In this document: in pieces, positions 1-64,000 of the stretch
How positions within the stretch are numbered: position 1 is the stretch's first letter
How the letters are laid out: each line of letters starts with the position of its first letter
NCBI GenBank assembly: GCA_027596075.1
Contig: JADGJC010000011.1
Span: forward strand, 200,941 to 264,940
Length of the DNA stretch: 64,000 nt
DNA from: Rhizophlyctis rosea
Taxonomy: Eukaryota; Chytridiomycota; Chytridiomycetes; Rhizophlyctidales; Rhizophlyctidaceae
Direction of reading: 5' to 3'
Made by a program: the position numbers and the translations under genes
Notes under the pieces: generated by a model
What the model was told of the DNA's origin: nothing
The model's database searches: none
The model's input: the letters and a program-made list of their open reading frames with translations, nothing else

Positions 1-329
1 ACGGGAAAGGGGTATTCGACTGGAGTTCGCAATGTTAAAGTCGGGACTGCTAAAGACGGAGTCTTCGCAGGTGCGGCTGGTGTTGATGGGAACGCCCGTT
101 TTAGTTGCAGCGCAAAGGTTGCGCGGGAAGGTGGCAGAGGAAGAGTGAGGTTTTGAGGAGGTCGCCTTTGCGTGGGGGAGTTCTGTGGGGAGTGGTTGCC
201 TTCCTCCGTTCTTTTCTGCTTCTCATACAAAATCTCTGGAGTGGCATGCTGACCACCACTCCCGTCGTCTACCTTGTCTGTCGAATTGCTATCCTGAGGC
301 GGTGCGGTTTCTGGGGACCTGTCTGCCAT
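1..329 (-). CDS. 5' part of an unknown gene, cut by the window edge
   Basis: On the minus strand an ATG at 329 opens a frame that runs without a stop to base 1, giving about 109 codons and leaving the window. The start reads MADRSPETAPPQDS. The peptide is rich in Pro, Ser, Thr and charged residues and looks disordered; no domain can be named. There is no intron signal that must be used within the visible part. I cannot identify the product, and the frame could also be a chance open frame, although more than 320 stop-free bases from a well placed ATG is suggestive. The rest of the gene lies to the left. Confidence 0.4.
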   Translation of the reverse strand, partial: MADRSPETAPPQDSNSTDKVDDGSGGQHATPEILYEKQKRTEEGNHSPQNSPTQRRPPQNLTLPLPPSRATFALQLKRAFPSTPAAPAKTPSLAVPTLTLRTPVEYPFP

Positions 330-988
330 TTCGGTTAAGACCTTCCTACTAGTGTGAACCGATACCAGGGAGTCCTTGCAGTCAACAAGGAAACGGGCGG
401 TGGAGGAAGGGAGTAGGGCTTTTTGAGGTTGTTTCAGTGGCAATAAATTTTGTGCCCTCCCACTCTCCCACCCGCAAGCTGCAAGCGGCAGGCTGAAAAT
501 GCGGTAGGAGACACCAATTGATACAACTTGCATCATATGTATCACACTGCATCCACGTGTGGTAATACAGGTCATACAAGGTATGTGCGGCTTAGATCAA
601 CCGATCCCCAATACCCGGATCGCGCTTACGGCACAGATCACAAGATCGACGATCCATTGATCCGTTCCACGGATCGGGTTGGGACTTTGACTGAGACCGT
701 CACATCTCACATTGAGTTGGCGAGAACATTTGCACCAAGTCTTCCGTTGTCTTCGACAGGACAACTCTGATAAAGTCAAAAGCCAGCCGCTGAAGGCTCT
801 CATGCAAATGGGAATGTGCGAAATCATGACCAAATGCAACTTGGGTGCGCAATTCATCAACTCAAATGGAATTGACCGAAGGTAACAGTGCCAACCTCCA
901 CAATATTGAGTTGCCGTAGATCATTTTCCATTCCGCATAGAGGATGTAAACAATCCACCATACACCATTTGTACAGTTCCTCCACCCC
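330..988. other. Intergenic, nothing recognised
   Basis: About 660 bases lie between the edge gene (transcribed left) and the 3' end of the TPR gene. Only short frames on both strands are seen and none resembles a known domain. It should hold the promoter of the left-edge gene and the terminator region of the TPR gene. Confidence 0.4.
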
Positions 989-1733
989 CTACTTCTCACC
1001 CTCCTTCTCCGCTTCCTTCCCCGCCAACTTCGCCACCGCATTCCTCAAAGTCTTCTCCGCAACTTCAACTCCAAGCTTCACTGCCCCTCTAAACTGCTTA
1101 ATAGCCTCCTCCAACTTTCCCATCGAATCCAGCACCACCCCATAGTTATATCTCGCCTCCCCATCATTAGGATCAATGTTCAATGCCGCCTCGTAGTGTT
1201 TACATGCTTCCGGACCGTCCTTCAGGATCAGTGCGGTGAGGTTGGCTATGTTGATGTGTGCGTCGGCGTTGTCGGGTGAGAGTTCAAGGGATTGTTTCCA
1301 TGCTTTTATGGCTGCTTCGTGTTTTCCTGATTGAGGCGTGGGAAGGATGTTGTAAGCCTCATGTTGTAACTTTTTGGATGAAGGAAGGGTCACCAACCTA
1401 ACGAGTAATGGCAGTTTGCCATGTTATAATATCCATCAGCTGTTGGTCGCGTCCACACCGACTTTTCAAATGCCTCTAGTGCCCCTTGGATGTCCTGTCG
1501 GCAGGCAAATCTAAGTGAGCCAAATGCTCCCCACAAGCCATTGGATGCCAGTGCCTGTCATGTCGTCAAACTCCCACCTCTTGATTCCACAACTCCGTGC
1601 CTTTATCAAACCATTCTTGTGCCTTTTGTATTAGGGGTTCGTTCGGAGATGGGTCTGCTGCTGATGCGTGGGAAGGTGCTGTTGTGGTAAAGGCTGGCGG
1701 CAAAGTCAATATGCATTGAGGGACTCTAATCAT
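989..1733 (-). CDS. TPR-repeat protein, three exons
   Basis: Three exons join in frame: 1733-1578, 1494-1398 and 1326-989. Splicing gives the run WNQE-DIQGALEAFEKSVW and later YYNMANCHYSL-GKHEAAIK, which restores consecutive tetratricopeptide repeats (W-x2-G/A-L-Y-F-A-P spacing). At least three TPRs are visible: one starting at KAQEWFDKG, one at GKHEAAIKAWKQSLELSPDN and one ending NIDPNDGEARYNYG. The tail is Lys/Glu-rich. TPRs bind other proteins, so a scaffold or co-chaperone role is likely, but no specific partner can be named. The ATG at 1733 is the first in the exon. A further upstream exon near 1975-1903 (MSAYRVVRITLTRC..., resembling a mitochondrial presequence) is possible but does not join in phase with the splice sites I could find, so the N-terminus is uncertain. 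Confidence 0.72.
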
Positions 1734-3849
1734 GGCGATTTTGGCAATTGAGGCCTTCTTACACACCTCGCGCTATCGAGGCATATCGAGGTTGGGTAAA
1801 GTGTGCGGTGGGTGTAGATCTGGCTGATGTGATAGCGTAAACAGTTGAGGTTCTGACAAAGTGGGCATTGCACCGAGAGTTTTCATGACAAGCTGCTCAC
1901 CTAGAAGAGACCGTGGGACTCCTAGGTGCCGACACCTTGTTAGCGTAATTCGGACGACACGGTATGCGGACATGGTAAGGGTTTTGCTGTTTTGGCAATA
2001 TGATAGTAGTTGGTAAACAAAGAAGGGGGACGAGACAGCACAATGCAACGTTGACGAGTAGTTGTGGCTTGGATTATGTGACGCTGTGGCTAAATGTGGC
2101 TGAAATGGCTTGCCACACCGTCAAGCCACAGATTGACACATATCCCCGGCCCCCTCCCAACAGCCTGGCCTCACTTCTTTGTCCGCTGCTTTTCATCTGC
2201 GGAACACATTCAAGCATTAGATAGCTTTTCCATTCGCGCATTTTCATCCTCGACTATCCATCCACACGTTCCATCCATCCGTTCCATCCATCCTAGTACT
2301 AGCCATCCAAGTACCACCCGCTCTAGTACTCTCCGTCCACCCGGACCACTATCGACATGAGGACATACCAAAGCTAAGTATCCAAAGTCATTTCCGTTTT
2401 TCAAGGGCAGCTGGGGAAGTCTAGTGCACCTGCCACCCCATCTATTGGGACTAAGTGCCGAAGGCATTGCAGATGACGGAAGAGTGGGCGCGTCAGAATT
2501 GACGGTCCCGCCTCTGGATGAGTTTGTAATGGCGGACGCGGGGGTCGCACATTCTGAACCTGGGTTTAGATATTGGATAGCTCGCGGGGAGATACCGAAG
2601 TGACACTTTACCAACTATTCCAAGAACAGATACTAACAACCCTTTTGCATTCCAGCCTTAGGAACCTCCTGCAAACGTCCTGGGCACGACCAGTCAAATA
2701 ACTGCGCCCTGGGATGTGGAAATCAGAGCAAGCGACCGTAACACTCGGTGGCCACTTCGGTGGACAATAATACTCGCCTTTTTGGCCTTCCTGGTTCCGA
2801 CTTGACGACCTCGTGCACAATTGCAATGATCACAGTCACCGAAGTGCCACCGCGTCGGAGCTGAGTCTACCGACGCACAGGATAAAACGCGGAGGAGCAT
2901 GGGATTGCAATCCATACCTGGGCGGGTTGCAATTCCATAGCTGTGCTCGTGGTGAGCTTTGGTGAACGAATAGTCAAATCGGGCTGAACTTTGCAGGTGC
3001 GTATCTCAGGCGGGCTGATGCTGTCTTCGGAGCATGGCTGTGGTAGAGGAGTGCTGGGCGGCATGTTTGAGATGTCCTTTTTGAGACACGAGACCCACCT
3101 CCTGCGGGCTGTTCCCGGGGGGGATGCGGTTTGTTCTGGTACATGGTGCGGGTGGCAGCTTTGTCTGCGCCGGTCGTGGAAGGAGCCGGCATGCTGTTTA
3201 GTCACGAGTCGTAACGCATGCTCGTCACCAATGGTTTCACGTCGTTTCTTGCGTTCTGTTTTTGTGTTCTGTTATTACCAGTTCGTTTCCTTAGACAATA
3301 GACATGTTCGAAATATCGAAAGGGCTGGCTTGTATTAATATATGCTGTAAAGCTAAATGTTTGGTCTTAAGGCTGGCTGCTCAAATATATTGTTTTGAAC
3401 TCAATGGTCCCTTCGTTTCCCGATATTGCTGTATAAAGTTCACGGATTCAAAGCCATGGTTTCGCTCAGTGTGTTGTAGCAAGCTACTGTTCTCATCCAT
3501 ACCTAATTTCACATAGAAAGAATACGTCAGAGGCTCACCATGTCCCTTCATCAACAATCAAACCCTCATGCTCCACTAGAGGTGACCCATCACTTCCGGC
3601 AGCGCACATCCGACAAAATGGAAACGCAGCACTCGTCCGTCATCAACGCAAAACAGTCGCGTACATCTCCGCACGCAACAAACCTCCCCACGCACCAAGT
3701 CCGACTCCATCCGCCAACATCCCCTCAACGAAACTTCAAGTCTTCACGAACCTCCCCAAAAAACAAATAAACTATTAAATTATCTAAACACAAAACACCA
3801 TCTACAAAACACATCACACCAAGAAAAGTCCTCATAAAAAACCTTCCGC
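1734..3849. other. 2.1 kb without a supported gene
   Basis: Several frames of 60-130 codons exist on both strands (for example minus 2210-2614 and minus 2867-3205), but they overlap each other, have no recognisable domain and have compositions typical of chance frames. The stretch 2250-2340 contains repeated TCCATCC/AGTACTAGCC-like words. The 3' flank of the methyltransferase gene lies at 3600-3849. I see no RNA gene. Confidence 0.4.
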
Positions 3850-5237
3850 TCACAACCACAACTTAAACGCATGCACAGTACTCCTCACGTCCTCGTCCCC
3901 CTGATCATTAGGAAACATCGCACTCCATCGTTCCTCGTACAGTTTCTCCACCTTAAAGTTATACGGCTCTTCAACCGCAAGTTCGAAAAACTTGTCGTCT
4001 CTGTCGGACCATTTTACGACGTGGCTGGCAGGGGGGAGGAGTTAGTGTGGAGTGTTTGTAATGGGCGAGGAGGAAGAGGTGGGGGATGCTGAATGGGGAT
4101 GACGAAGGGGGTGCCAAGAAGATATGACACTCACTGCGTAAAAGTCGTAATAACAACCCCACCCTCCGCCAAACATTGTTTACAACTCTTCAAAAGATTA
4201 TGATGTTCAGTGTGGTTGAAGATTAGATCAGCTAGTAGGATTAAGTCGTATCGTTCGTTGGGGCCGCCGAGGGCGGCGAAGAGGTCGTCGGTTGGTTGGC
4301 CCCATTGGAAGCCCTACATGGTGTTTGCGTGAGATACTGGCGGAGGATTACGACAGGTGGAGAGTGATACGCACAACAATCTGGATCACTCCATCTGCCA
4401 AAGCGTTTGGAGCGTTTTGCGAGGCGTTGTGGTGCATGTTGTTGATGAGTTCTGGGTCCGGGTAGTCGGTGATTGCTACCTGCGGGCAAATTAGCTTGGG
4501 TAATGCACCGTTTGTGATAGATCAGGAATGGGTTATACCTTCTTAGCCCCATTCACTGCACAAATAAGTGATGGCAATGATGCGGCCGCTCCTAGTTCTA
4601 GCACACTGGATGACATGTGATGAGACGAATGGGTTCAGCTCCGTGCCGGATGGACAGTGGTTGGAGCCATACCGTTTGCCTGCATACAGCTCCTTATGCT
4701 TGTCCAGATACTTTGTCATGCTAAGCCCAGCGTTCCATAGTTTATGTGCCCAAAGACTATTGTATTCGAGTGTGATTAGCCATGGTGTTTGCCAGCGAAG
4801 CGCGCAGCATTGATGAGAACTGAACTGTACCTGTGACGCCCAACAAGACGGACTTCTAATCTAGATGGCTGTCCTGTACAATGGAATAATGAGTCAGCGT
4901 CGTCGGAAAACGTGCCAGTTGCCGGCCTTGTCACCGCCGCAAACTTACCCTCCCCAATATATTCCGCTTCTCGAACAAACTCCTCCGTGGTTGGAGGTGG
5001 AGTAGGCGGTCTGAAACCTTCTGGTTCCTATGGTGCCAATGATCGAATAGTTAGGAGCACGGTTCCAGTTGTCAACTTCCGCCGATAGCTGATAAGGCGA
5101 GGAGGTTGCTCAAGAGAACACGGTAAACACAACACCGTGCCCACCTCAAAGACATCTGCCGGGATTTCAAAGTCGTCCTCTTCCTCTTCAGTGGAAGTCA
5201 CAGCGGGACCAACGTTGGAGGGTTTCGTGTCGGCCAT
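3850..5237 (-). CDS. EFM7: EFM7/NNT1-like protein methyltransferase
   Basis: A multi-exon gene on the minus strand. Conserved blocks follow in order: an acidic start MADTKPSNVGP...EEEEDDFE; EPEGFRPPTPPPTTEEF; LWAHKLWNAGLSMTKYL; the SAM-binding motif VLELGAAASLPSL; ITDYPDPELI after the second strand; the post-motif block LILLADLIFNHTEHH; the ending MFPNDQGDEDVRSTVHAF. These are the blocks of the seven-beta-strand methyltransferase family that includes yeast Efm7 (Nnt1), known to methylate the N-terminal Gly and Lys3 of translation elongation factor eEF1A. Introns with GT...AG ends fall between all blocks; the gene has about seven exons and its stop is at 3850-3852. It is divergent from the J-protein gene with only 228 bp between the start codons, so they probably share a promoter. 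Assignment to EFM7 rather than another family-16-type methyltransferase is inference. Confidence 0.8.
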
Positions 5238-5465
5238 AGTGATAAGGGCGTGTCGTTTGAGTATGTATGGGAAAGTACCGGTAGAGAGGAAAAGGAAAAC
5301 ACATACAAAGACCCGAAATTGACCATTAGCAGGTGGCTTGCACCGCACCTACCTACCTCTATTTTGTGTAACACCCGCGTGAAATGGCGCAGCACACAAC
5401 TCCCCGATCCGAATGCCATCATCAAAGATATTCTCCACTCATATCCATTTCACCCATCGCCAACC

Positions 5466-6216
5466 ATGCGACTATTACGCTCCATACCCCACCGACGACT
5501 CTACGCGACCATAGCACCACATAGAATACGATGGGAGCACTCCCAAACGCCATATCAAGTCCTAAACGTCCCCAACGCCGCTTGTCTAAAAGAAATAAAA
5601 GCCCAATATTACAAGGTCCGTTCCACCACTCCCCACCTACCCGCACCGGGCGCTAACGTGTTAAAAACAAACAAAAGACTGACTCCCCCACCAGCTATCA
5701 ATGCAACACCATCCCGATCGCCAACATAACAAACCCGAAACGGAACGCTCCTCTTGCGCTGACTCCTTCGTCCTAATACAACAAGCGTATGATATTCTAT
5801 CGAATGAAGACTCGCGAAAAATCTACGATCAGGGACAGACGAACGGCAGTGTGGATGGAAGTGCTGCACCGTGGGGTGGGAACGCGGCAGCATGGCAGGA
5901 GTACGCGAATGCGGCGGAGGGGAGACCTCCTGGTGAGTGAGAGACAGTGCAGAGGCGTCTTTCCGTTCCGACCGTCATAGCACGAAGAATGAATCAACTG
6001 ATATGCACTCCAAAAGATCCAGACGAACCAAAATCCAACCTCCCAGGTTTCCTAGCCCCAGTCGTCATGTCCATGGGCGCCGTCCTAGTCGTAACAATAA
6101 TCATGTTCAAACGGATACAAAAAAGTCGGCAAAGAGAGGAATGGGAAGCATGGGAACGGTTCGCACAAGCAAGAGAAAAGGACGGTCTCGCAGAGGTATT
6201 GGGGTTGCGAAGATGA
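5466..6216 (+). CDS. Mitochondrial J-domain protein with one membrane anchor
   Basis: Exons 5466-5615, 5695-5932 and 5981-6216 join exactly in phase to give 207 residues. Residues 1-20 are Arg-rich and resemble a mitochondrial presequence (MRLLRSIPHRRLYATIAPHR). The J domain spans roughly residues 28-95: TPYQVLNVPNAACLKEIKAQYYK is continued after the first intron by LSMQHHPDRQ, which carries the HPD tripeptide needed to stimulate Hsp70 ATPase, and QQAYDILSNEDSRKIYDQG closes helix IV. A hydrophobic segment near LAPVVMSMGAVLVVTIIMF (about residue 150) should be a single membrane span, followed by a charged amphipathic tail. This fits Hsp40 co-chaperones of the mitochondrial inner membrane such as the Jid1-like group; which Hsp70 it serves is not shown by the sequence. 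The first intron has an unusual GTCCGT donor. Confidence 0.8.
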
Positions 6217-6463
6217 AACGAGAAATGTATTTTGTATCAGGGGTTTCTCCCGTTTTGAGTGATGCTATCTGTAACTATGACAGGGTAATGCTACGTCCCC
6301 ATCCGCTCCTGGCTTGAAACCTGTCCGCGACCGACGACCCATCATGTAGTGTGACTCCTCCTGACAAATAACGCTCATCTCCCTAGGGTATATCTTATCC
6401 GCCACTATAGATTTCTCCTTCCCGGGTATTTTCAACGTTTTCCCAATGGGTATGACCAATCTC

Positions 6464-7417
6464 TCAATATAAGGTATCCTCGCGATATGCCTTTGAATCA
6501 TCATTCGCATCCTCGACCCGCCGCCGTCGTCGTTCAGTCTCCCTAGGACTCCTGCTCCGTTCCCGCCCGGCATATGAACGGCTGTAGGATGCCGATATTG
6601 GAGTCAACTCCCAGATGGGCTCATCGTCTTCGTCGGCAGATTCGGGATCTTCCCAGGGTAGTGCTTGGACAGGGATGTCGTCTACCATGGGTAGATCTGA
6701 TGCGGCTCTACAGATACAGATGAGGAAGGAGGGTCATTGCAAAGTGGTATGAAATAGGACAGTTCTGTCAGGGAAATAACCCCAAACATACCCATATTCC
6801 ATCCAATCAATATTGCTCGCGTTGGCAGGCACCTCGACGTTTTTCCACACCTGATGTGGGTCAAATTGTATTGTCGGAGGCGGTGGATTCGACATAAGGA
6901 TTTCTGCTTCGGTAGCTCCCATTCCGGTGAGATATTCCGCCGCTTGGGCCAAGAACCCGCTCGACGGGAAACCGTTCGATGACAGAGATACTACCGCTCC
7001 ATGACTTAGAGTTGAATTACCCGCTCCCGTCATGTCTTCCCACAGTCCACTGCCAAACCCTTCTGCATGTGACGCGGGTGAAGGACTCTCGACCCCCAAA
7101 CCTAATAGAGCACCCGACGGGTTATTCTGCACGACAAACTGCGGCTGTGATGCTGCCAGGTCTCGGCGCTGGTTACTGAATTGTCCGAAGTCAGGTTGCG
7201 CTGGGAAGGAGTTGAAGGTTGCGTCAGCAGGTGGCGGCACGATTGGGTCTGGAGGGAGATTGTCTGTGTAGTCCATGTCGGAGGTTGCGAGATGTAATTG
7301 GCCAGAATAGGGGGCTTTAGGTAGTAGTGGTGGTAGATTTGAAGGTGAGGGTGGTGTGTTCCAGTAGCCTGCTGAGGAAAGGGGCAGTGGAGCGCCCCAG
7401 CCTATTGCGGGGTCCAT
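6464..7417 (-). CDS. Unknown two-exon protein with Arg/Ser-rich tail
   Basis: Exon 1 (7417-6792) and exon 2 (6707-6464) are joined by an 84-nt intron with GTATGT donor and CTGTAG acceptor, and the phases match exactly. The first ATG in the frame is at 7417 (MDPAIGWGAPLPLSS). The frame is open a further 60 bases upstream without an ATG, so an extra 5' exon is possible. The first 200 residues are Pro/Ser/Asn-rich with repeated aromatic residues. The sequence around the junction is NIDWMEYG-AASDLP, followed by an acidic stretch (DPESADEDDEPIWEL) and a basic RS-rich stretch (RERSRSPRETERRRRR), which would suit a nuclear protein. I do not recognise the family. Confidence 0.6.
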
Positions 7418-7856
7418 GCTGCGCTTTCGCTGGCGGAGCAATGAGTTGACGGTTGTGTGCGAGTCGGTTTTGGTCACTCACCAGCGATTGTTCACCTATT
7501 GTGAAGCTTCGAGGTAGTGATTGTTCAGCTTATGTGCACCAACCAAAATCTATTGGTAGAAACGGGTGCTTACTCAAATTGGTGGGAAAGGATGCCGAGA
7601 CCAGCACAACCGCGACCTTCTGCAAGCTGATCGCCATCCAGGCCATAAATAGCTTTTGATCACATGCAGATCGCCTAATCAATTCATTTGTTTACAAAGA
7701 AACCAGAAACAACACGAGAGTCCAGACCAGAGTACAGACACTCGAGAGTCGCAATCTCCGAGAGTCGCAATCTCACCCCACATCTGCCCCAACGAAATTC
7801 CCATCTGTCAACACGAAGTTAATCCTGCATTAGGAAAGCAATAATACTTTGGCAGA
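7418..7856. promoter_or_regulatory. Divergent intergenic region
   Basis: This separates the minus-strand gene from the plus-strand F-box copy 1. It contains a tandem pair of a 15-base word (GAGAGTCGCAATCTC at about 7743-7772). No TATA box or other element is clear. Confidence 0.3.
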
Positions 7857-9096
7857 ATGGCACTTCCACCCGAGCTACTAGCCGAAATTGTGAGCTACTT
7901 AGACGTCATTCTTCTGCCGAATGTTCGCCGGGTCAGCCATTCGTTCGAAGGGGCTGTCAAATATCACATCCTACACGTCATCTTGAAGCAACTCAACCCG
8001 CGTTTGACGTTTACCTTCTCGAGATCCGGCGGAGTGCCGTATAATGATAGTACATGGCATTGGTGGGACACCTACAACTGTGGGGAAATCCTCAACCTAT
8101 TGCTTCCGCAGTATGTAGCCGAGAAATATCCGGAGATGCTGCAGCTGAGAGCGGTCAAGACGAGCTTGGCTCCAAGTTGGCCCATTCCCAACTTGCAAAC
8201 CTGCTTTCCTCCGAAGCATACGGAAGATCATACAGCCATCCCTTTCTTCGCGCTCTACTACGACAGCTATCGAGTTGGGTGGACTTTGGCGATACGGGAA
8301 AGATATGGGCATGGGACATGCAGTCGAACGTGAACACAGCTGGAACAGAAGTCGGTTTTCATTGTGCTGGAACTGTCAAACCGTTCATGATCTGGCAGCG
8401 CCAGCAAGGGGTCGTTGTGAGAGCCACTTTGCATCCGGCTGAAGGCGCCGATCTCAGCAACGTCTTGCCCGCGGAAATACACCTCATGGAGAAACCCTTC
8501 GAACTCAAATCCGTCAAACAACAGGCTTCGCTACGTCCGAAAGACGAAAGCTACACCCTCACATACTCTGTCAGCCCAGACCACCTTATGGACGACCTCC
8601 ATCTCGCCGTTCTCACCATCGACTCCTTCACTTGCAGTACGGAAGCCATCTACAAAACCATCATATCCAACCTCTTCCACGCACGGCTCGCTCAAATCCG
8701 TCCGAAACACCTACAATCCGTCGTAGCCCTGGAAGCTGCAAAACTAGCAGTCGATGCTTCCCTAGGACGCTACATCCAATCTTTCGCGCACGTCAACGTA
8801 AATGAGTTGGTGTTTCGCTGCCGCGGATGCAGGGTGTACGGCAAATCATGGCAATGGATGGAATGTCACATCATGAAGCGTCATAGGGAGGACGTTGTGG
8901 AGCGGTTGGAGTTCTATGAAGGGGACAAAGGCTACGAGCCCATGGAGTCCATTGTGGAATGGAAGGTGAAGGGGGATCAGAATTCCGTGTACGCGGTACG
9001 TTCCCATGGTGTCTTTCTGATGCAGATCCTGCGGTTTCTTCTTCCAATGATCTGATGATACTTTTGGCATATACTGATTAGTCGAAACGCCCATGA
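7857..9096 (+). CDS. F-box-like/C2H2 family, copy 1, with a frame break
   Basis: First of three tandem paralogues. The N-terminus MALPPELLAEIVSYLDV...VRRVSHSFEGAVKYH looks like an F-box (Skp1-binding, hence a possible ubiquitin-ligase adaptor). The frame then breaks between about 8140 and 8190: homology to copy 3 continues in another frame from LANLLSS onward. The middle region (WVDFGD...WAWD, then YTLTYSVSP, then LTIDSFTC) is shared by all three copies. At about 8819-8884 is a C-x2-C-x12-H-x4-H zinc finger followed by EFYEGDKGYEPMES and WKVK. An intron 8996-9081 leads to a five-codon last exon (SKRP, stop). A GTATGT at 8111 could start an intron that bypasses the break, but this would remove residues that copy 3 keeps as coding, so a frameshift (pseudogene or sequencing error) is more likely. 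The function is unknown. Confidence 0.65.
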
Positions 9097-9437
9097 ACAC
9101 ACACATCAAAGCGGCTACTCGTCGATGTTCGCGGACCATGTAGGGGAAGATGTGTATCAGATGAGTGAAATGATCAGGAGTGCAATTGTGCGCGCATGAA
9201 AGTACGTGCTCCAATTGAAAGTTGCTCCATTGAGGAATTTGCACATTGAGAAGGGTTCAGACGGCATGCAACAGTGTGGCACAAAAATTCATGTTGCACG
9301 TCAAAGCAAGTAAAGTATTCAGAGTGCAGAATTGGCCTAGCCCACTAACAGCTTGATATATTTAAACTATGTTCAAAAACGTGACCAAGATGATTGGCAA
9401 TTCGGACGAAGTAGCATCATCCTTAGCGACCCGGCGG
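9097..9437. other. Spacer between family copies
   Basis: About 340 bases downstream of copy 1. A weak minus-strand frame at 8846-9244 is a shadow of copy 1. Nothing else is seen. Confidence 0.35.
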
Positions 9438-9870
9438 GACACATGCAGAATAGCGGGGCAGAAGAAGTTGCCCCGTTCATCTGCCAGCGATCGGATCTAA
9501 ATTCCAATCAAATAGATTAGCCCCGCTTGCTGGTTGTTTGCCCCATCCAGACGCGTTCAGGCTGGACAGGCTCTCGCATATAGAGAGATGGCGACCCTCT
9601 CACTCATTCTACATGTTATTACTGATTGAAAAAACAAAAAAATGGGCAGGGGGGTGAACCCCCCAGCAACCCCCCATTAGTCCAATCCTTTCAAAGACTT
9701 AAAAAATGTCATTCATTAAGTGATATGTACAAAAATGTATTAAAGGAGAAAAAGAAATTTGCATGCATTTCAACGGGGCTCTGATCGGTGACAGCGGGGC
9801 TAATTTGATCCGGACGGGGCAAGTCCACATAAATAAGGGCCAAAAACACGTCAACGGGGCACCTCCTCCA
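9438..9870. repeat. GGGGC-rich imperfect inverted repeat beside copy 2
   Basis: The word GGGGC or its complement occurs at least eight times here. The left arm (about 9451-9545) read on the minus strand contains AGCGGGGCTAATCTATTTGAT and then ACGGGGCAA. The right arm (about 9773-9860) read on the plus strand contains AGCGGGGCTAATTTGAT and ACGGGGCAA, so the arms are inverted copies with small deletions. The spacer is A/T-rich and has no reading frame. It could be a degenerate MITE-like element, and it ends exactly where homology of copy 2 to its paralogues begins. No target-site duplication was identified. Confidence 0.35.
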
Positions 9871-9900
9871 CGCTATTCTGCATTCTTCCCGTATCGGCAT

Positions 9901-10900
9901 ATGCTGGAGGGAAAGGTGGTTGAGAAACCGTTGGACGCTGGTATAGTGCAGATTTCTCTCAATGGCGCAATCCCAAACATATGCAGAGTTTCACGCTGGG
10001 TTGAATTCCGTACGCAAGCAAGGGAATGGGTGTGGGCGGCGCGTATGGACGTGAACGTTTCTGAGAATCAGGTTACGTTCTACGTCCCAAACAACATCTC
10101 CCCGTTCATTCTGTGGAGTGCCGGTGACGCCATTTCTATAGAAGCCTCTATCAACCTCCCCAAAATTACCCCCAACGGCCCTAGACCTAAAACCCTGGCC
10201 GACGAGCCCGTACGCCTCCCTCCAGACAACGACATTCCAAAAAGCATCGTCCTTACACGCCGGAATATCTCACTACTCCGATCCCAGCAACACAACATTA
10301 CGTTGGAACCGCAAGACAAAAGCTACACCCTCAAATATTCCGTCAACCAAAGCAATCCCGAGAGTTTCCTCCACCCTGATGTGCTCACCGTCCACTCCTT
10401 CACCTGTCGCCTGGACGACCTACGTAAAACCATCCTCCATAACCTTTACCACGCCCACCTTAACCAATGCCGCACACTGACCATCCAACGTGTACTAGAG
10501 GCACGAGAAGATGTGATTTCCTTATTAGCTAACTACCATCAGTCATTTGCGGATGCCAACCACGATATTGTGGATATAGTTTTTAGCTGCCCCGAATGTC
10601 GTCTGTATGGGAAAAGGTGGGAATGGATGAAGCGTCATGTGCTTGAGGTTCATTGGACTGGCATTGCCACCCGTCTGGAGTATTATAATGGGCCAGACTA
10701 TGATCCGCTGGAGTGGCTTATAAAGTGGAAGGTGAGGAAGGACAAGAAATCTACTTATGCGGTACGTCATCGTGCTACTCTTTGGGATCTTTTCAGTTTT
10801 CAGCTTCTATGCTAAATTATGCTGATGCATGTTATTTGAATTTTCTATTGGTGATCAAAAACAGTGGAAACGCCCAGAAAAGCATACGGAGGATGCATGA
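9901..10900 (+). pseudogene. F-box-like/C2H2 family, copy 2, 5'-truncated
   Basis: The central region and zinc finger of the family are intact: WVEFRTQAREWVWA, YTLKYSVNQ, LTVHSFTC, then a C-x2-C-x12-H-x4-H finger at about 10588-10653, then LEYYNGPDYDPLEWL and IKWKVRKDK. The conserved intron (10762-10864) leads to a 12-codon last exon (WKRPEKHTEDA). The F-box half and the following 85 or so residues found in copies 1 and 3 are absent. The frame is open upstream to an ATG at 9763, but that part reads through the GGGGC repeat and has no homology. It may be expressed as a shortened protein from 9763 or 9901, or be dead. I lean towards a truncated paralogue. Confidence 0.6.
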
Positions 10901-11433
10901 GAAGCTTCTACGATTCAAGGGGCCGCGCAATGGGTTTGGCCTGTTGGTGGCAACATTAGTCGTGAGCATCAAGTATTTTCCTGCAATAGCTTATGCGTGG
11001 ACCGAACGCTTCATTGTTGAAGATAAGCCAAGATATATCTGTATGTGGTAGTACAATGTAACACGGCTTTTCAAAGTGGGATGGCCAAACTTGACCCGAG
11101 GCCGGTTTGCAATGAAGTCCTTAGTTCATACTGCTACGAAATGTCAGCTGGTATGCAGTACAATAAACAATATTCAGGCGCATGTACTCAACTCTTATTC
11201 CATATTAATTCTGACCTGTTGATTTTGCATTGGTTCTCAGAAAGTGCACACCAGGCGCTAAGCCACATCGCCACTCGGGTCGGGGTGGGCCGGGCCCTGC
11301 CCTTACTCACTTTGGCTTCCCTTCCTCTCCCCTCCAGCCCTTCAGATTCTTCCCACCACAATTTCCAGTAAATACCGTCATATTACAGTCACTTCGGTTG
11401 ATCTCCTGAAGTTCGGTCACAATACTCGTTGTC
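10901..11433. other. Intergenic before the second F-box gene
   Basis: Short frames only. The last 150 bases are C/T-rich (CCTTCCTCTCCCCTCC), as in fungal promoters and leaders upstream of the ATG at 11434. Confidence 0.35.
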
Positions 11434-12773
11434 ATGTCGCTAAACACCTCGACCCCTTCCGGCAACACTGCCCCCATTTGCTACATCACCGCGCTGCCTG
11501 AGCACATACTTTTCGCCATCTTCGAATACATCCAGCCTCGCACTCGGCATTCTGTGAAACGAGTCCAATTACGGGGCGCTGATGGGACGGTCAAGGAAGG
11601 TGTCCCCTACGAGTTACTCCTGGCTCAGGTAAGGCTGCTTTCAGCTGAAATTGCGGGCCGCGTCTGTGACATTTTACTGCCTAGGTCTGCAAAACGTTTC
11701 GTGCGACAGCTTTTCGTTTGCGAGCGGGTCACTGCTTAGATGTGAGACAATACGTTTACTATGACTTGCGTCCACGCAACGATCGCTGGGACGCGCGATA
11801 TGGCCCAGCCTACGACGTTTTCCTTCGCGACCCTCTACGAGTTGCGTCTGTGCGTACACTTTTCCTTCACAATCACGTTGACTGCAAGCTCTTGGCTGCG
11901 GGCAACCTGGCGAAATTGCGATACTTTGACGTCGAACTCCATGGCAACAGTCAAGGCGCCAGCGACCAGATAGCGAAGGCCTTTTTGACGGCATCAAATG
12001 CCGAACATCCTCTGCGTCTGCAAACTTGCAATCTGCACCTGACAGATGTCAGTTTCACCCCCACATTCATACAATTCGTCAACGTGCTACAAGACGCACC
12101 GCTTGTGAACTTCAGCTTAGGAAATTTCTACCCCCCAAATGACCAGAACTTTTCCCTTACCGTCCCTGCTAAACTCTCCTTCAAATTCGTGACACGCCTG
12201 GGTATCACAACCAACATCGTCTTCTCCAACATCGCAGCTTCGCTGCCAAGTTTGACCAGCATCAAACTTTCGCCCTTCCGAACCAGTGGAAACGGCCGCT
12301 TGTTATCATGGCTGAGCACCTTGACGCAACCAACCCTCAAACACCTCGCTCTGCATGGCGACTTCCTGGAAGAGGCCTTCCAAGCCATTCCATCCACCAC
12401 CTTCACATTCCTGACAAGCTTCACCATCACATTCTTCCTTTGGCGTAACGTGTCTGGATTGGCAACCTCCTTTTCCCAAATGCGTAACCTGTTGTTCATC
12501 GACTTTGATCACGTGCCGTGTCACGTCATGTGTCAGACATTGTCGTACATCGGGAGCAGGAAGTTGGAAGCGGTGCAGGGTGATGTTATTTGGTGGGAGC
12601 ATGAGGTAGTCTTGAAAACATTGCGGCGTTGGCGTGGAGTATTGAAGAAGGTGCGGTTTCGGACTTTTGATGTTGGGGGTTCTGAGGACGACGAGGAAGC
12701 TGTGGCGAGGGGTGCAAAAAGGTTGCGGAAGGAATTGGGGATTCGGGATGTGAAGGTGGAATTCCATTATTGA
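11434..12773 (+). CDS. F-box protein with LRR-like body
   Basis: Exons 11434-11628 and 11685-12773 are joined by a 56-nt intron (GTAAGG...CCTAG) in perfect phase, giving 427 residues. The F-box is at residues 20-80 (ITALPEHILFAIFEYI...LLLAQVCKTFRATAFRL), split by the intron as in many fungal F-box genes. The body contains repeated L-x2-L-x-L segments (LRYFDVELH, LKHLALHGDF, LTSFTITFFL, LLFIDFDH) that look like irregular leucine-rich repeats. By family knowledge it would bind Skp1 through the F-box and a substrate through the repeats in an SCF ubiquitin ligase. It shares no obvious sequence with the neighbouring F-box/C2H2 family beyond the F-box, although it lies between copies 2 and 3. Confidence 0.8.
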
Positions 12774-13160
12774 GGGCCAGGTTCTGGCATCGTTGGGTTG
12801 GTTTCGGCTTTTGGGAAGGAGGCGGAAGAATGTGCAAGTTAGATTATCATCTTTTCGCGATTGTTGTTATGATAAATATATGCCCTTCCACTTGAATGAC
12901 CTGCGGGTGGTAAACCGCTGAAGATGGGAATCATTACAATCAACATGATGGACGTGCCTGTCACAAAATTTCGCATCACAATCAAATAGTTGCAGGGATT
13001 ATCATTTGGCCTACCTTACAGTAGCCAAAAGAGAATAACACCTGAGCCCCATTCAGGGTAGCGTGTGCCCCGGGGCCGGTTGATTGCCCTGGTCGGGGGC
13101 GCGCATGAAGGCCTTTCTCCGACCGTTCGCATCTTCTACGTTCAGCGCTGGCTCAATTTG
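12774..13160. other. Intergenic, nothing recognised
   Basis: About 390 bases with a short GC-rich palindromic patch (GCCCCGGGGCC at about 13066) just upstream of copy 3. The upstream-extended frame from 13065 has no homology to copy 1, so the start of copy 3 is placed further in. Confidence 0.35.
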
Positions 13161-14410
13161 ATGTCAGTGGAAATAGATATGCTCCCACAAGAGCTACTAG
13201 CCGAGATTGTTAGTTACCTAGAAGTTGTGCGCCTGCCGCTTGTACGCGGGATTTGTCGTGAATTCAGAGAGGCTGTCAAATATCACGTAGTCCACGTCCT
13301 CCTGAAGAAATACAAACCATGCATTTCGCTTGCGTTCCTCGCGTCCGGCGGATATCAGTACTCTTTTAGCAGTTGGGGCCCTTTGGAAAGGAGGAACATA
13401 AACCGAATATTCAATCAAGTGCTTTGGGATCACGTGCGCAACCAGTGCCCACAAATGCTGAACGGCACCCTTCCGGTCGAACAATCGTTACCATATACTT
13501 TATTAGCGTGTGAAATTGCTCCCCCTTCTCGCGAAGAGTTCATCTCCTCGCTGCAAAAGCTTGGCTCCTGGGTGCAGTTCCGCTCATTGGGAAGGGAGTG
13601 GGTGTGGGAAGCGCAGCCAGAGATAAACGAACCAGGAACGGAAATCACTTTTCGGTTCTCTGAGAACACGGCTCCTTTCATTATTTGGGACTACAACTGC
13701 AGAATCTCGGTCGAAGCCTCTTTGGAAGCGAACATGGCCGACGTCAACCATCGTCAGCTCAAGCCCATCCCCCTCATGCACCATAATATCGGTCTCAAAT
13801 CCTACACTGACAACGCCAAACTCGAAGCTGAAGATAAGAGTTACACTCTTACCTACTCTGTCACGCCCACCCACCCAGAACAATGGACAAACCTCTACCT
13901 TCTCACCATCCATTCCTTCACCTGCCAAACGAAAGACCTCTGTAAAACCATTCTCCACAACCTTTACAAATACCACCTCACCGACCTTCTCCGAAATTAC
14001 ACATGGACCAATGAAAACACCAAATCAGCAACAGAGGTCACCGAAGCAGTGTTAGCACATTACCACAAATCCTTTACAAAAGCCAACATCGACACGAGGG
14101 AAGTGGTTTACTGCTGCCAGAACTGCAGGGTGTATGGCAAGAGCTGGGAGTCCATCAAAGCGCACATCCTGCAGCAACATTTCCACGACATTTCCATTCG
14201 TATGGAGTATCATAAAGGAGACAAAGATTACAATCCGGTGGAATTTCTTGTAAAGTGGAAAGTGAAGAAGGACAAGACGTCTGTTTATGCGGTATGTGTG
14301 AATCTTGTTTGCTATGCGGCCACAGAAGAATGCCCAGCGTTGGCGGCCTGTATGCATGTCTCTAAATCACCCATTCTTTTGCCCTTCTTTTCAAGTGGAA
14401 ACGATCATAG
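13161..14410 (+). CDS. F-box-like/C2H2 family, copy 3, intact
   Basis: The best-preserved copy: 13161-14291 and 14396-14410, about 380 residues. The start is either the ATG at 13161 or that at 13179 (MLPQELLAEIVSYLEV), the latter aligning with the start of copy 1. The F-box-like segment occupies residues 1-50. The middle is shared with copies 1 and 2 (LGSWVQFRSLGREWVWEA, YTLTYSVTP, LTIHSFTC, LCKTILHNLY). The zinc finger C-x2-C-x12-H-x4-H lies at about 14113-14180 and is followed by MEYHKGDKDYNPVEF and VKWKVKKDK. The last intron starts at GTATGT right after codons for YA, and the final exon encodes WKRS and stop. I know no named family with this architecture. Substrate recognition by an SCF complex is a guess based only on the F-box-like start. 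Confidence 0.7.
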
Positions 14411-14959
14411 TTGCCGACATAAAGCTTACAGTTGTTCAACTTGTGCACATCGGTGTACGTGATGTAGGCAATACGGATTATCTTGTATCGGAATAGATTT
14501 ATGCACCAGTAAATTCCGTGCAGCGACATTGGGTTCACAATGTGGTGGAATTTGCGCACATCCGAAGCTGTATGGATCGGCCAGGGTCATACAGCTGCGA
14601 GAGGCGAGCGCTCTCGTGGATGGTATATCACGTGGCTTTCAGCAGCAGATGGAACGGTTATGCCCCTTGGGTAGAGAGAATGGCAGCTGATTGGTCACGA
14701 AGTTCCGCCTTTTGTCATGCCATGCTCACGATGCAGTGCCAGTCATTTTAGCACAAGCCGCGCCCAATGACATCGCTGCGAGTGGTAAGCGTTCGACTGG
14801 TGATGCAATAGTTACAACAAATTCTACCAAGCAATCTGCCAGGCGCGGTCAAACCCAGTTCTTGGTTGTTTCGGTATATGGTTTGATATAACGTATAGTA
14901 CAAAAGATTTGCGCCATGGTGGACTTCATGTCTAAGAGTAACACGGGTGGATCTCTTCA
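14411..14959. other. Intergenic, nothing recognised
   Basis: Lies between the convergent copy 3 (plus) and TauD-like gene (minus). Short frames only, none with recognisable content. Confidence 0.35.
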
Positions 14960-16298
14960 CTACTTCTCCAATCCAAGAGTTTCCCTCCTAGATTTGGAGT
15001 TCGGGTCCAAGTAAGGTCTCTCGCCCAGCGAGACGGCCCGCTCGCCCAACCTCAACTGCGTTCCGTAATCGAACGTGGCAGCGTGGACGGTGGAGCGGTT
15101 GTCCCAGATGGCCACTAGTGGGATGCAAGATATCAGCATCTCTACAACGTTTTAGGAATCCATCGTTGCATTGCACTTACAGTCATTTTTCGACCACTTG
15201 TACCGCACTTGCAAGTCATGGTTACGCCTGACCAAATCATGCAAATACTCCAAAATAGCCTCACTCTCATACTCGCTAACATCATTGATATGCTTCGTGA
15301 TCAGCCTGTTGGCGAAGACCGTCTTCCACCCCGTCACAGGGTTGGTGCGAATGACCGGATGGACAGCCTCGAATGTCAAATCGGTATTGTCCGGCGACCC
15401 GCGGGGATCCCGCAACTTGAAGCCATGCTTTGCTGCAGTTTCGTGGAAGTTCCTTGCGCGGTGGGTGGCGGTGAGAGTTTCGAGGAATGCGCGGTAGGGT
15501 TTGGAGAGACGGTCGTAGACTTCGTAGCCGGAGGCCCAGATGGTGTCGCCGCCAGTTGGAGGAAGTTCGGTGATTTTGAGGAGGGAGTAGTCTGAGGGGA
15601 CGCGTTCGTAGGTGATGCTGTGCAGGGAGTGTTATCAGCAACAATCTTCCTTGTGCGATTCGATCTCTGAAAGTACTTACTCAGAGTGGAAAACATCCTG
15701 TCCTCCCTTCTTGATCAACTCCTTGTCCTCGGTCACGTATTCCTTGCTGTCATTGATTGTGTTAATGATGCGCCAGCTTCCTATAGTTCTCTGATGGGAG
15801 GGTGTCCTTACTTGACGGATGAGATGACATAGATCTGATCACCGCGTTGACTTCCTTCCGGAGTAAGGGGATGAATGTGAAGGTGAGACGTAGCGGGTTT
15901 GCCAGATTGGACGCCGAGTCTATGTGCGAGTTCCTGCTGTTGCTCCAATGTGAGGTCCTGGTCTTTGAGAAATACGACGCCCCTTTGCGAAACTGTGTTC
16001 CGATGACGTCACAATCAATCAGTCAAAGTTCATTCCTTTTTGCTGAATGGGGAGTGGCAGATTACTTACTCAAAACAGCAAGATCCCTCAAGAGCTCATC
16101 TGAGTTCTCTGCCTTCAAAATCGCGCTGGCTTGAACTTCTTTAGGGAACTGTGTGCCGATGATAGGTGTCAGATCTACGCGACCCTTGTCATCCAAAAGG
16201 CCCTTGTATTGGAGCGGTTGACGTTGCAAAGGTTGCTCGGGGTTGAGCTTGAGGACACCCTCCTGGAGAGCAGTCTGAGTGACGGTTGCGGTGGACAT
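14960..16298 (-). CDS. TauD/TfdA-family 2-oxoglutarate dioxygenase
   Basis: Five exons join in phase from the ATG at 16298 to the stop at 14960, giving about 350 residues. The second exon supplies RGVVFLKDQDLTLEQQQEL and the third and fourth join to GGQDVFHSD-ITYERVPSDY, in which the HxD pair of the Fe(II) facial triad is split by an intron after the second base of the Asp codon. The distal His is in WDNRSTVHAATFDY, and a conserved Arg follows within QLRLGERAVSLG. The sequence LKITELPPTGGDTIWAS is a hallmark of fungal sulfonate/alpha-ketoglutarate dioxygenases (Jlp1-like), which use O2 and 2-oxoglutarate to release sulfite from sulfonates such as taurine. The exact substrate cannot be read from sequence; other TauD members act on non-sulfonate substrates. 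Confidence 0.85.
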
Positions 16299-17573
16299 GG
16301 TTTGACGGTGAGAAAGTCGAAGGACTGGGTGTCTTAACAGTTGATCGGATGTGTGACGTCGGGGCGTTCTGCAGAGGGAGCATCCGTCGCCGCTGACGGT
16401 TCCTTTAATACAATTTTCACATTGCGCGTTGACAACCGACTCGGAACTGTGCGTCAGAAGTCACTCAACCGGCCTACATCTCTTTTCATCATATGCGTAG
16501 CGTGACAGCCGAACAATCGCTCGCAACTCGTCTCCCCCTTTCCCTATGAGTTCAGGTAAGCAAATGACCCCATGGTCAAGCTTCAAGGGGCTTTTTTAAA
16601 CTCTTTGGGTACAGATCGCGTACATTCCAACTCGGACGTCGTGAGATGGATGGGTTTTGGACAGCTTGGAGTTGGTTAGGTGTAATTCTCGATGCGCTTT
16701 GTAATCAGGCAGTTTGAACTGGTTGAAGTTGCGTCAACTGAATGAGGAAGCACGCGTTCGTGGGTCCCACTTCTCTCACGAAATGAGGCACAGTAACCTG
16801 GGCCAGGGACCACACAGGGTCCGTCTGCGCCACGGGGCCGTGTGCATCTCCTCGGTGCATCCTTACAACCTTGACAGACAAAACATCCACTCACCGCAGC
16901 AGAAGTCGTTTTCTCTATTGCCTTTGCTAAACTGGAGAATGGAAATGTCCAATGACAAGACCATCCTACCATGTTGCAAAAAGCGGATAAGAAACCCATT
17001 GAACCCCACCACGAGTAAAGTGGCCAATTGCAACATACCTTGAACGACATCCAGGTTCACAGTGAAACTTTCGAAACGATCAAAAGTGGCTGATCTCCTC
17101 CACGTGGTTGTTCCGCAGCCCGTGCTGCCATATCTCCATCTGTGATTGGAAGGAATATATCATGCCCATACACGGAGTATCAATTAGCCAGTAAGACAGG
17201 CCCACAGCCTTGCAAACGGACAAAATATTGAAAATGTTCAGTGGGCACTTTGGTTCCCCAAAATGACATTTAAAATGGATTCTATCGAACCAAAATCAAG
17301 TACTCACAGCAAGTAGAAAGCAGAACATTATCTAATTTCATTGAATGGAACAACAAAAACACAAGTTTTTTCAGAGTTCTAAGCTCTAGAAACACAATCA
17401 TAGATACAATTTAATCAAAGGGAAGAAACAAGAAAACAAAAGGTATTCCAAGAAGAAGGGAGACCAAGGGGTAAACCATAAAAAAACTTCCTTAGAACGC
17501 GGAGCCGCATAAAGAAAGTATCTTACGCGGGACCATAAAAAAGGTAAATAGAAACCATATCCATCATCCTACA
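16299..17573. other. 1.3 kb without a supported gene
   Basis: Holds the promoter of the dioxygenase gene (16299-16550) and the 3' flank of the cyclin gene (17300-17573, A-rich). A minus-strand frame at 16676-17050 encodes a Cys/Trp-rich peptide with a hydrophobic start, but it has no recognisable domain and overlaps two other frames, so I do not call it. Confidence 0.35.
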
Positions 17574-18800
17574 CTACACCTCCCGACTCCTAGGCGGAGA
17601 ACGATCCAGCGCTCCCCCACCCACACCCCTCTCCCCATGCCTCTCACTCTCCGGCCAACTCCTCGACCTCCCCAACCCGGCCTCCCCTTCCCTCTCCTCC
17701 CTCACAACCCCCATCCCCTGCTCAACCTCCGCACACCTCACAACACCAACCCTCCCAAACTCCTGCCCCAAAACCTGCACACTCTTCAACCACCGCTCAT
17801 ACTCCTCCCTCCGCACATGCAGTCGTCCCCCAACACCTCCCAAAAACTCCCGTTCCATGGTGTTGATGTCGATGAGTGGTAAGCCCGTGAATTTTGCCCA
17901 GGTTTTGTTACTGTACCGGTCGTCTGTATGGTATTTCTGCGCGAGGATTAGCGCGGATGTGAAGACGCGGAATTCGGCGCCTTCGCCGGTGGAGGATGTA
18001 GGGAGGGCTTGGCGGAGGCGGGCGACGTAGAGGAGCGAGATCATGAGGTGGGGGAGGGAGACGTTTGCGCGGTGGATTAGGGTGTGGACGGCTGTGATGA
18101 AGGAGGGGTACCAGGATTCTGTGCCGGTTGGGATGACGAGTCCTGATGCGGTTGTTGTTGTTGATGATGGTGACGAGGTTGATGATGATGATGATGATGA
18201 GGATGATGATGATGAGGTTTGTGATGATTTTAGGGGTATACGGTTCCATATTCTGTGGACGGCAAAGCAGACGAATTCGCTGGCTTCTTGGGAGAGTTTT
18301 CCTGTCACGGGTATGGCGCGGGATGCGTAGTTGGCTAGGGGGTGGTTGGTGTGATGATGGGAATGGTGGTGGTCTCGTTCCCTGCCTGACGTCCTTCCAA
18401 CTCCACTTCCAGATCCATATCGTTCCATTCCGATTCCTCTCCCGCTGATCCCCTCTCCAGGTCCTTCTGACTTGGATCTTCGTCTCTGTCCATGTCCACT
18501 TCCGTCCATTTCGCGAGGTGTCACATAAGTTCCAGAATCAGGTATCCATTGCGGCATGTCCACGTCCATCCGATCACTTCCACTACTTCCACCCCCATTT
18601 TTCTCTACTCCTATACTACCATAATCATACTCCCATCCCCCTCCTCCCATCCCCACCCTCTCCCCGTCCCCTCTCGGACTCCACCTCCTCTCCGATCCCT
18701 CTCCCCGTGTCATCCAGGCTCTTTCGTCACCTGCCCCGGATGTCTCACGCCGTCCACTCTCCCCGCCCCCTCGACGCTGTCCATACATCTTCTCCGCCAT
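17574..18800 (-). CDS. PCL/PHO80-type cyclin
   Basis: A single long exon of 408 codons. The first 150 residues are Gly/Ser/Arg-rich and disordered (MAEKMYGQRRGGGESGRR...), followed by a His run. The cyclin box covers about residues 170-360: SEFVCFAVHRIWNRI, then a poly-Ser/Thr insertion encoded by TCA/GAT repeats, then WYPSFITAVHTLIHRANVSL, LLYVARLRQALP, and the diagnostic ALILAQKYHTDDRYSNKTW followed by LPLIDINTMEREFL. That last block is typical of fungal Pho85-class or G1 cyclins (Pcl1-like), which activate a CDK in cell-cycle or phosphate signalling. The start at 18800 is the first ATG in frame. A frame upstream (MPSIIRSTPHRTL... from 18979) might be a spliced 5' exon, with a GTAGTA donor near 18855. 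Confidence 0.8.
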   Translation of the reverse strand: MAEKMYGQRRGGGESGRRETSGAGDERAWMTRGEGSERRWSPRGDGERVGMGGGGWEYDYGSIGVEKNGGGSSGSDRMDVDMPQWIPDSGTYVTPREMDGSGHGQRRRSKSEGPGEGISGRGIGMERYGSGSGVGRTSGRERDHHHSHHHTNHPLANYASRAIPVTGKLSQEASEFVCFAVHRIWNRIPLKSSQTSSSSSSSSSSSSTSSPSSTTTTASGLVIPTGTESWYPSFITAVHTLIHRANVSLPHLMISLLYVARLRQALPTSSTGEGAEFRVFTSALILAQKYHTDDRYSNKTWAKFTGLPLIDINTMEREFLGGVGGRLHVRREEYERWLKSVQVLGQEFGRVGVVRCAEVEQGMGVVREEREGEAGLGRSRSWPESERHGERGVGGGALDRSPPRSREV

Positions 18801-21199
18801 TCCGACTTCCTCCGCACGTAACCGCCGACAAGTGTTTGTGTGCCGCTACTACCTTCACGCTCCGCTTCTCCTATTGGTATTGATGATGGTGTGGGTGATG
18901 TTTCCGGTGGGCGGTCACTGGTGTGAGGGCTCGGGCTTGATAAAGTTCTATGAGGCGTGGATCGGATGATGCTCGGCATTTGACGTCGTTGGCGGTGGGA
19001 GTGGGTGCACGAAAATGGGTGTGGGTGAGAATATTTTGAGAGGATATTGTAAGGACAGCGTGATTATGTTCGTTTGAGGGAATGGGTGGGGAATATGGAC
19101 AGAAATCGTAGGCTGCAAAGAAGATCCAGCTCCAAATTGCAGATGACCGGGGTATATGTGCAGGGTGTATGACGGGAACCCGCAGCGGTATATGTAGATT
19201 GTGCTCAAATATGAGCCCTTACTTCGTTTCCTGGTCTGAACCTCCTCCTCCCTACTGTGAGGAAACTTAAGATCGTACAAAGACGAACTCAGTGCAGAGA
19301 GATTGTCGCAGTTTGATAGCAAGGGCCGCAGCTTTTTGGATAGGCAGGGGCGAATAAACACTGTATCGCTATTTGTATGTATGTTGTACGGCTGTCGTTT
19401 TGGTGGTTGATATGGCCTTTCGTAACGCACGGGTTTGACGCGCAAAAGCAAATCTTGCCGACGAGCCGATTGTTTACCTCTGGTAAATAATAGCTGTGGC
19501 GTTTGGGCGAGGCTTTTGGGTGCGCTGTCAAAGCAGCATTAGGATGGGGTTATGTGTGGAATGCGTTCTTTATGCAGGGCGAAGATGTCGGCAGCATATG
19601 GAGTCGCCTTTTTGAAACGTCAGGTTTGAAATATGTGTCGGCGGGTAGGTCACGACTCACGATGCGGAACCTGTCAAGAACGAATGGCGGCTAACAAAGT
19701 ACAAAAGCCGATAAGGGGGTTGTGCGTTTCGCTATAGCAGGCGGCCCTTCACAAGCTTCGGCAAAACGCTACCGATCGCTAATTGAAAAGGGTAGAATGA
19801 GAAGGTTGGGCGTCAGTGGACGAACGACCATCTTTGAGTGACGCCGTACGAAACCTTGAAAATGCGGGATGATGTTTTCCTGGTAACGGTACAAGTATGT
19901 TCCACCACGGCATATCATCCGGCACCGTCGGGCCCCAACCCCTCTTTTCCAGCCCACCACAAAAGTTCGGATGGGGCCGTCCAAAGGACCATTATTTCTT
20001 TTGTGCGCCTTTTCACGCTTATGGGTATAGAACAAGGCGGGGCAAAACTGTTTCCAATAAGGCGGAGGTTTCCTGTTTTGAACACCGAATGGCCGGCGTT
20101 TTTGTGTTCCGTGAAATCATCCGTTCTTTTCTGGCCTCCGTGGTTGAAGGGGGCAAAAAGCTCGCCAAAAGATTTTGCTGGCGCCAATTGCCACGGCAGC
20201 TCAAAAGCGTTCAAAAGCTGGGCCGGGTGGCTGGGGTGTGTGGAGGCACAGTCACATGGTACATTTCAGTGTCTGAAGTGCTGTTCAATGACCTCACATT
20301 ATATCCTTTTTGGGGTTGATGGGCTGAGTTGAAGGCATGGGAGCAGCACGAACACCTGGAGTGCAAACAACCATACTTTATCTCCTTCAACAGCGCAATG
20401 ACAGGTTGTGCACAGCCAACCGCTACCATCGATGAACCCAGCTTCAAACCACTTCCAATGCCGCACCGATAAGATGATGAGTTTGAATAACCGGGGCGCC
20501 GTTACAGGCATCATACAACACCCCTCCAATTCGCATTTTCCTGCAGAACTGACCGTCCAGACAATCCCCAAACCCTTCGGACATAACACGGGAACAATGA
20601 GCTTCACCTCCGACAGAGACACCCGCCGCGCATTACTACATGTACGAAAAGTGTATCGTGGTCGGGCGTCACTCCTCTCATCTTCGAACGCGTGACTAAG
20701 CCACATCCGTCGGTGAGTTCAGTGTCCGGAAGGACAGAGCTTCGCAAGGAAGAATAGGCACTCCTTCCTCTCTGCACCGCCAACCTGCCAAAAAGCCGAT
20801 CGATTCTCATATTCCAACATATAGTCAGCGATAATGATGCAAATAGAGAATCTCCGTATCGTCGCCAGCTTTCGTCTAAAATCATACAACCTCCTTGCTG
20901 AGGGGAACGAAACGCGTCATAGTGCACAAGATCAAAACCACGAAATGACTTTCATTGGTAATCCTTTCAACAAAGTCGGCAGAACCGCATCAAATAGCGC
21001 CATTCGCGAGCTTAGGAATTGGGCTTCACGTGCAATCCGGTGCTGTTTGACAGTGTGACGGAAGAGCCCTCAATACTTCCATCGCCTCCACCCTTCATCA
21101 ATTTCACACCGATTCCGCCCATTAGCCGAAACCACCTCCCAACCTCCATCACATTTCCCAAGCGCTCTTAAATTTCACAAACCCCGAATCCGCAAACAA
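18801..21199. other. 2.4 kb without a supported gene
   Basis: The 5' flank of the cyclin gene and the 3' flank of the gap-spanning gene. Frames of up to 167 codons occur on both strands (minus 18948-19451, plus 19838-20332, minus 20299-20706) but overlap one another and show no domains. I see no tRNA or repeat. Confidence 0.35.
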
Positions 21200-21280
21200 C
21201 TAATCATTGAAAAATTTGTACAATAATACACAAACAGAAAGGAAAAAAGCAGGAGCAAAGCCGAACCCCGCGCCCCGGGG

Positions 21281-21396
21281 GGGGGCGCCCCCGGCGCCGG
21301 GCCCGCGGGGCGGGGCCCGGGCCCCGGGGGGGGGGGGGGGGCCGGCGGGGAGGAGCGATGTGGGGGTGGAAGGGGAGCGGGAGGTGGAGGGTGAGG
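21281..21396. other. Extreme G/C homopolymer tract at the gap edge
   Basis: Runs of G up to about 17 alternate with C runs (CCCCGGGGGGGGGCGCCCCC...). It has no resemblance to the bases on the other side of the gap and directly abuts the Ns. It is probably unreliable assembly next to a hard-to-sequence region, and protein frames read through it should not be trusted. Confidence 0.7.
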
Positions 21397-22097
21397 NNNN
21401 NNNNNNNNNNNNNNNNNNNNNNNNNNNNNNNNNNNNNNNNNNNNNNNNNNNNNNNNNNNNNNNNNNNNNNNNNNNNNNNNNNNNNNNNNNNNNNNNNNNN
21501 NNNNNNNNNNNNNNNNNNNNNNNNNNNNNNNNNNNNNNNNNNNNNNNNNNNNNNNNNNNNNNNNNNNNNNNNNNNNNNNNNNNNNNNNNNNNNNNNNNNN
21601 NNNNNNNNNNNNNNNNNNNNNNNNNNNNNNNNNNNNNNNNNNNNNNNNNNNNNNNNNNNNNNNNNNNNNNNNNNNNNNNNNNNNNNNNNNNNNNNNNNNN
21701 NNNNNNNNNNNNNNNNNNNNNNNNNNNNNNNNNNNNNNNNNNNNNNNNNNNNNNNNNNNNNNNNNNNNNNNNNNNNNNNNNNNNNNNNNNNNNNNNNNNN
21801 NNNNNNNNNNNNNNNNNNNNNNNNNNNNNNNNNNNNNNNNNNNNNNNNNNNNNNNNNNNNNNNNNNNNNNNNNNNNNNNNNNNNNNNNNNNNNNNNNNNN
21901 NNNNNNNNNNNNNNNNNNNNNNNNNNNNNNNNNNNNNNNNNNNNNNNNNNNNNNNNNNNNNNNNNNNNNNNNNNNNNNNNNNNNNNNNNNNNNNNNNNNN
22001 NNNNNNNNNNNNNNNNNNNNNNNNNNNNNNNNNNNNNNNNNNNNNNNNNNNNNNNNNNNNNNNNNNNNNNNNNNNNNNNNNNNNNNNNNNNNNNNNN
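21397..22097. other. Assembly gap, 701 N
   Basis: Unsequenced bases. The minus-strand Gly-rich gene enters from the right, so its 3' part is missing. Confidence 0.99.
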
Positions 22098-23684
22098 GCA
22101 CTACTCAACGCCTTGTCCGTCCCACCACCTCCCCCGCCCCCACCCCCCGCCCCTCCTCCCCCAACCCCTCTCCCACTCTCCGCCCCCTTCCCAGGCGACG
22201 CTCCCTCATCCCGATGCACCCGCTTCGCTGGCGGTGTAGAAGTGTTGTTCCGACTTGCCCCTGCGTCGGGTGTTAGTGTCCGTTTCCTCGTCTCAGATTG
22301 GTAGGAAGAGGATGTGGAGCGGTCGTATGGGTGGTGCGGGTTTTGCGGGTGCATGGGGAAGTGGGGAGGAGCGTTGGGTGGGAAGGGTCCGCCGGGTGGA
22401 CCGAACATTGGGTATATTGGAGGTGGGAATGGTGGCTGTTGCATTGAGTTGGTGCATTTTGTTAGGGTGGTAGGCCAAAAGAGAGGATCGTCCCACAAAT
22501 CAATACAAATCACATTCGTCATTGAACGACATTCAATCAAGAACAAAACTTACCCGTCCCATTCCTCTTCCCCCCATTCCACCTCTCGGTCCCCTTCCAA
22601 ACCTCTCCCCACTAGGCCCACCCCATCCCTCCGGCCCACCAGGTCCCCCAAAAGGCGGTATTCCCATATCTCCCATCATCCCCATTCCCCCCGCATTCCC
22701 TCCATACCCTCCCCTCTGTCCCATATGCTGGAACGCCTGCATGGCCTGCATCTGCTGCTCCATCTGCATGCGTTGCATTTGTTCTTCCTGCATTCGTCTC
22801 TGGAACGCCGGGTTGATATGGATTGAGCGGCCCAGGCCGGGACGGGGTTGTGTTGCTCCGGTGGTATTGGTGGGGAAGGTAGGTTGTTTTCCGGCGGTTC
22901 CGGGTACGGGGTTGGTGTTCCATGATTGTACAGGGTCGGATCCCCATGTTGCCGTGACGGCTGGACCCCAATTTCCGTTTGTGTTCATATTGGGATTTAT
23001 TGCTGCCGCTGTCCCGCTGGATCCACCTCGTCCCCTTCCCCTTCCCCTTCCGCTTCCACCATTACCCCACGCTGCCGGCTTCTGTGCTCCAGTGGGTTGC
23101 CGTCCTCCCACCACGGTGCTCCACCCAGTCTTCTTTTGATTTGTAGGTCTGGGTTGTACAACTGGAGGTGGTTCATCGCCTAGTGTTGGGATCGGTTGCG
23201 GTGCACTTTCACTTTCATCCGCGCCAGTGGACACATTGGTAAGGGTATCTGTGGCCGTTGCGGGTGGTGCATCTCCCCATCCTATTCCTCCTCCAATCCC
23301 ACCGTCCGCCACTCCTTCTCCAGCCGCCGGCGCATCCCACCCGCTTCCACTGTTTGCTTCCGCCGGTGCTCCGTTCCCTTCCCCTTCCTGCTGCGAAGCG
23401 TCAGCGTCCGCTCCTACTCGTGGATCATAACTCTCATCGGCGTTCGCTTGCGACTCGTCGTAATAATCATTTTCAGCTCCGTAGTCTTCTATTGCATATT
23501 CCCCTTCTCCACCATAGCCTTCCTCCCCATATGCCTCTGGGTTGTAGTCTTCTCCGGTGCCTTCCCAGCCTTCTCCGTTGGCCTGAGCGGTACCGTCTTC
23601 AGCAGTCTCCTGATTCCACGAATCCTGAGAGTCGTCTTTTGGAGGAAGTGTAACTGCTTCTGTTGTGTCAGGTTGGTCGGCCAT
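22098..23684 (-). CDS. Gly/RGG-rich, probably RNA-binding protein; 3' end lost in gap
   Basis: Starts at the ATG at 23684 (MADQPDTTEAVTLPPKDD). The first 150 residues are acidic with repeated GEEGYGGEGEY-like units. The middle has a short basic motif QKKTGWSTVVGGRQPTG and an RG stretch (GSGRGRGRGRGG), then a Met/Gln helix (QRRMQEEQMQRMQMEQQMQ), then Gly/Met repeats ending GMGGRGMGR at an intron (GTAAGT donor; acceptor AACAG at about 22440). The next exon encodes PPFPPPIYPMFGPP, PPHFPMHPQNPHHPYD and KRTLTPDAGA before poly-Gly and the gap. RGG and GRG repeats are known for RNA binding and condensate-forming proteins. No RRM or other folded domain is visible in the part present. The C-terminus is unknown. 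Confidence 0.6.
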
Positions 23685-24539
23685 AATGGGAGGAGGAAGT
23701 CCGTTCGCGATTGTGCGGAAAGCAGTCCCTCAAGGATCGGCCTACGATCTCGCGGCTAGCAGGGAAGTATGGCAAGAAGATCAAAGAGTTGTCTACTTCT
23801 GTTGGGTCGCACCGTCCCTTCTACAGCCTGTGTCGGATGGGATTTGGCTTAGCGATCTGACGTGAGAACGAGTGTGTGGATGCAGGTGGAGAGTTGTTGA
23901 TGATTGAAGCAAGGGTGGCTTGCCAGACTCATCAGCCCGGCGATCAGCGTTGCTGCGCCATTTGTGACATGGAATCAGTCACACCCTGATGAAGCTGCTG
24001 ATGTAATGACGATGGTGGCCCAGCGACCAATTGGTGAATCACGTTCATTCCTGGTTCATTCCCACAATCCTCTTTTCACACCAAGAAACCATCGCAGACC
24101 CATCAACACAAGAATTAGTCCAGCACGTACGTCGAAGGTCAAGGATAGTAGTGACAATATGATCGCTACGTGTCGAACACTCCCAGGAAGACGGTTGGTC
24201 ACCGCGTTCAATCGGTAAGTTGATGGCACAAGGGGTGGGTGCTATACTGGGCGATGAGCCAATAGCAAGCACAAACAGGAACCACTAGCGGCCAATATGG
24301 TAGCACTGTCTGGGAGGTTTGTGCTTTTTGCACCATGCTCCGCTTTAGATACTTCTCGGTTGTTGTGTCAGGGAGGGGTTGGTGGCAGCCAAAGTAAACA
24401 AACAAAGGATTTGTTGACAGTGTGAACTGAGGCGAGAGCTCGCGCGTCGAACGTTATGGATTGTCAAGTGCTTTATTCAATATTGACATTCGAGAGCTGC
24501 TACGGCATTCATTGCGACTTAAATGTAACAGATTCTCAT
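23685..24539. promoter_or_regulatory. Divergent promoter region
   Basis: 850 bases between the divergent Gly-rich gene and the DUF1279 gene. Only short frames; no element can be named. Confidence 0.35.
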
Positions 24540-25151
24540 ATGCGTACACTTTTTTCCAGGGCACCGCCACATTACCGTCCAACTCAATCGAACCCGTTTC
24601 GCACTCCACGGCGTGCCCAACATTACTCCCAACCATCCACTTCCTCCAATGCACCTTCCTCCACTTCAAACCCGTCCAGTTCACTAGCACCATCAACAAC
24701 CCCTCGCACTTCCCGCCTAAAATCCCTCATCAAAGAATACGGCCCTTCCGCCTTCATAACCTACGAGCTAATCTCCAACACCGCGCTCCTGGGCTGGTTT
24801 TTCGCAATCCAAATGGGCGTAGACGTTGAATCATTCATCCACCGTCTCGCCGCCCTCAGAGAAGAGTATTTTGGTTCATCCGAGAGCGAGGAGGAGAGGG
24901 AAGTTGAAGAAGCGCTGCATGCGGCGCATGAGGAGGAGGGGAAGGAGGGTGGAGGAGTGGGGATGTGGACAAGGGTGGGCACGACGTTACTGTTGGCACA
25001 CGCTTGTAATGGTGTTATTTTCCCGTTGAGGGTTGGGTTGACGGTTTTGGTGACTCCACGAACGGCAAGGTGGTTGAAGGCTGCGGGGTGGGATGCGTGG
25101 TTGAGGAGGCAGTTTGGGAGGTTTAAGTGGGGTGGGAAGAAGGAACAGTAA
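24540..25151 (+). CDS. DUF1279 (FAM210-like) mitochondrial membrane protein
   Basis: 203 codons with no intron from the ATG at 24540. The N-terminus MRTLFSRAPPHYRPTQSNPF is Arg-rich without acids, as in mitochondrial presequences, and is followed by a Ser/Pro linker. The conserved domain begins at SRLKSLIKEYGPSAFITYEL and its hydrophobic helix is NTALLGWFFAIQMGVDVE. The second conserved half is AHACNGVIFPLRVGLTVLVT followed by PRTARWLKAAG, which matches the DUF1279 signature (FP-x-R-x-GLT...TP...R). An acidic loop of about 40 residues separates the halves. Animal FAM210 proteins are mitochondrial membrane proteins linked to mitochondrial translation; the fungal role is not established. An upstream ATG at 24456 is in frame but would mask the presequence. 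Confidence 0.75.
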   Translation: MRTLFSRAPPHYRPTQSNPFRTPRRAQHYSQPSTSSNAPSSTSNPSSSLAPSTTPRTSRLKSLIKEYGPSAFITYELISNTALLGWFFAIQMGVDVESFIHRLAALREEYFGSSESEEEREVEEALHAAHEEEGKEGGGVGMWTRVGTTLLLAHACNGVIFPLRVGLTVLVTPRTARWLKAAGWDAWLRRQFGRFKWGGKKEQ

Positions 25152-25346
25152 CTGTGTTGCCATTTTGAGATCCCGAAACAAGGATCCATAAGACAGAACC
25201 GGTGGATATCAAAACACATGACTCGCCATTTTGTGCAATGCGTCCTTGAAGGTGGATGTGCCCATTTGTGTTTACAGGTGTTGCGTCGTATGTACATGAC
25301 AAGATTCCCGATTCCCATTCCGTCAATCAACCAAAAAATCCACCAT

Positions 25347-25796
25347 CTACAATTCATCCTTCTTCTCCTCCCCACTCTCCCCCATCTCCTTCTTCAACCT
25401 CTCAATCCTCATTTTATTCCTCTTCCCCAAAACCCTCAACACATTCTTCCGCTCAATTTCGCTCATTTCCGGCCAATTGCTTATTCTCGACAAACTCCCG
25501 TCCTCGTTGACTACTAAAGGGCCTAGCTGGTCGTAGAAGGAATCTGTAAGGTCATGAACGCCGTCGGCGTTGGGTTGGATTTGTGTTGCGGCGTCGGTTG
25601 GCGCGGGGAGGGCTTTTAAGTTTGGTGGTGTTGATGAGGAGGGTGGTGAGGAGGGGTTTGGTGGGGAGGAGGGTGTGGTTAGGGATCTTGTGGGTAGGAT
25701 GGTTGGGATTACTGGTGTTGGTGTTGTTGTTGCTGTACCTGTTGAGAGTGACATTCTGGAACGTGGAATGTAGCTGCGAAGTTGAGTGAGGCGCAT
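25347..25796 (-). CDS. Small conserved fungal protein, probably mitochondrial
   Basis: 149 codons, one exon, convergent with the DUF1279 gene and 195 bp from its stop. The N-terminus MRLTQLRSYIPRSRMSL is basic and could be a presequence, followed by a Thr/Pro/Ser-rich linker. The conserved-looking C-terminal half is LGPLVVNEDGSLSRISNWPE followed by MSEIERKNVLRVLGKRNKMR, a block I associate with small uncharacterised fungal proteins, but I cannot name a function. The end is a charged helix rich in Lys and Glu. Confidence 0.6.
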   Translation of the reverse strand: MRLTQLRSYIPRSRMSLSTGTATTTPTPVIPTILPTRSLTTPSSPPNPSSPPSSSTPPNLKALPAPTDAATQIQPNADGVHDLTDSFYDQLGPLVVNEDGSLSRISNWPEMSEIERKNVLRVLGKRNKMRIERLKKEMGESGEEKKDEL

Positions 25797-26704
25797 GCAG
25801 TAAAGGGTGCTCCAGTTCAGGGTACGATTCCGAGGCGAGCCGAAAGGCTATATGTGTTAGTAAATGTAAGATGGTTAAGAATCTGTGACGGTACTACCTA
25901 AATGCGAATGTTGGAAAAATATGGAAATTTTTGGAAGAGAGGGTTTGTGAGTGATGGAATGGAAGATGTGGCTTTGATCGGAGCTGATCTGAAGAAAGCA
26001 TGTTCACGTGCCAGTCCACATCACGTCAGGAGAGATCCAAACCCCCTTGGTGTGCAGAAGCTTGTTTTGGTCGAAATTGGTGCTGGTGGTACAATGGCCT
26101 GCTACCAGGAATCAACAGGACCCGCGCGGCATCTGTAGGACGAAGTCAACAATGGTGCTACAACCAGAAACGTCAAGTTTTCATGGCCAGGAGAAACCCA
26201 TGAAGCCCCTTGGCACAATCCTCGGGCTGAACCGGTCACAACATCAAACAACAAGGGTTGGTTTACATCCCCGTCACGACCGTCAAGTTTCCCGCCTTTT
26301 CCCACGCTTGCTAGCTTGCTTGAGGAAAGGGGAAAGTAACTGATGATAGGGCATTTTTCACCTATGAGACCGATATTCTATTAGGCATATACGCAACCTC
26401 GTTCGACCTCATACCTGATCTTCAGCGTAGGAAAGAGAGGTAAATTCACGCGTTGTTGAAAGGTGGGTAAACTGGCGTGTCGTCTGTTTGTTTACATTCC
26501 CAGGCCTTGGCCCGTGGGAAAATCGCGACTCGCTTCAGCAATCTCCAAAACCACAATTGCAAGCGTGATGTGCTTTGCTGACCATCAATACATACTTTTC
26601 ACCCCTTTCATACAATGCAGAGCATAGAAACATAATAACAATTCAAATACAAAACCATCAAAGTTCCCAATACATTCCACACCTTCAACACTCCCAGAAA
26701 CACC
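25797..26704. other. Intergenic, nothing recognised
   Basis: 900 bases with only short, overlapping frames. The last 130 bases are A/C-rich, as in a leader before the ATG at 26705. Confidence 0.35.
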
Positions 26705-27960
26705 ATGGACTCCCCACCAACATCAACCCTTTCCCTCCCCTCCTCCGCCTCCTCCACAACCCCACCACCCCCCTCCCTAACCCAATCCGACACCGCATCG
26801 CTCTCCTCCCGGCGGTCCTCCCATACAGGTGCCAGCGGTCTCCCACCATCTTACTACAACAAATACTACACGACTAAGCGGTTTGACCTTGCGGAACGGC
26901 AGCGAGAGCAGAGGAGGCGGGAGGAAGAGGAGAGGGGACGGAGAGAAGAGGAGGAGAGAAGAAGGAGGGAGAAGGAGAGGAGCTTTGGAGATGGGAGTGA
27001 GACGGTTTTGACGGATCATTTGGAGGCTGCTGTGGATAATTTGTTTAAGTTGGTGGGTATCTGGGTCTAAGTATGGTGGTTTGTTTGTGGTGGGGTTTGT
27101 GTGAGATGAAGAATTGGTTGAAGAATGCGATTGCGTGGATGTATGCTGCCAGTCGGGACCAACTTGGGCTTGCTGCTAAGAAATTTGGGACATATTCGTG
27201 TTCAAGCATCATGGGAATATAGGGATATGGTTCGCATTGCATTTGGATCTGTGGGAATGTACGCGACTGGACAATGGGTAACGAGTCGGACTAATGTGGC
27301 ATGAAAATACTTATCTTCATTCTTCACCACCAACAGGTCGAAAAAAAAGTAAACCTAGACCACCCCCAACGCCCCCGCACCCGCTCCCGCTCCTCCTCCT
27401 GGTCCTCCTCCGCCATCCGCTCGGAAGTCTCAAAACTCTACCACGCAGCCGAACGCACATTCCAATCCCCCTCCCCCTCCTCCCAAACAACCCTCACCTC
27501 CTCCCCACAATCCGCCGTCCCCTCCTACCTAAGAATGCGCAACCCCTCATTCGACGCCGGGCAACCGAAAAACGCGGAGAAATCGGAGTACGCGTACCCC
27601 CACCTCCCGCCAATCCACGAGACGAATTCTAGGAGGGTGCGGTATTTGGACCCGGAAGGAGGAGATTTACATGATGTGCCAGTGGTAAATGGGCGGAAGT
27701 TGGGGGCTTTGAGGGTTTTTAGTAGGAGTAGTTCTTTGCCGAGTGGGACTGACAATTCTTCTTCTTCTTCTTCTCTTCCTGTTGCTCCGCCGAATGGTAT
27801 TTTGAAGAATCATACGAGGGTGGGGGTGGAGGAACGGGATAGGAAACAGTATGGGAAGGAGGATGGGGTGGTGGAGAGGCATGTGAGGGAGGGGGCAGGA
27901 GGGGATAGAGTGGGGAAATGGATGTTTGCTTTTGGTGGGTGTTGTAGGGATGGGAAGTAG
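26705..27960 (+). CDS. Unknown disordered Ser/Arg-rich protein, about three exons
   Basis: Exon 1 starts at the ATG at 26705 (MDSPPTSTLSLPSSASST) and contains a Tyr-rich patch (GLPPSYYNKYYTTKRFD) and a long Arg/Glu helix (REQRRREEEERGRREEEERR), ending near VDNLFKL at a GTGGGT donor. A middle exon at about 27100-27275 encodes WLKNAIAWMYAASRDQLG and then, one base out of frame, YRDMVRIAFGSVGMYATGQW up to a GTAACG donor. Exon 3 from about 27341 joins in phase and encodes VEKKVNLDHPQRPRTRSRSS...KLYHAAERTFQ...RVRYLDPEGGDLHDVP to the stop at 27960. The one-base slip in the middle exon may be an assembly error or a missed splice site. I do not recognise the family; the short hydrophobic middle segment might touch a membrane. 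Confidence 0.5.
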
Positions 27961-28197
27961 AGGGGGAGAAGAGTTTTTTTCCTTCTTTTTCCTGTTCGTT
28001 TCTTTTCATTCTTGTTTTGGGGTGGGATTTCTTTTTCTTTGTCCTTTCTCACCTTTTTGCCTTTTTTTTTTTTTATCTTGCATCTTGCACACGCACTTGC
28101 GTTTGGTCCATTCTTTTCCGGGCCTGTTCGTCCTCATTTTTCCACACTCTTGTTTTTTTGGCCACACCCTCATCGTTTGGACGACTTTTCACTTTTG

Positions 28198-28709
28198 ATG
28201 TTCAATTTGGATTTCGTTTGGTTGTTTGTATTGTTGGGGTACGTAGGCTTCCTCTTCTTCCCCGCCTGGTTCGCCGGCATTTTCTTTTCTCGTTCCGATG
28301 GGTGGCGGAAAGCTTGTATCATGATGTCCCTTGTGGCGGTTTGTTTCTTCATTGCCTTGGGGCTGATTTTGGCGTTGCCGTAAGCTCGTTTCCGTCCCTC
28401 TTTCGCCTTGGTTGTTCTTGCTGTTCCGTCCTTTTTTTGCGGTGTTCCCCTGTTTTGTGTCTCGTATATAGTGATGGTGTCGATACGGGGTTTCTGTTAG
28501 AAGTAGTTTTTGAGAACTGTATATTTTAGAACTTATTTTTATGTTGTATTGGTGTGTTTTTGTTTGTTTTTTCTTGTAGGTTGCTGGTCTTCCTGTATCT
28601 TTTTTATACTGTTTCGTTGGTTAATGATGGGAGTATTTGTTTCATGCAGAGGGTAGTAGGGAACGCCTTCCTTGTGTCTGTTGTATGTTTTGCTTCCTTG
28701 TCCGAATGA
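28198..28709 (+). CDS. Possible small two-exon membrane protein
   Basis: Exon 1 (28198-28379) encodes MFNLDFVWLFVLLGYVGFLF, a short polar loop (SRSDGWRKAC) and a second hydrophobic span (MSLVAVCFFIALGLILALP). A GTAAGC donor and TTGTAG acceptor join exon 2 (28580-28709) exactly in phase, adding a third hydrophobic stretch (LLVFLYLFYTVSLV) and ending at 28707-28709; 103 residues in all. The charged loop between the spans and clean splice phase argue for a real gene. Against it, the whole region is T-rich, and T-rich DNA read in any frame gives hydrophobic peptides. No family recognised. Confidence 0.35.
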
Positions 28710-28938
28710 AAATCATTGATTGTTCACGTCTGATATATTCAACACATGTGATGGGTATCTGTCTTGCCGCATCATACTACAGCCAATTTCACAAATCGCC
28801 GCGCGGTCACCTGTTTCTATTTGACCATATTGGGGAAATTGGGTCAGGTGACCACGCGACTATGGTGAAACGGGCTGTAGAGCAGCTCTTGCATCCTCAC
28901 GAAACACAAGTCCAGTACCTTCCCCCCTCCCGCAAACT

Positions 28939-29960
28939 CTAATGGTAACACAACGGAAACTCCCTCTTAAACACCTTCCCGCCAACACCCTCACCAACAA
29001 ACTTTCTCTCCTTCATCACCGCCTCCCTCCACTTCGTCGCATCCTCCACCGTCATCATCCCCATGTACCCCACAATCCGCTCAACAACATGTTCCGGCAA
29101 CATCCTCAACGGCGCCCACCGCGTACAACAAGCTCATACAACAACCACTACGGCTGCTGAGGTGGCACGACGCGAGTCGACATAACCGGTTTGGATGGAT
29201 CAATGAGGAGGAACGCCAGGACTTTGCGATGACCCGGTTGAGTGGCGTCACGAAGAGAGAACGGTGATAGACGATGTTGGTGGAGGTTTGAAAAAGCAAT
29301 ACCGACGTTGGCGCGTGATGACGTGTCCAAGGTTTTGGTTTAGGCTCCTCTTATTTTCCAACCCATACACCAATCTGATCCCCATGTGATCGTCATTCAT
29401 GTAACTTGGTCTATGCACAGCGGTACGAAAATAGAGTTTTGATTCCCTGATGTTACGCGAATTATAGTAATATATCCCCGTCGCGACGATGTTTTCGTTT
29501 GCCATGCCTTCGACGTGCCAAGATCCGCCTGCGTAGGTGGGGTTGGAGGGCGTGAGATGGTTGGTGGCGACTTTCATGATGACTTGGACGGTGCAATTTT
29601 TGAGGTTGACCATTGAGTGGAGGTGGGTGTATTCTGGTATTGATAGTTGGTATGGTCGTCGGTTTCGGTGGTATTGCTTGCTCTCTTCTTCTGTTTCCAA
29701 GAGTGGGATGTCTCCGTACCAGGGGTGGGGTTCGACGTTGATGAGAGGTCGACAGGGATGGTAGAGGTCGTTTAGGACACCCTCAAACAGGGGTACAAAA
29801 TGTTCAAAGATCTTTGCCATTGCTTTATAGAGACTACGATGAATGTTCGGATGGAGGTTGTTGATGTATGACGTGATGACGACTGATCGGTCTGGGTGAA
29901 CTTTGAACTTGGAGGGAAGCCATTGGAACTTCTTGGAACAGAACTCACGTTCGTAGATCT
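28939..29960 (-). pseudogene. DUF4246 family pseudogene
   Basis: Recognisable DUF4246 blocks appear in order on the minus strand: KKFQWLPSKFKVHPDRSV and TSYINNLHPNIHRSLYKAM near 29830-29935, WYGDIPLLETEEE, QVIMKVATNHLTPSNP, GGSWHVEGMANENIVATGIY, NLGHVITRQRR, then in a second frame HQHRLSPFSLRDATQPGHRK and VPPQQ, then after a TAG stop and another frame change LPEHVVERIVGYMG to a terminal stop at 28939-28941. The roughly 200 N-terminal residues of the family are missing. At least two frameshifts and one internal stop disrupt it. DUF4246 is a fungal family of unknown function with a 2-oxoglutarate-oxygenase-like fold (established only loosely). This copy should be non-functional. Confidence 0.75.
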
Positions 29961-31769
29961 TTTTTTTTTGTAGGCAAAGTCTACTATCCGAATACTATCA
30001 AATCAAAAGACTGGCCAGAATGGCACCATCACCAAAACGCAACCAAGACCTTCAGAATATCCCACACCCCTTCCACACATGCGACAAAGCGATGCTGAAG
30101 ACAAAGGCCCACGACTGCCACCAAAACCCGTACTTGAACTTTCGCTTATCAATCTCGCGAATACCATCCGCAATAAACCCAATTTTCTTGAACAGTTGCT
30201 CTCGGAAAATTAGGCTTTAGATTGTGCGGGGAGTAATGATTATTTTACGTACAAACACTGGTACTCATATATCCATGAAGACCCCATCTTGAAATTCCAT
30301 CGTGAGGTTGAGTTTCCCATCAGGCGTGTGGGCCAGGCTTCGTTTAGCTTTCTTAGCTCTCGCCACTTTGGCCAATTGAGGTTTTAGTGCTTGAGAACCC
30401 TACGTAATCACGCAACCCCAGACCTAAATAAGATCAAAATGCCTAACTTGAACATAGCATGTCTGCTGCAAGTCTGCCTTCAGGGCCGCATTCAAATCAT
30501 TACCGTCTTCTCCCTGTCCTTGGAGCGGATCTGTGCAAGGTGCTAACAGCGCAGCTCAGAGTTTTCAATATTACCGCCCAAGGCTTATATGTTTTGGCCT
30601 CTGGCGACAAGGGGAAGTCCATTTAGTATGAATGAAAAGTACCTATAGGTATGCGGAGCGACACATTGAGAGAGTACAACCATCATCTGGATCGAGAAGG
30701 GCGAGTGGACAAATGAAGAGTAGCTGAGTGCATCAATGACGTGGCCTGCTGGACGGCAAAGGAAGTGGCCCAGCCCCAACATATGCAGTCAAGTCGCGAA
30801 ACACAAGGATTTGAGATCGACGACTCGTGACCGTGGCGGGGTTCATGCGTAAATGAATTGAAAAAGCTGTGTTGTTCCTGCAGCATGCATAATGAAGAGG
30901 ACGGGTACCGTCAGTCACAGCATCGCTGCCAAGCCCACCACGAGAAGCATGCGGACCCACGGGCTTGCCCTGCTTTGTGCCACCTGATCTGCTTCGATGA
31001 GCCGTGTCTGGCTCTCTGGCTTGCAAAGCATTGCACATTTCATCACAGCACCACCCTTGGGATTTCAGGGCGTGGATGTCCGTCCCACCAGACCCAACCC
31101 TTGTTGGGCCAACAGCCTCTGGGGTTCTGACTTGCAGACCGTTCGTCCGCATCTGCAATCAGTTCCCTCCTGATTACTTCCATAGCAAGACCGGACGGAC
31201 GTATACATACATAACGCGCGCGTTGCACTTTCCACTTTAATATATCGATACTACTGAGACACCACTATACCGTGCGGCAGGACGTGTATGTTGTTCGGGC
31301 CCTCTGCTCTGATGGTAACTTGATGCTGAAAAGGTAAGGGTCCTTCCCCACGCCCCTATTTCATCGAATACCCTCCCCCCCTACTTTCTTGTCGTCCTTC
31401 TTCGCTCTCTATTAGTTTTTGTGCCGCCCCTACTGCGCAGTTTTGTGACTTCCCCCAACTGGTGTGAACTATTGGTGGACTGTGTTGTTGTTAAGTTCGA
31501 GTCGTGGGAAAGTTCACACCCGTCCGACACGTTGGGAGAAGCACTAAGACGCGACAACTGCCAGTCCCTGCATTTTCCCTTTTGTGTGGGCGGTTTGTCA
31601 TACAGACATACAGACTAGACTAGTAGTGAGCGGGCGTGGGAAAGTACACCACCGCGAAGGGAACACACTCAGCACGTACCCCATACAATACACATACAAT
31701 CAATTACACGTATTACAGAAGATTCAATAGGATAAATACATTCATTCCTGCCGCCTGTGATTACAAACA
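29961..31769. other. 1.8 kb without a supported gene
   Basis: Overlapping short frames only. The final 500 bases (31270-31769) are C/T-rich with CACACC words and probably form the promoter and leader of the gene at 31770. Confidence 0.35.
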
Positions 31770-34235
31770 ATGGCAGCTTTACCTCATCCCACTCACGGAG
31801 GCTTGACCACCTCCTCCATACACCGAAGCTCCCACTACGAAGATTCGTTACTCAATTCCCCATTCTACTTTGCAAATCCAGAAGAGCCCCTTCCACCGCC
31901 ATCGTCGGCATCGCACGCTCCACCTCCAACTTCCTCATCATCTTCTTCAGTGATACCCGGTGGAGCGCCCGGAGGCGTCGCACCGAATCTGATCTTCAAA
32001 CGTGAAGCGCTGGACGCATCCCACACATCCGCCACGGAAGGCGGTTGCGACAGACACGCACATCAGTTCTCGCAGCATTCGCAGTCTCACAACCATTACA
32101 ATCATTACGGTCATCAACATAACCATAACTCGTCACATCACAACAACTCACACCACCATCACGGGCACCATCAGCATCAGAAAGCGACGTCCCAGCAACC
32201 TCCTCACTACTCCTCGGTATTTGAGCAAACGAATTCTGGCACGCCCAGCGCACCGATTTTCAGGGGACAGGCACCACAGGAATTTGGCGCGATGTACAGC
32301 CCAACAATGGGTGAGTCTCACGGATCTTCTGCATTGCAATTCTCCGGAGAGCCCGCCTCTTGTTTACAACGCAATGCGCACGGAATTCACATGTAAATAA
32401 ACCATCATCTCAGAAAATATGTCAGGACTGACCGTGTTATACGACTCCATCATCTACTACGCGACTGATGCGAAAAACAGCTTCTCACAAGGCGCAGAGC
32501 AAGAGGCCTTCGAGCGACTGGAACAGATTGTCAGGACGATCTCCGTTTTGCGAGACTTCAAAAACAAATGTGATATGGTATGTTTGGTGAATATGAAAGC
32601 GGATTTCCATTTCATCCGTAGCTGACTTGGTGCCACAGGCTGCTACTCGAAGCAGCTCACTACCGCACTCATTGCCGCAACTTACACCTGTACCTGAAGC
32701 ACCGATCGAAGAAGGCAAAAGCAGGGTACGCGTTATAATAACATGATTTCGCTGCCATTGACCTCGTGTGCTGATTTAATGACATTCTACAGAAACGTGC
32801 ACGAACCGTGAAGGAAGAAGGAGCAACTCAAAGTAGACGTCACAGCATCGTCAATCCCACGTCCCCCATCAATACAGACCTACCACCTGAACCGTCACAA
32901 CTATCACCCTTTGACGATGAAGGACCGGGACCGGGATTGCTCTTACCGATGTGGACGATCGACCCAGAACTATGCGCTCAATTGGACGAGGTGTTCTTCG
33001 CGTTCCTCGCAAAAGTCTGTTCGGATCTGGAAATCACGGATGAACAAGGAGAGAAAATGTAAGTGACATAAAATCCCAAAAGCACTTTTTCGGTCTTCTA
33101 CATTTTATCTGACCGGAACATTTGCATCTAACATCCATTACCCCACCCATTCCAGCCACCAAACCCTCATCGCCCGCAAAATGTCCAAAATAACCGAGAG
33201 CCCCGAATTCCACCCCTTCAAGTTCCGCATCCGCTCCTTCACCAACGCCTTCCGGTCCGAGCTCTACCGCTCCGGCTTCACCGAAGAAATGATCCCCGAA
33301 CGCAAGGTCAAGCAATACCTATGGCAGCAGCGCTACATTTCTCGATTCAACGAGGACGGGAGGAAAGCTAAGAGTAAAGGGAGTCATGTTTGGGTGGTGG
33401 AGGCAAGGAAGACTGCAGATGGCGGGTGGATTTTTAAGGAGTTTGAGAGACGGATTACGGGGAATGAGCCGAATCCTGTTGCGTATGTTGGGGTGAAGTA
33501 TGTTTATGAGCCGAAGGTTTATGATCCGCAGATTAAGAGTGAGTAGGGAGCTGTTTTGTTTTTGGCGTGCTGAAGTTGCGCGCTGTGCTGCATGAGTACA
33601 ATCTTTCAAGTATGGCTAATCCACAATGCCGCACCTATCCATATGTGTTCTCAGGTCCGAAAGTCGTGTTCCACTCTCCATGGCTTCCAAACTGGTTACG
33701 CTGGGAAGACAACATCCTCGCGGGCATCCCCCTCCCAGACGCCAAGAACTGCTCCATAACCGTCGTGGCAAGCTACTTCCACGGAGAAACAAGTGAGTTC
33801 CCAATCCTTCTTTTCGCCCCACACTCTGCCCCCTTTCCTCACCGACTAACAAACCACAACAGGCTTCCGCCTCGAAAAAACCTTTTTCCTAACAATCACG
33901 ACCCTCCCCCCACCCAACAACACCCACCACCCACTCGACCAGGACATCGACGACCACCGTCGACGCAAGAGCGAAGATATGGGGAACGGAGGAGGACCAC
34001 CTGGAAGTGTGGGTGGTAATGCGGCTGCGCAGGCTGTGAGTATGTATGCTGCGGCTTCGGCGGCAGCGGCGGGAGGAGGTCCGGGGAGGTATCCGCCTTA
34101 TGGGCCGGTTGGGAGTGTTCGTCATGGTGGGTTGGTGAGTAGTTGGGGTTTGGCGTGTTGAGCACTGTTGAGTCGAATGAGCAAGGCATATTGACTGTTG
34201 CCCTGCTCTTTTGCCCTTAGGTCGGCCATCACTGA
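31770..34235 (+). CDS. Conserved fungal protein, eight exons, His-rich N-terminus
   Basis: Eight exons join in phase from the ATG at 31770 to the stop at 34233-34235: splice points follow TMG, CDM, KSR, GEK-I, IKS, ETS and GGL. The N-terminal 190 residues are low-complexity with His/Asn runs (HSQSHNHYNHYGHQHNHN). A helical segment follows (GLTVLYDSIIYYATDAKNSF, then EAFERLEQIVRTISVL). The well-ordered core is WTIDPELCAQLDEVFFAF, HPFKFRIRSFTNAFRSELY, ERKVKQYLWQQRYISRFNED, KSKGSHVWVVEARKTADGGW, AYVGVKYVYEPKVYDPQI, SPWLPNWLRWEDNILAGIPL and SFRLEKTFFLTIT. The core has the density of Trp, Tyr and charged residues of a conserved fungal domain and I believe related proteins occur across fungi, but I cannot name the family with confidence. 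The C-terminus is Gly/Ala-rich. A nuclear regulatory role is a guess. Confidence 0.7.
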
Positions 34236-34925
34236 CCTAACCGACGGCCAAAGGAAGTCCAGCGGAAACGGAAACACGAAAGAACAAGTAAATGATACCC
34301 TTGAGCGTAACGACATCAAGATACCAATTTCTTTTCTCTTTTTCTCATCCAACCACCCCTTTTCGCTTTGTGCGGCATTTGGGACACTGCTTTCCCTCTA
34401 TTCTTGTTCTCTAGTTTGCTATTTTGATACCCCTAATGCCCCATTTCGGATGTGCTTGTTTGTTGGGCTCTGGGGACTTGTACATAAAAGAGTTTTTCTT
34501 ACATATCTTATGCTGATATTGGTGCTTATTGTGTTGTCGGATGTATGACCCAGAGTGATTCATGCTGCTATTAGCATATCATGTACCGCGCAATGTGCCT
34601 TTGCTTTCAATTGACATTGTGATTGATGGATACATAGAAATAAGGATGTGTACAATGGGGAGGGATATCACATGAGGACTAATCTATTGTCTTGCGAGTC
34701 CTCGTCGACTTCCTTGATCCCCTAATGAAAGGGGACAAGGAAAGGGGAAGCGGTTAGTAGCTGGATGGGCAGGATAGTGACGTGTGTCACTGCCCAACTG
34801 CTACCTACACATCCCCATTAACGAAGACGCAAGCAATCAACACCTACCTCCGAAGAACCTTGAGGGGGCAGCGTAGCTATGGGGAAGAAGAAATCAAACG
34901 GGTTAGAAGTCCCTACCTTAGCCGT
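34236..34925. other. 3' flank and hairpin-rich leader of the repeat array
   Basis: 34236-34650 is the 3' flank of the preceding gene. From 34715 simple hairpins begin: CCCCTAATGAAAGGGG at about 34720, and a longer one at 34754-34804 in which GTAGC pairs with GCTAC and inside it GGGCA and GTGAC pair with GTCAC and TGCCC. A 12-base word CTTGAGGGGGCA lies at 34859-34870 and recurs at 35793-35804 on the other side of the array. Confidence 0.4.
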
Positions 34926-35690
34926 CCCACACTGGCGGGAGGGAAGATATAGCGACGTTGGCGAACGTCACTTACTCCAAAAAGGAGTATAACCAGCGCT
35001 ACCCGTAGGTCGTCGCGACATGGTACCACCCCTTTGAACCGCCGCACAGGTTGGGTGTTCTTGCCGGTCTTGCACAACGAGCCGGGAGGGGTGGGCATAG
35101 CGATGCCAGAGACATCACTCACCCCAAAAAGGAGTGTGACCAGCGACCATCCCCGCGAATGGAGATGCGCCGACTGGTGCCACCCCTTCAACCGCCGGAC
35201 AGGTTGGTCGTTCTTGCCGAGTCTTGCACAACGAGTCGGGAAGGCAGGGCGTGGAGATCCGTCGGCATTCCAAAAAGGAAGGATAACCAGCGACCGTCAC
35301 CCGGCGGTGACGCATCGACTGGTGCCACCCCTTGTAACCGCCGAGCGGGTTGGTCAAGTCTTGCCGGGCCTTGCACAACAAGGCGGGAAGGGCGGGCAAA
35401 GCAAACGTTCGCACACTACCACTGAACGTTTGCCCATTCCAAAAAGGAATGTAACCAGCGACCGTCACCCGGTGGTGACGCATCGACTGGTGCCGCCCTT
35501 GAACCACCGCACAGGTTGGTCGACGGAACTTGCACAACCAGACGAGAAGGGAGGGCGTAGCGAAACGTTCGCACACTACCACTGAACGTTTGCTCATTCC
35601 AAATAAGAATGTAACCAGCGGCCACCTCCCGGCGGAGGTGAACCGACTGGTGCCACCCCTGCAACGTACAGGTTGGTCGCCCGTTATCGC
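34926..35690. repeat. Tandem array of five ~150-bp units with conserved hairpins
   Basis: Units begin at about 34929, 35082, 35236, 35383 and 35542 and are 147-159 bp long. Each carries, in order: a variable hairpin A; hairpin B closing an A-rich loop (CATTCC-AAAAA-GGAATG in unit 4, TACTCC-AAAAA-GGAGTA in unit 1); ACCAG ... CTGGT enclosing hairpin C (CGTCACC-CGGT-GGTGACG in unit 4, CACCTCC-CGGC-GGAGGTG in unit 5); CACCCCTTGAACCGCCGC-like sequence; GGTTGG; and TTGCACAAC at the end. Stem sequences differ between units while pairing is kept, which points to selection on structure in RNA or in cruciform DNA. Frames through it (for example plus 35034-35585) are simply translations of the repeat. 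I know of no named element like it. Confidence 0.75.
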
Positions 35691-36416
35691 CGCCGCTCGG
35701 TCCGCCGTATCGCCCCGTTCGCTCCTTGGGTCGTGGGTCTTGGATATCCCATGAGAGACATGGTGAGATCGGTACACCCGCTTGATAGCCAGCTTGAGGG
35801 GGCAAACTCACCGAAAGCCGACAGGGAAGGCAACGTGCCACTTGTGTGTTTGCCGATAACCGCAGGAGTCGAAACCGAAGGTGAAGGCATTGGACGTGCA
35901 GGCGAAGTTGGTGTTGAGGTCGGTGGGGGAAGTGTGGGAAAGAAGAGGAGGGAAGTTGTGAGAAGACCTTCGCCATCTCCTCTGTCCCACCTTGAGAATT
36001 CATGGCGACATGAATTTACGTAATCTCTATGACTGTGCCAAGCGGCTTGCTCACCGTGCCTGATACTAGTATGACTGTGCCGGGGTCATTTACGTAAAAA
36101 GTCTCAATGCGTTCAAAGGGATGAGTAGTGTTCCCATGGACCATGATGGCTGATGATTGTTTCAATGAATTTTGTCTGTTGATGCTGGCTTTGTGAATAC
36201 CTCAACTGCTAAATGAATAAGCGTATCATTATCTGTTAGCATTCAACAACCAATATGATATCCCCCAGAAGCACGAAAGGAGCGCCCCAATCGTCATGCT
36301 GTCAACACTTGAATTCTAATATTCAATACACATACACAAAAAAGCACAGAAAGACACAGAAAAGGGGACCTAAACAAAACACAGAAAACAAAACTGCTGC
36401 CCACCAAAACATTTCA
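35691..36416. other. Right flank of the array
   Basis: Contains the second CTTGAGGGGGCA word (35793-35804). A plus-strand frame 35673-36023 has no recognisable content. 36240-36416 is the A-rich 3' flank of VPS35. Confidence 0.35.
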
Positions 36417-39400
36417 TCACCGCCCTCCAACCTCAACCTCTCCCCACCTGCCCCCAACATCCTTGAAGGCATCACTCCCATACTCCCCCCTTTCCCCACC
36501 AGTACCCCCACCCCTCTCCTCAACCTTCCTCATCTCAACATACTTGACAACATTCCTAAAATGCTTTACCACTTCCGCCGCAACCGGCTTGCCCCTGCCC
36601 GCCTTGCTCGCTGCCCCGCTCAGCACGTCATCATCAAACAGAGAAGCGGTGGACGCGGTAGGGGATAGAATCCCTGCGGGACGGAAGGCGTGCGGAATGA
36701 GGTTTGTTGAAGAGGTTTGGGAATCCGTGGAGGATGGAAGGGGAATGGTGTCGGAGGTGGAGAGGTTGGTTTGAACTAGTTCGATGAGATTGTTGAGGTA
36801 TTTTACAGCAATCTGGGTGAATGTATGACGTCAGTAAGTAATCTTTCTACGCTTGCTGTTTTTTTTGCAGATCAAGGAGCGAATTGCAAACCCACCGCAT
36901 CATTCCTCCTCTCGAAAAACCAAACATATCTCTCCAAAATCTCTACAAAAAGCTCCACATTTACACTCCGATCCATTACACTATCCGCGACCTTCAACGC
37001 CTTCTGCAAACACTCCAACACTTTCCCGCCTTCCCTATACCCCGTCTTCCCCTCCGCCTTCGCCTTACTCTCCGACGCGTCACCCCCCCAGAACAAATGA
37101 CTGCACAACATGATCCCACGACATTGGTCGACACGCTTGAGAAGTCGAGAACAGTGTACAGCGCACTTCGTTACAAGAGTTTCGTAGTTTTCATATCCGA
37201 AGACGCTAGTGGTGAGAAGTGTGCCAATGATTAGCGTGATGGCGGCGAGTTGGGCTTTGGATTCGGAGATGGAGTCTTCGTAGATTGTGAAGGCCTGGAA
37301 GGTGGGAAGACGGGCATTGTTTGTACCTCTGCCCGCTATACACGCTTCGGCTGTCCGGAGCATACCTGCACAAAGAACTCATACGCAACCTCCTCGAAGC
37401 CCGCCTCATCCGCAGCCTGCGCTGCCACCAAGAACAACCGCAAAGCCATATCCGGCGGACTCATCAACCCATGTCCAATCTTACTAGTGTTCGTCGGCGC
37501 AGGGTTATCCTCCTTGAACACCGGTCCGGACTCGTCATCGTCGGCAAAGTGCTCCCTTGCACGACCGAGTGACGAGACCGTCTGGTGACTGAAGGTGAAG
37601 AGCGATTGCAACTTTGTGGGCGTTGCCTCGTCCTCTTCGTACCGAGCGCGGTACTTTCGCGCCAATTTAACGGACGCAACGACGAGAGGTGGGAGGGTGA
37701 AACGGATGCGGATGTCTCCGCCTTCACCGAAGTGTTTTCTTGCCGTTGATAGGAGCTGGGAGGAAGAGGTTTCAGCATCCAAGCCAGTGTTGGACGATAC
37801 TCCCTCGTATATGTCGCATCTCATAAGCACTCACCATAAATTCCTTATCCACATCCCCATCCGCACTCCTTACCAAATGCACCAGCTTGGCCACCAAATT
37901 CTGTTCCTCAACAACATCCTCCCAATCCAGCGGGAGCTCCTCCACCCTCACAGTTCTCGGAGCATATTTCGGCTGCGCGGGCTCGTTGGGATCTGCCTGG
38001 ACGGGTTTCGGCCCAAACAACCCACCATCCTTTTGATCCCGAACCATAACACTGCAGAGCTCCCCAAAGATCGCGTTCACGCCATCAGGTGTCGAGATGA
38101 GGAACTTCGAATTCGAGAAGGCCCGGAGGCAAGTGGATGCGATTTGATGTGCTACTTGGCGGCGCGTGGAGTATGGCTGAAGGAAAAGAAGGTCGGCATA
38201 GTTACCGGCAAGGGACTGGGACACGTTCGGATTTTGGTTTGCCGTGTCGGCGGGGTGCTGAGTGACGCTGGAGGGGAAATTTAGCAGCGTGAGGATGTTG
38301 GTGTTGAAAGCAGAAACTGGGCCAAGGAGCAGCTGAAGGAATGAGGAGATTGTTGAAGGATGACGCAGTTCCGCCCTGAATATTCCAATATTGTGGGTTA
38401 TTGGACATCGATCGCGAAATTCGCTGAACACTCTAACGAACTTACGCCTTGGCGGCTCGTGCTTCCAAAAGTCGCTCCTTTGCAAACCCAAATACATTGT
38501 CTAGATTGTCCAGGCGGTCCGGATAGCAGTTCAATGACAGATTCGCCAGCGACACGAGCAAAGCTACGACGTCTTGGATAGTGAACTCCGGTCGAGCCTA
38601 CGCAACATGTCAACGCAAAGAACAGCCTTCGACAATTTCGATACCAAAACGTACCTTGACCAACTCAGTGATCTGCCCCCAAAACACGTCAAACAACTGC
38701 ACGTCCTCCGGAATGCCACTCGCCGGCTTGGCGTCGTCCGCACCGGCTAGCCAAAATCAAAGTCAATCTTGGAGCATTTCAGTGCTGATGACCAAAAACA
38801 TTGCAAACATACCAGCAGCAGCACTCTCATCTCTGGCTCTCGCGGCATAGTTTGCGAACCGGTCAACTAAACTGATGACGATTTGCTTCACATTTACATT
38901 GCGTTGCAATTGTGCTGTGGCCGAGAGGAACGAGTCCAATGATCGGAGATGGAAATCATCGTGAAAGACCTATCGAATCAATCAAGACATTATGATTCAA
39001 TAAGCATGTCATACTCGCGGCTCTATTATGAATCTCTTACCTGAATGATCACTTCCATCAAATACTCTTGCGCAATTACATCCTTGCAACTGACAATCTC
39101 CTCCAAAATGCTCGGTAGGACCATCTGCATGCCCACAGAAATGGTGAGCCACACCATTCCCGAATCCTCCCTCCTCGAACAAAACCCGTCCGCCTTCAAC
39201 TCACAGATTGATACATATTCAGATCCAGATCCTCCAATTGACTCAACCTGACCAAATTGCTCCCTACGAGCAACCGAAGTTCCTTCCTCTCTTGCTCCCG
39301 CTTCTCCCTCTCCCGCGAATGCCCCTGGTGCTGCAAACGAACCCAAAGTTTGTTCATCTCAATGAAATTCTGCAAGATGAATTGTATGGAGTCGTGAATC

Positions 39401-40574
39401 GAGCCGTGCGGGCTGCAAGTTTGACGGAGACCGGGCATCAATCATTGAATCATGCAACTTCTTCCGCACACAGCAAAAGTTCAAAGCAGCAGAAACCCAC
39501 CCATCAACCAAACCATCGGGTAGGTAATCCCTGGTCATTCCGCTGAGGTAGTAACGTAAGAACAGACCACGGGTGGGATGCTGCACTCCTCGGGACATCT
39601 CCAACATATCCTTCATCAACTCTTTAATGGGCGGCACGTCAACCTCCTCACCCGCTCCGCCTGCGGGCGGTGCCGCATCCTCCGTCCCATCAGCAGGACC
39701 TTTACCCTTCTCGTCGCCCGCCATCGACGCCCTCTGCGATGCATCCCCTCCTTCTGTGTTCTCCTGATGCAAAGCGCGGGTGGCAGCAACGGCGTCCAAG
39801 CTTCCAGCACGGACAAACTTATGGTCCGCGGGGATCAACTCCTTCGACACGCGCATGTAGACGGATCCAACAGTGATCATCAGGTAAAGACGAGGAACAA
39901 TATTGCCGGCGTATTGTACTAGCTCGTAAAGGTCTGACAGGTGGAGTCGGCCATTCATATGTCCGTCGTATAGATATGCGGTAAGATGTCGAAGTTCGTC
40001 AAAAATGGACATGTCTGACCACCACATGATGGTACGAATTAGCCATTGCTGGTCAACGAATCAAAGCAAGTCGCAACAGTGGACATCCCACTTACATAGT
40101 TCATAGTAGTTTTTCGGTGTCAGTGAGCTAGTACGGAGTTCAGCAAGCATTGTGGAGCAATGCTTCAGCGCGTCCATCAATTTGTTATTGTCCTGTTTTC
40201 AATGAAGTTCAATTTGAGTCAATCACTGGAGGATGGTGGAAGCCAGCCGGATCCCGTGGTGATAGCAATCAATCACAAGCATAAAACAGTCAACCCGAAT
40301 GATCTCAATACTGTCACTCTTTTGCGGAGGCATGTCCGATCCCAAACCTTCATCCAATTGATGTGACATCTGGATGTAAACAGTCGCCCACTGCCTCCAA
40401 AAACTACACCATCGCGGGAGAAGTTCACGTCAGCGTACTCACCAAGCATCTCTTCATATGAAACGCCTGCACCTTAACAACATTGAGTGCCTCCTCCAAA
40501 ATTTTACCCTGGTCATCGGCAGCTCCCAACACTAAATTTGACACCGAGCCCGTTGCGGACGGCGTGGCGACCAT
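36417..40574 (-). CDS. VPS35: VPS35, retromer core subunit
   Basis: A multi-exon gene running from about 40574 to the stop at 36417. N-terminal exons give [21 protein letters not shown], then [20 protein letters not shown] and PKNYYEL, then [40 protein letters not shown] and [11 protein letters not shown], and [31 protein letters not shown] is the conserved patch through which Vps35 binds Vps26/Rab7. Downstream exons form a long helical solenoid as expected (for example [51 protein letters not shown] and [20 protein letters not shown]). An acidic/Gly-rich insertion follows [11 protein letters not shown]. Retromer recycles cargo from endosomes to the Golgi or plasma membrane. The ATG at 40574 gives [14 protein letters not shown]; the frame is open further upstream without another ATG, so an extra 5' exon is possible. 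No disabling change was seen. Confidence 0.9.
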
Positions 40575-42969
40575 ATTGGCGGACGACGACTGTGAAGCCG
40601 CGCGGGATATACGGGGAGACGCGCGTAGGGATGAACGGGATTGCGGGATGTCAGGAACTATGAAACCGGCTGTGCCTGACGCCGATACGGATACAGCTCT
40701 GGCGCGGGCGCTAGAAGGGGAGAGGTACGCTTGTGACGTGGTGGCTGGTGATGGAGGGGGACGGGCTTTGGAGGATTGAGTTTCGTGAAATAGTCCCTCC
40801 AGGGTTGAAAGCAGCCGTCGTTATGAAAGGGAACCTGGTTTTGGTCTGGGAGCAAAATTTCGTTGAGCTAATACACCAGCGCGTTCGAACTGGGCGTCTC
40901 TTTGGGTACAACGTACCTGACTGCAAATATCCTCCTCCTCAATACCGGGGTCAAGGTTCAATTCGCTGCTTAAATGCTACCGCCTCCGATACCTGTAAGT
41001 AAGTGTTCTTTATTGAAGTGCAAGATTGTGAAGGCCTGGGAAAAGGAATGGGCTTGCAGGCAAACGTGTCGAGAGAGAGGCTGTGAAAACGGCCCGGCCA
41101 GGGCTTACACATTCGAGCCGTGCACTAAGCCGACTCCACTGCCGTTCTTAGTCAGCAAGTTAGCCGAATCCCTCCCACTTTTCCACCACTTTCAACGCCA
41201 GGGTCTGGGGAGGACGGGAAGCAAGATGGCAGGTATGTGGGCTCCACAAATGCGGTTCTTGAAGCTGAAGGGATGTTGTCTGCCGCGCGTGTATATCACT
41301 GGATCGGATTGCAATGCTGGCATAATTGATTGAAGTTGGAAGTGCTTGGATGTAAACAGAAAGAGGGCGTCATCTCATGAGTAGTATGCCTAGTGACAGC
41401 TAACATCCTTCAGGCAAGCCCATTGTGAGCTGCAATCTACTCTATCTCTCGCCGATTCAGCTTTTGGTTCTCATGTTTCATGGATTTCGAGAACATTCAT
41501 CTCTTGACTTTCAACAAACCCATATGAGCTGCCCTTTGACGCTAGATCTCGTGCTTTGGCGGGTAGCAAAACTATTGTCATTCCATTTTGAACGGTTCAA
41601 GAGTCAAGAATCCCACATTGAAGCCAAAGCTGGTTGGATTTATGAAAGTGGGATCTTTGAGACTGTACCGAGTATGACACATACACTCCATCTAGCTTTG
41701 CCGACCACCATATTCTCTTCAATTCTTGTCCTCGACTACATTGTTGAACTGTTTGAGGAATCCTTCGCTGCATACGCTCATGGTCTCCAACAACTTTTGA
41801 GAAGTTGAAAAAGCGTCAAACAAGTTTGGAGAGTGACGGAGCACCTTTCGAACCGGGTGGAAGCAACGGTCAATCAGTGGCAAATAAGGGAAGGCATGCT
41901 GTCTGCTCCCAATGGCGCAACCACCAATGCTCCTTGTCTATCATCAACATCAATAGCCGCCGGCGCACATGCTGGACAGGTCAGACTTCCTTCCCCAGCG
42001 CAACTGAGTCTTCTGCATGTCCATAATAGTTGCAATGCAACACAGAGCTTGAAACCCTCTGCTGTGAGCCTGTGACTTATTGGCGATCCGCGCGCGCAGA
42101 CTTTCGACATCAGGACCCACTTAATGGGCGCCACCTGCACCGCCCCCGACTGTGGCGCTTGAAAGAGTTCCGGCTGCTCCATAATGATCAAGAAATGAAA
42201 ACCAGTAGCGGGAACAGAAGCGGGAATGATTGTTGAATCGCTAATTCGCTGCAGTGTCTTCGATCTTCAGTATTCGTATTGGGAACATACCGTTCGCGGG
42301 AATGGGACCCCAGGGTTCCATGATCTGAAGGCACTTTGTTCCAAATTCCAAAGTGGCGGGAACAGGGGCTATTTTTGAACTTTCCGACGGCACAGTGACA
42401 ATTCCGACCAATGAATTTTGAGGCTTACTAACGCGTTCGCTTTCGAACGTGGTTCGATCGAGAAATCTTCAAAGACACCTTCCACTCTGGTCCGTCACCA
42501 AATGGGAGGTTACATGTAAATTTTGCTGTGTGACGTTGTTTCTGGTCCCCACTCACTGTTTTGAATTTACTATGCCAGAAACATAAGCAACCCAGCGATC
42601 TGTCAACTCATACAGTGAGAGTTGACAACTGACCATGGGAAATACACTCATTCCGACCCGAGTGGCGGCGTGGGGTTCAGTGGCAACTTGCAAATGCGGA
42701 CCCGCTTGTTGGCGGAGGGAGGAGGTCGGGCAATGGCTTACTCACTGACATGGGTGTAGGAATGAAACAAAAAAAGCTGCAACCATTTCAAAATAACCGC
42801 CTGCGTATGACCGCAAAGAAGTATAAAGGACAGACCCTCATTCTTCCGTCAGACCTTCATCCCTCCCTCACCCGATCTCCTCCCCGTTACCCATCCTATA
42901 TATCATCCCTATTCCGCCCTTCTACTCCCGCCTCATCCGATTCCCTCCGTAAACAAACAATAATAAACC
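40575..42969. other. 2.4 kb between VPS35 and the phosphate symporter
   Basis: A divergent region. A plus-strand frame 41425-41808 encodes 127 residues with hydrophobic patches but no recognisable domain. The last 130 bases before 42970 are C/T-rich, as in a highly expressed fungal promoter. No other gene is supported. Confidence 0.35.
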
Positions 42970-44671
42970 ATGTCTAAAGCCGACGTCGAACACGGGATTG
43001 AGATTCACGAGGTTAGGGCCGTGGGACACCACCATGACCCTACCAAGGAGGAATATGCAATGCAGAGCCGTGCCCTGGAAGAGCTTGACGAGCGGGGCTT
43101 TGACTGGGGAACGATGAAGATTATTGCTATCGCTGGGTGTGGTTTCGTTGCTGACCAGTACAACCTATTCGCTGTGTGAGTATTTGTCACTATGCGAGTC
43201 AAACACACTCAGCTGTTGTACTTACTTGAACCTTACACCATCCAGCTCTCTCGTTAAGCCCATCCTCGACGTCCTCTACCCCGATCCCAATGCTTCTCAA
43301 GCTGCCGCGCTTATGGGTGCAGCCGGTGTCCTCGGTTGCGTCGTCGGTCAAGTCTTCTTCGGTTACCTCGGTGACCGCTTTGGCCGCAAGAACGTCTGTG
43401 TCGTCACCATGCTCATCATTATTGCCTGCACAATCGGAACCCTTTTTGCCTCACCTATGCTTGCCGGTCTTTCCATCTATGCCGTCTTCGGTATCTGGCA
43501 ACTCATGCTTGGTGTTGGTATCGGTGGTGACTACCCTATGGCCGCCACCATCTCTGGTGAATTCGCCAGTACCAAGACTCGTGGAATGGTCATGAACTTG
43601 GTGTTCTCTGGCCAGGGTATTGGTCGTGTATACTGTGGTATCGTCGCGTTGATCTTCTGTGCTGCATTCAAGTCGAAGATCCAGGCCGACAAGAATGCTT
43701 TGGACAGTGTATGGCGTCTCATCATTGTAGGTGTCACGATTCTAGCATATGGGGTATCCTATGAGCGAATGGAAAATCGTTTACTTACCTATGTCTTCCT
43801 CTAGGTTTTCGGTCTCCTTCCCTCCTTCTTTGCCCTCTACTCGCGTCTAAGAATGGAAGAGTCCCCCCGCTACAAGATGGAAGTTGAAGGTGACTACGCC
43901 GGTGCCCTCAAGACTGCACACAACCTCCACCACAGTGGCGAAACCACCTCCCCCGTCACCACCACCGTCACCACCGTCGTCACCACCATCACCGAAGAGC
44001 CCAAATCCTCCCTCCAGGAATTCCGCGCCTACTTCGCCGAATGGAAAAACATGAAGAAACTCGTCGGATGTGCCGGAACGTGGTTCGTCAACGACGTTGC
44101 CGTCTACGGTCTCGGTGTCAACGCCTCCTTCATTCTCTCCACCATCGGCTTCGGTAACGAGACCCAAGTATACGACAAAATCTTCAACACCATCCTCGGA
44201 AACTTCTACCTCCTCTTCTTCGGTTTCCTCCCCGGCTACTACGTCTCCGCCTTCACCATTGACAGATGGGGTCGCCGTACCATCCAATTGTGGGGTTTCG
44301 CCTTCCTCACAGTGATCTACATCATCCTCTCCGCCGCCCACAAGCCCCTCTCCAACTCCTCCGCTGGTAGCATCATCCTCTACGTCCTCGGACAGTTCTT
44401 CCAGAACTTCGGCCCCAACTCTACCACCTTCCTCCTCTCCGCTGAGCTCTTCCCGACCAAGTTCCGCTCTACCGCCCACGGTATTTCTGCCGCCGTCGGT
44501 AAGCTTGGTGCCGTTATCGCCAGTTACGGTATTGCATTGCTCATCAAGCCGGGGTCGTTGGGTGTTCCCGGCACTATCGGGTTGTTGGCGGCGTTCATGG
44601 GTATTGGATGGGTCATCACCTACTTCTGTATTCCCGAGACGAAGGGCAAGCGGTTGGAGGACATCGAATAA
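42970..44671 (+). CDS. PHO84: PHO84-type high-affinity phosphate:H+ symporter
   Basis: Exons 42970-43175, 43246-43726 and 43805-44671 join in phase to give 517 residues, close to the usual 520-590. The cytosolic N-terminus is followed by the first span (MKIIAIAGCGFVADQYNLFA), the MFS loop signature GYLGDRFGRKNV between spans 2 and 3, and the family-specific GGDYPMAATISGEFAS in span 4. QGIGRVYCGIVALIFC lies in span 5. After a variable cytosolic loop with a Thr/Val-rich stretch come FVNDVAVYGLGVNASFI, DRWGRRTIQLWGFA, FFQNFGPNSTTFLLSAELFP and TKFRSTAHGISAAVGKLG, ending FCIPETKGKRLEDIE. It imports phosphate with protons across the plasma membrane. Codon use is strongly C-ending, as in well-expressed fungal genes. 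In most fungi such genes respond to the PHO pathway; a PCL-type cyclin lies in the same window but no link is shown. Confidence 0.93.
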
Positions 44672-46570
44672 GTTGGGTGGACGGTGTAGGTGTTTGGAGT
44701 GTTGGATATTTCTTGTATGATAGGTGTTGGATTAAGGACTATGTGCGCTGCATGTACTTTCTTTTTTAGCCACATTACGTCTTTTGTATATTTCTTCCAT
44801 TACAATTTCTACTTCGTATACTTTCAAATTACCTTTGTTATGTTTGCATCTGCTTCCTGAAAGCGATGTTGCTTTCGTAAACGGTAGATAGTCGTAGACG
44901 ACGTTTTCTTCTTCCCCTTCGTGGCTTAATGACTTCTTTTTGCCTTTATCGGATGTGATAATCTTCTGTGTTAGCTATGGCTGTGCATAATCTTCTGTGT
45001 TTTGGACTTCATTTAATAAAATCTGTCGCCTTTAACCTTATGATCAATGTGACTTACCGATGATGACTTCTGCCTTATCGAACGAACAACTACTCACCGA
45101 TATCTGGTGAACACTTGTTATTCTGCTCATGACTGTGGGACGCCTTTGCATATATCGTTCTGTCCGTCTTACATGACCCGTAGTAAACAAAAGCGATTGT
45201 TGATTTATGTGATTGGCAAACTGTTCCTCCTGTTGCTCTGTCTGACAACCATTGTTTACATTCTTGACAAGTTTCGGGCCGTGCCCTCACACACCCCAAT
45301 GTGACCCCATTGCATCAGCTTGGTGCAGGCAATACCGAGCACGTTGGAGGACCGAGGCTTAAGTCCAAGGTCTGCGTGCGCGTTCCCAACCTCACGTGAC
45401 TGCATCACGTCAGCAGCTCGGACCCAAAAACCTTGTCTGTTCCAATCAATTGAGTGTCTTCGCAGCGCGTGCACGAATAAGCTACTTTCGTTGCTTCCGA
45501 GCTTTGACCAATCCATTTACTGGCAGGACCCACGCGCGTGCGTGGGATGAATTCGGAAAATGATTGGCTGAATATTGTATGGCTGTGCCGCTGCGTGCAA
45601 GCGGCTAGGGTGTGTCTTTGGTGATCCGGCCGTTGGGATATTTGGCACCCAAACCGACAGAGCCAATCCAATGGGCTGGTTCACGCACGAGCGGGTGGGT
45701 CGTGCGTGCTGCGTTGGTGGGGAGGAAACTGGCTTACATAACATAATTGTCGTACGTAAGCAATAGGATCACGTGGTTATGCAGAACTTCAGCAATGAGC
45801 CGGATTGAAATGGCCAAACAGCTCAGAAAGAAGAAAACTGCCAAAGACAGGACCAGACTGTAGTGACTGTATAAAAATCAAATACTGGATTGAGTGGTGT
45901 CTTTAGGCATGCGGCACTTGCGATTCACAATATGGAGGAATCAAAAGCTCAATCATGCTAGGGAGGCAGTGCACGGATTTCAATCTGTGGGCTGAACAGC
46001 CGCTGAAGGTGCTGAAGGTTACCGCAGCGTGCCCACACACATCCTGGAGGTGGCTCAATTACCGTCAATTTGGGAGGATACGTGATAGCCATTGCCCGGC
46101 CTGAATTTCATCGAGGAAGTCTCCCCTTAACAATTGCACGAGGGTTATGGAATATGCTCCATCTCCTTACTCGGCGTGGAACTTGGAATAGCATTATTCG
46201 CCGTGGATTTTGAGCAACTTGTAGGATGTAAATAGTGTTGGGGATGTTCTCAATTTGCCAAAAGGACAGGGTGGCACGTAAGCGTCACTGTGTCTTGAGT
46301 GTGCAAACATCGGAGGCCCCGATGACGGAGGGCGCAACCATTTCCTCGGAGAAATCGCCTCCGGCAGAATTCTCGGATAATATTTGGAACGAAGAAATTC
46401 CCAGTTAAAGGGCTCCGGAAAATTGGGATGTTCTATCAGTCTTCCATTCAAACCAAATGTGTCCTTATTAAGTACATGGTATAAAAGTGACCAATTCGTG
46501 AATGAATCTCCATCACCTCCACAATCTTGAACACTTGTGAGATAAATCGTCACCACCTGATCTGTTGATC
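44672..46570. other. 1.9 kb intergenic, nothing recognised
   Basis: Just after the symporter is a T-rich 3' flank; the phrase ATAATCTTCTGTGTT occurs twice near 44959 and 44989. Remaining frames are short. 46480-46570 is the probable leader of the oxidoreductase gene. Confidence 0.35.
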
Positions 46571-47722
46571 ATGTCCGTCACATCCACCACGCACAAAGCT
46601 CTCCTTTTGTCCGAGGTAACTCCTACCAACTCTCTCCCGTTCTCGCTCATTGCCCTCCCAACTCCAACACCCGCCAATGGAGAAGTTCTGATCAACGTCA
46701 TCGCCTCCAGCGTCGTCCCTTATGCCAAAGATGTCGCGTCTGGCATCCGACCCTACCCGCTAGCTCGTCCTTTAGTGTTCGGGCCCGGCTGTCTGGGCCG
46801 CGTGGCACAAGTTGCATCCGATGCAACAAGGGTCAAAGTTGGGGATTTGGTATTGGTTGACCCCTTAGTTAGAGCGCGTGATGACCCCGACGAAACGCAT
46901 ATTCTTCAGGGATTGTTCGCTGGGGTGACGCCTGCGGCGAATGCGCTGATGAAGGATGTTTGGCGGCATGGATGTTGGCAGGAGAAAGCTATTGTGTCGC
47001 TTGAGGGTGTGACTGTCTTTGATGAGGGTGCTGTACGTGAGCGATTGGGACAGATAGAACGAAGTATCTGGGTGTGGACGATGGCGGTTCCGTATGGTGG
47101 GTTCGTAGCGGGCAAGCTTCAACCGGGGTCGGTAGTCGTAGTAGCACCATCCACGGGCCACTTCAGTAGTGTCGCTCTCCGCGTTGCGTTTGCCATGGGT
47201 GCAAGTCGTGTCATCGCCGTCGGACGTCGTGAGAAAGAACTCTTATTGGTTGCTGATGAGCTCATCTCCAACGGAGTTTGCACCCAAGACCGCATCGGAA
47301 CTGTCGTCACCACTGGTGATATTGACCAGGACTCGGCCGCCATCAAAGCTGCCACACCTTCTCAGCGCGGAGCCGACTTCTACCTTGACCTATCCCCACC
47401 CGCTGCCGGCAATTCCACACACCTCCAATCCTGCGTACTTGCTCTCAAAACCAATGGCACGGCCGTTTTGATGGGAGGCATTCAGGGAAACATCACACTT
47501 CCTTATGGGTTCATGATGCGGAAGAATATCACGGTTAAGGGACAGTACATGTGTCAACGAAATGATCGGGACAATGTGATTAGGTTGATGGAGAGTGGGT
47601 TATTGTCGTTGAAGGGACTGGAAGTGGAGACGGTGCCATTGGAAGAATGGGAGAGTGCGTTAGATAAGGCGGCAGCAGCTGACAGGTCGAAGGTTGTGGC
47701 ACTTGCTCCGGGCAGTATGTAG
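46571..47722 (+). CDS. MDR-superfamily alcohol dehydrogenase-like oxidoreductase
   Basis: 383 residues, no intron, ATG at 46571 (MSVTSTTHKALLLSEV). The GroES-like half includes NGEVLINVIASSVVPYAKDV and RPLVFGPGCLGRVAQVASDA with KVGDLVLVDPL. The nucleotide-binding half begins GKLQPGSVVVVAPSTGHFSS followed by ALRVAFAMGASRVIAVGRRE. The usual GxGxxG turn is altered to APSTGHFSS, and the zinc-ligand pattern GHE of classical alcohol dehydrogenases is not seen, so it is probably a zinc-independent member resembling fungal isopropanol-dehydrogenase-like proteins. The end has GLEVETVPLEEWESALDKAA, typical of the family. Substrate unknown. Confidence 0.82.
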   Translation: MSVTSTTHKALLLSEVTPTNSLPFSLIALPTPTPANGEVLINVIASSVVPYAKDVASGIRPYPLARPLVFGPGCLGRVAQVASDATRVKVGDLVLVDPLVRARDDPDETHILQGLFAGVTPAANALMKDVWRHGCWQEKAIVSLEGVTVFDEGAVRERLGQIERSIWVWTMAVPYGGFVAGKLQPGSVVVVAPSTGHFSSVALRVAFAMGASRVIAVGRREKELLLVADELISNGVCTQDRIGTVVTTGDIDQDSAAIKAATPSQRGADFYLDLSPPAAGNSTHLQSCVLALKTNGTAVLMGGIQGNITLPYGFMMRKNITVKGQYMCQRNDRDNVIRLMESGLLSLKGLEVETVPLEEWESALDKAAAADRSKVVALAPGSM

Positions 47723-48708
47723 GCTGGGCCATATGATGCATATAGGATTTGGTTCCCGGCAATATAGGAAATGATCATATTGATGGACAAATTTTTTATT
47801 GATGCTTGTTTTGATGTGCTGTATGCTTGAGTTGCCACATCGTATTCCCCATTGATCAAAGTCAGCATCAATCGCTGTCACTACAATGGCAAATCAGCGG
47901 AAATTATTTGCCGCAGGCTCTGCGGACAACTCAAGCAAGATTTGAAGCATAAGAAAGAAATTTCGTTGAATGTCTTCGATCGACAGGTTTATCTTGTCTT
48001 ACCGTCACTGGCACGGTTTACTATGCTGTGGCATATACCTGTCGGTGCGCGCAGAAATTGGTATCGAAGAAAGGGGGAGAAACGGGGAGTCAAACTAGAT
48101 TTCAACCCCTGGCTGTCCACTGTGCCGTAGGAGCTACGACAAGTCCCACGCGTGAGATTTTCTGGTCATATATTCCTATCAGGAAAAGCATTCGAGCAAA
48201 TTTGTTCACCCTAATGATATTGTTTCGACTGAATTCAGATCATCCGACACTGAGTAAAGTTGCTCAAACGCTGCAGTGCTCAGCTCACTCATTAACATCA
48301 ATTGATGGTCAACCAAGCAAACGCCCTAGCATTCACCTTGCTCATTTTCCATTGATTAGAACCGTACGGGCTGATCCGGACATATTGGAAGGTTATCATG
48401 AATCCAGCATGATTACGGCAGTTCGATCGTCGGACCCTTGGAGGAGCCCGCTCCACAATTGGAGCCAAGCCACCGGCCTTCATCAATCACCAGTTCCGTC
48501 ACACTCGGCTCTCAATGCTCGAAAAGTAGCCCGTCGCGCTGTCTCACCATTTGACTCGGTTGCTGTTTTCCATTTTTTATCATCGCGAAGTGTTTCATAT
48601 TCCATAAACTAGCGTGTAAAGACAGTCTGACCGTGGTGTCAGCCTTAGCCCACTCATCCCCTCTCCACGTGCCTCGCCCCCAACGGTTTTTGTCACTTAT
48701 GCCGAACT
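47723..48708. other. Intergenic, nothing recognised
   Basis: One kilobase of short frames; a plus-strand frame 48028-48612 (194 codons) lacks any recognisable domain and has many rare residues, so it is not called. The promoter of the EF-hand-like gene is expected at its right end. Confidence 0.35.
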
Positions 48709-51700
48709 ATGGAATCTCTTACTCTCCTCCCGACGTCACCCCCTGCTCCTCCAGCATCACAAACCGACGGCGAAGAAAGCCCGCTGTTCGAAACATTACA
48801 TGATGAAAGGCGGGATGGCGAAACGCGCAATCTGGAGGAAGACAGCGGAATGGTCCGGGTGGTCACAACACCAGGCACGGTATTTGCACCAAGTAGTGAT
48901 CTGCCTGATGGTGGGAAGGGCCGAGAAGATCAAGAGACTGCTGTATCGTCCCGGCGCGCATCTCTTTTCAGAAAGGAATCCTCTACTTCTGTATTCAATG
49001 GTGATGACGAGGAAGGGATGGAGATTCCACTATTTCCGAGCGAGATGGCCCCTCCGGACGAAGGCGTAAATGAGCAAGAGCGAGATCCATTTGCTCGACC
49101 GAAAGGAGCAGATGCAAGAGACCCTGCATTGCTGCAGTCGCTGAAAGGGAGGGCGAGGGGGCCATCCGACGGGAACGAGTTTGGTATGGGGCGACGGGAA
49201 TCAATCGGGATGGGGCGGGGGAGGGGAAGACAGGTTCTGGCACCCATAAAACGGGATGGAGAGAGAGAAAGAGGGAAGGGGGAGGTTTTGGTGACTTCAG
49301 TCAAGGAGAAGAAAGCCGATGAATTGTTAGGCGTTTTGCATCCATTGAAGGCTGCTGAGTGGGTGAGTGACACGCAAAATCGAGTTCCCAGCGAGGATCT
49401 GAAAAGATCGTGATGGTTGAACTGACATGCATCCGACCTTCAAGGTACGATCCTCACAAGTGCATCTTCCACCACCAACACCAGCTACACCATCAATACC
49501 ACCCATACCCAGAAAGTATCCACGCCGCGTACCTGTCATAGGTTCAACACCAAATAATCCTGCTGACAGGCCAAACTACTTTCGTACCTTTACTGAAATG
49601 AAGACCGTAGAGATCGAAGATGGGGCCGCTGGACATCGATTGGCTCAATTGCTACCTCACCGCTACACGAGAAAAGTGCCGTTATATGGTACTAGCCCTA
49701 GAGTGTTGTTAGTGATGCAAAACAAGGTTGGATGATATTTGCCCTTCTTTCCCGAAGTCGACGATGACAAACTCATTGAATTCTACAGCCTCCAACGCGC
49801 CTACCTCATCTTGAACCACCCCCAGCCCCTTACCATGCTCCCATACGAACTCGGCCACCAAAGCCCCCGCGTCCAAAACACCTCCTAGAATCTTCCAAAC
49901 CACCTGCACACCTCCCACCTGCCTTCACGCAACCGACTCAACAACTTTCCCCTCCACCGACACCCCCAGACATTGCGAAGCAAAAAGCAGCACAAAAACC
50001 TCCTCACCTCAAACGCAAACCCTCCTTGAAACCCACCAAAACCAAACGCCGAAAATCTTCAGGAGCCAGCGATGACGAATTTCTCACGAAAGGGTCCGTA
50101 TCGAAGTCCATCGTGCCGGAAGAAAGTGTAGATGATCAAGCAAATAAACCAACAAGTGTGGATGTGGATCTGCTGTCACGGATGGCGTTATCAGGATGGG
50201 ATACAGAGGCGGTGAATGGTGGTGGTGGGGCGAAGGAGCCGGAAGCTGTTTATATACCTGTCGGAGGGGAAGGTGGGAATGGGCTCAATGGGGACGCTGG
50301 CGGAGGCAGCTCTGGTACAAATGCACAAACTTCCTCTACATCGCAAAAACCTCCACCTCAACCGTACAAGCCTCGGCGGCCGACACCACCCCGACGAGTG
50401 GCAACAAATCTAGATTCGATACTCCGTAAGAGCACAGTTCAAGAGTCCGATTCAACTGTGGTTCCGCCTGAAGACGAAAATGCTAATGCCGGTGAAGTGG
50501 AGGGAGATGCGCCAGTTGAAGCTGCAAATGGAACAGTGGCAGCAGGAAGAAGGACATCAGAGTTGGGGAGAGGGATGATGAGCAAATTCCAAGGACATAC
50601 GCGGAAGGCTAGTGTCGCACCGGGTAACGATGAGGAGAGTGAGCAGAGTCGGAGAAGGGCGGAGGCGGTTAATAAGGCGAGGATGTCCATGTTGGGCAAA
50701 GCGGTAAGTTTGCTGACTTGTTCATTCAAGATACGGGGCAAATTTGCTGGCCTCTTTGAAAGTTGATCTGGTGCGGTCATGATACTGGAGACGAATGAAC
50801 AAGGCGTCTAAAAATGATATTTTCGAGCTCGAATGATGCTAATCAATGTGTTTCGACATGTCCATCATTCAAATCAACAGGGTCAAGGTAATATAGACCT
50901 TAACCGGTTACGCAAACAGCGCATGGCGGAAGGAGGAGCACATCGGTCTGGGTTGGAAGGAGAGAAAGCAAAAGAGGTAGATTGACGCTGCTTTGAATTT
51001 TGCACCCCCTGCCGCCTCGGTTCTGTACATGCTCGGACTTGAATTAAACTCTTTCGCAGGACTTCCTTTCTTCCTTAGTCCGTGACATGAATGTCCTGGA
51101 CGAGAACTCCAAAGCTCGGTACATAGCCCTATCAAATCCCTTGTTCAAGGACAAGGATGTACTATCCATGCAGGAAATGGCGGATGGGTTGCAGAGAATG
51201 GGTAGGGATGTGAGTGGGGAGGAAGTTGAGTTCATCAAGAAGGTTGGTCTGGGTGACGAATTGACCTTTGGAGACTATGGAGTCACATGCAGGCCAATTG
51301 ATTGTGCGGCCTTCTCTTCTTCCCTGCAGGTGTTTGATTTGGTTTCTGGAGATTTTGTCGACCAGGCGGAATTTTGCGTTGTTGCGGCATTGGCGGAACG
51401 AATGACGTTGTTGGAGTACGTATTAATGTTTACCATCTTCTTCCACTTCCGTGAGGCGCGAAAAGCTGCTTACATTGCTCTTAAATCTCAAACACAATCA
51501 CTCATTCAAACTTCTCCTTTACCTAGTACAAACCTACGAATGAGCTTCTACGATACGGATTTCAAAAAGCTCGAAAAGAGCATCAAGCAATTCAGAGTAA
51601 GAGACTTTTGCCACATTCAAAGCTACCATCTCCGCCACCGCAGATGCAGATATTGACCAAATTGAAACGCAGGGTCTATTCACAGCATACACACAAGACA

Positions 51701-52068
51701 ACGTAACAATAACCTACGAAGACCTCCGCATCCTCCTCCTCTCAACCGGCATCCCGCAACAATCCATCGAATCTGTTGCTGCACTTCTGGGCATAACTCC
51801 ACAATCTGACCCGTTGGCCCCAGTTAACCTTCCGGCAGATCCGCACGCGAAATCGAATGTTGGGTTTTTGGATTTCCTGAGTTATGTGCCGTTTTTCACG
51901 GTATTGCATGAATCGATTGTGGAGAATCCTTTTGGGGAGCTTGAGGAGGGTGGTGGTGGTGGGGATGGTGGGGGTGGGGAGGGGAAGCAGGATAAATTGT
52001 TGTCGGCGCTGAAGAAGGCGGCTGGAGGGAAGGAGGGGAGTGGGGCAGGGGGTAAGGGGCGGAAATAA
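48709..52068 (+). CDS. Large Pro-rich EF-hand-like protein, about seven exons
   Basis: Exon 1 (from 48709, MESLTLLPTSPPAPPASQTD) ends at KAAEW. Exon 2 (about 49445-49727) continues VRSSQVHLPPPTPATPSIPP and PNYFRTFTEMKTVEI. Exon 3 (about 49790-50702) continues PPTRLPHLEPPPAP through a Lys/Arg stretch (HLKRKPSLKPTKTKRRKSSG) and Gly/Pro-rich disorder to ARMSMLGKA. Exon 4 supplies GQGNIDLNRLRKQRMAEGG. Exon 5 has two EF-hand-like segments: KDVLSMQEMADGLQRMGRDV and QVFDLVSGDFVDQAEFCVVA, the second with a D-x-V-S-G-D-F-V-D-x-x-E loop resembling a degenerate calcium site. Further exons give DTDFKKLEKSIKQF and VTITYEDLRILLLSTGIPQQ. The join between 51600 and 51645 does not keep frame with the obvious splice sites and is unresolved. 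The pairs of EF-hand-like units suggest a calcium- or protein-binding scaffold; the specific family is not recognised. Confidence 0.6.
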
Positions 52069-52869
52069 GTTGACGGAAGAGATAGACAATTGAGCTTCAG
52101 AATTTGTATATAGTTGTTCGTCCTCTACACTCATTGTACTTTCGATTGTGTAGGGGCCATGAGCTATGGAAAAGTGCTTTTTTTGCATATAAAGATGAAG
52201 ATTAGAACTTGTTACCCTCCTAATCATTTCAAAATGGCGTAGATCAGCCGTGTTGAAGATGGAAACGAAATGTCGGCCGGGCGGTGAAGGGGCCCCTGGC
52301 TTGGGCTTGGCTGCGCAGTGGCAGTGCGCACTTTGCGAGAAGCTGAAAAGAGATACGCAGTATCTGCGACTTTGTTTGCCACGGCCGCTGTGATCGTTTG
52401 GTTCTATCTCAACCACCACTTCCGCTTCGTCCCCATCACCTATACCCACACTTCTGTCATTCTTCGACGCTCCTGCAAGAGGATGCAATTGACCCTCCCC
52501 ATTACCAACAACTTACACTCAGATCGCAGTAGATGACACCAACATTTTAAACGCGTCGGGCGTATGCGCAAGGGGGCTCCGCAACCAAGCCTGGAAGTCT
52601 CAAGTCCGATATGGATACTGCAGGCCTTGAATAGTACCGAAGTAGCCAATTCTATAAGCCCGGTGGAGCACAGCTCGACCCGTTCGTCTGGGGTATGTCA
52701 ACAATCAAGAATACAGCGGCACTACCGCCCGTAACAACACCGCACCGGCATCCGTCGCATCCAGCGGCATCTTTTATGAGAATGATTTGTGGGCAGTCGT
52801 ATGGGTCATGTGCAACCCCCAGCAGTATCATGATCCAAAATGGGTATTGACAACTCACGTTACAACGTT
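52069..52869. other. Intergenic, nothing recognised
   Basis: The 3' flank of the EF-hand-like gene and 600 bases of short frames. A few bases near 52700-52870 may be the far end of the kinase remnant but cannot be aligned by eye. Confidence 0.3.
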
Positions 52870-53840
52870 TTCCTGCACGATAATGCAATTATTCGCTGAA
52901 TCTCTGGTAACAAACTTCGGCGCCGCATAACACAGCCTCCTACACCTCCTCACAAAAAGCGCATCCGTATCCACACTACTCCGATTCGCGAATCCACAAA
53001 GCCGTGATGATAATATTCCGTTATCCGTCTAGGAGGAGATCCTCAAGCTTCAAGTCGCGGTGGACGGTGTGGAGGTAGTGTACGCCCGTGATGAGTTGAG
53101 CGGAGAAGCGGCAGGCGAGGATGTGTTCGAATAGTTCGCCTCCTGAGAGGTGAGTGTGAGGTGATTTTGGCCATTTGTGGAATTTTGAGAATGAATGTGC
53201 GAGATATTCACCAGAAGCATACTCTAGCACCATTCCGATGTATCGTTCTGTTTTGATTACTTCGATGAGTTTTACGATGTCGAGAACCTGTCATTCGAAA
53301 AGGCCTCAGAAATCGTGTCACTATGTTTGAGAGAGGGAAAGTCTGAATCTACCTGTATAATAGATATCTCGCGCATGAGTTTTGCTCTTCGGTTGGGGGA
53401 TCGGATGTTTTCCATTTTGGAGTAGCTTGATTGCGACCTGTGGGTGGGTTGTTTGTGGATGGCGAGAATGCGAGTTTGTCATTGAACACATGGTTCGAAT
53501 ATGTCGTTCACTTGTGTCCGTCACCCATCTCCCAGGACGTTGTCCATTTGCGATCTAAGCACGCTGTGCCCTCCTCACCGCCCAAATTCTGCCTCCCCTG
53601 TCCTCCACGTGATTCATCTCAAATACCCTACCCATGACATTCATCCAAAAGATGATAACCAAAAAGCGGTGACTCTCACCTCCTTCCCCGTATCATAATG
53701 CACCGCCAACTTGACTTTCCCAAAAATCCACAAAACGTTCGGTCCATTGGTAGGGTCGGGAGTCGAGAGCTTGAGCCCGGGCACGTTGGCTGGAGCTACG
53801 GCCTTGACATAAGCGAGAGCACTGTCGAGAGAGCGGATTT
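52870..53840 (-). pseudogene. Ser/Thr protein kinase pseudogene
   Basis: Kinase subdomains in order on the minus strand: FGKVKLAVHYDTGKEV (end of the glycine loop, with the GxGxxG part eroded to WIFGKV), an intron, VAIKLL with the ATP-binding Lys, a one-base shift, IRSPNRRAKLMREISIIQ, an intron, MVLEYAS joined by a good intron to GGELFEHIL, then a deletion of about ten residues, [19 protein letters not shown] (catalytic HRD), LEDLLLD, then in another frame a decayed activation segment with GFANRSS and LCYAAPKFV in place of DFGFANR and CYAAPELV. The DFG Asp is lost. The pattern resembles the CAMK/SNF1-like group. Frameshifts, deletions and missing catalytic residues make it dead. Confidence 0.7.
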
Positions 53841-54051
53841 TGGTAAATATGATAACGGCACTTGTTAACATAGGAACCGAGATACGCACTGATGAACGAG
53901 CTTGTCCGAACAGTAAGATGAAGGGATAGGCTTGCTTTGGTCATCGGCAGGGTAAGGCTGCTACGATGATGCCGCATTGTTCGCCATTAATGGACCACCA
54001 AAAGTGTGACGCTTAGCGAGTGGACATACCAGCAGACTGTGGAGGAGGAAT

Positions 54052-54640
54052 CTAAAACGTACGTAGGGGCACCGGCTTGGTCGTGGTGGTAGTACTTCCG
54101 GGCTTATTTACGTTTATTGTGCCCGCATTGGTTGTAGTCGCCGTCCCCTATTTCCCCGAACAAATTCCATATGCATTCTGACAGCCAGTTCCGCAGTCAA
54201 AGGAGGTGGAGACCGCACCACCTGTATTGCGAACAGCAGCTGCCTATTGGGACATTGCTTTCCGGCCATCGCGCCGCATGTCTCGTCTGTCGATATGGGC
54301 AAAGTAGAAGCTGGAATGGATGCCTTGGTGGTGGAAAGTGATGCCGGCTTTGGTCGTAGGAGTGGTACCCGGCTTGCTTGCAGTGGTAGTCAGAGAAGAA
54401 CCCAGAGTTCGATGCGCATTTTCCGCTCAGGCAAACGAGTAGGTCGGAGCAATCGTTGTCAGTGGTGCGGGAGGCGCCTGGGGTACAAGCTCTGATCAGT
54501 ATGTCCTTGAAGGCGAATGGAATATGGAAAATGTGGCCTACCCGCACAATGACCAGGCCAAGAGCAAGTCCCACCGCCAGAACCACCCGCTGCTGCCCAA
54601 AAATCACTAGGCGGCTCATCAAACGCTACCGCATACATAT
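54052..54640 (-). pseudogene. CBM18 chitin-binding protein, frameshifted remnant
   Basis: Read on the minus strand, a hydrophobic stretch (VVLAVGLALGLVIV) is followed by a Cys-rich segment (DNDCSDLLVCLSGKCAS), Thr/Lys-rich linker pieces (TTTASKPGTTPTTK) and a hevein-type domain at about 54155-54290 split over three frames: TDETCGAMAGKQCP, then GSCCSQYRWCG, then FDCGTGCQNAYGICSG. The eight Cys of CBM18 and the aromatic chitin-contacting residues are there. Single-base insertions separate the pieces and a TAG follows, then a further Thr-rich tail (GSTTTTTKP) to 54052. CBM18 modules bind chitin and are expanded in chytrid fungi (established knowledge). Several shifts in 500 bp argue against one sequencing error. 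Confidence 0.7.
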
Positions 54641-55367
54641 TTGACAAAAGAATCCTCCTCTTCTTCCGCATCCCTTCATTGAGCACGCCCTCAGGATCAT
54701 GGTGGATCATCATCCCAAAATGAATGTTGCATCTGCTCGTACGTGCGATATAAAGGTGCCGGTACTGGTCGATGAGCGGCGAAGGAGAGATGAACTTGGC
54801 GTCCGTGTCGTCGAGCTGAATCGTCAAAGCGGGAAAGCGTTTCTATTCGATGAGAAATGTGAGAGACGGAGGAAATGTGAGATTTATGTACAAGAAGAAG
54901 TGAGGAAATCAACGCGCAGATGCTCATGCTTGACGACGGACTGAAAGAGAACAGGCTGTGATACCTTACCATCGACTACTGACATTAAACGCCCTAATCC
55001 CCACTCCAACGCCGCAAGACAATGTCCTACAACTTCATCTCAACAGCCCGCACCAACTCCGCATACCACAGCTCACTATCACGGCTGCCATTGCACTAAA
55101 CGCCGACCCCGCTATGATGTTATCCTGAGTAGCATGCTCCATCTCCTCTGGATGATCGCAAACTAGTTCACAGAACTCTGTCCATAGCTGAACTCGCGAT
55201 GTTGCGTTTTGCCTTTTCGACTGGCGGGCTTTGGGGGTTTTGAAGATGCTGGCCGATACAGGAGCTGTTTTTGCATATTGAGGAGGAGTTAACGGGTTTG
55301 GGGGTGTAATGGGTCTTTTTGTGGTGTGGTTTTTGGATGGTATGGCTGTTGGGTGAGTTTTGGACAA
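54641..55367 (-). other. Unidentified exon-like frames
   Basis: Minus-strand pieces with protein-like composition: a basic N-terminal segment from 55367 (KTPKARQSKRQNATSRVQLW, then TEFCELVCDHPEEMEHATQD) ending near a possible splice, ALEWGLGRLMSVVDG followed by GTAAGG at about 54970, and TIQLDDTDAKFISPSPLIDQ with HHDPEGVLNEGMRKKRRILL leading into the CBM18 remnant. They may be upstream exons of that gene or of another eroded gene. No domain recognised. Confidence 0.3.
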
Positions 55368-55917
55368 TTAGTTATTGCCAGTAGAATGCAGCATGGTTGG
55401 TATTTTGACTTCTTGGATGTTACCTAGTGTTCTGCGAGTGATATTTGCATCTTAGCATTATAAAGTGATGATACTTTTGCGGGGCGAAGCTGCGGAGACT
55501 AGGTTCTTGAAAAGTGCTGGTCAGCTTTTGGTATATGGAAGAGTGCCAGTTGGGTGGTGAGGCCAGAGGTTCTAGCTCCTCTGCCGCTTTCGCCAGTGCT
55601 GCAGCATCGCTGCACGCAAGATGCTTGAACGCTCCAAGTTTGACAGGTGGTCCAGCTTACCAGAAAACAAGTGCTGCCGGGCTGACACCACCGGTCTGGA
55701 CTAGTGGTAGTACTGGTTGTTCACTCCACTTGTGTTGTGCGTTACGTCAAGTTTCAGGCTTCAGTCTTAATGACTGTTTCGTGAGAAGACGCTGATGACC
55801 CCGTCAAAAGTGGGGAAGGAGGGAAACAGGGAGAAACAAACAGGGTTGCGGCTCTTGTTGTGAAACAACTGTACAACAGACACGCGCTGCGCTCGGCGTT
55901 CGCGACTGCCTTGGGCA
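55368..55917. other. Intergenic, nothing recognised
   Basis: Short frames only; no homology or repeat seen. Confidence 0.3.
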
Positions 55918-55956
55918 TTTCAGACCAGACTTTCAGACCAGACATTCAGACCAGTG
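55918..55956. repeat. Three tandem ~13-base repeats
   Basis: The word TTCAGACCAGAC occurs three times in a row with small changes, immediately beside the tRNA-like sequence and downstream of it in the minus orientation. Confidence 0.6.
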
Positions 55957-55960
55957 TTTT

Positions 55961-56004
55961 AGGCTCTGCGTGGGATTCGAACCCACCGGTGTCGAAACAC
56001 CCTA
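55961..56004 (-). tRNA. 3' half of a class II tRNA-like sequence
   Basis: On the minus strand GGTGTTTCGACACC can form a long variable arm, followed by a perfect T arm (GTGGG-TTCGAAT-CCCAC) and acceptor-like GCAGAGCC. This is the 3' half of a serine- or leucine-type (long variable arm) tRNA. The D arm, anticodon and matching 5' acceptor strand cannot be found at the right distance upstream; GCTCTG does occur but only 24 bases before the T arm. It is a truncated tRNA gene or a tRNA-derived fragment, not a working tRNA. Confidence 0.45.
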
Positions 56005-57309
56005 CCAGAATCAGAGCAAAAATAAAGGAGGACCCACACCCTAAAGATGTTGCGATCACATTGAGAGGTCCAAGTTCGACAAGTCGTTTACGACGGCTGA
56101 GGGACTGAAGCCCCAGTCCCTGGTCCTCAAAAGGCCCGATAGGGTGGTTCGACCAGTATGCAGGGGTCGTCGACATGAACGAGGAAGGTTTAACCACTCA
56201 ATAAACCGAGTCATATGAACTCCCGAATGCACTGCCTGAGGACCATGCATATGTGCCCACGCCAGCCAAAGCTTTACAGATAAATGCAGTCAGTATCAAA
56301 CACGAGATAGCGGCGGCATACTGGAGAGACCAACATCTCCTTCCGTTTTCATCACAACCATAACCGTAGGTTATAGCCTGGGAGATGTGTGGAAGGAGTG
56401 ATAGAAGGCCAATACAGCAGCGTACGCTATTCGCCGTACCCGGACCACTGACACGATGCAAGTGGTGCGAAGTAGACAGTATTACACAGCCTGTCGCCGG
56501 GGTCAGCCTTGTCTGTCCACACACCTATCCCAAAGGTGCTGCGCTATGGCAGGGGCACAGAAAACAAAGCAACCAGCCCTACCCTTGAGGAACCCAACCG
56601 GTTGATACTGAACTGCGAGTGTGAATTGTGTGAATTCTCAAGAGGGAAGAAGAAGCAGGCTCTGCAAGGGGCCTTCTAAGTTCTAATGTGATGGGGCGTC
56701 TGTTTCTGTAGGGATTATCACGTATGCTTGAGACATCCGACCCTGATGGCTTGACCAATCAAAGAGGTTGGCGCAGCATTAGCCACATGCCACATCCACT
56801 CGAGGGTTGGATGGAATGGATCCAAATTGGCACCTCAGTGGTGACAAGTGACAGGCTGCAAATCTGGGCCTGTGCCTCCACTTGCAGTGCCTTGCAGTGC
56901 CTTGCAGTGCCTCAAATTTCACACTCACTGCTGGTCAACATTCAATTTCTCTCTCTCTCCCTCACTTCCTTCGCGAACAGCGAAACGTCGTGTGTTCACT
57001 TCCCATCATTCTTATTGGTCTGAACATAAGGATACCCGTCACATCATTGTAACCCCATACTCACTCCATTCTGAGCATACGGGAAACGGGTCTATACCCC
57101 ACCCACGCACTCTCATACTTCTCATCACCACCTCCACGCTCAAACTCCATCCCCACCATACCATCCACCCACCCGGCCACTTTTCCATCAAATCCGCAAC
57201 TCAATCCAAAAACCCGCACAAATCTCCTACGAATAACTCCTTTTCATAAAAACAATCGCCCAAACATCCGCATACACCGTCACGTCCTCCTCGACATCCG
57301 CGCACCGCC
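56005..57309. other. 1.3 kb without a supported gene
   Basis: A 22-base self-complementary patch (AGGGACTG...CAGTCCCT) lies at about 56099-56121. The 10-base word CTTGCAGTGC is repeated three times at about 56882-56911. 57030-57300 is C/A-rich and probably the leader of the next gene. Confidence 0.35.
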
Positions 57310-59570
57310 ATGCCATCATTTATCGTACGGGCACAAGTGCCCAAAGGTGCCGCAAAGCTTCCGAGCCCGCAGGAGATGGTGTTTGAAGCCCAACTGGGTC
57401 TCTGAATCGATCTTCATGATGTCCTGCACGCTTCGCCAGACGTGAAACTGACGAACATGAAAATCATTTCGAATGAAGAGATCTTGATCGAGTTCACTGT
57501 TGCGGACCAGGACACGTTGCTCCAGCACTTTAATCAGCACAAATGTGTTGAATTTTTGGTGAAGAGGTTCAATACGCGCATGAAACTCAAGTTAGATGGT
57601 GCGTGTCCTGCCAATGTGTAACTGGATACCAAAATCATGGTTGATGCGCAACACTATTGGCATCCAGCGCCAACACTCTTTACCTATCTTATATCTAATC
57701 CACTCGCCTTCCTTTTGCTCTAATCGCCAATATAGACTTAAAGCAAGGCACCATCGCTCCAAACGCTTCCCCGCGCACGACCTCCAATCTCCGGAACTCA
57801 CCACTTGGCCGCCCGAAGAAGCGAAAGCAAAGTACGGCTGTACCTTTCGGAGCCCTTTTTAAGGCTGCCGGTGTTCCCATTCCGATGTCGAACGAGCGGA
57901 CGGCTTCATCTCAGCAACCAGCATCGCCTCTCGCACATCAAATCACTGAGCCAACCGACGCGTCGGACTCAACCACTACGACCAGACCTGGAAGTCCCGA
58001 CCAGTCGTATACCCCCATGTCACCACCACCAAACGCCAAACGTCAACGGACCAAGGTTTTTGATCCATCAGACTTGTCGAGTGTGGCGAGGAAGCTCAGT
58101 TACAATGATGTTCAAGACGTGATTGATAGCGATCAACGAGACATCATTCACCCACACCCGATCGCATCAACACCCTACGGAACCTCCTACCACGGCATGT
58201 CGAGCATGTCCGGGACGACGGAGAGCATGATGGGACACCGGGCGAGTCATCATGATCTTGGCGGGTTGGTTGGGATGCCGGCGCAGTATGGGGTGGGCCA
58301 TCAATCGGCGTGTGGGACGGGTGGTGGGGGGATGATGCCGTCTATGCAGACGGGGCAGCAGTCGGGATCTGGGACGGGTGGTGCGGGGGGGGATGCCATC
58401 TACGCAGGCGAAGACTCAGCATCAACAGCAGCAGCAACAGCAGGGCGCACCTCCACACGATACGTCGGCTACGGGAACGTTGTTGCAACAGCAGCAGCAG
58501 CAACAACAACCGAACGGAGCTGGTATAAGTGCCTCCCAACCTTCCATCATCGAAGAAGAAAACCCATTCTACACCGACCCGCACAAACAACACAAACTCA
58601 TCATCAATGACATCATCACTCACTACGCCAACTGGAAAGCGCAAAAAGCTCTCCGCAAAGCACGAAAGGCCCAAGCTCTAGCTGCGTTCGTCCTCGCCGC
58701 CCAATCGGCAAAAAGCAAAGGCAAAACCGCCCCCATGGACATCGACACATTACCCGCCGACGAATCCAAATCCTCCCTCTCCAACCGCGCAGACAGCGTC
58801 AGCGGCAACAAGAACTTTGACGCGATGGATGTGGATGAAGACCAAATGGCGTCCATGTTGGAGTCCGACGCGCATCGGGGTGGGACGTATGCGGTGCCGC
58901 AGGCTGGGAATGTGTTGCTGGAGTTGAGGAGTGGGAGCGAGGGATTGGGATTGAATTTGATGAGTGGGGATGAGAAGAAGGAGGGGGAGGAGAGGGAGGT
59001 TGGGGCGAGTCTTGGTGCATCGGGGGAGGCGAGTGGGTTGTATCGGAGTTTGGATGTGAAGAATGTGCCGGAGATGACGTTTGTGGCGCCGTTGCAGGTG
59101 AATTATGCTGCGCCCACGGGAGAGGAACAAAAGATTTGTGCGAGCGGGCTTGGGATGCATGTGGGGACGACGAAGGATGATGCGTATGGGACGGCGAGGG
59201 AGTTCACCCCGGCGGGTGCGAAGGGTTCTGCGGGGTTGGAGGATCCAGTTGTGCCGATTGTGCCGAGGGAGTTTGTGAGGAAGATTGAAGTTGTGCATGG
59301 AAAGACGACGGGGAACGCGCCGTTGCCGGAGATTGTGAGTCGAAATCATGAGTATCGGACGGGGGAGGAGGAGGAGGAGAAGAAGGGACAGGGCGAGGGT
59401 GATGGGGGAGGCGTTGTTACGCGTCGGAGGAGGAGACTCCACCCTTGTGAGTCGGTGTGTGCGATTTTGTGAGGGTGTGAGGGTTTTGGGGATTCGTATT
59501 GTGAGGAAGAACCATGTTTTTTTTTTGGTGTGCAGGTCATACCGAAAATTTGGGTTGTAAGGTATCTTAG
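57310..59570 (+). CDS. PolyQ, NLS-bearing protein of unknown family
   Basis: Starts at the ATG at 57310 (MPSFIVRAQVPKGAAKLPSP). An in-frame TGA at 57403 is removed if 57398-57439 is a 42-nt intron (GTCTCT...CCAG), which restores phase to DVKLTNMKIISNEEILIEF. A normal intron follows (57599-57735), then a basic patch GRPKKRKQST resembling a nuclear localisation signal, and SDLSSVARKLSYNDVQDVID. At 58391-58398 a run of eight G breaks the frame. Beyond it are Gln runs encoded by CAG/CAA, NPFYTDPHKQHKLIINDIIT and HYANWKAQKALRKARKAQAL, acidic and Gly-rich stretches, and a C-terminal RRRRR. The last intron (59449-59535) leads to HTENLGCKVS and the stop at 59568. Composition suggests a nuclear, perhaps transcription-related protein. 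The G8 break may be a sequencing error or a real lesion. Confidence 0.5.
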
Positions 59571-61320
59571 GATAGTGTGCACCGAAAAGAAAAGGCTGGA
59601 AAAAGCTTCACTGTATTGATAAATACATCATCGGAAGGATTGTTGCAAGTATATTTCTTTTGTTTTACGGTGGTGTGTCGTGAAGGGGATTCTGTTATCC
59701 CATTGAGATGAAACTTTGTGTTTGCGTGTGGCATACTTCTTCTTTTTGGAAGTTGCATGCTATGTTATTGCATTGCATCAATGCCACCACGTCCTTTCAT
59801 AAATCAGTAATTCCGTCAAGGGTTTGGCTCTCCAATCAAATGTGTTACAAGAGCCAACAAACTAACTCCCCACAGCTGCCATTCTCCCCATTTCGCACTA
59901 AAACTCATTGTCCCGACCCGCTCTGCATCGCTACCCTTTCTGACTCCTACACCACCATGCTTAAACCTAACAATCACACTCCCCGCCTCCTCCACCCACC
60001 CCTCCTCCGCAACACTCTCCCTCCAACCCCTCCAACACACTCATCTCAAACGGGCTATTCGACATCGGGCTCCCGTATACCGCCCTCCCCAATGCATCCC
60101 CACCGTTTCAACGTACTTCCACTCAGATCAGCGCACAAGTACTAGTAGATAAGTTTCCGACACCAGATTTGCGGTATGCGGGTTGGGGGGTTGTTGCAGC
60201 GGGTGGTGGGTGTATGCGGGGTGGAGAGAGTATGGATTAGGATGTTGAGGTTTATGCAGATGCTTATACGTTATGAAATGGATCATATTGTTGCGTCGGT
60301 TATGGGTGTAATGAAGGTGTTTCGTTGTGTGTTTTTGTATGCGTTGTGGCAGAGGGCTTCGAGTTCGGGTTCGGATGGTGCGATCCACTCTGTAAACAGG
60401 AATAGTTTTATGGGTTATCGGTTCAGAGAATCGATATACAGTCAGACCCAACTTCATGCCACTAAAACACGTTAGAGAATGGAGTCTCATTCCTCGGTGC
60501 TGAAACTCATTCAGCTTCGAAAAGATTGCCCAAAGTGCTTGCAGATGGCGCAATTTTATTTCAACTTCCAGCCCTCCAATATCCACCATTCACGGCAACA
60601 CCCCGCATTTGCCAGTGCCGGAGTACAACCGGAACTTGGGCTGCAATTCAATGATACTACTGGAAGTCACCTCCCTTCCGCAATCACTATGTAAACTCCT
60701 CCAGCTCAAAGCGCTCAACGTCTTGCCGCCACTTGAACCATTGCGCGACTTTAGCGATCGACCATCTGAGGCACGCTGGGATTTGCTTCATGTCTTCGAG
60801 AGAAGGACCGCGATTGTTGCGATACTCGTTTTTCGAAACTTCGAGTACTTAGATTGAACGCTCATGAACACACGAGCAGACAATCATCAAACGCAGCAAT
60901 ACGCGCGGGTATGGAGGAAGAGACGTCATATCTGAATATATGTTGGGGTTCTGCAGGAGTGCAGGAGAGTGAGAAGGATATTACTCGTAAATCAGTCATA
61001 CGTCTCTAGTGACATCCCATTCTTCTTTCATGATTACCACATTGTATCGTCCAATGACAGACTACGGGGGGGTTCAGATGTCCGAAAATTCGGTCATTGA
61101 ATGACACTTCGTTCGGCGTGTCTGTTCCCACGTTGAAAAAAGTCCACATGAAGCATTTCGCCCCGCCCGAAAGGAACATGTACCCATCGCCCCTGCCAAT
61201 GCCTGCACTCCCAATCCTTTCCGCCGCACCCGCCAGTCCCATCGGCTGCTCGACTTCTCAAAGGGCCTGTTCCTACTTTTACGTATCTATCAAATCAAAA
61301 CGTATATTCTCAAAACACTT
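59571..61320. other. 1.75 kb, eroded or non-coding
   Basis: Frames on both strands are short and interrupted. A plus-strand stretch at about 60620-60860 (LLEVTSLPQSLCKLLQLKAL) is faintly leucine-rich-repeat-like, but one repeat is not enough to call. No RNA gene is seen. Confidence 0.3.
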
Positions 61321-61960
61321 CTAAGCACAGCTGTCGGATAGGTCGAGCTTTCCAAGGTCAAGTAAATCAAAAACTTTACGTGTAAGCCGTTCTTCAAGCT
61401 CGCCCCACTCTTTTCCGATGTTCTCCGTTTCTTGCGTCGCCATGGATTCTATCTAGAAGGGGATGTCATTCACCGACCGAGATTCGCAATTGAATCAGAT
61501 TATCGTTACTTGCTAGAGACGATCCGCAGTCAATTGCATCCTCTTCCACGATATATGCTTCTCCCGTGACCGCTCCGCCAGCTTCGAAGCATCCGATGCC
61601 TCCGAACTGGAGCCCAGTAATTGCTCATATTCCGAGAGCTTTTTTTCGCAAGGACGCAACCTCGTTCCACAGTTGACGTTCTGCACAAGCCAACTGGAAA
61701 TGTTGTCAGTAAATCCAGAAATGGAGTCCGTTGACAGTATGTGCAAACCTGTTGAGTTTCCACATTGGTGTCTGCCGCGTCCTTATACGATTGAAGTTGA
61801 TCATTCAAGTCCTTGATCTGCTCCTCAGCGCTACTGCATAATGACAAGGAGTAGTCAGCAGTGATGCCGCGACTGGTAAAAGCCTACACTTACGCAAGTC
61901 CGGGGCAAAGTTCCTGTATCAGCGCTCCACAAAAAACTGTATAAAGCCCGATCGCCCATT
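61321..61960 (-). CDS. Coiled-coil protein, 3' exons, incomplete
   Basis: Minus-strand exons: one ending ALIQELCPGLA at a GTAAGT donor near 61893, then SAEEQIKDLNDQLQSYKDAA (heptad pattern) to ETQQ, then an intron and LACAERQLWNEVASLRKK followed, after a run of seven A, by LSEYEQLLGSSSEASDASKL and KHISWKRMQLTAD in the next frame, and a last exon MATQETENIGKEWGELEERL to the stop at 61321. Removing one A from the run keeps a continuous coiled coil. The 5' end was not found. It may be the distal part of the NDC80-like gene upstream, although no connecting exons are seen, or a separate small coiled-coil gene. Confidence 0.4.
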
Positions 61961-62441
61961 TCGCAGACGACCGGTATCACCATTTTCAATCGATGTACCT
62001 CCGCTCTTGTTATATCTAGCCGTTCCTATAACTTCCCCTCTGAGAAATTCTTCGGAGGCCGAGATCACCAGTTGAAGCGTTACCTTCCATATGTTGGCAA
62101 GTTACCGAACATCTTCGATCTGATCCAAGGTGACTGGTCTGTTGGTTTCCGAACATCAAGGTCACCCTGCAACAGACCTCATTTTTCTCGTGACTTCTTC
62201 AGTGATGCGGCACTGATGCCTCTCCCTCTTATAGCTTTTCCCCGCATATTCTCAATCTGGGGCAGAAAATGAAAAATTTTGCATGATGTAGCGCATCATT
62301 TCGGGTCGTCCGTGAATCTAATGGGCAGAGATCACATCAGAAAATGATCATGAATCAAGTACGCTGGCATGATCAGCCGTGATGTGGGTTGCATTTTCGG
62401 AGTGCGCGACAATCTGCTACATTACTATCGTTGACGGTACC

Positions 62442-63178
62442 TCAAGTACCCGTAGCAATTCGGAAACACCACCTCGAAACTTCTGCGCCCACACGTAGTC
62501 CGAGTCCAGCTGCGCGTACAGGAACTTGAAGATGCTCATGAAATCCTCCAAGCTCGGCGCGCTGAGCATTTTCGGGTTGAGAGGGTTGATTGTACTCGGC
62601 TTGCACGAGGAATGTGACGGTTCGGATCGCGTTCTGTTGCCATGACTTTTAGCGGATGGGGCGCGGAGATTGGGGGTGGAAGACGTGAGGTGCGTGTGCG
62701 ATTGCGAGGGGCGAGACGTGTATTCTGAGGAGCGTCTGGCAGATTGGAGCGCAGCAGCAGGAAGGGAAAGTCAGTTAGTCTATGTGATCATTTGATCATA
62801 CTTTTGCTGAAATATCAATCTCATGTCCGTCCATGTAGTTGCCCATTATCATGGGCTCAAAAACCTCAACCAGGCAACCGTAAACCCCACTCGGCGGCCC
62901 AGCGCACGCATCCACACTCACACGCGCAGTTACTCCTTCCTTATTCATTCACACTCACCCACTCATATGCGCCTACACACAACTCATCTTCAAAGACCCA
63001 TTGTTCGTCCCATCCCACCACCCATACCCATACCCACATCCGCCATCCCACCAGCCATGCCGCCCACAGACGGTCTCCCTATCACCGATTCACGACCGGA
63101 AGCAATCTTCAGACCACCCGTGCCATGAGCAGGACCATTAACAGAACCATGCTCCCTCTTGACGACATTCAAGCTCAT
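62442..63178 (-). pseudogene. NDC80 (HEC1)-like N-terminal fragment
   Basis: The segment at about 62592-62442 on the minus strand reads NPLNPKMLSAPSLEDFMSIF followed by KFLYAQLDSDYVWAQKF and SELLRVL. This matches the first half of the NDC80 calponin-homology domain (H-P-L-x-P-K-M-L, D-F-x-x-I-F-x-F-L-Y, D-x-x-Y-x-x-x-x-K-F). Preceding frames (MSLNVVKREHGSVNGPAHGT from 63178, RSSEYTSRPSQSHTH) are disordered and basic, as in the Ndc80 tail. The second half of the domain, with its SWPH/WP-x-LLGAL-x-WLVE block, is not found in the next 450 bases. Ndc80 links kinetochores to microtubules and is essential, so an intact copy must exist elsewhere; this is a fragment or a broken duplicate. Confidence 0.5.
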
Positions 63179-63179
63179 G

Positions 63180-63880
63180 CGGGGCGGACCGAGAAGCGAA
63201 GTCCTGCCGGGCGGAGCAGCAGCACCGATGGACGACAGTCGAGAAGAGGAAGTGGGAGATTGGAGTTTTGGTGTTGATCGCGGGGGTGCACCGATGTGAT
63301 TTGAAAATAGAGTTCTACGGGACGTGATAGGGCCGGCGTTCCTGAGCGAGTGGATGATTGAGTCGCTCGCAGCTTGCCGACGTAGACCAATGTGCCTTAC
63401 CGCTCAACAACAAGGCTTCCGTCGCGTGCTTTGACAATGGCAGGATTGTTTTGGTACGTTTTGCCTGTCATGATCCCTGGTGTCAATATGATAATCGTAA
63501 CTGCACCTCGGATTAACGCTTCTCCATACATCACGGCTCTTCAAATAGGTGATGTAATTCATCCGCAATCACGATCTTGAATTCCGCAGCATGCGGTTGA
63601 GCGGCAATACCGTCCTTGTTGGCCAGATCGTAGCTGATGATGACGAATTGCACGTCGTTGCGGACGAGATCTTTGGATGTGAAGATGATTTGTATGTCTT
63701 CTTCTTCGACGTTGAGCCATTTCCGTATCTCCGCCTGCCACCTAACAGTGCGTGGTTGAGCTTGGTGTTTGTGAAAATGGTTGACAAGGGAAATGGCAAT
63801 GATGCATACGTCGAGTCCCATCAATACCAACGCTGACGACCTCACATCAATCATGATCATCATCATCATCACTCCATCTC
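63180..63880 (-). pseudogene. SMARCAL1-type SNF2 ATPase remnant
   Basis: Minus-strand blocks match the SMARCAL1/ZRANB3 branch of SNF2 ATPases. Motif I is decayed: LMGLDVCIIAISLV stands where MGLGKTxQAIAISL is expected, so the ATP-binding GKT is lost. WQAEIRKWLNVEEEDIQIIF and DVQFVIISYDLANKD follow (motif Ia/Ib region), then FKIVIADELHH (motif II DExH), a one-base shift to YLKSRDVWRSVNP, and ALLLSG joined through a clean intron to TPALSRPVELYFQITSVHP (motif III, GTPAxSRPxELYxQI). Nothing of motifs IV-VI follows before the NDC80-like piece. SMARCAL1 enzymes remodel stalled replication forks. With the Walker lysine and C-terminal lobe gone this copy cannot work. Confidence 0.65.
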
Positions 63881-64000
63881 GCACCTCGGATACCACTCTT
63901 TCCCACTACTCGATACCGACGGTTGTGAAGGTGTCGAGATGGCTTCTCGTGTTGGTGTCTGTCATTGAAAATTTCACAAATTTCAACGCCAGCCCTCAAA
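63881..64000. other. Right edge, nothing recognised
   Basis: A TCATCATCATC run at 63855-63870 and about 100 bases with no identifiable feature. Confidence 0.3.

Follow-up and report, generated by a model that had tools for sequence, protein, structure and literature searches.

NORAD, the closest working parallel for the locus examined here, is described as a noncoding RNA with 12 units of ~300 nt that apparently derive from tandem duplication and in which protein sites recur along with stem-loops and a short run of U-rich sequence (PMC4947167). Among fungal RNAs, the long noncoding RNA meiRNA (sme2) of fission yeast is reported as a decoy for the RNA-binding protein Mmi1 (PMC4077057), and published screens have found covarying structured-RNA candidates in fungal intergenic regions and introns (PMC5640933, PMC8216456). 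The array described here resembles NORAD in being a (putative) noncoding RNA of diverged, apparently tandem-duplicated units, but its units are half as long as those described for NORAD and close into a four-way junction, and no homology is claimed (PMC4947167). Similarly, meiRNA, as reported, is a fungal decoy RNA resembling the role proposed for the array, and is not claimed as a relative (PMC4077057). No word beginning with tandem, repeat, or VPS35 occurs in the main texts of the two screens (PMC5640933, PMC8216456), which sets the array apart from their candidates at the level of the main text. The array itself comprises five head-to-tail, diverged units of ~150 bases at positions 34937–35661 of the window, i.e., the whole 64,000-nt stretch of the Rhizophlyctis rosea genome analyzed here, which belongs to a 44.1-Mb assembly. 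The repeats of meiRNA are short linear motifs, as opposed to the folded domains predicted here. In our judgement, tandem, separately folding RNA domains with internal covariation in one locus seem to be rare.

Successive units are spaced by 147, 147, 168, and 160 bp, and each carries one CCAGCG anchor (at 34993, 35140, 35287, 35455, and 35615). Together with covariance model matches (Table 1), these spacings and anchors bear out the five tandem ~150-bp units recognized in an earlier, sequence-only reading of this DNA; Tandem Repeats Finder picks up only part of the array (35266–35660, period 160, 2.4 copies). The right neighbor is VPS35, encoded on the minus strand and recognized from one of its exons (Pfam Vps35, E 1.6e-46), with an apparent stop at 36417, as read from open frames. 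On the left, open frames outline a multi-exon plus-strand gene at 31770–34230, with its end placed near 34230; it contains a conserved-looking stretch, KFRIRSFTNAFRSELYRSGF, and a single exon piece of this gene had no match in Pfam. With VPS35 on the minus strand to the right and a plus-strand gene ending on the left, the array probably sits between the 3′ ends of two convergent genes.

Table 1 Coordinates of the array, its component stems and linkers, and associated putative features, numbered along the window.
Feature	Position	Strand	Remarks
Unit 5 (first on minus strand), four-way junction P1-C-B-A	35545..35661	−	cmsearch 104.6 bits; own minimum-energy fold a cloverleaf, z −5.67
Unit 4, four-way junction, P1 8/8 Watson-Crick	35386..35501	−	107.1 bits; z −7.20
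Unit 3, hairpin C intact, B weak, A lost	35239..35333	−	76.3 bits; z −2.31
Unit 2, four-way junction	35085..35188	−	99.8 bits; z −6.27
Unit 1, C and P1 degenerate, B and A intact	34937..35034	−	66.3 bits; z −2.85
Linker, units 5/4, contains GTTGTGCAAG	35522..35544	−	
Linker, units 4/3, contains GTTGTGCAAG	35356..35385	−	
Linker, units 3/2, contains GTTGTGCAAG	35209..35238	−	
Linker, units 2/1, contains GTTGTGCAAG	35056..35084	−	
Hairpin C, unit 4	35454..35491	−	homologues 35614-35651, 35286-35323, 35139-35178; pattern matches; two-sided change in 5/15 pairs
Hairpin B, unit 4, CATTCC-TTTTT-GGAATG	35435..35451	−	homologues 35595-35611, 35266-35282, 35120-35136, 34973-34989; two-sided change in 2/6 pairs
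Hairpin A, unit 4	35401..35433	−	homologues in units 5, 2, 1; none in unit 3
Putative 935-nt intron around whole array, GTGAGT to CTAAC...CCCCATAG	34877..35811	−	consensus match only
Possible 3′ terminal structured domain downstream of array	34690..34833	−	mostly inside putative 126-nt intron 34847-34722

Read on the minus strand, an intact unit is predicted to form a four-way junction, or cloverleaf, in which a closing stem (P1) surrounds hairpins C, B, and A. The sequence-only reading had identified the three hairpins and overlooked P1, the fourth stem that closes the cloverleaf; it had also taken the array in the plus-strand direction, in place of which the minus strand is now favored, as detailed below. 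In minimum-energy folding, four of the five units (1, 2, 4, and 5) each form a four-way junction alone, and for units 5, 4, and 2 the cloverleaf is obtained alike by hand reading, from the covariance model, and in single-sequence folding, with single-unit z-scores between −5.7 and −7.2. The minimum-energy fold of unit 3 (z −2.31) instead places hairpin C inside a shifted closing stem and leaves hairpin B unformed. Nine sliding 150-nt windows (starts 34925–35525) gave minus-strand z-scores from −6.2 to +1.0, two of them at −5 or below, and since most of these windows were unremarkable, the fold signal depends on phase with the units.

P1 is 8 bp long (AAGGGCGG/CCGCCCTT in unit 4, AGGGGTGG/CCACCCCT in unit 2), and the 15 bp of hairpin C are divided among ACCAG/CTGGT, a middle block of 3 bp, and an inner block of 7 bp. 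The alternative stems CGTCACC/GGTGACG and CACCTCC/GGAGGTG of hairpin C are present as first described. Attributing the ACCAG...CTGGT frame to all five units was an overstatement, as in unit 1 ACCA/TGGT surrounds a degenerate inner part, and the CCAT/ATGG stem given for unit 2 was an incomplete account of a hairpin C composed of a 7-bp stem and two further blocks of 3 and 5 bp, which on the minus strand includes two G-U pairs. Hairpin B consists of 6 bp closing a TTTTT loop (TATTT in unit 5), and hairpin A of about 7 to 11 bp; the stems and compensatory changes originally listed for both were recovered, although hairpin A, ascribed to every unit, is found in units 1, 2, 4, and 5 and is absent from unit 3. 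We conclude that the array is genuine and makes a well-supported candidate for a structured RNA of unusual repeated-domain design, with putative expression and function.

The stems of these tandem units, four of five of which share a common fold, covary. In a MAFFT alignment with the structure taken from unit 4 (alignment A2), 88.0% of 175 cells were paired and 13 cells were two-sided, with none of 500 shuffles as high, and the count of further pair types was reached in 35 of 500 shuffles. In an alignment fitted to the covariance model (A4), 89.5% of 171 cells were paired and two-sided change affected 12 pairs and 17 cells, each a level seen in 0 of 500 shuffles, while the count of further pair types was reached in 4 of 500; shifting the partner by 1–3 columns lowered the paired fraction from 89.5% to 36.5–55.3%. 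Because shuffling ignores kinship, we also simulated 3000 alignments along a FastTree tree that started from a paired root; each column retained its parsimony count of changes, and these changes were placed independently. None of the 3000 reached the observed paired cells (mean 74.7%, maximum 86.5 vs. 89.5 observed), two-sided cells (mean 3.45, maximum 11 vs. 17), or two-sided pairs (mean 3.17, maximum 10 vs. 12). With neither shuffles nor tree simulations attaining the paired fraction or the two-sided changes, the initial proposal of a structured RNA array with compensatory changes is upheld.

A gapless comparison of the stems against unit 4 covered 105 cells, including 79 unchanged, 14 compensatory (one of them a G-U), 7 with a one-sided G-U, none with a one-sided A-C, 2 otherwise unpaired by one-sided change, and 3 in which both sides had changed and no pair formed (Fisher P 6e-12, for cells that are not independent). 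Excluded from this count were hairpin A and the linkers, the outermost P1 pair, and, in hairpin C of unit 1, one outer pair together with the middle and inner blocks. The outermost P1 pair does not form in unit 4 and carries both A-C cells of the wider table considered below. Five paralogues within a single genome supply all of this covariation, and sequence sharing among these is mosaic, units 3 and 4 having almost the same hairpin C and units 4 and 5 almost the same hairpin A, which breaks the independence of the covariation evidence. Sources other than RNA structure can also give covariation (PMC11234323); the coding example in that report concerns positions inside one codon, and the pattern in the array differs from it. 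Overall, we consider it highly probable that the array is a structured RNA under selection.

Template switching can copy the complement of one arm of a palindrome into the other, thereby mimicking compensation. The stems might hence be palindromes without RNA function whose arms template switching or cruciform-linked repair keeps matched in the DNA, and the plus strand indeed folds in a likewise unusual manner, with a consensus folding z of −7.2 that is nearly as unusual as the −7.8 of the minus strand. However, a strand-blind process of this type should yield G-U and A-C mispairs equally, whereas the one-sided changes counted above on the minus strand (7 G-U, 0 A-C, and 2 others) depart from parity, and the gapless stems contain 8 G-U and 0 A-C in total. 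With hairpin A, the linkers, and the outermost P1 pair added, a wider, hand-made table counts 180 Watson-Crick, 11 G-U, 2 A-C, and 7 other cells (P 0.022 for G-U vs. A-C), and the mispairs of alignment A4 are 15 G-U and 3 A-C. This argument, which one of the fungal screens applied to the strand of the SART-1 motif (PMC5640933), is weakened by base composition, which by itself already favors G-U: simulated alignments held on average 15.8 G-U against 11.8 A-C, and in 307 of 3000 runs (~10%) G-U exceeded A-C by at least the observed margin. The observed number of A-C mispairs is nevertheless low, since 2994 of the 3000 runs contained at least three.

Conservation outside the stems also speaks against matched palindromes, as the U5 loop is identical in four of five units and the linker motif in four of four linkers while the stems vary, and the two strands of P1 lie ~80–100 nt apart and form no local palindrome. 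When units were folded singly, the minus-strand z was below the plus-strand z in all five, the difference being about 0.5 in four; with linkers included in the folding, the minus strand was more stable in four of the five, unit 3 being the exception. A minus-strand RNA is thus favored over a DNA palindrome, which we regard as unlikely, with moderate confidence in the strand from these sequence comparisons; the same G-U bias and conserved loop and linker sequences disfavor the cruciform-forming DNA element raised in the sequence-only reading. Given a structured RNA under selection, we judge it very probable that the minus strand is the relevant one.

Evidence that each domain of this minus-strand RNA folds independently comes from P1, which differs on both sides at two pairs between units 4 and 2. 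All 8 bases of the P1 5′ strand of unit 4 form Watson-Crick pairs with the 3′ strand of the same unit, against 4–6 with those of the other units. Units 1, 2, 3, and 5 have the same eight bases in the corresponding 5′ strand, for which the 3′ strand of unit 2 is the best partner, so that only units 2 and 4 are informative on P1 autonomy. Within their own units, 5/8, 5/8, and 6/8 positions of P1 are Watson-Crick paired in units 1, 3, and 5, plus 2, 1, and 1 G-U pairs, respectively; units 1 and 3 are partly decayed. Between units, GTTGTGCAAG is identical in all four linkers, which also have CNCGNCTNGTTGTGCAAG in common. The linker motif is absent from the stretch after unit 1, and TTGTGCAA has one further occurrence in the window, on the opposite strand. 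A potential linker hairpin has one closing pair changed on both sides between two linkers, yet showed no thermodynamic stability alone in any of the four (z −1.2 to +1.1), and the linker was therefore treated as conserved sequence.

Full pairing of the P1 5′ strand of unit 4 within its own unit only, alongside recurring linkers with an invariant motif, would also fit a cluster of separate small RNAs, in which each ~100-nt cloverleaf is cut at the linkers and acts alone in a snoRNA- or tRNA-like fashion. The loss of a hairpin in unit 3 and the decay of unit 1 argue against this interpretation, as does the lack of any Rfam family or tRNA at any unit (although an unlisted snoRNA would be missed), and we consider such a cluster improbable. 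Across the window, none of 4227 Rfam 15 families reached its gathering threshold, in agreement with the initial impression that no described family fits. The best sub-threshold match over 34200–36400 was Lambda_thermo on the minus strand, at hairpin C of unit 3, with 21 bits against 50 (E 0.12), and ARAGORN found no tRNA gene in the window. Hairpin ribozymes share ACCAG/CUGGU and a four-way junction with the units; this candidate was rejected, with no ribozyme among the four Rfam matches listed at E up to 5, and the self-processing RNA array suggested previously found no backing in an Rfam family match. No tandem four-way-junction RNA in fungi was found described in the literature, as far as the sources consulted extend, which is not proof of absence. 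The drift of the unit sequences, most of which can still adopt one shape, points to a previously unlisted candidate structured RNA, with no Rfam 15 family at threshold.

The array also appears to be a single locus. The whole array, used as a DNA query against the 44-Mb genome, matched one locus, namely itself. Among five patterns searched in the same genome, ACCAGTCG-gap-CGCTGGT had six matches, corresponding to four units and two loci elsewhere (reversed control 1); a pattern for hairpin B, allowing as many as 3 mismatches, had two, both within the array; the linker patterns had 3 and 2, all within the array (controls 0 and 1); and a loose C-B pattern had nine, in three units and six loci elsewhere (controls 3). 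The covariance model that the sequence-only reading had suggested as a check was built from the five units, so that its 66.3–107.1-bit matches to them are by construction; over the window it returned precisely these units and nothing further, while the eight pattern loci outside the array gave no match at E up to 1. Applied to a further 101,101 bases of the genome (11 of 12 stretches, one of 41 bases being left out), it produced one match, taken as chance (12.4 bits, E 1.1). In viral contigs, a loose hairpin-C pattern matched at least 120 stretches, with no covariance model match among the 80 loci listed. One DNA query and five patterns, which could miss diverged copies, therefore revealed no convincing second copy in the genome, contrary to the multi-copy noncoding RNA first envisaged. 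A dispersed repeat or introner-like element was rejected on this same single-locus result and with the same proviso.

A 12-bp direct repeat, CTTGAGGGGGCA, lies on either side of the array (34859–34870 and 35793–35804), beside putative splice sites, and could be a duplication scar or chance. Such flanking repeats, together with units that are unequal and partly decayed, might be expected of a functionless relic of a satellite or transposon end, but covariation would be unexpected in a relic and the genome searches offered no second copy, making this origin very improbable. A protein-coding repeat was likewise rejected: some of the unit spacings are not divisible by three, the open frames, as we read them, change register from unit 5 to unit 4, and codon-usage scores of the array are negative in all six frames, compared to +0.17 and +0.22 for two VPS35 stretches that were scored in their true frames and belonged to the training set.

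The surroundings of the array would allow another role for its fold. On the minus strand, GTGAGT from 35811 and a CTAAC to ATAG stretch at 34906–34877 would place the whole array inside an intron, in which folding could shorten the effective distance between splice sites, or from which intronic small RNAs could be released. A second putative intron of 126 nt follows (GTAGGT from 34847, CTAAC to TTAG at 34757–34722), and the two would be mutually consistent; their YTAAC-to-YAG sites, with pyrimidine-rich tracts, are the sole two on the minus strand of 34600–36200, against a density of 0.34 per kb on the minus strand of the window. Two such sites in 1.6 kb are however only mildly above the 0.5 expected, GTRNGT hexamers are common (1.94 per kb, with six in 34600–36200), and at these frequencies the splice-like signals are near chance. 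Codon-usage scores of the would-be exons show no clear preference for any frame. Three translated pieces, one from an upstream open frame and two from alternative frames of the stretch that follows, were joined into a 156-aa composite query of candidate frames; none of 210 candidates was a homologue at E up to 1, a result that is uninformative if the database is fungus-poor. An intron whose fold serves splicing or the release of small RNAs is, in our view, possible but doubtful.

We propose that the locus encodes a minus-strand noncoding RNA, either free-standing or intron-borne, made of five tandem, independently folding domains. Each domain would comprise an 8-bp P1 around hairpins C (15 bp), B (6 bp, mostly with a U5 loop), and A, and would be joined to the next by a linker with the invariant GUUGUGCAAG. 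The domains may have been born by tandem duplication, seemingly swap sequence with one another, and would be kept by selection for base pairing. The repeated domain could act as a docking module, such that one transcript, if produced, would display several copies of one binding surface, formed by the U5 loop and the GUUGUGCAAG linker, to one RNA-binding protein, and would thereby serve as a multivalent scaffold or decoy. We assign a probability of about 0.3 to this full reading of a minus-strand, five-domain noncoding RNA acting as a multivalent docking array: its first two steps, structure under selection and the minus strand, are each highly probable, while multivalent docking, given both, falls somewhat short of even odds, and the three multiply to 0.29. 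We tentatively extend this proposal to a new RNA family, defined by a single transcript with five tandem four-way-junction domains and invariant GUUGUGCAAG linkers, which would either function as a multivalent scaffold or be the precursor from which ~100-nt cloverleaf RNAs are cut. With its five paralogues within a single genome the array furnishes its own comparative evidence and, if expressed, would provide a testable model of how multi-domain RNAs evolve by duplication and of what a repeated folded module recruits.

Transcription by Pol III is unlikely for this array, since the hairpin B loop on the minus strand is TTTTT in units 1 to 4. Downstream of the array, the minus strand of 34690–34850 is predicted to fold into two long hairpins under an outer stem (−73.3 kcal/mol, z −6.10), and this possible terminal domain may belong to the same transcript. 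Upstream on the minus strand, 36016–36097 contains a pair of TTACGTAA palindromes at a distance of 74 bp and a pair of TATGACTGTGCC repeats at a distance of 42 bp, both found nowhere else in the window; this region may act as the promoter of a minus-strand transcript or belong to a short open frame, MVHGNTTHPFERIETFYVNDPGTVILVSGTVSKPLGTVIEIT. A near-palindrome, ATTCATGGCGACATGAAT, at 35998–36015 adjoins one of the TTACGTAA sites.
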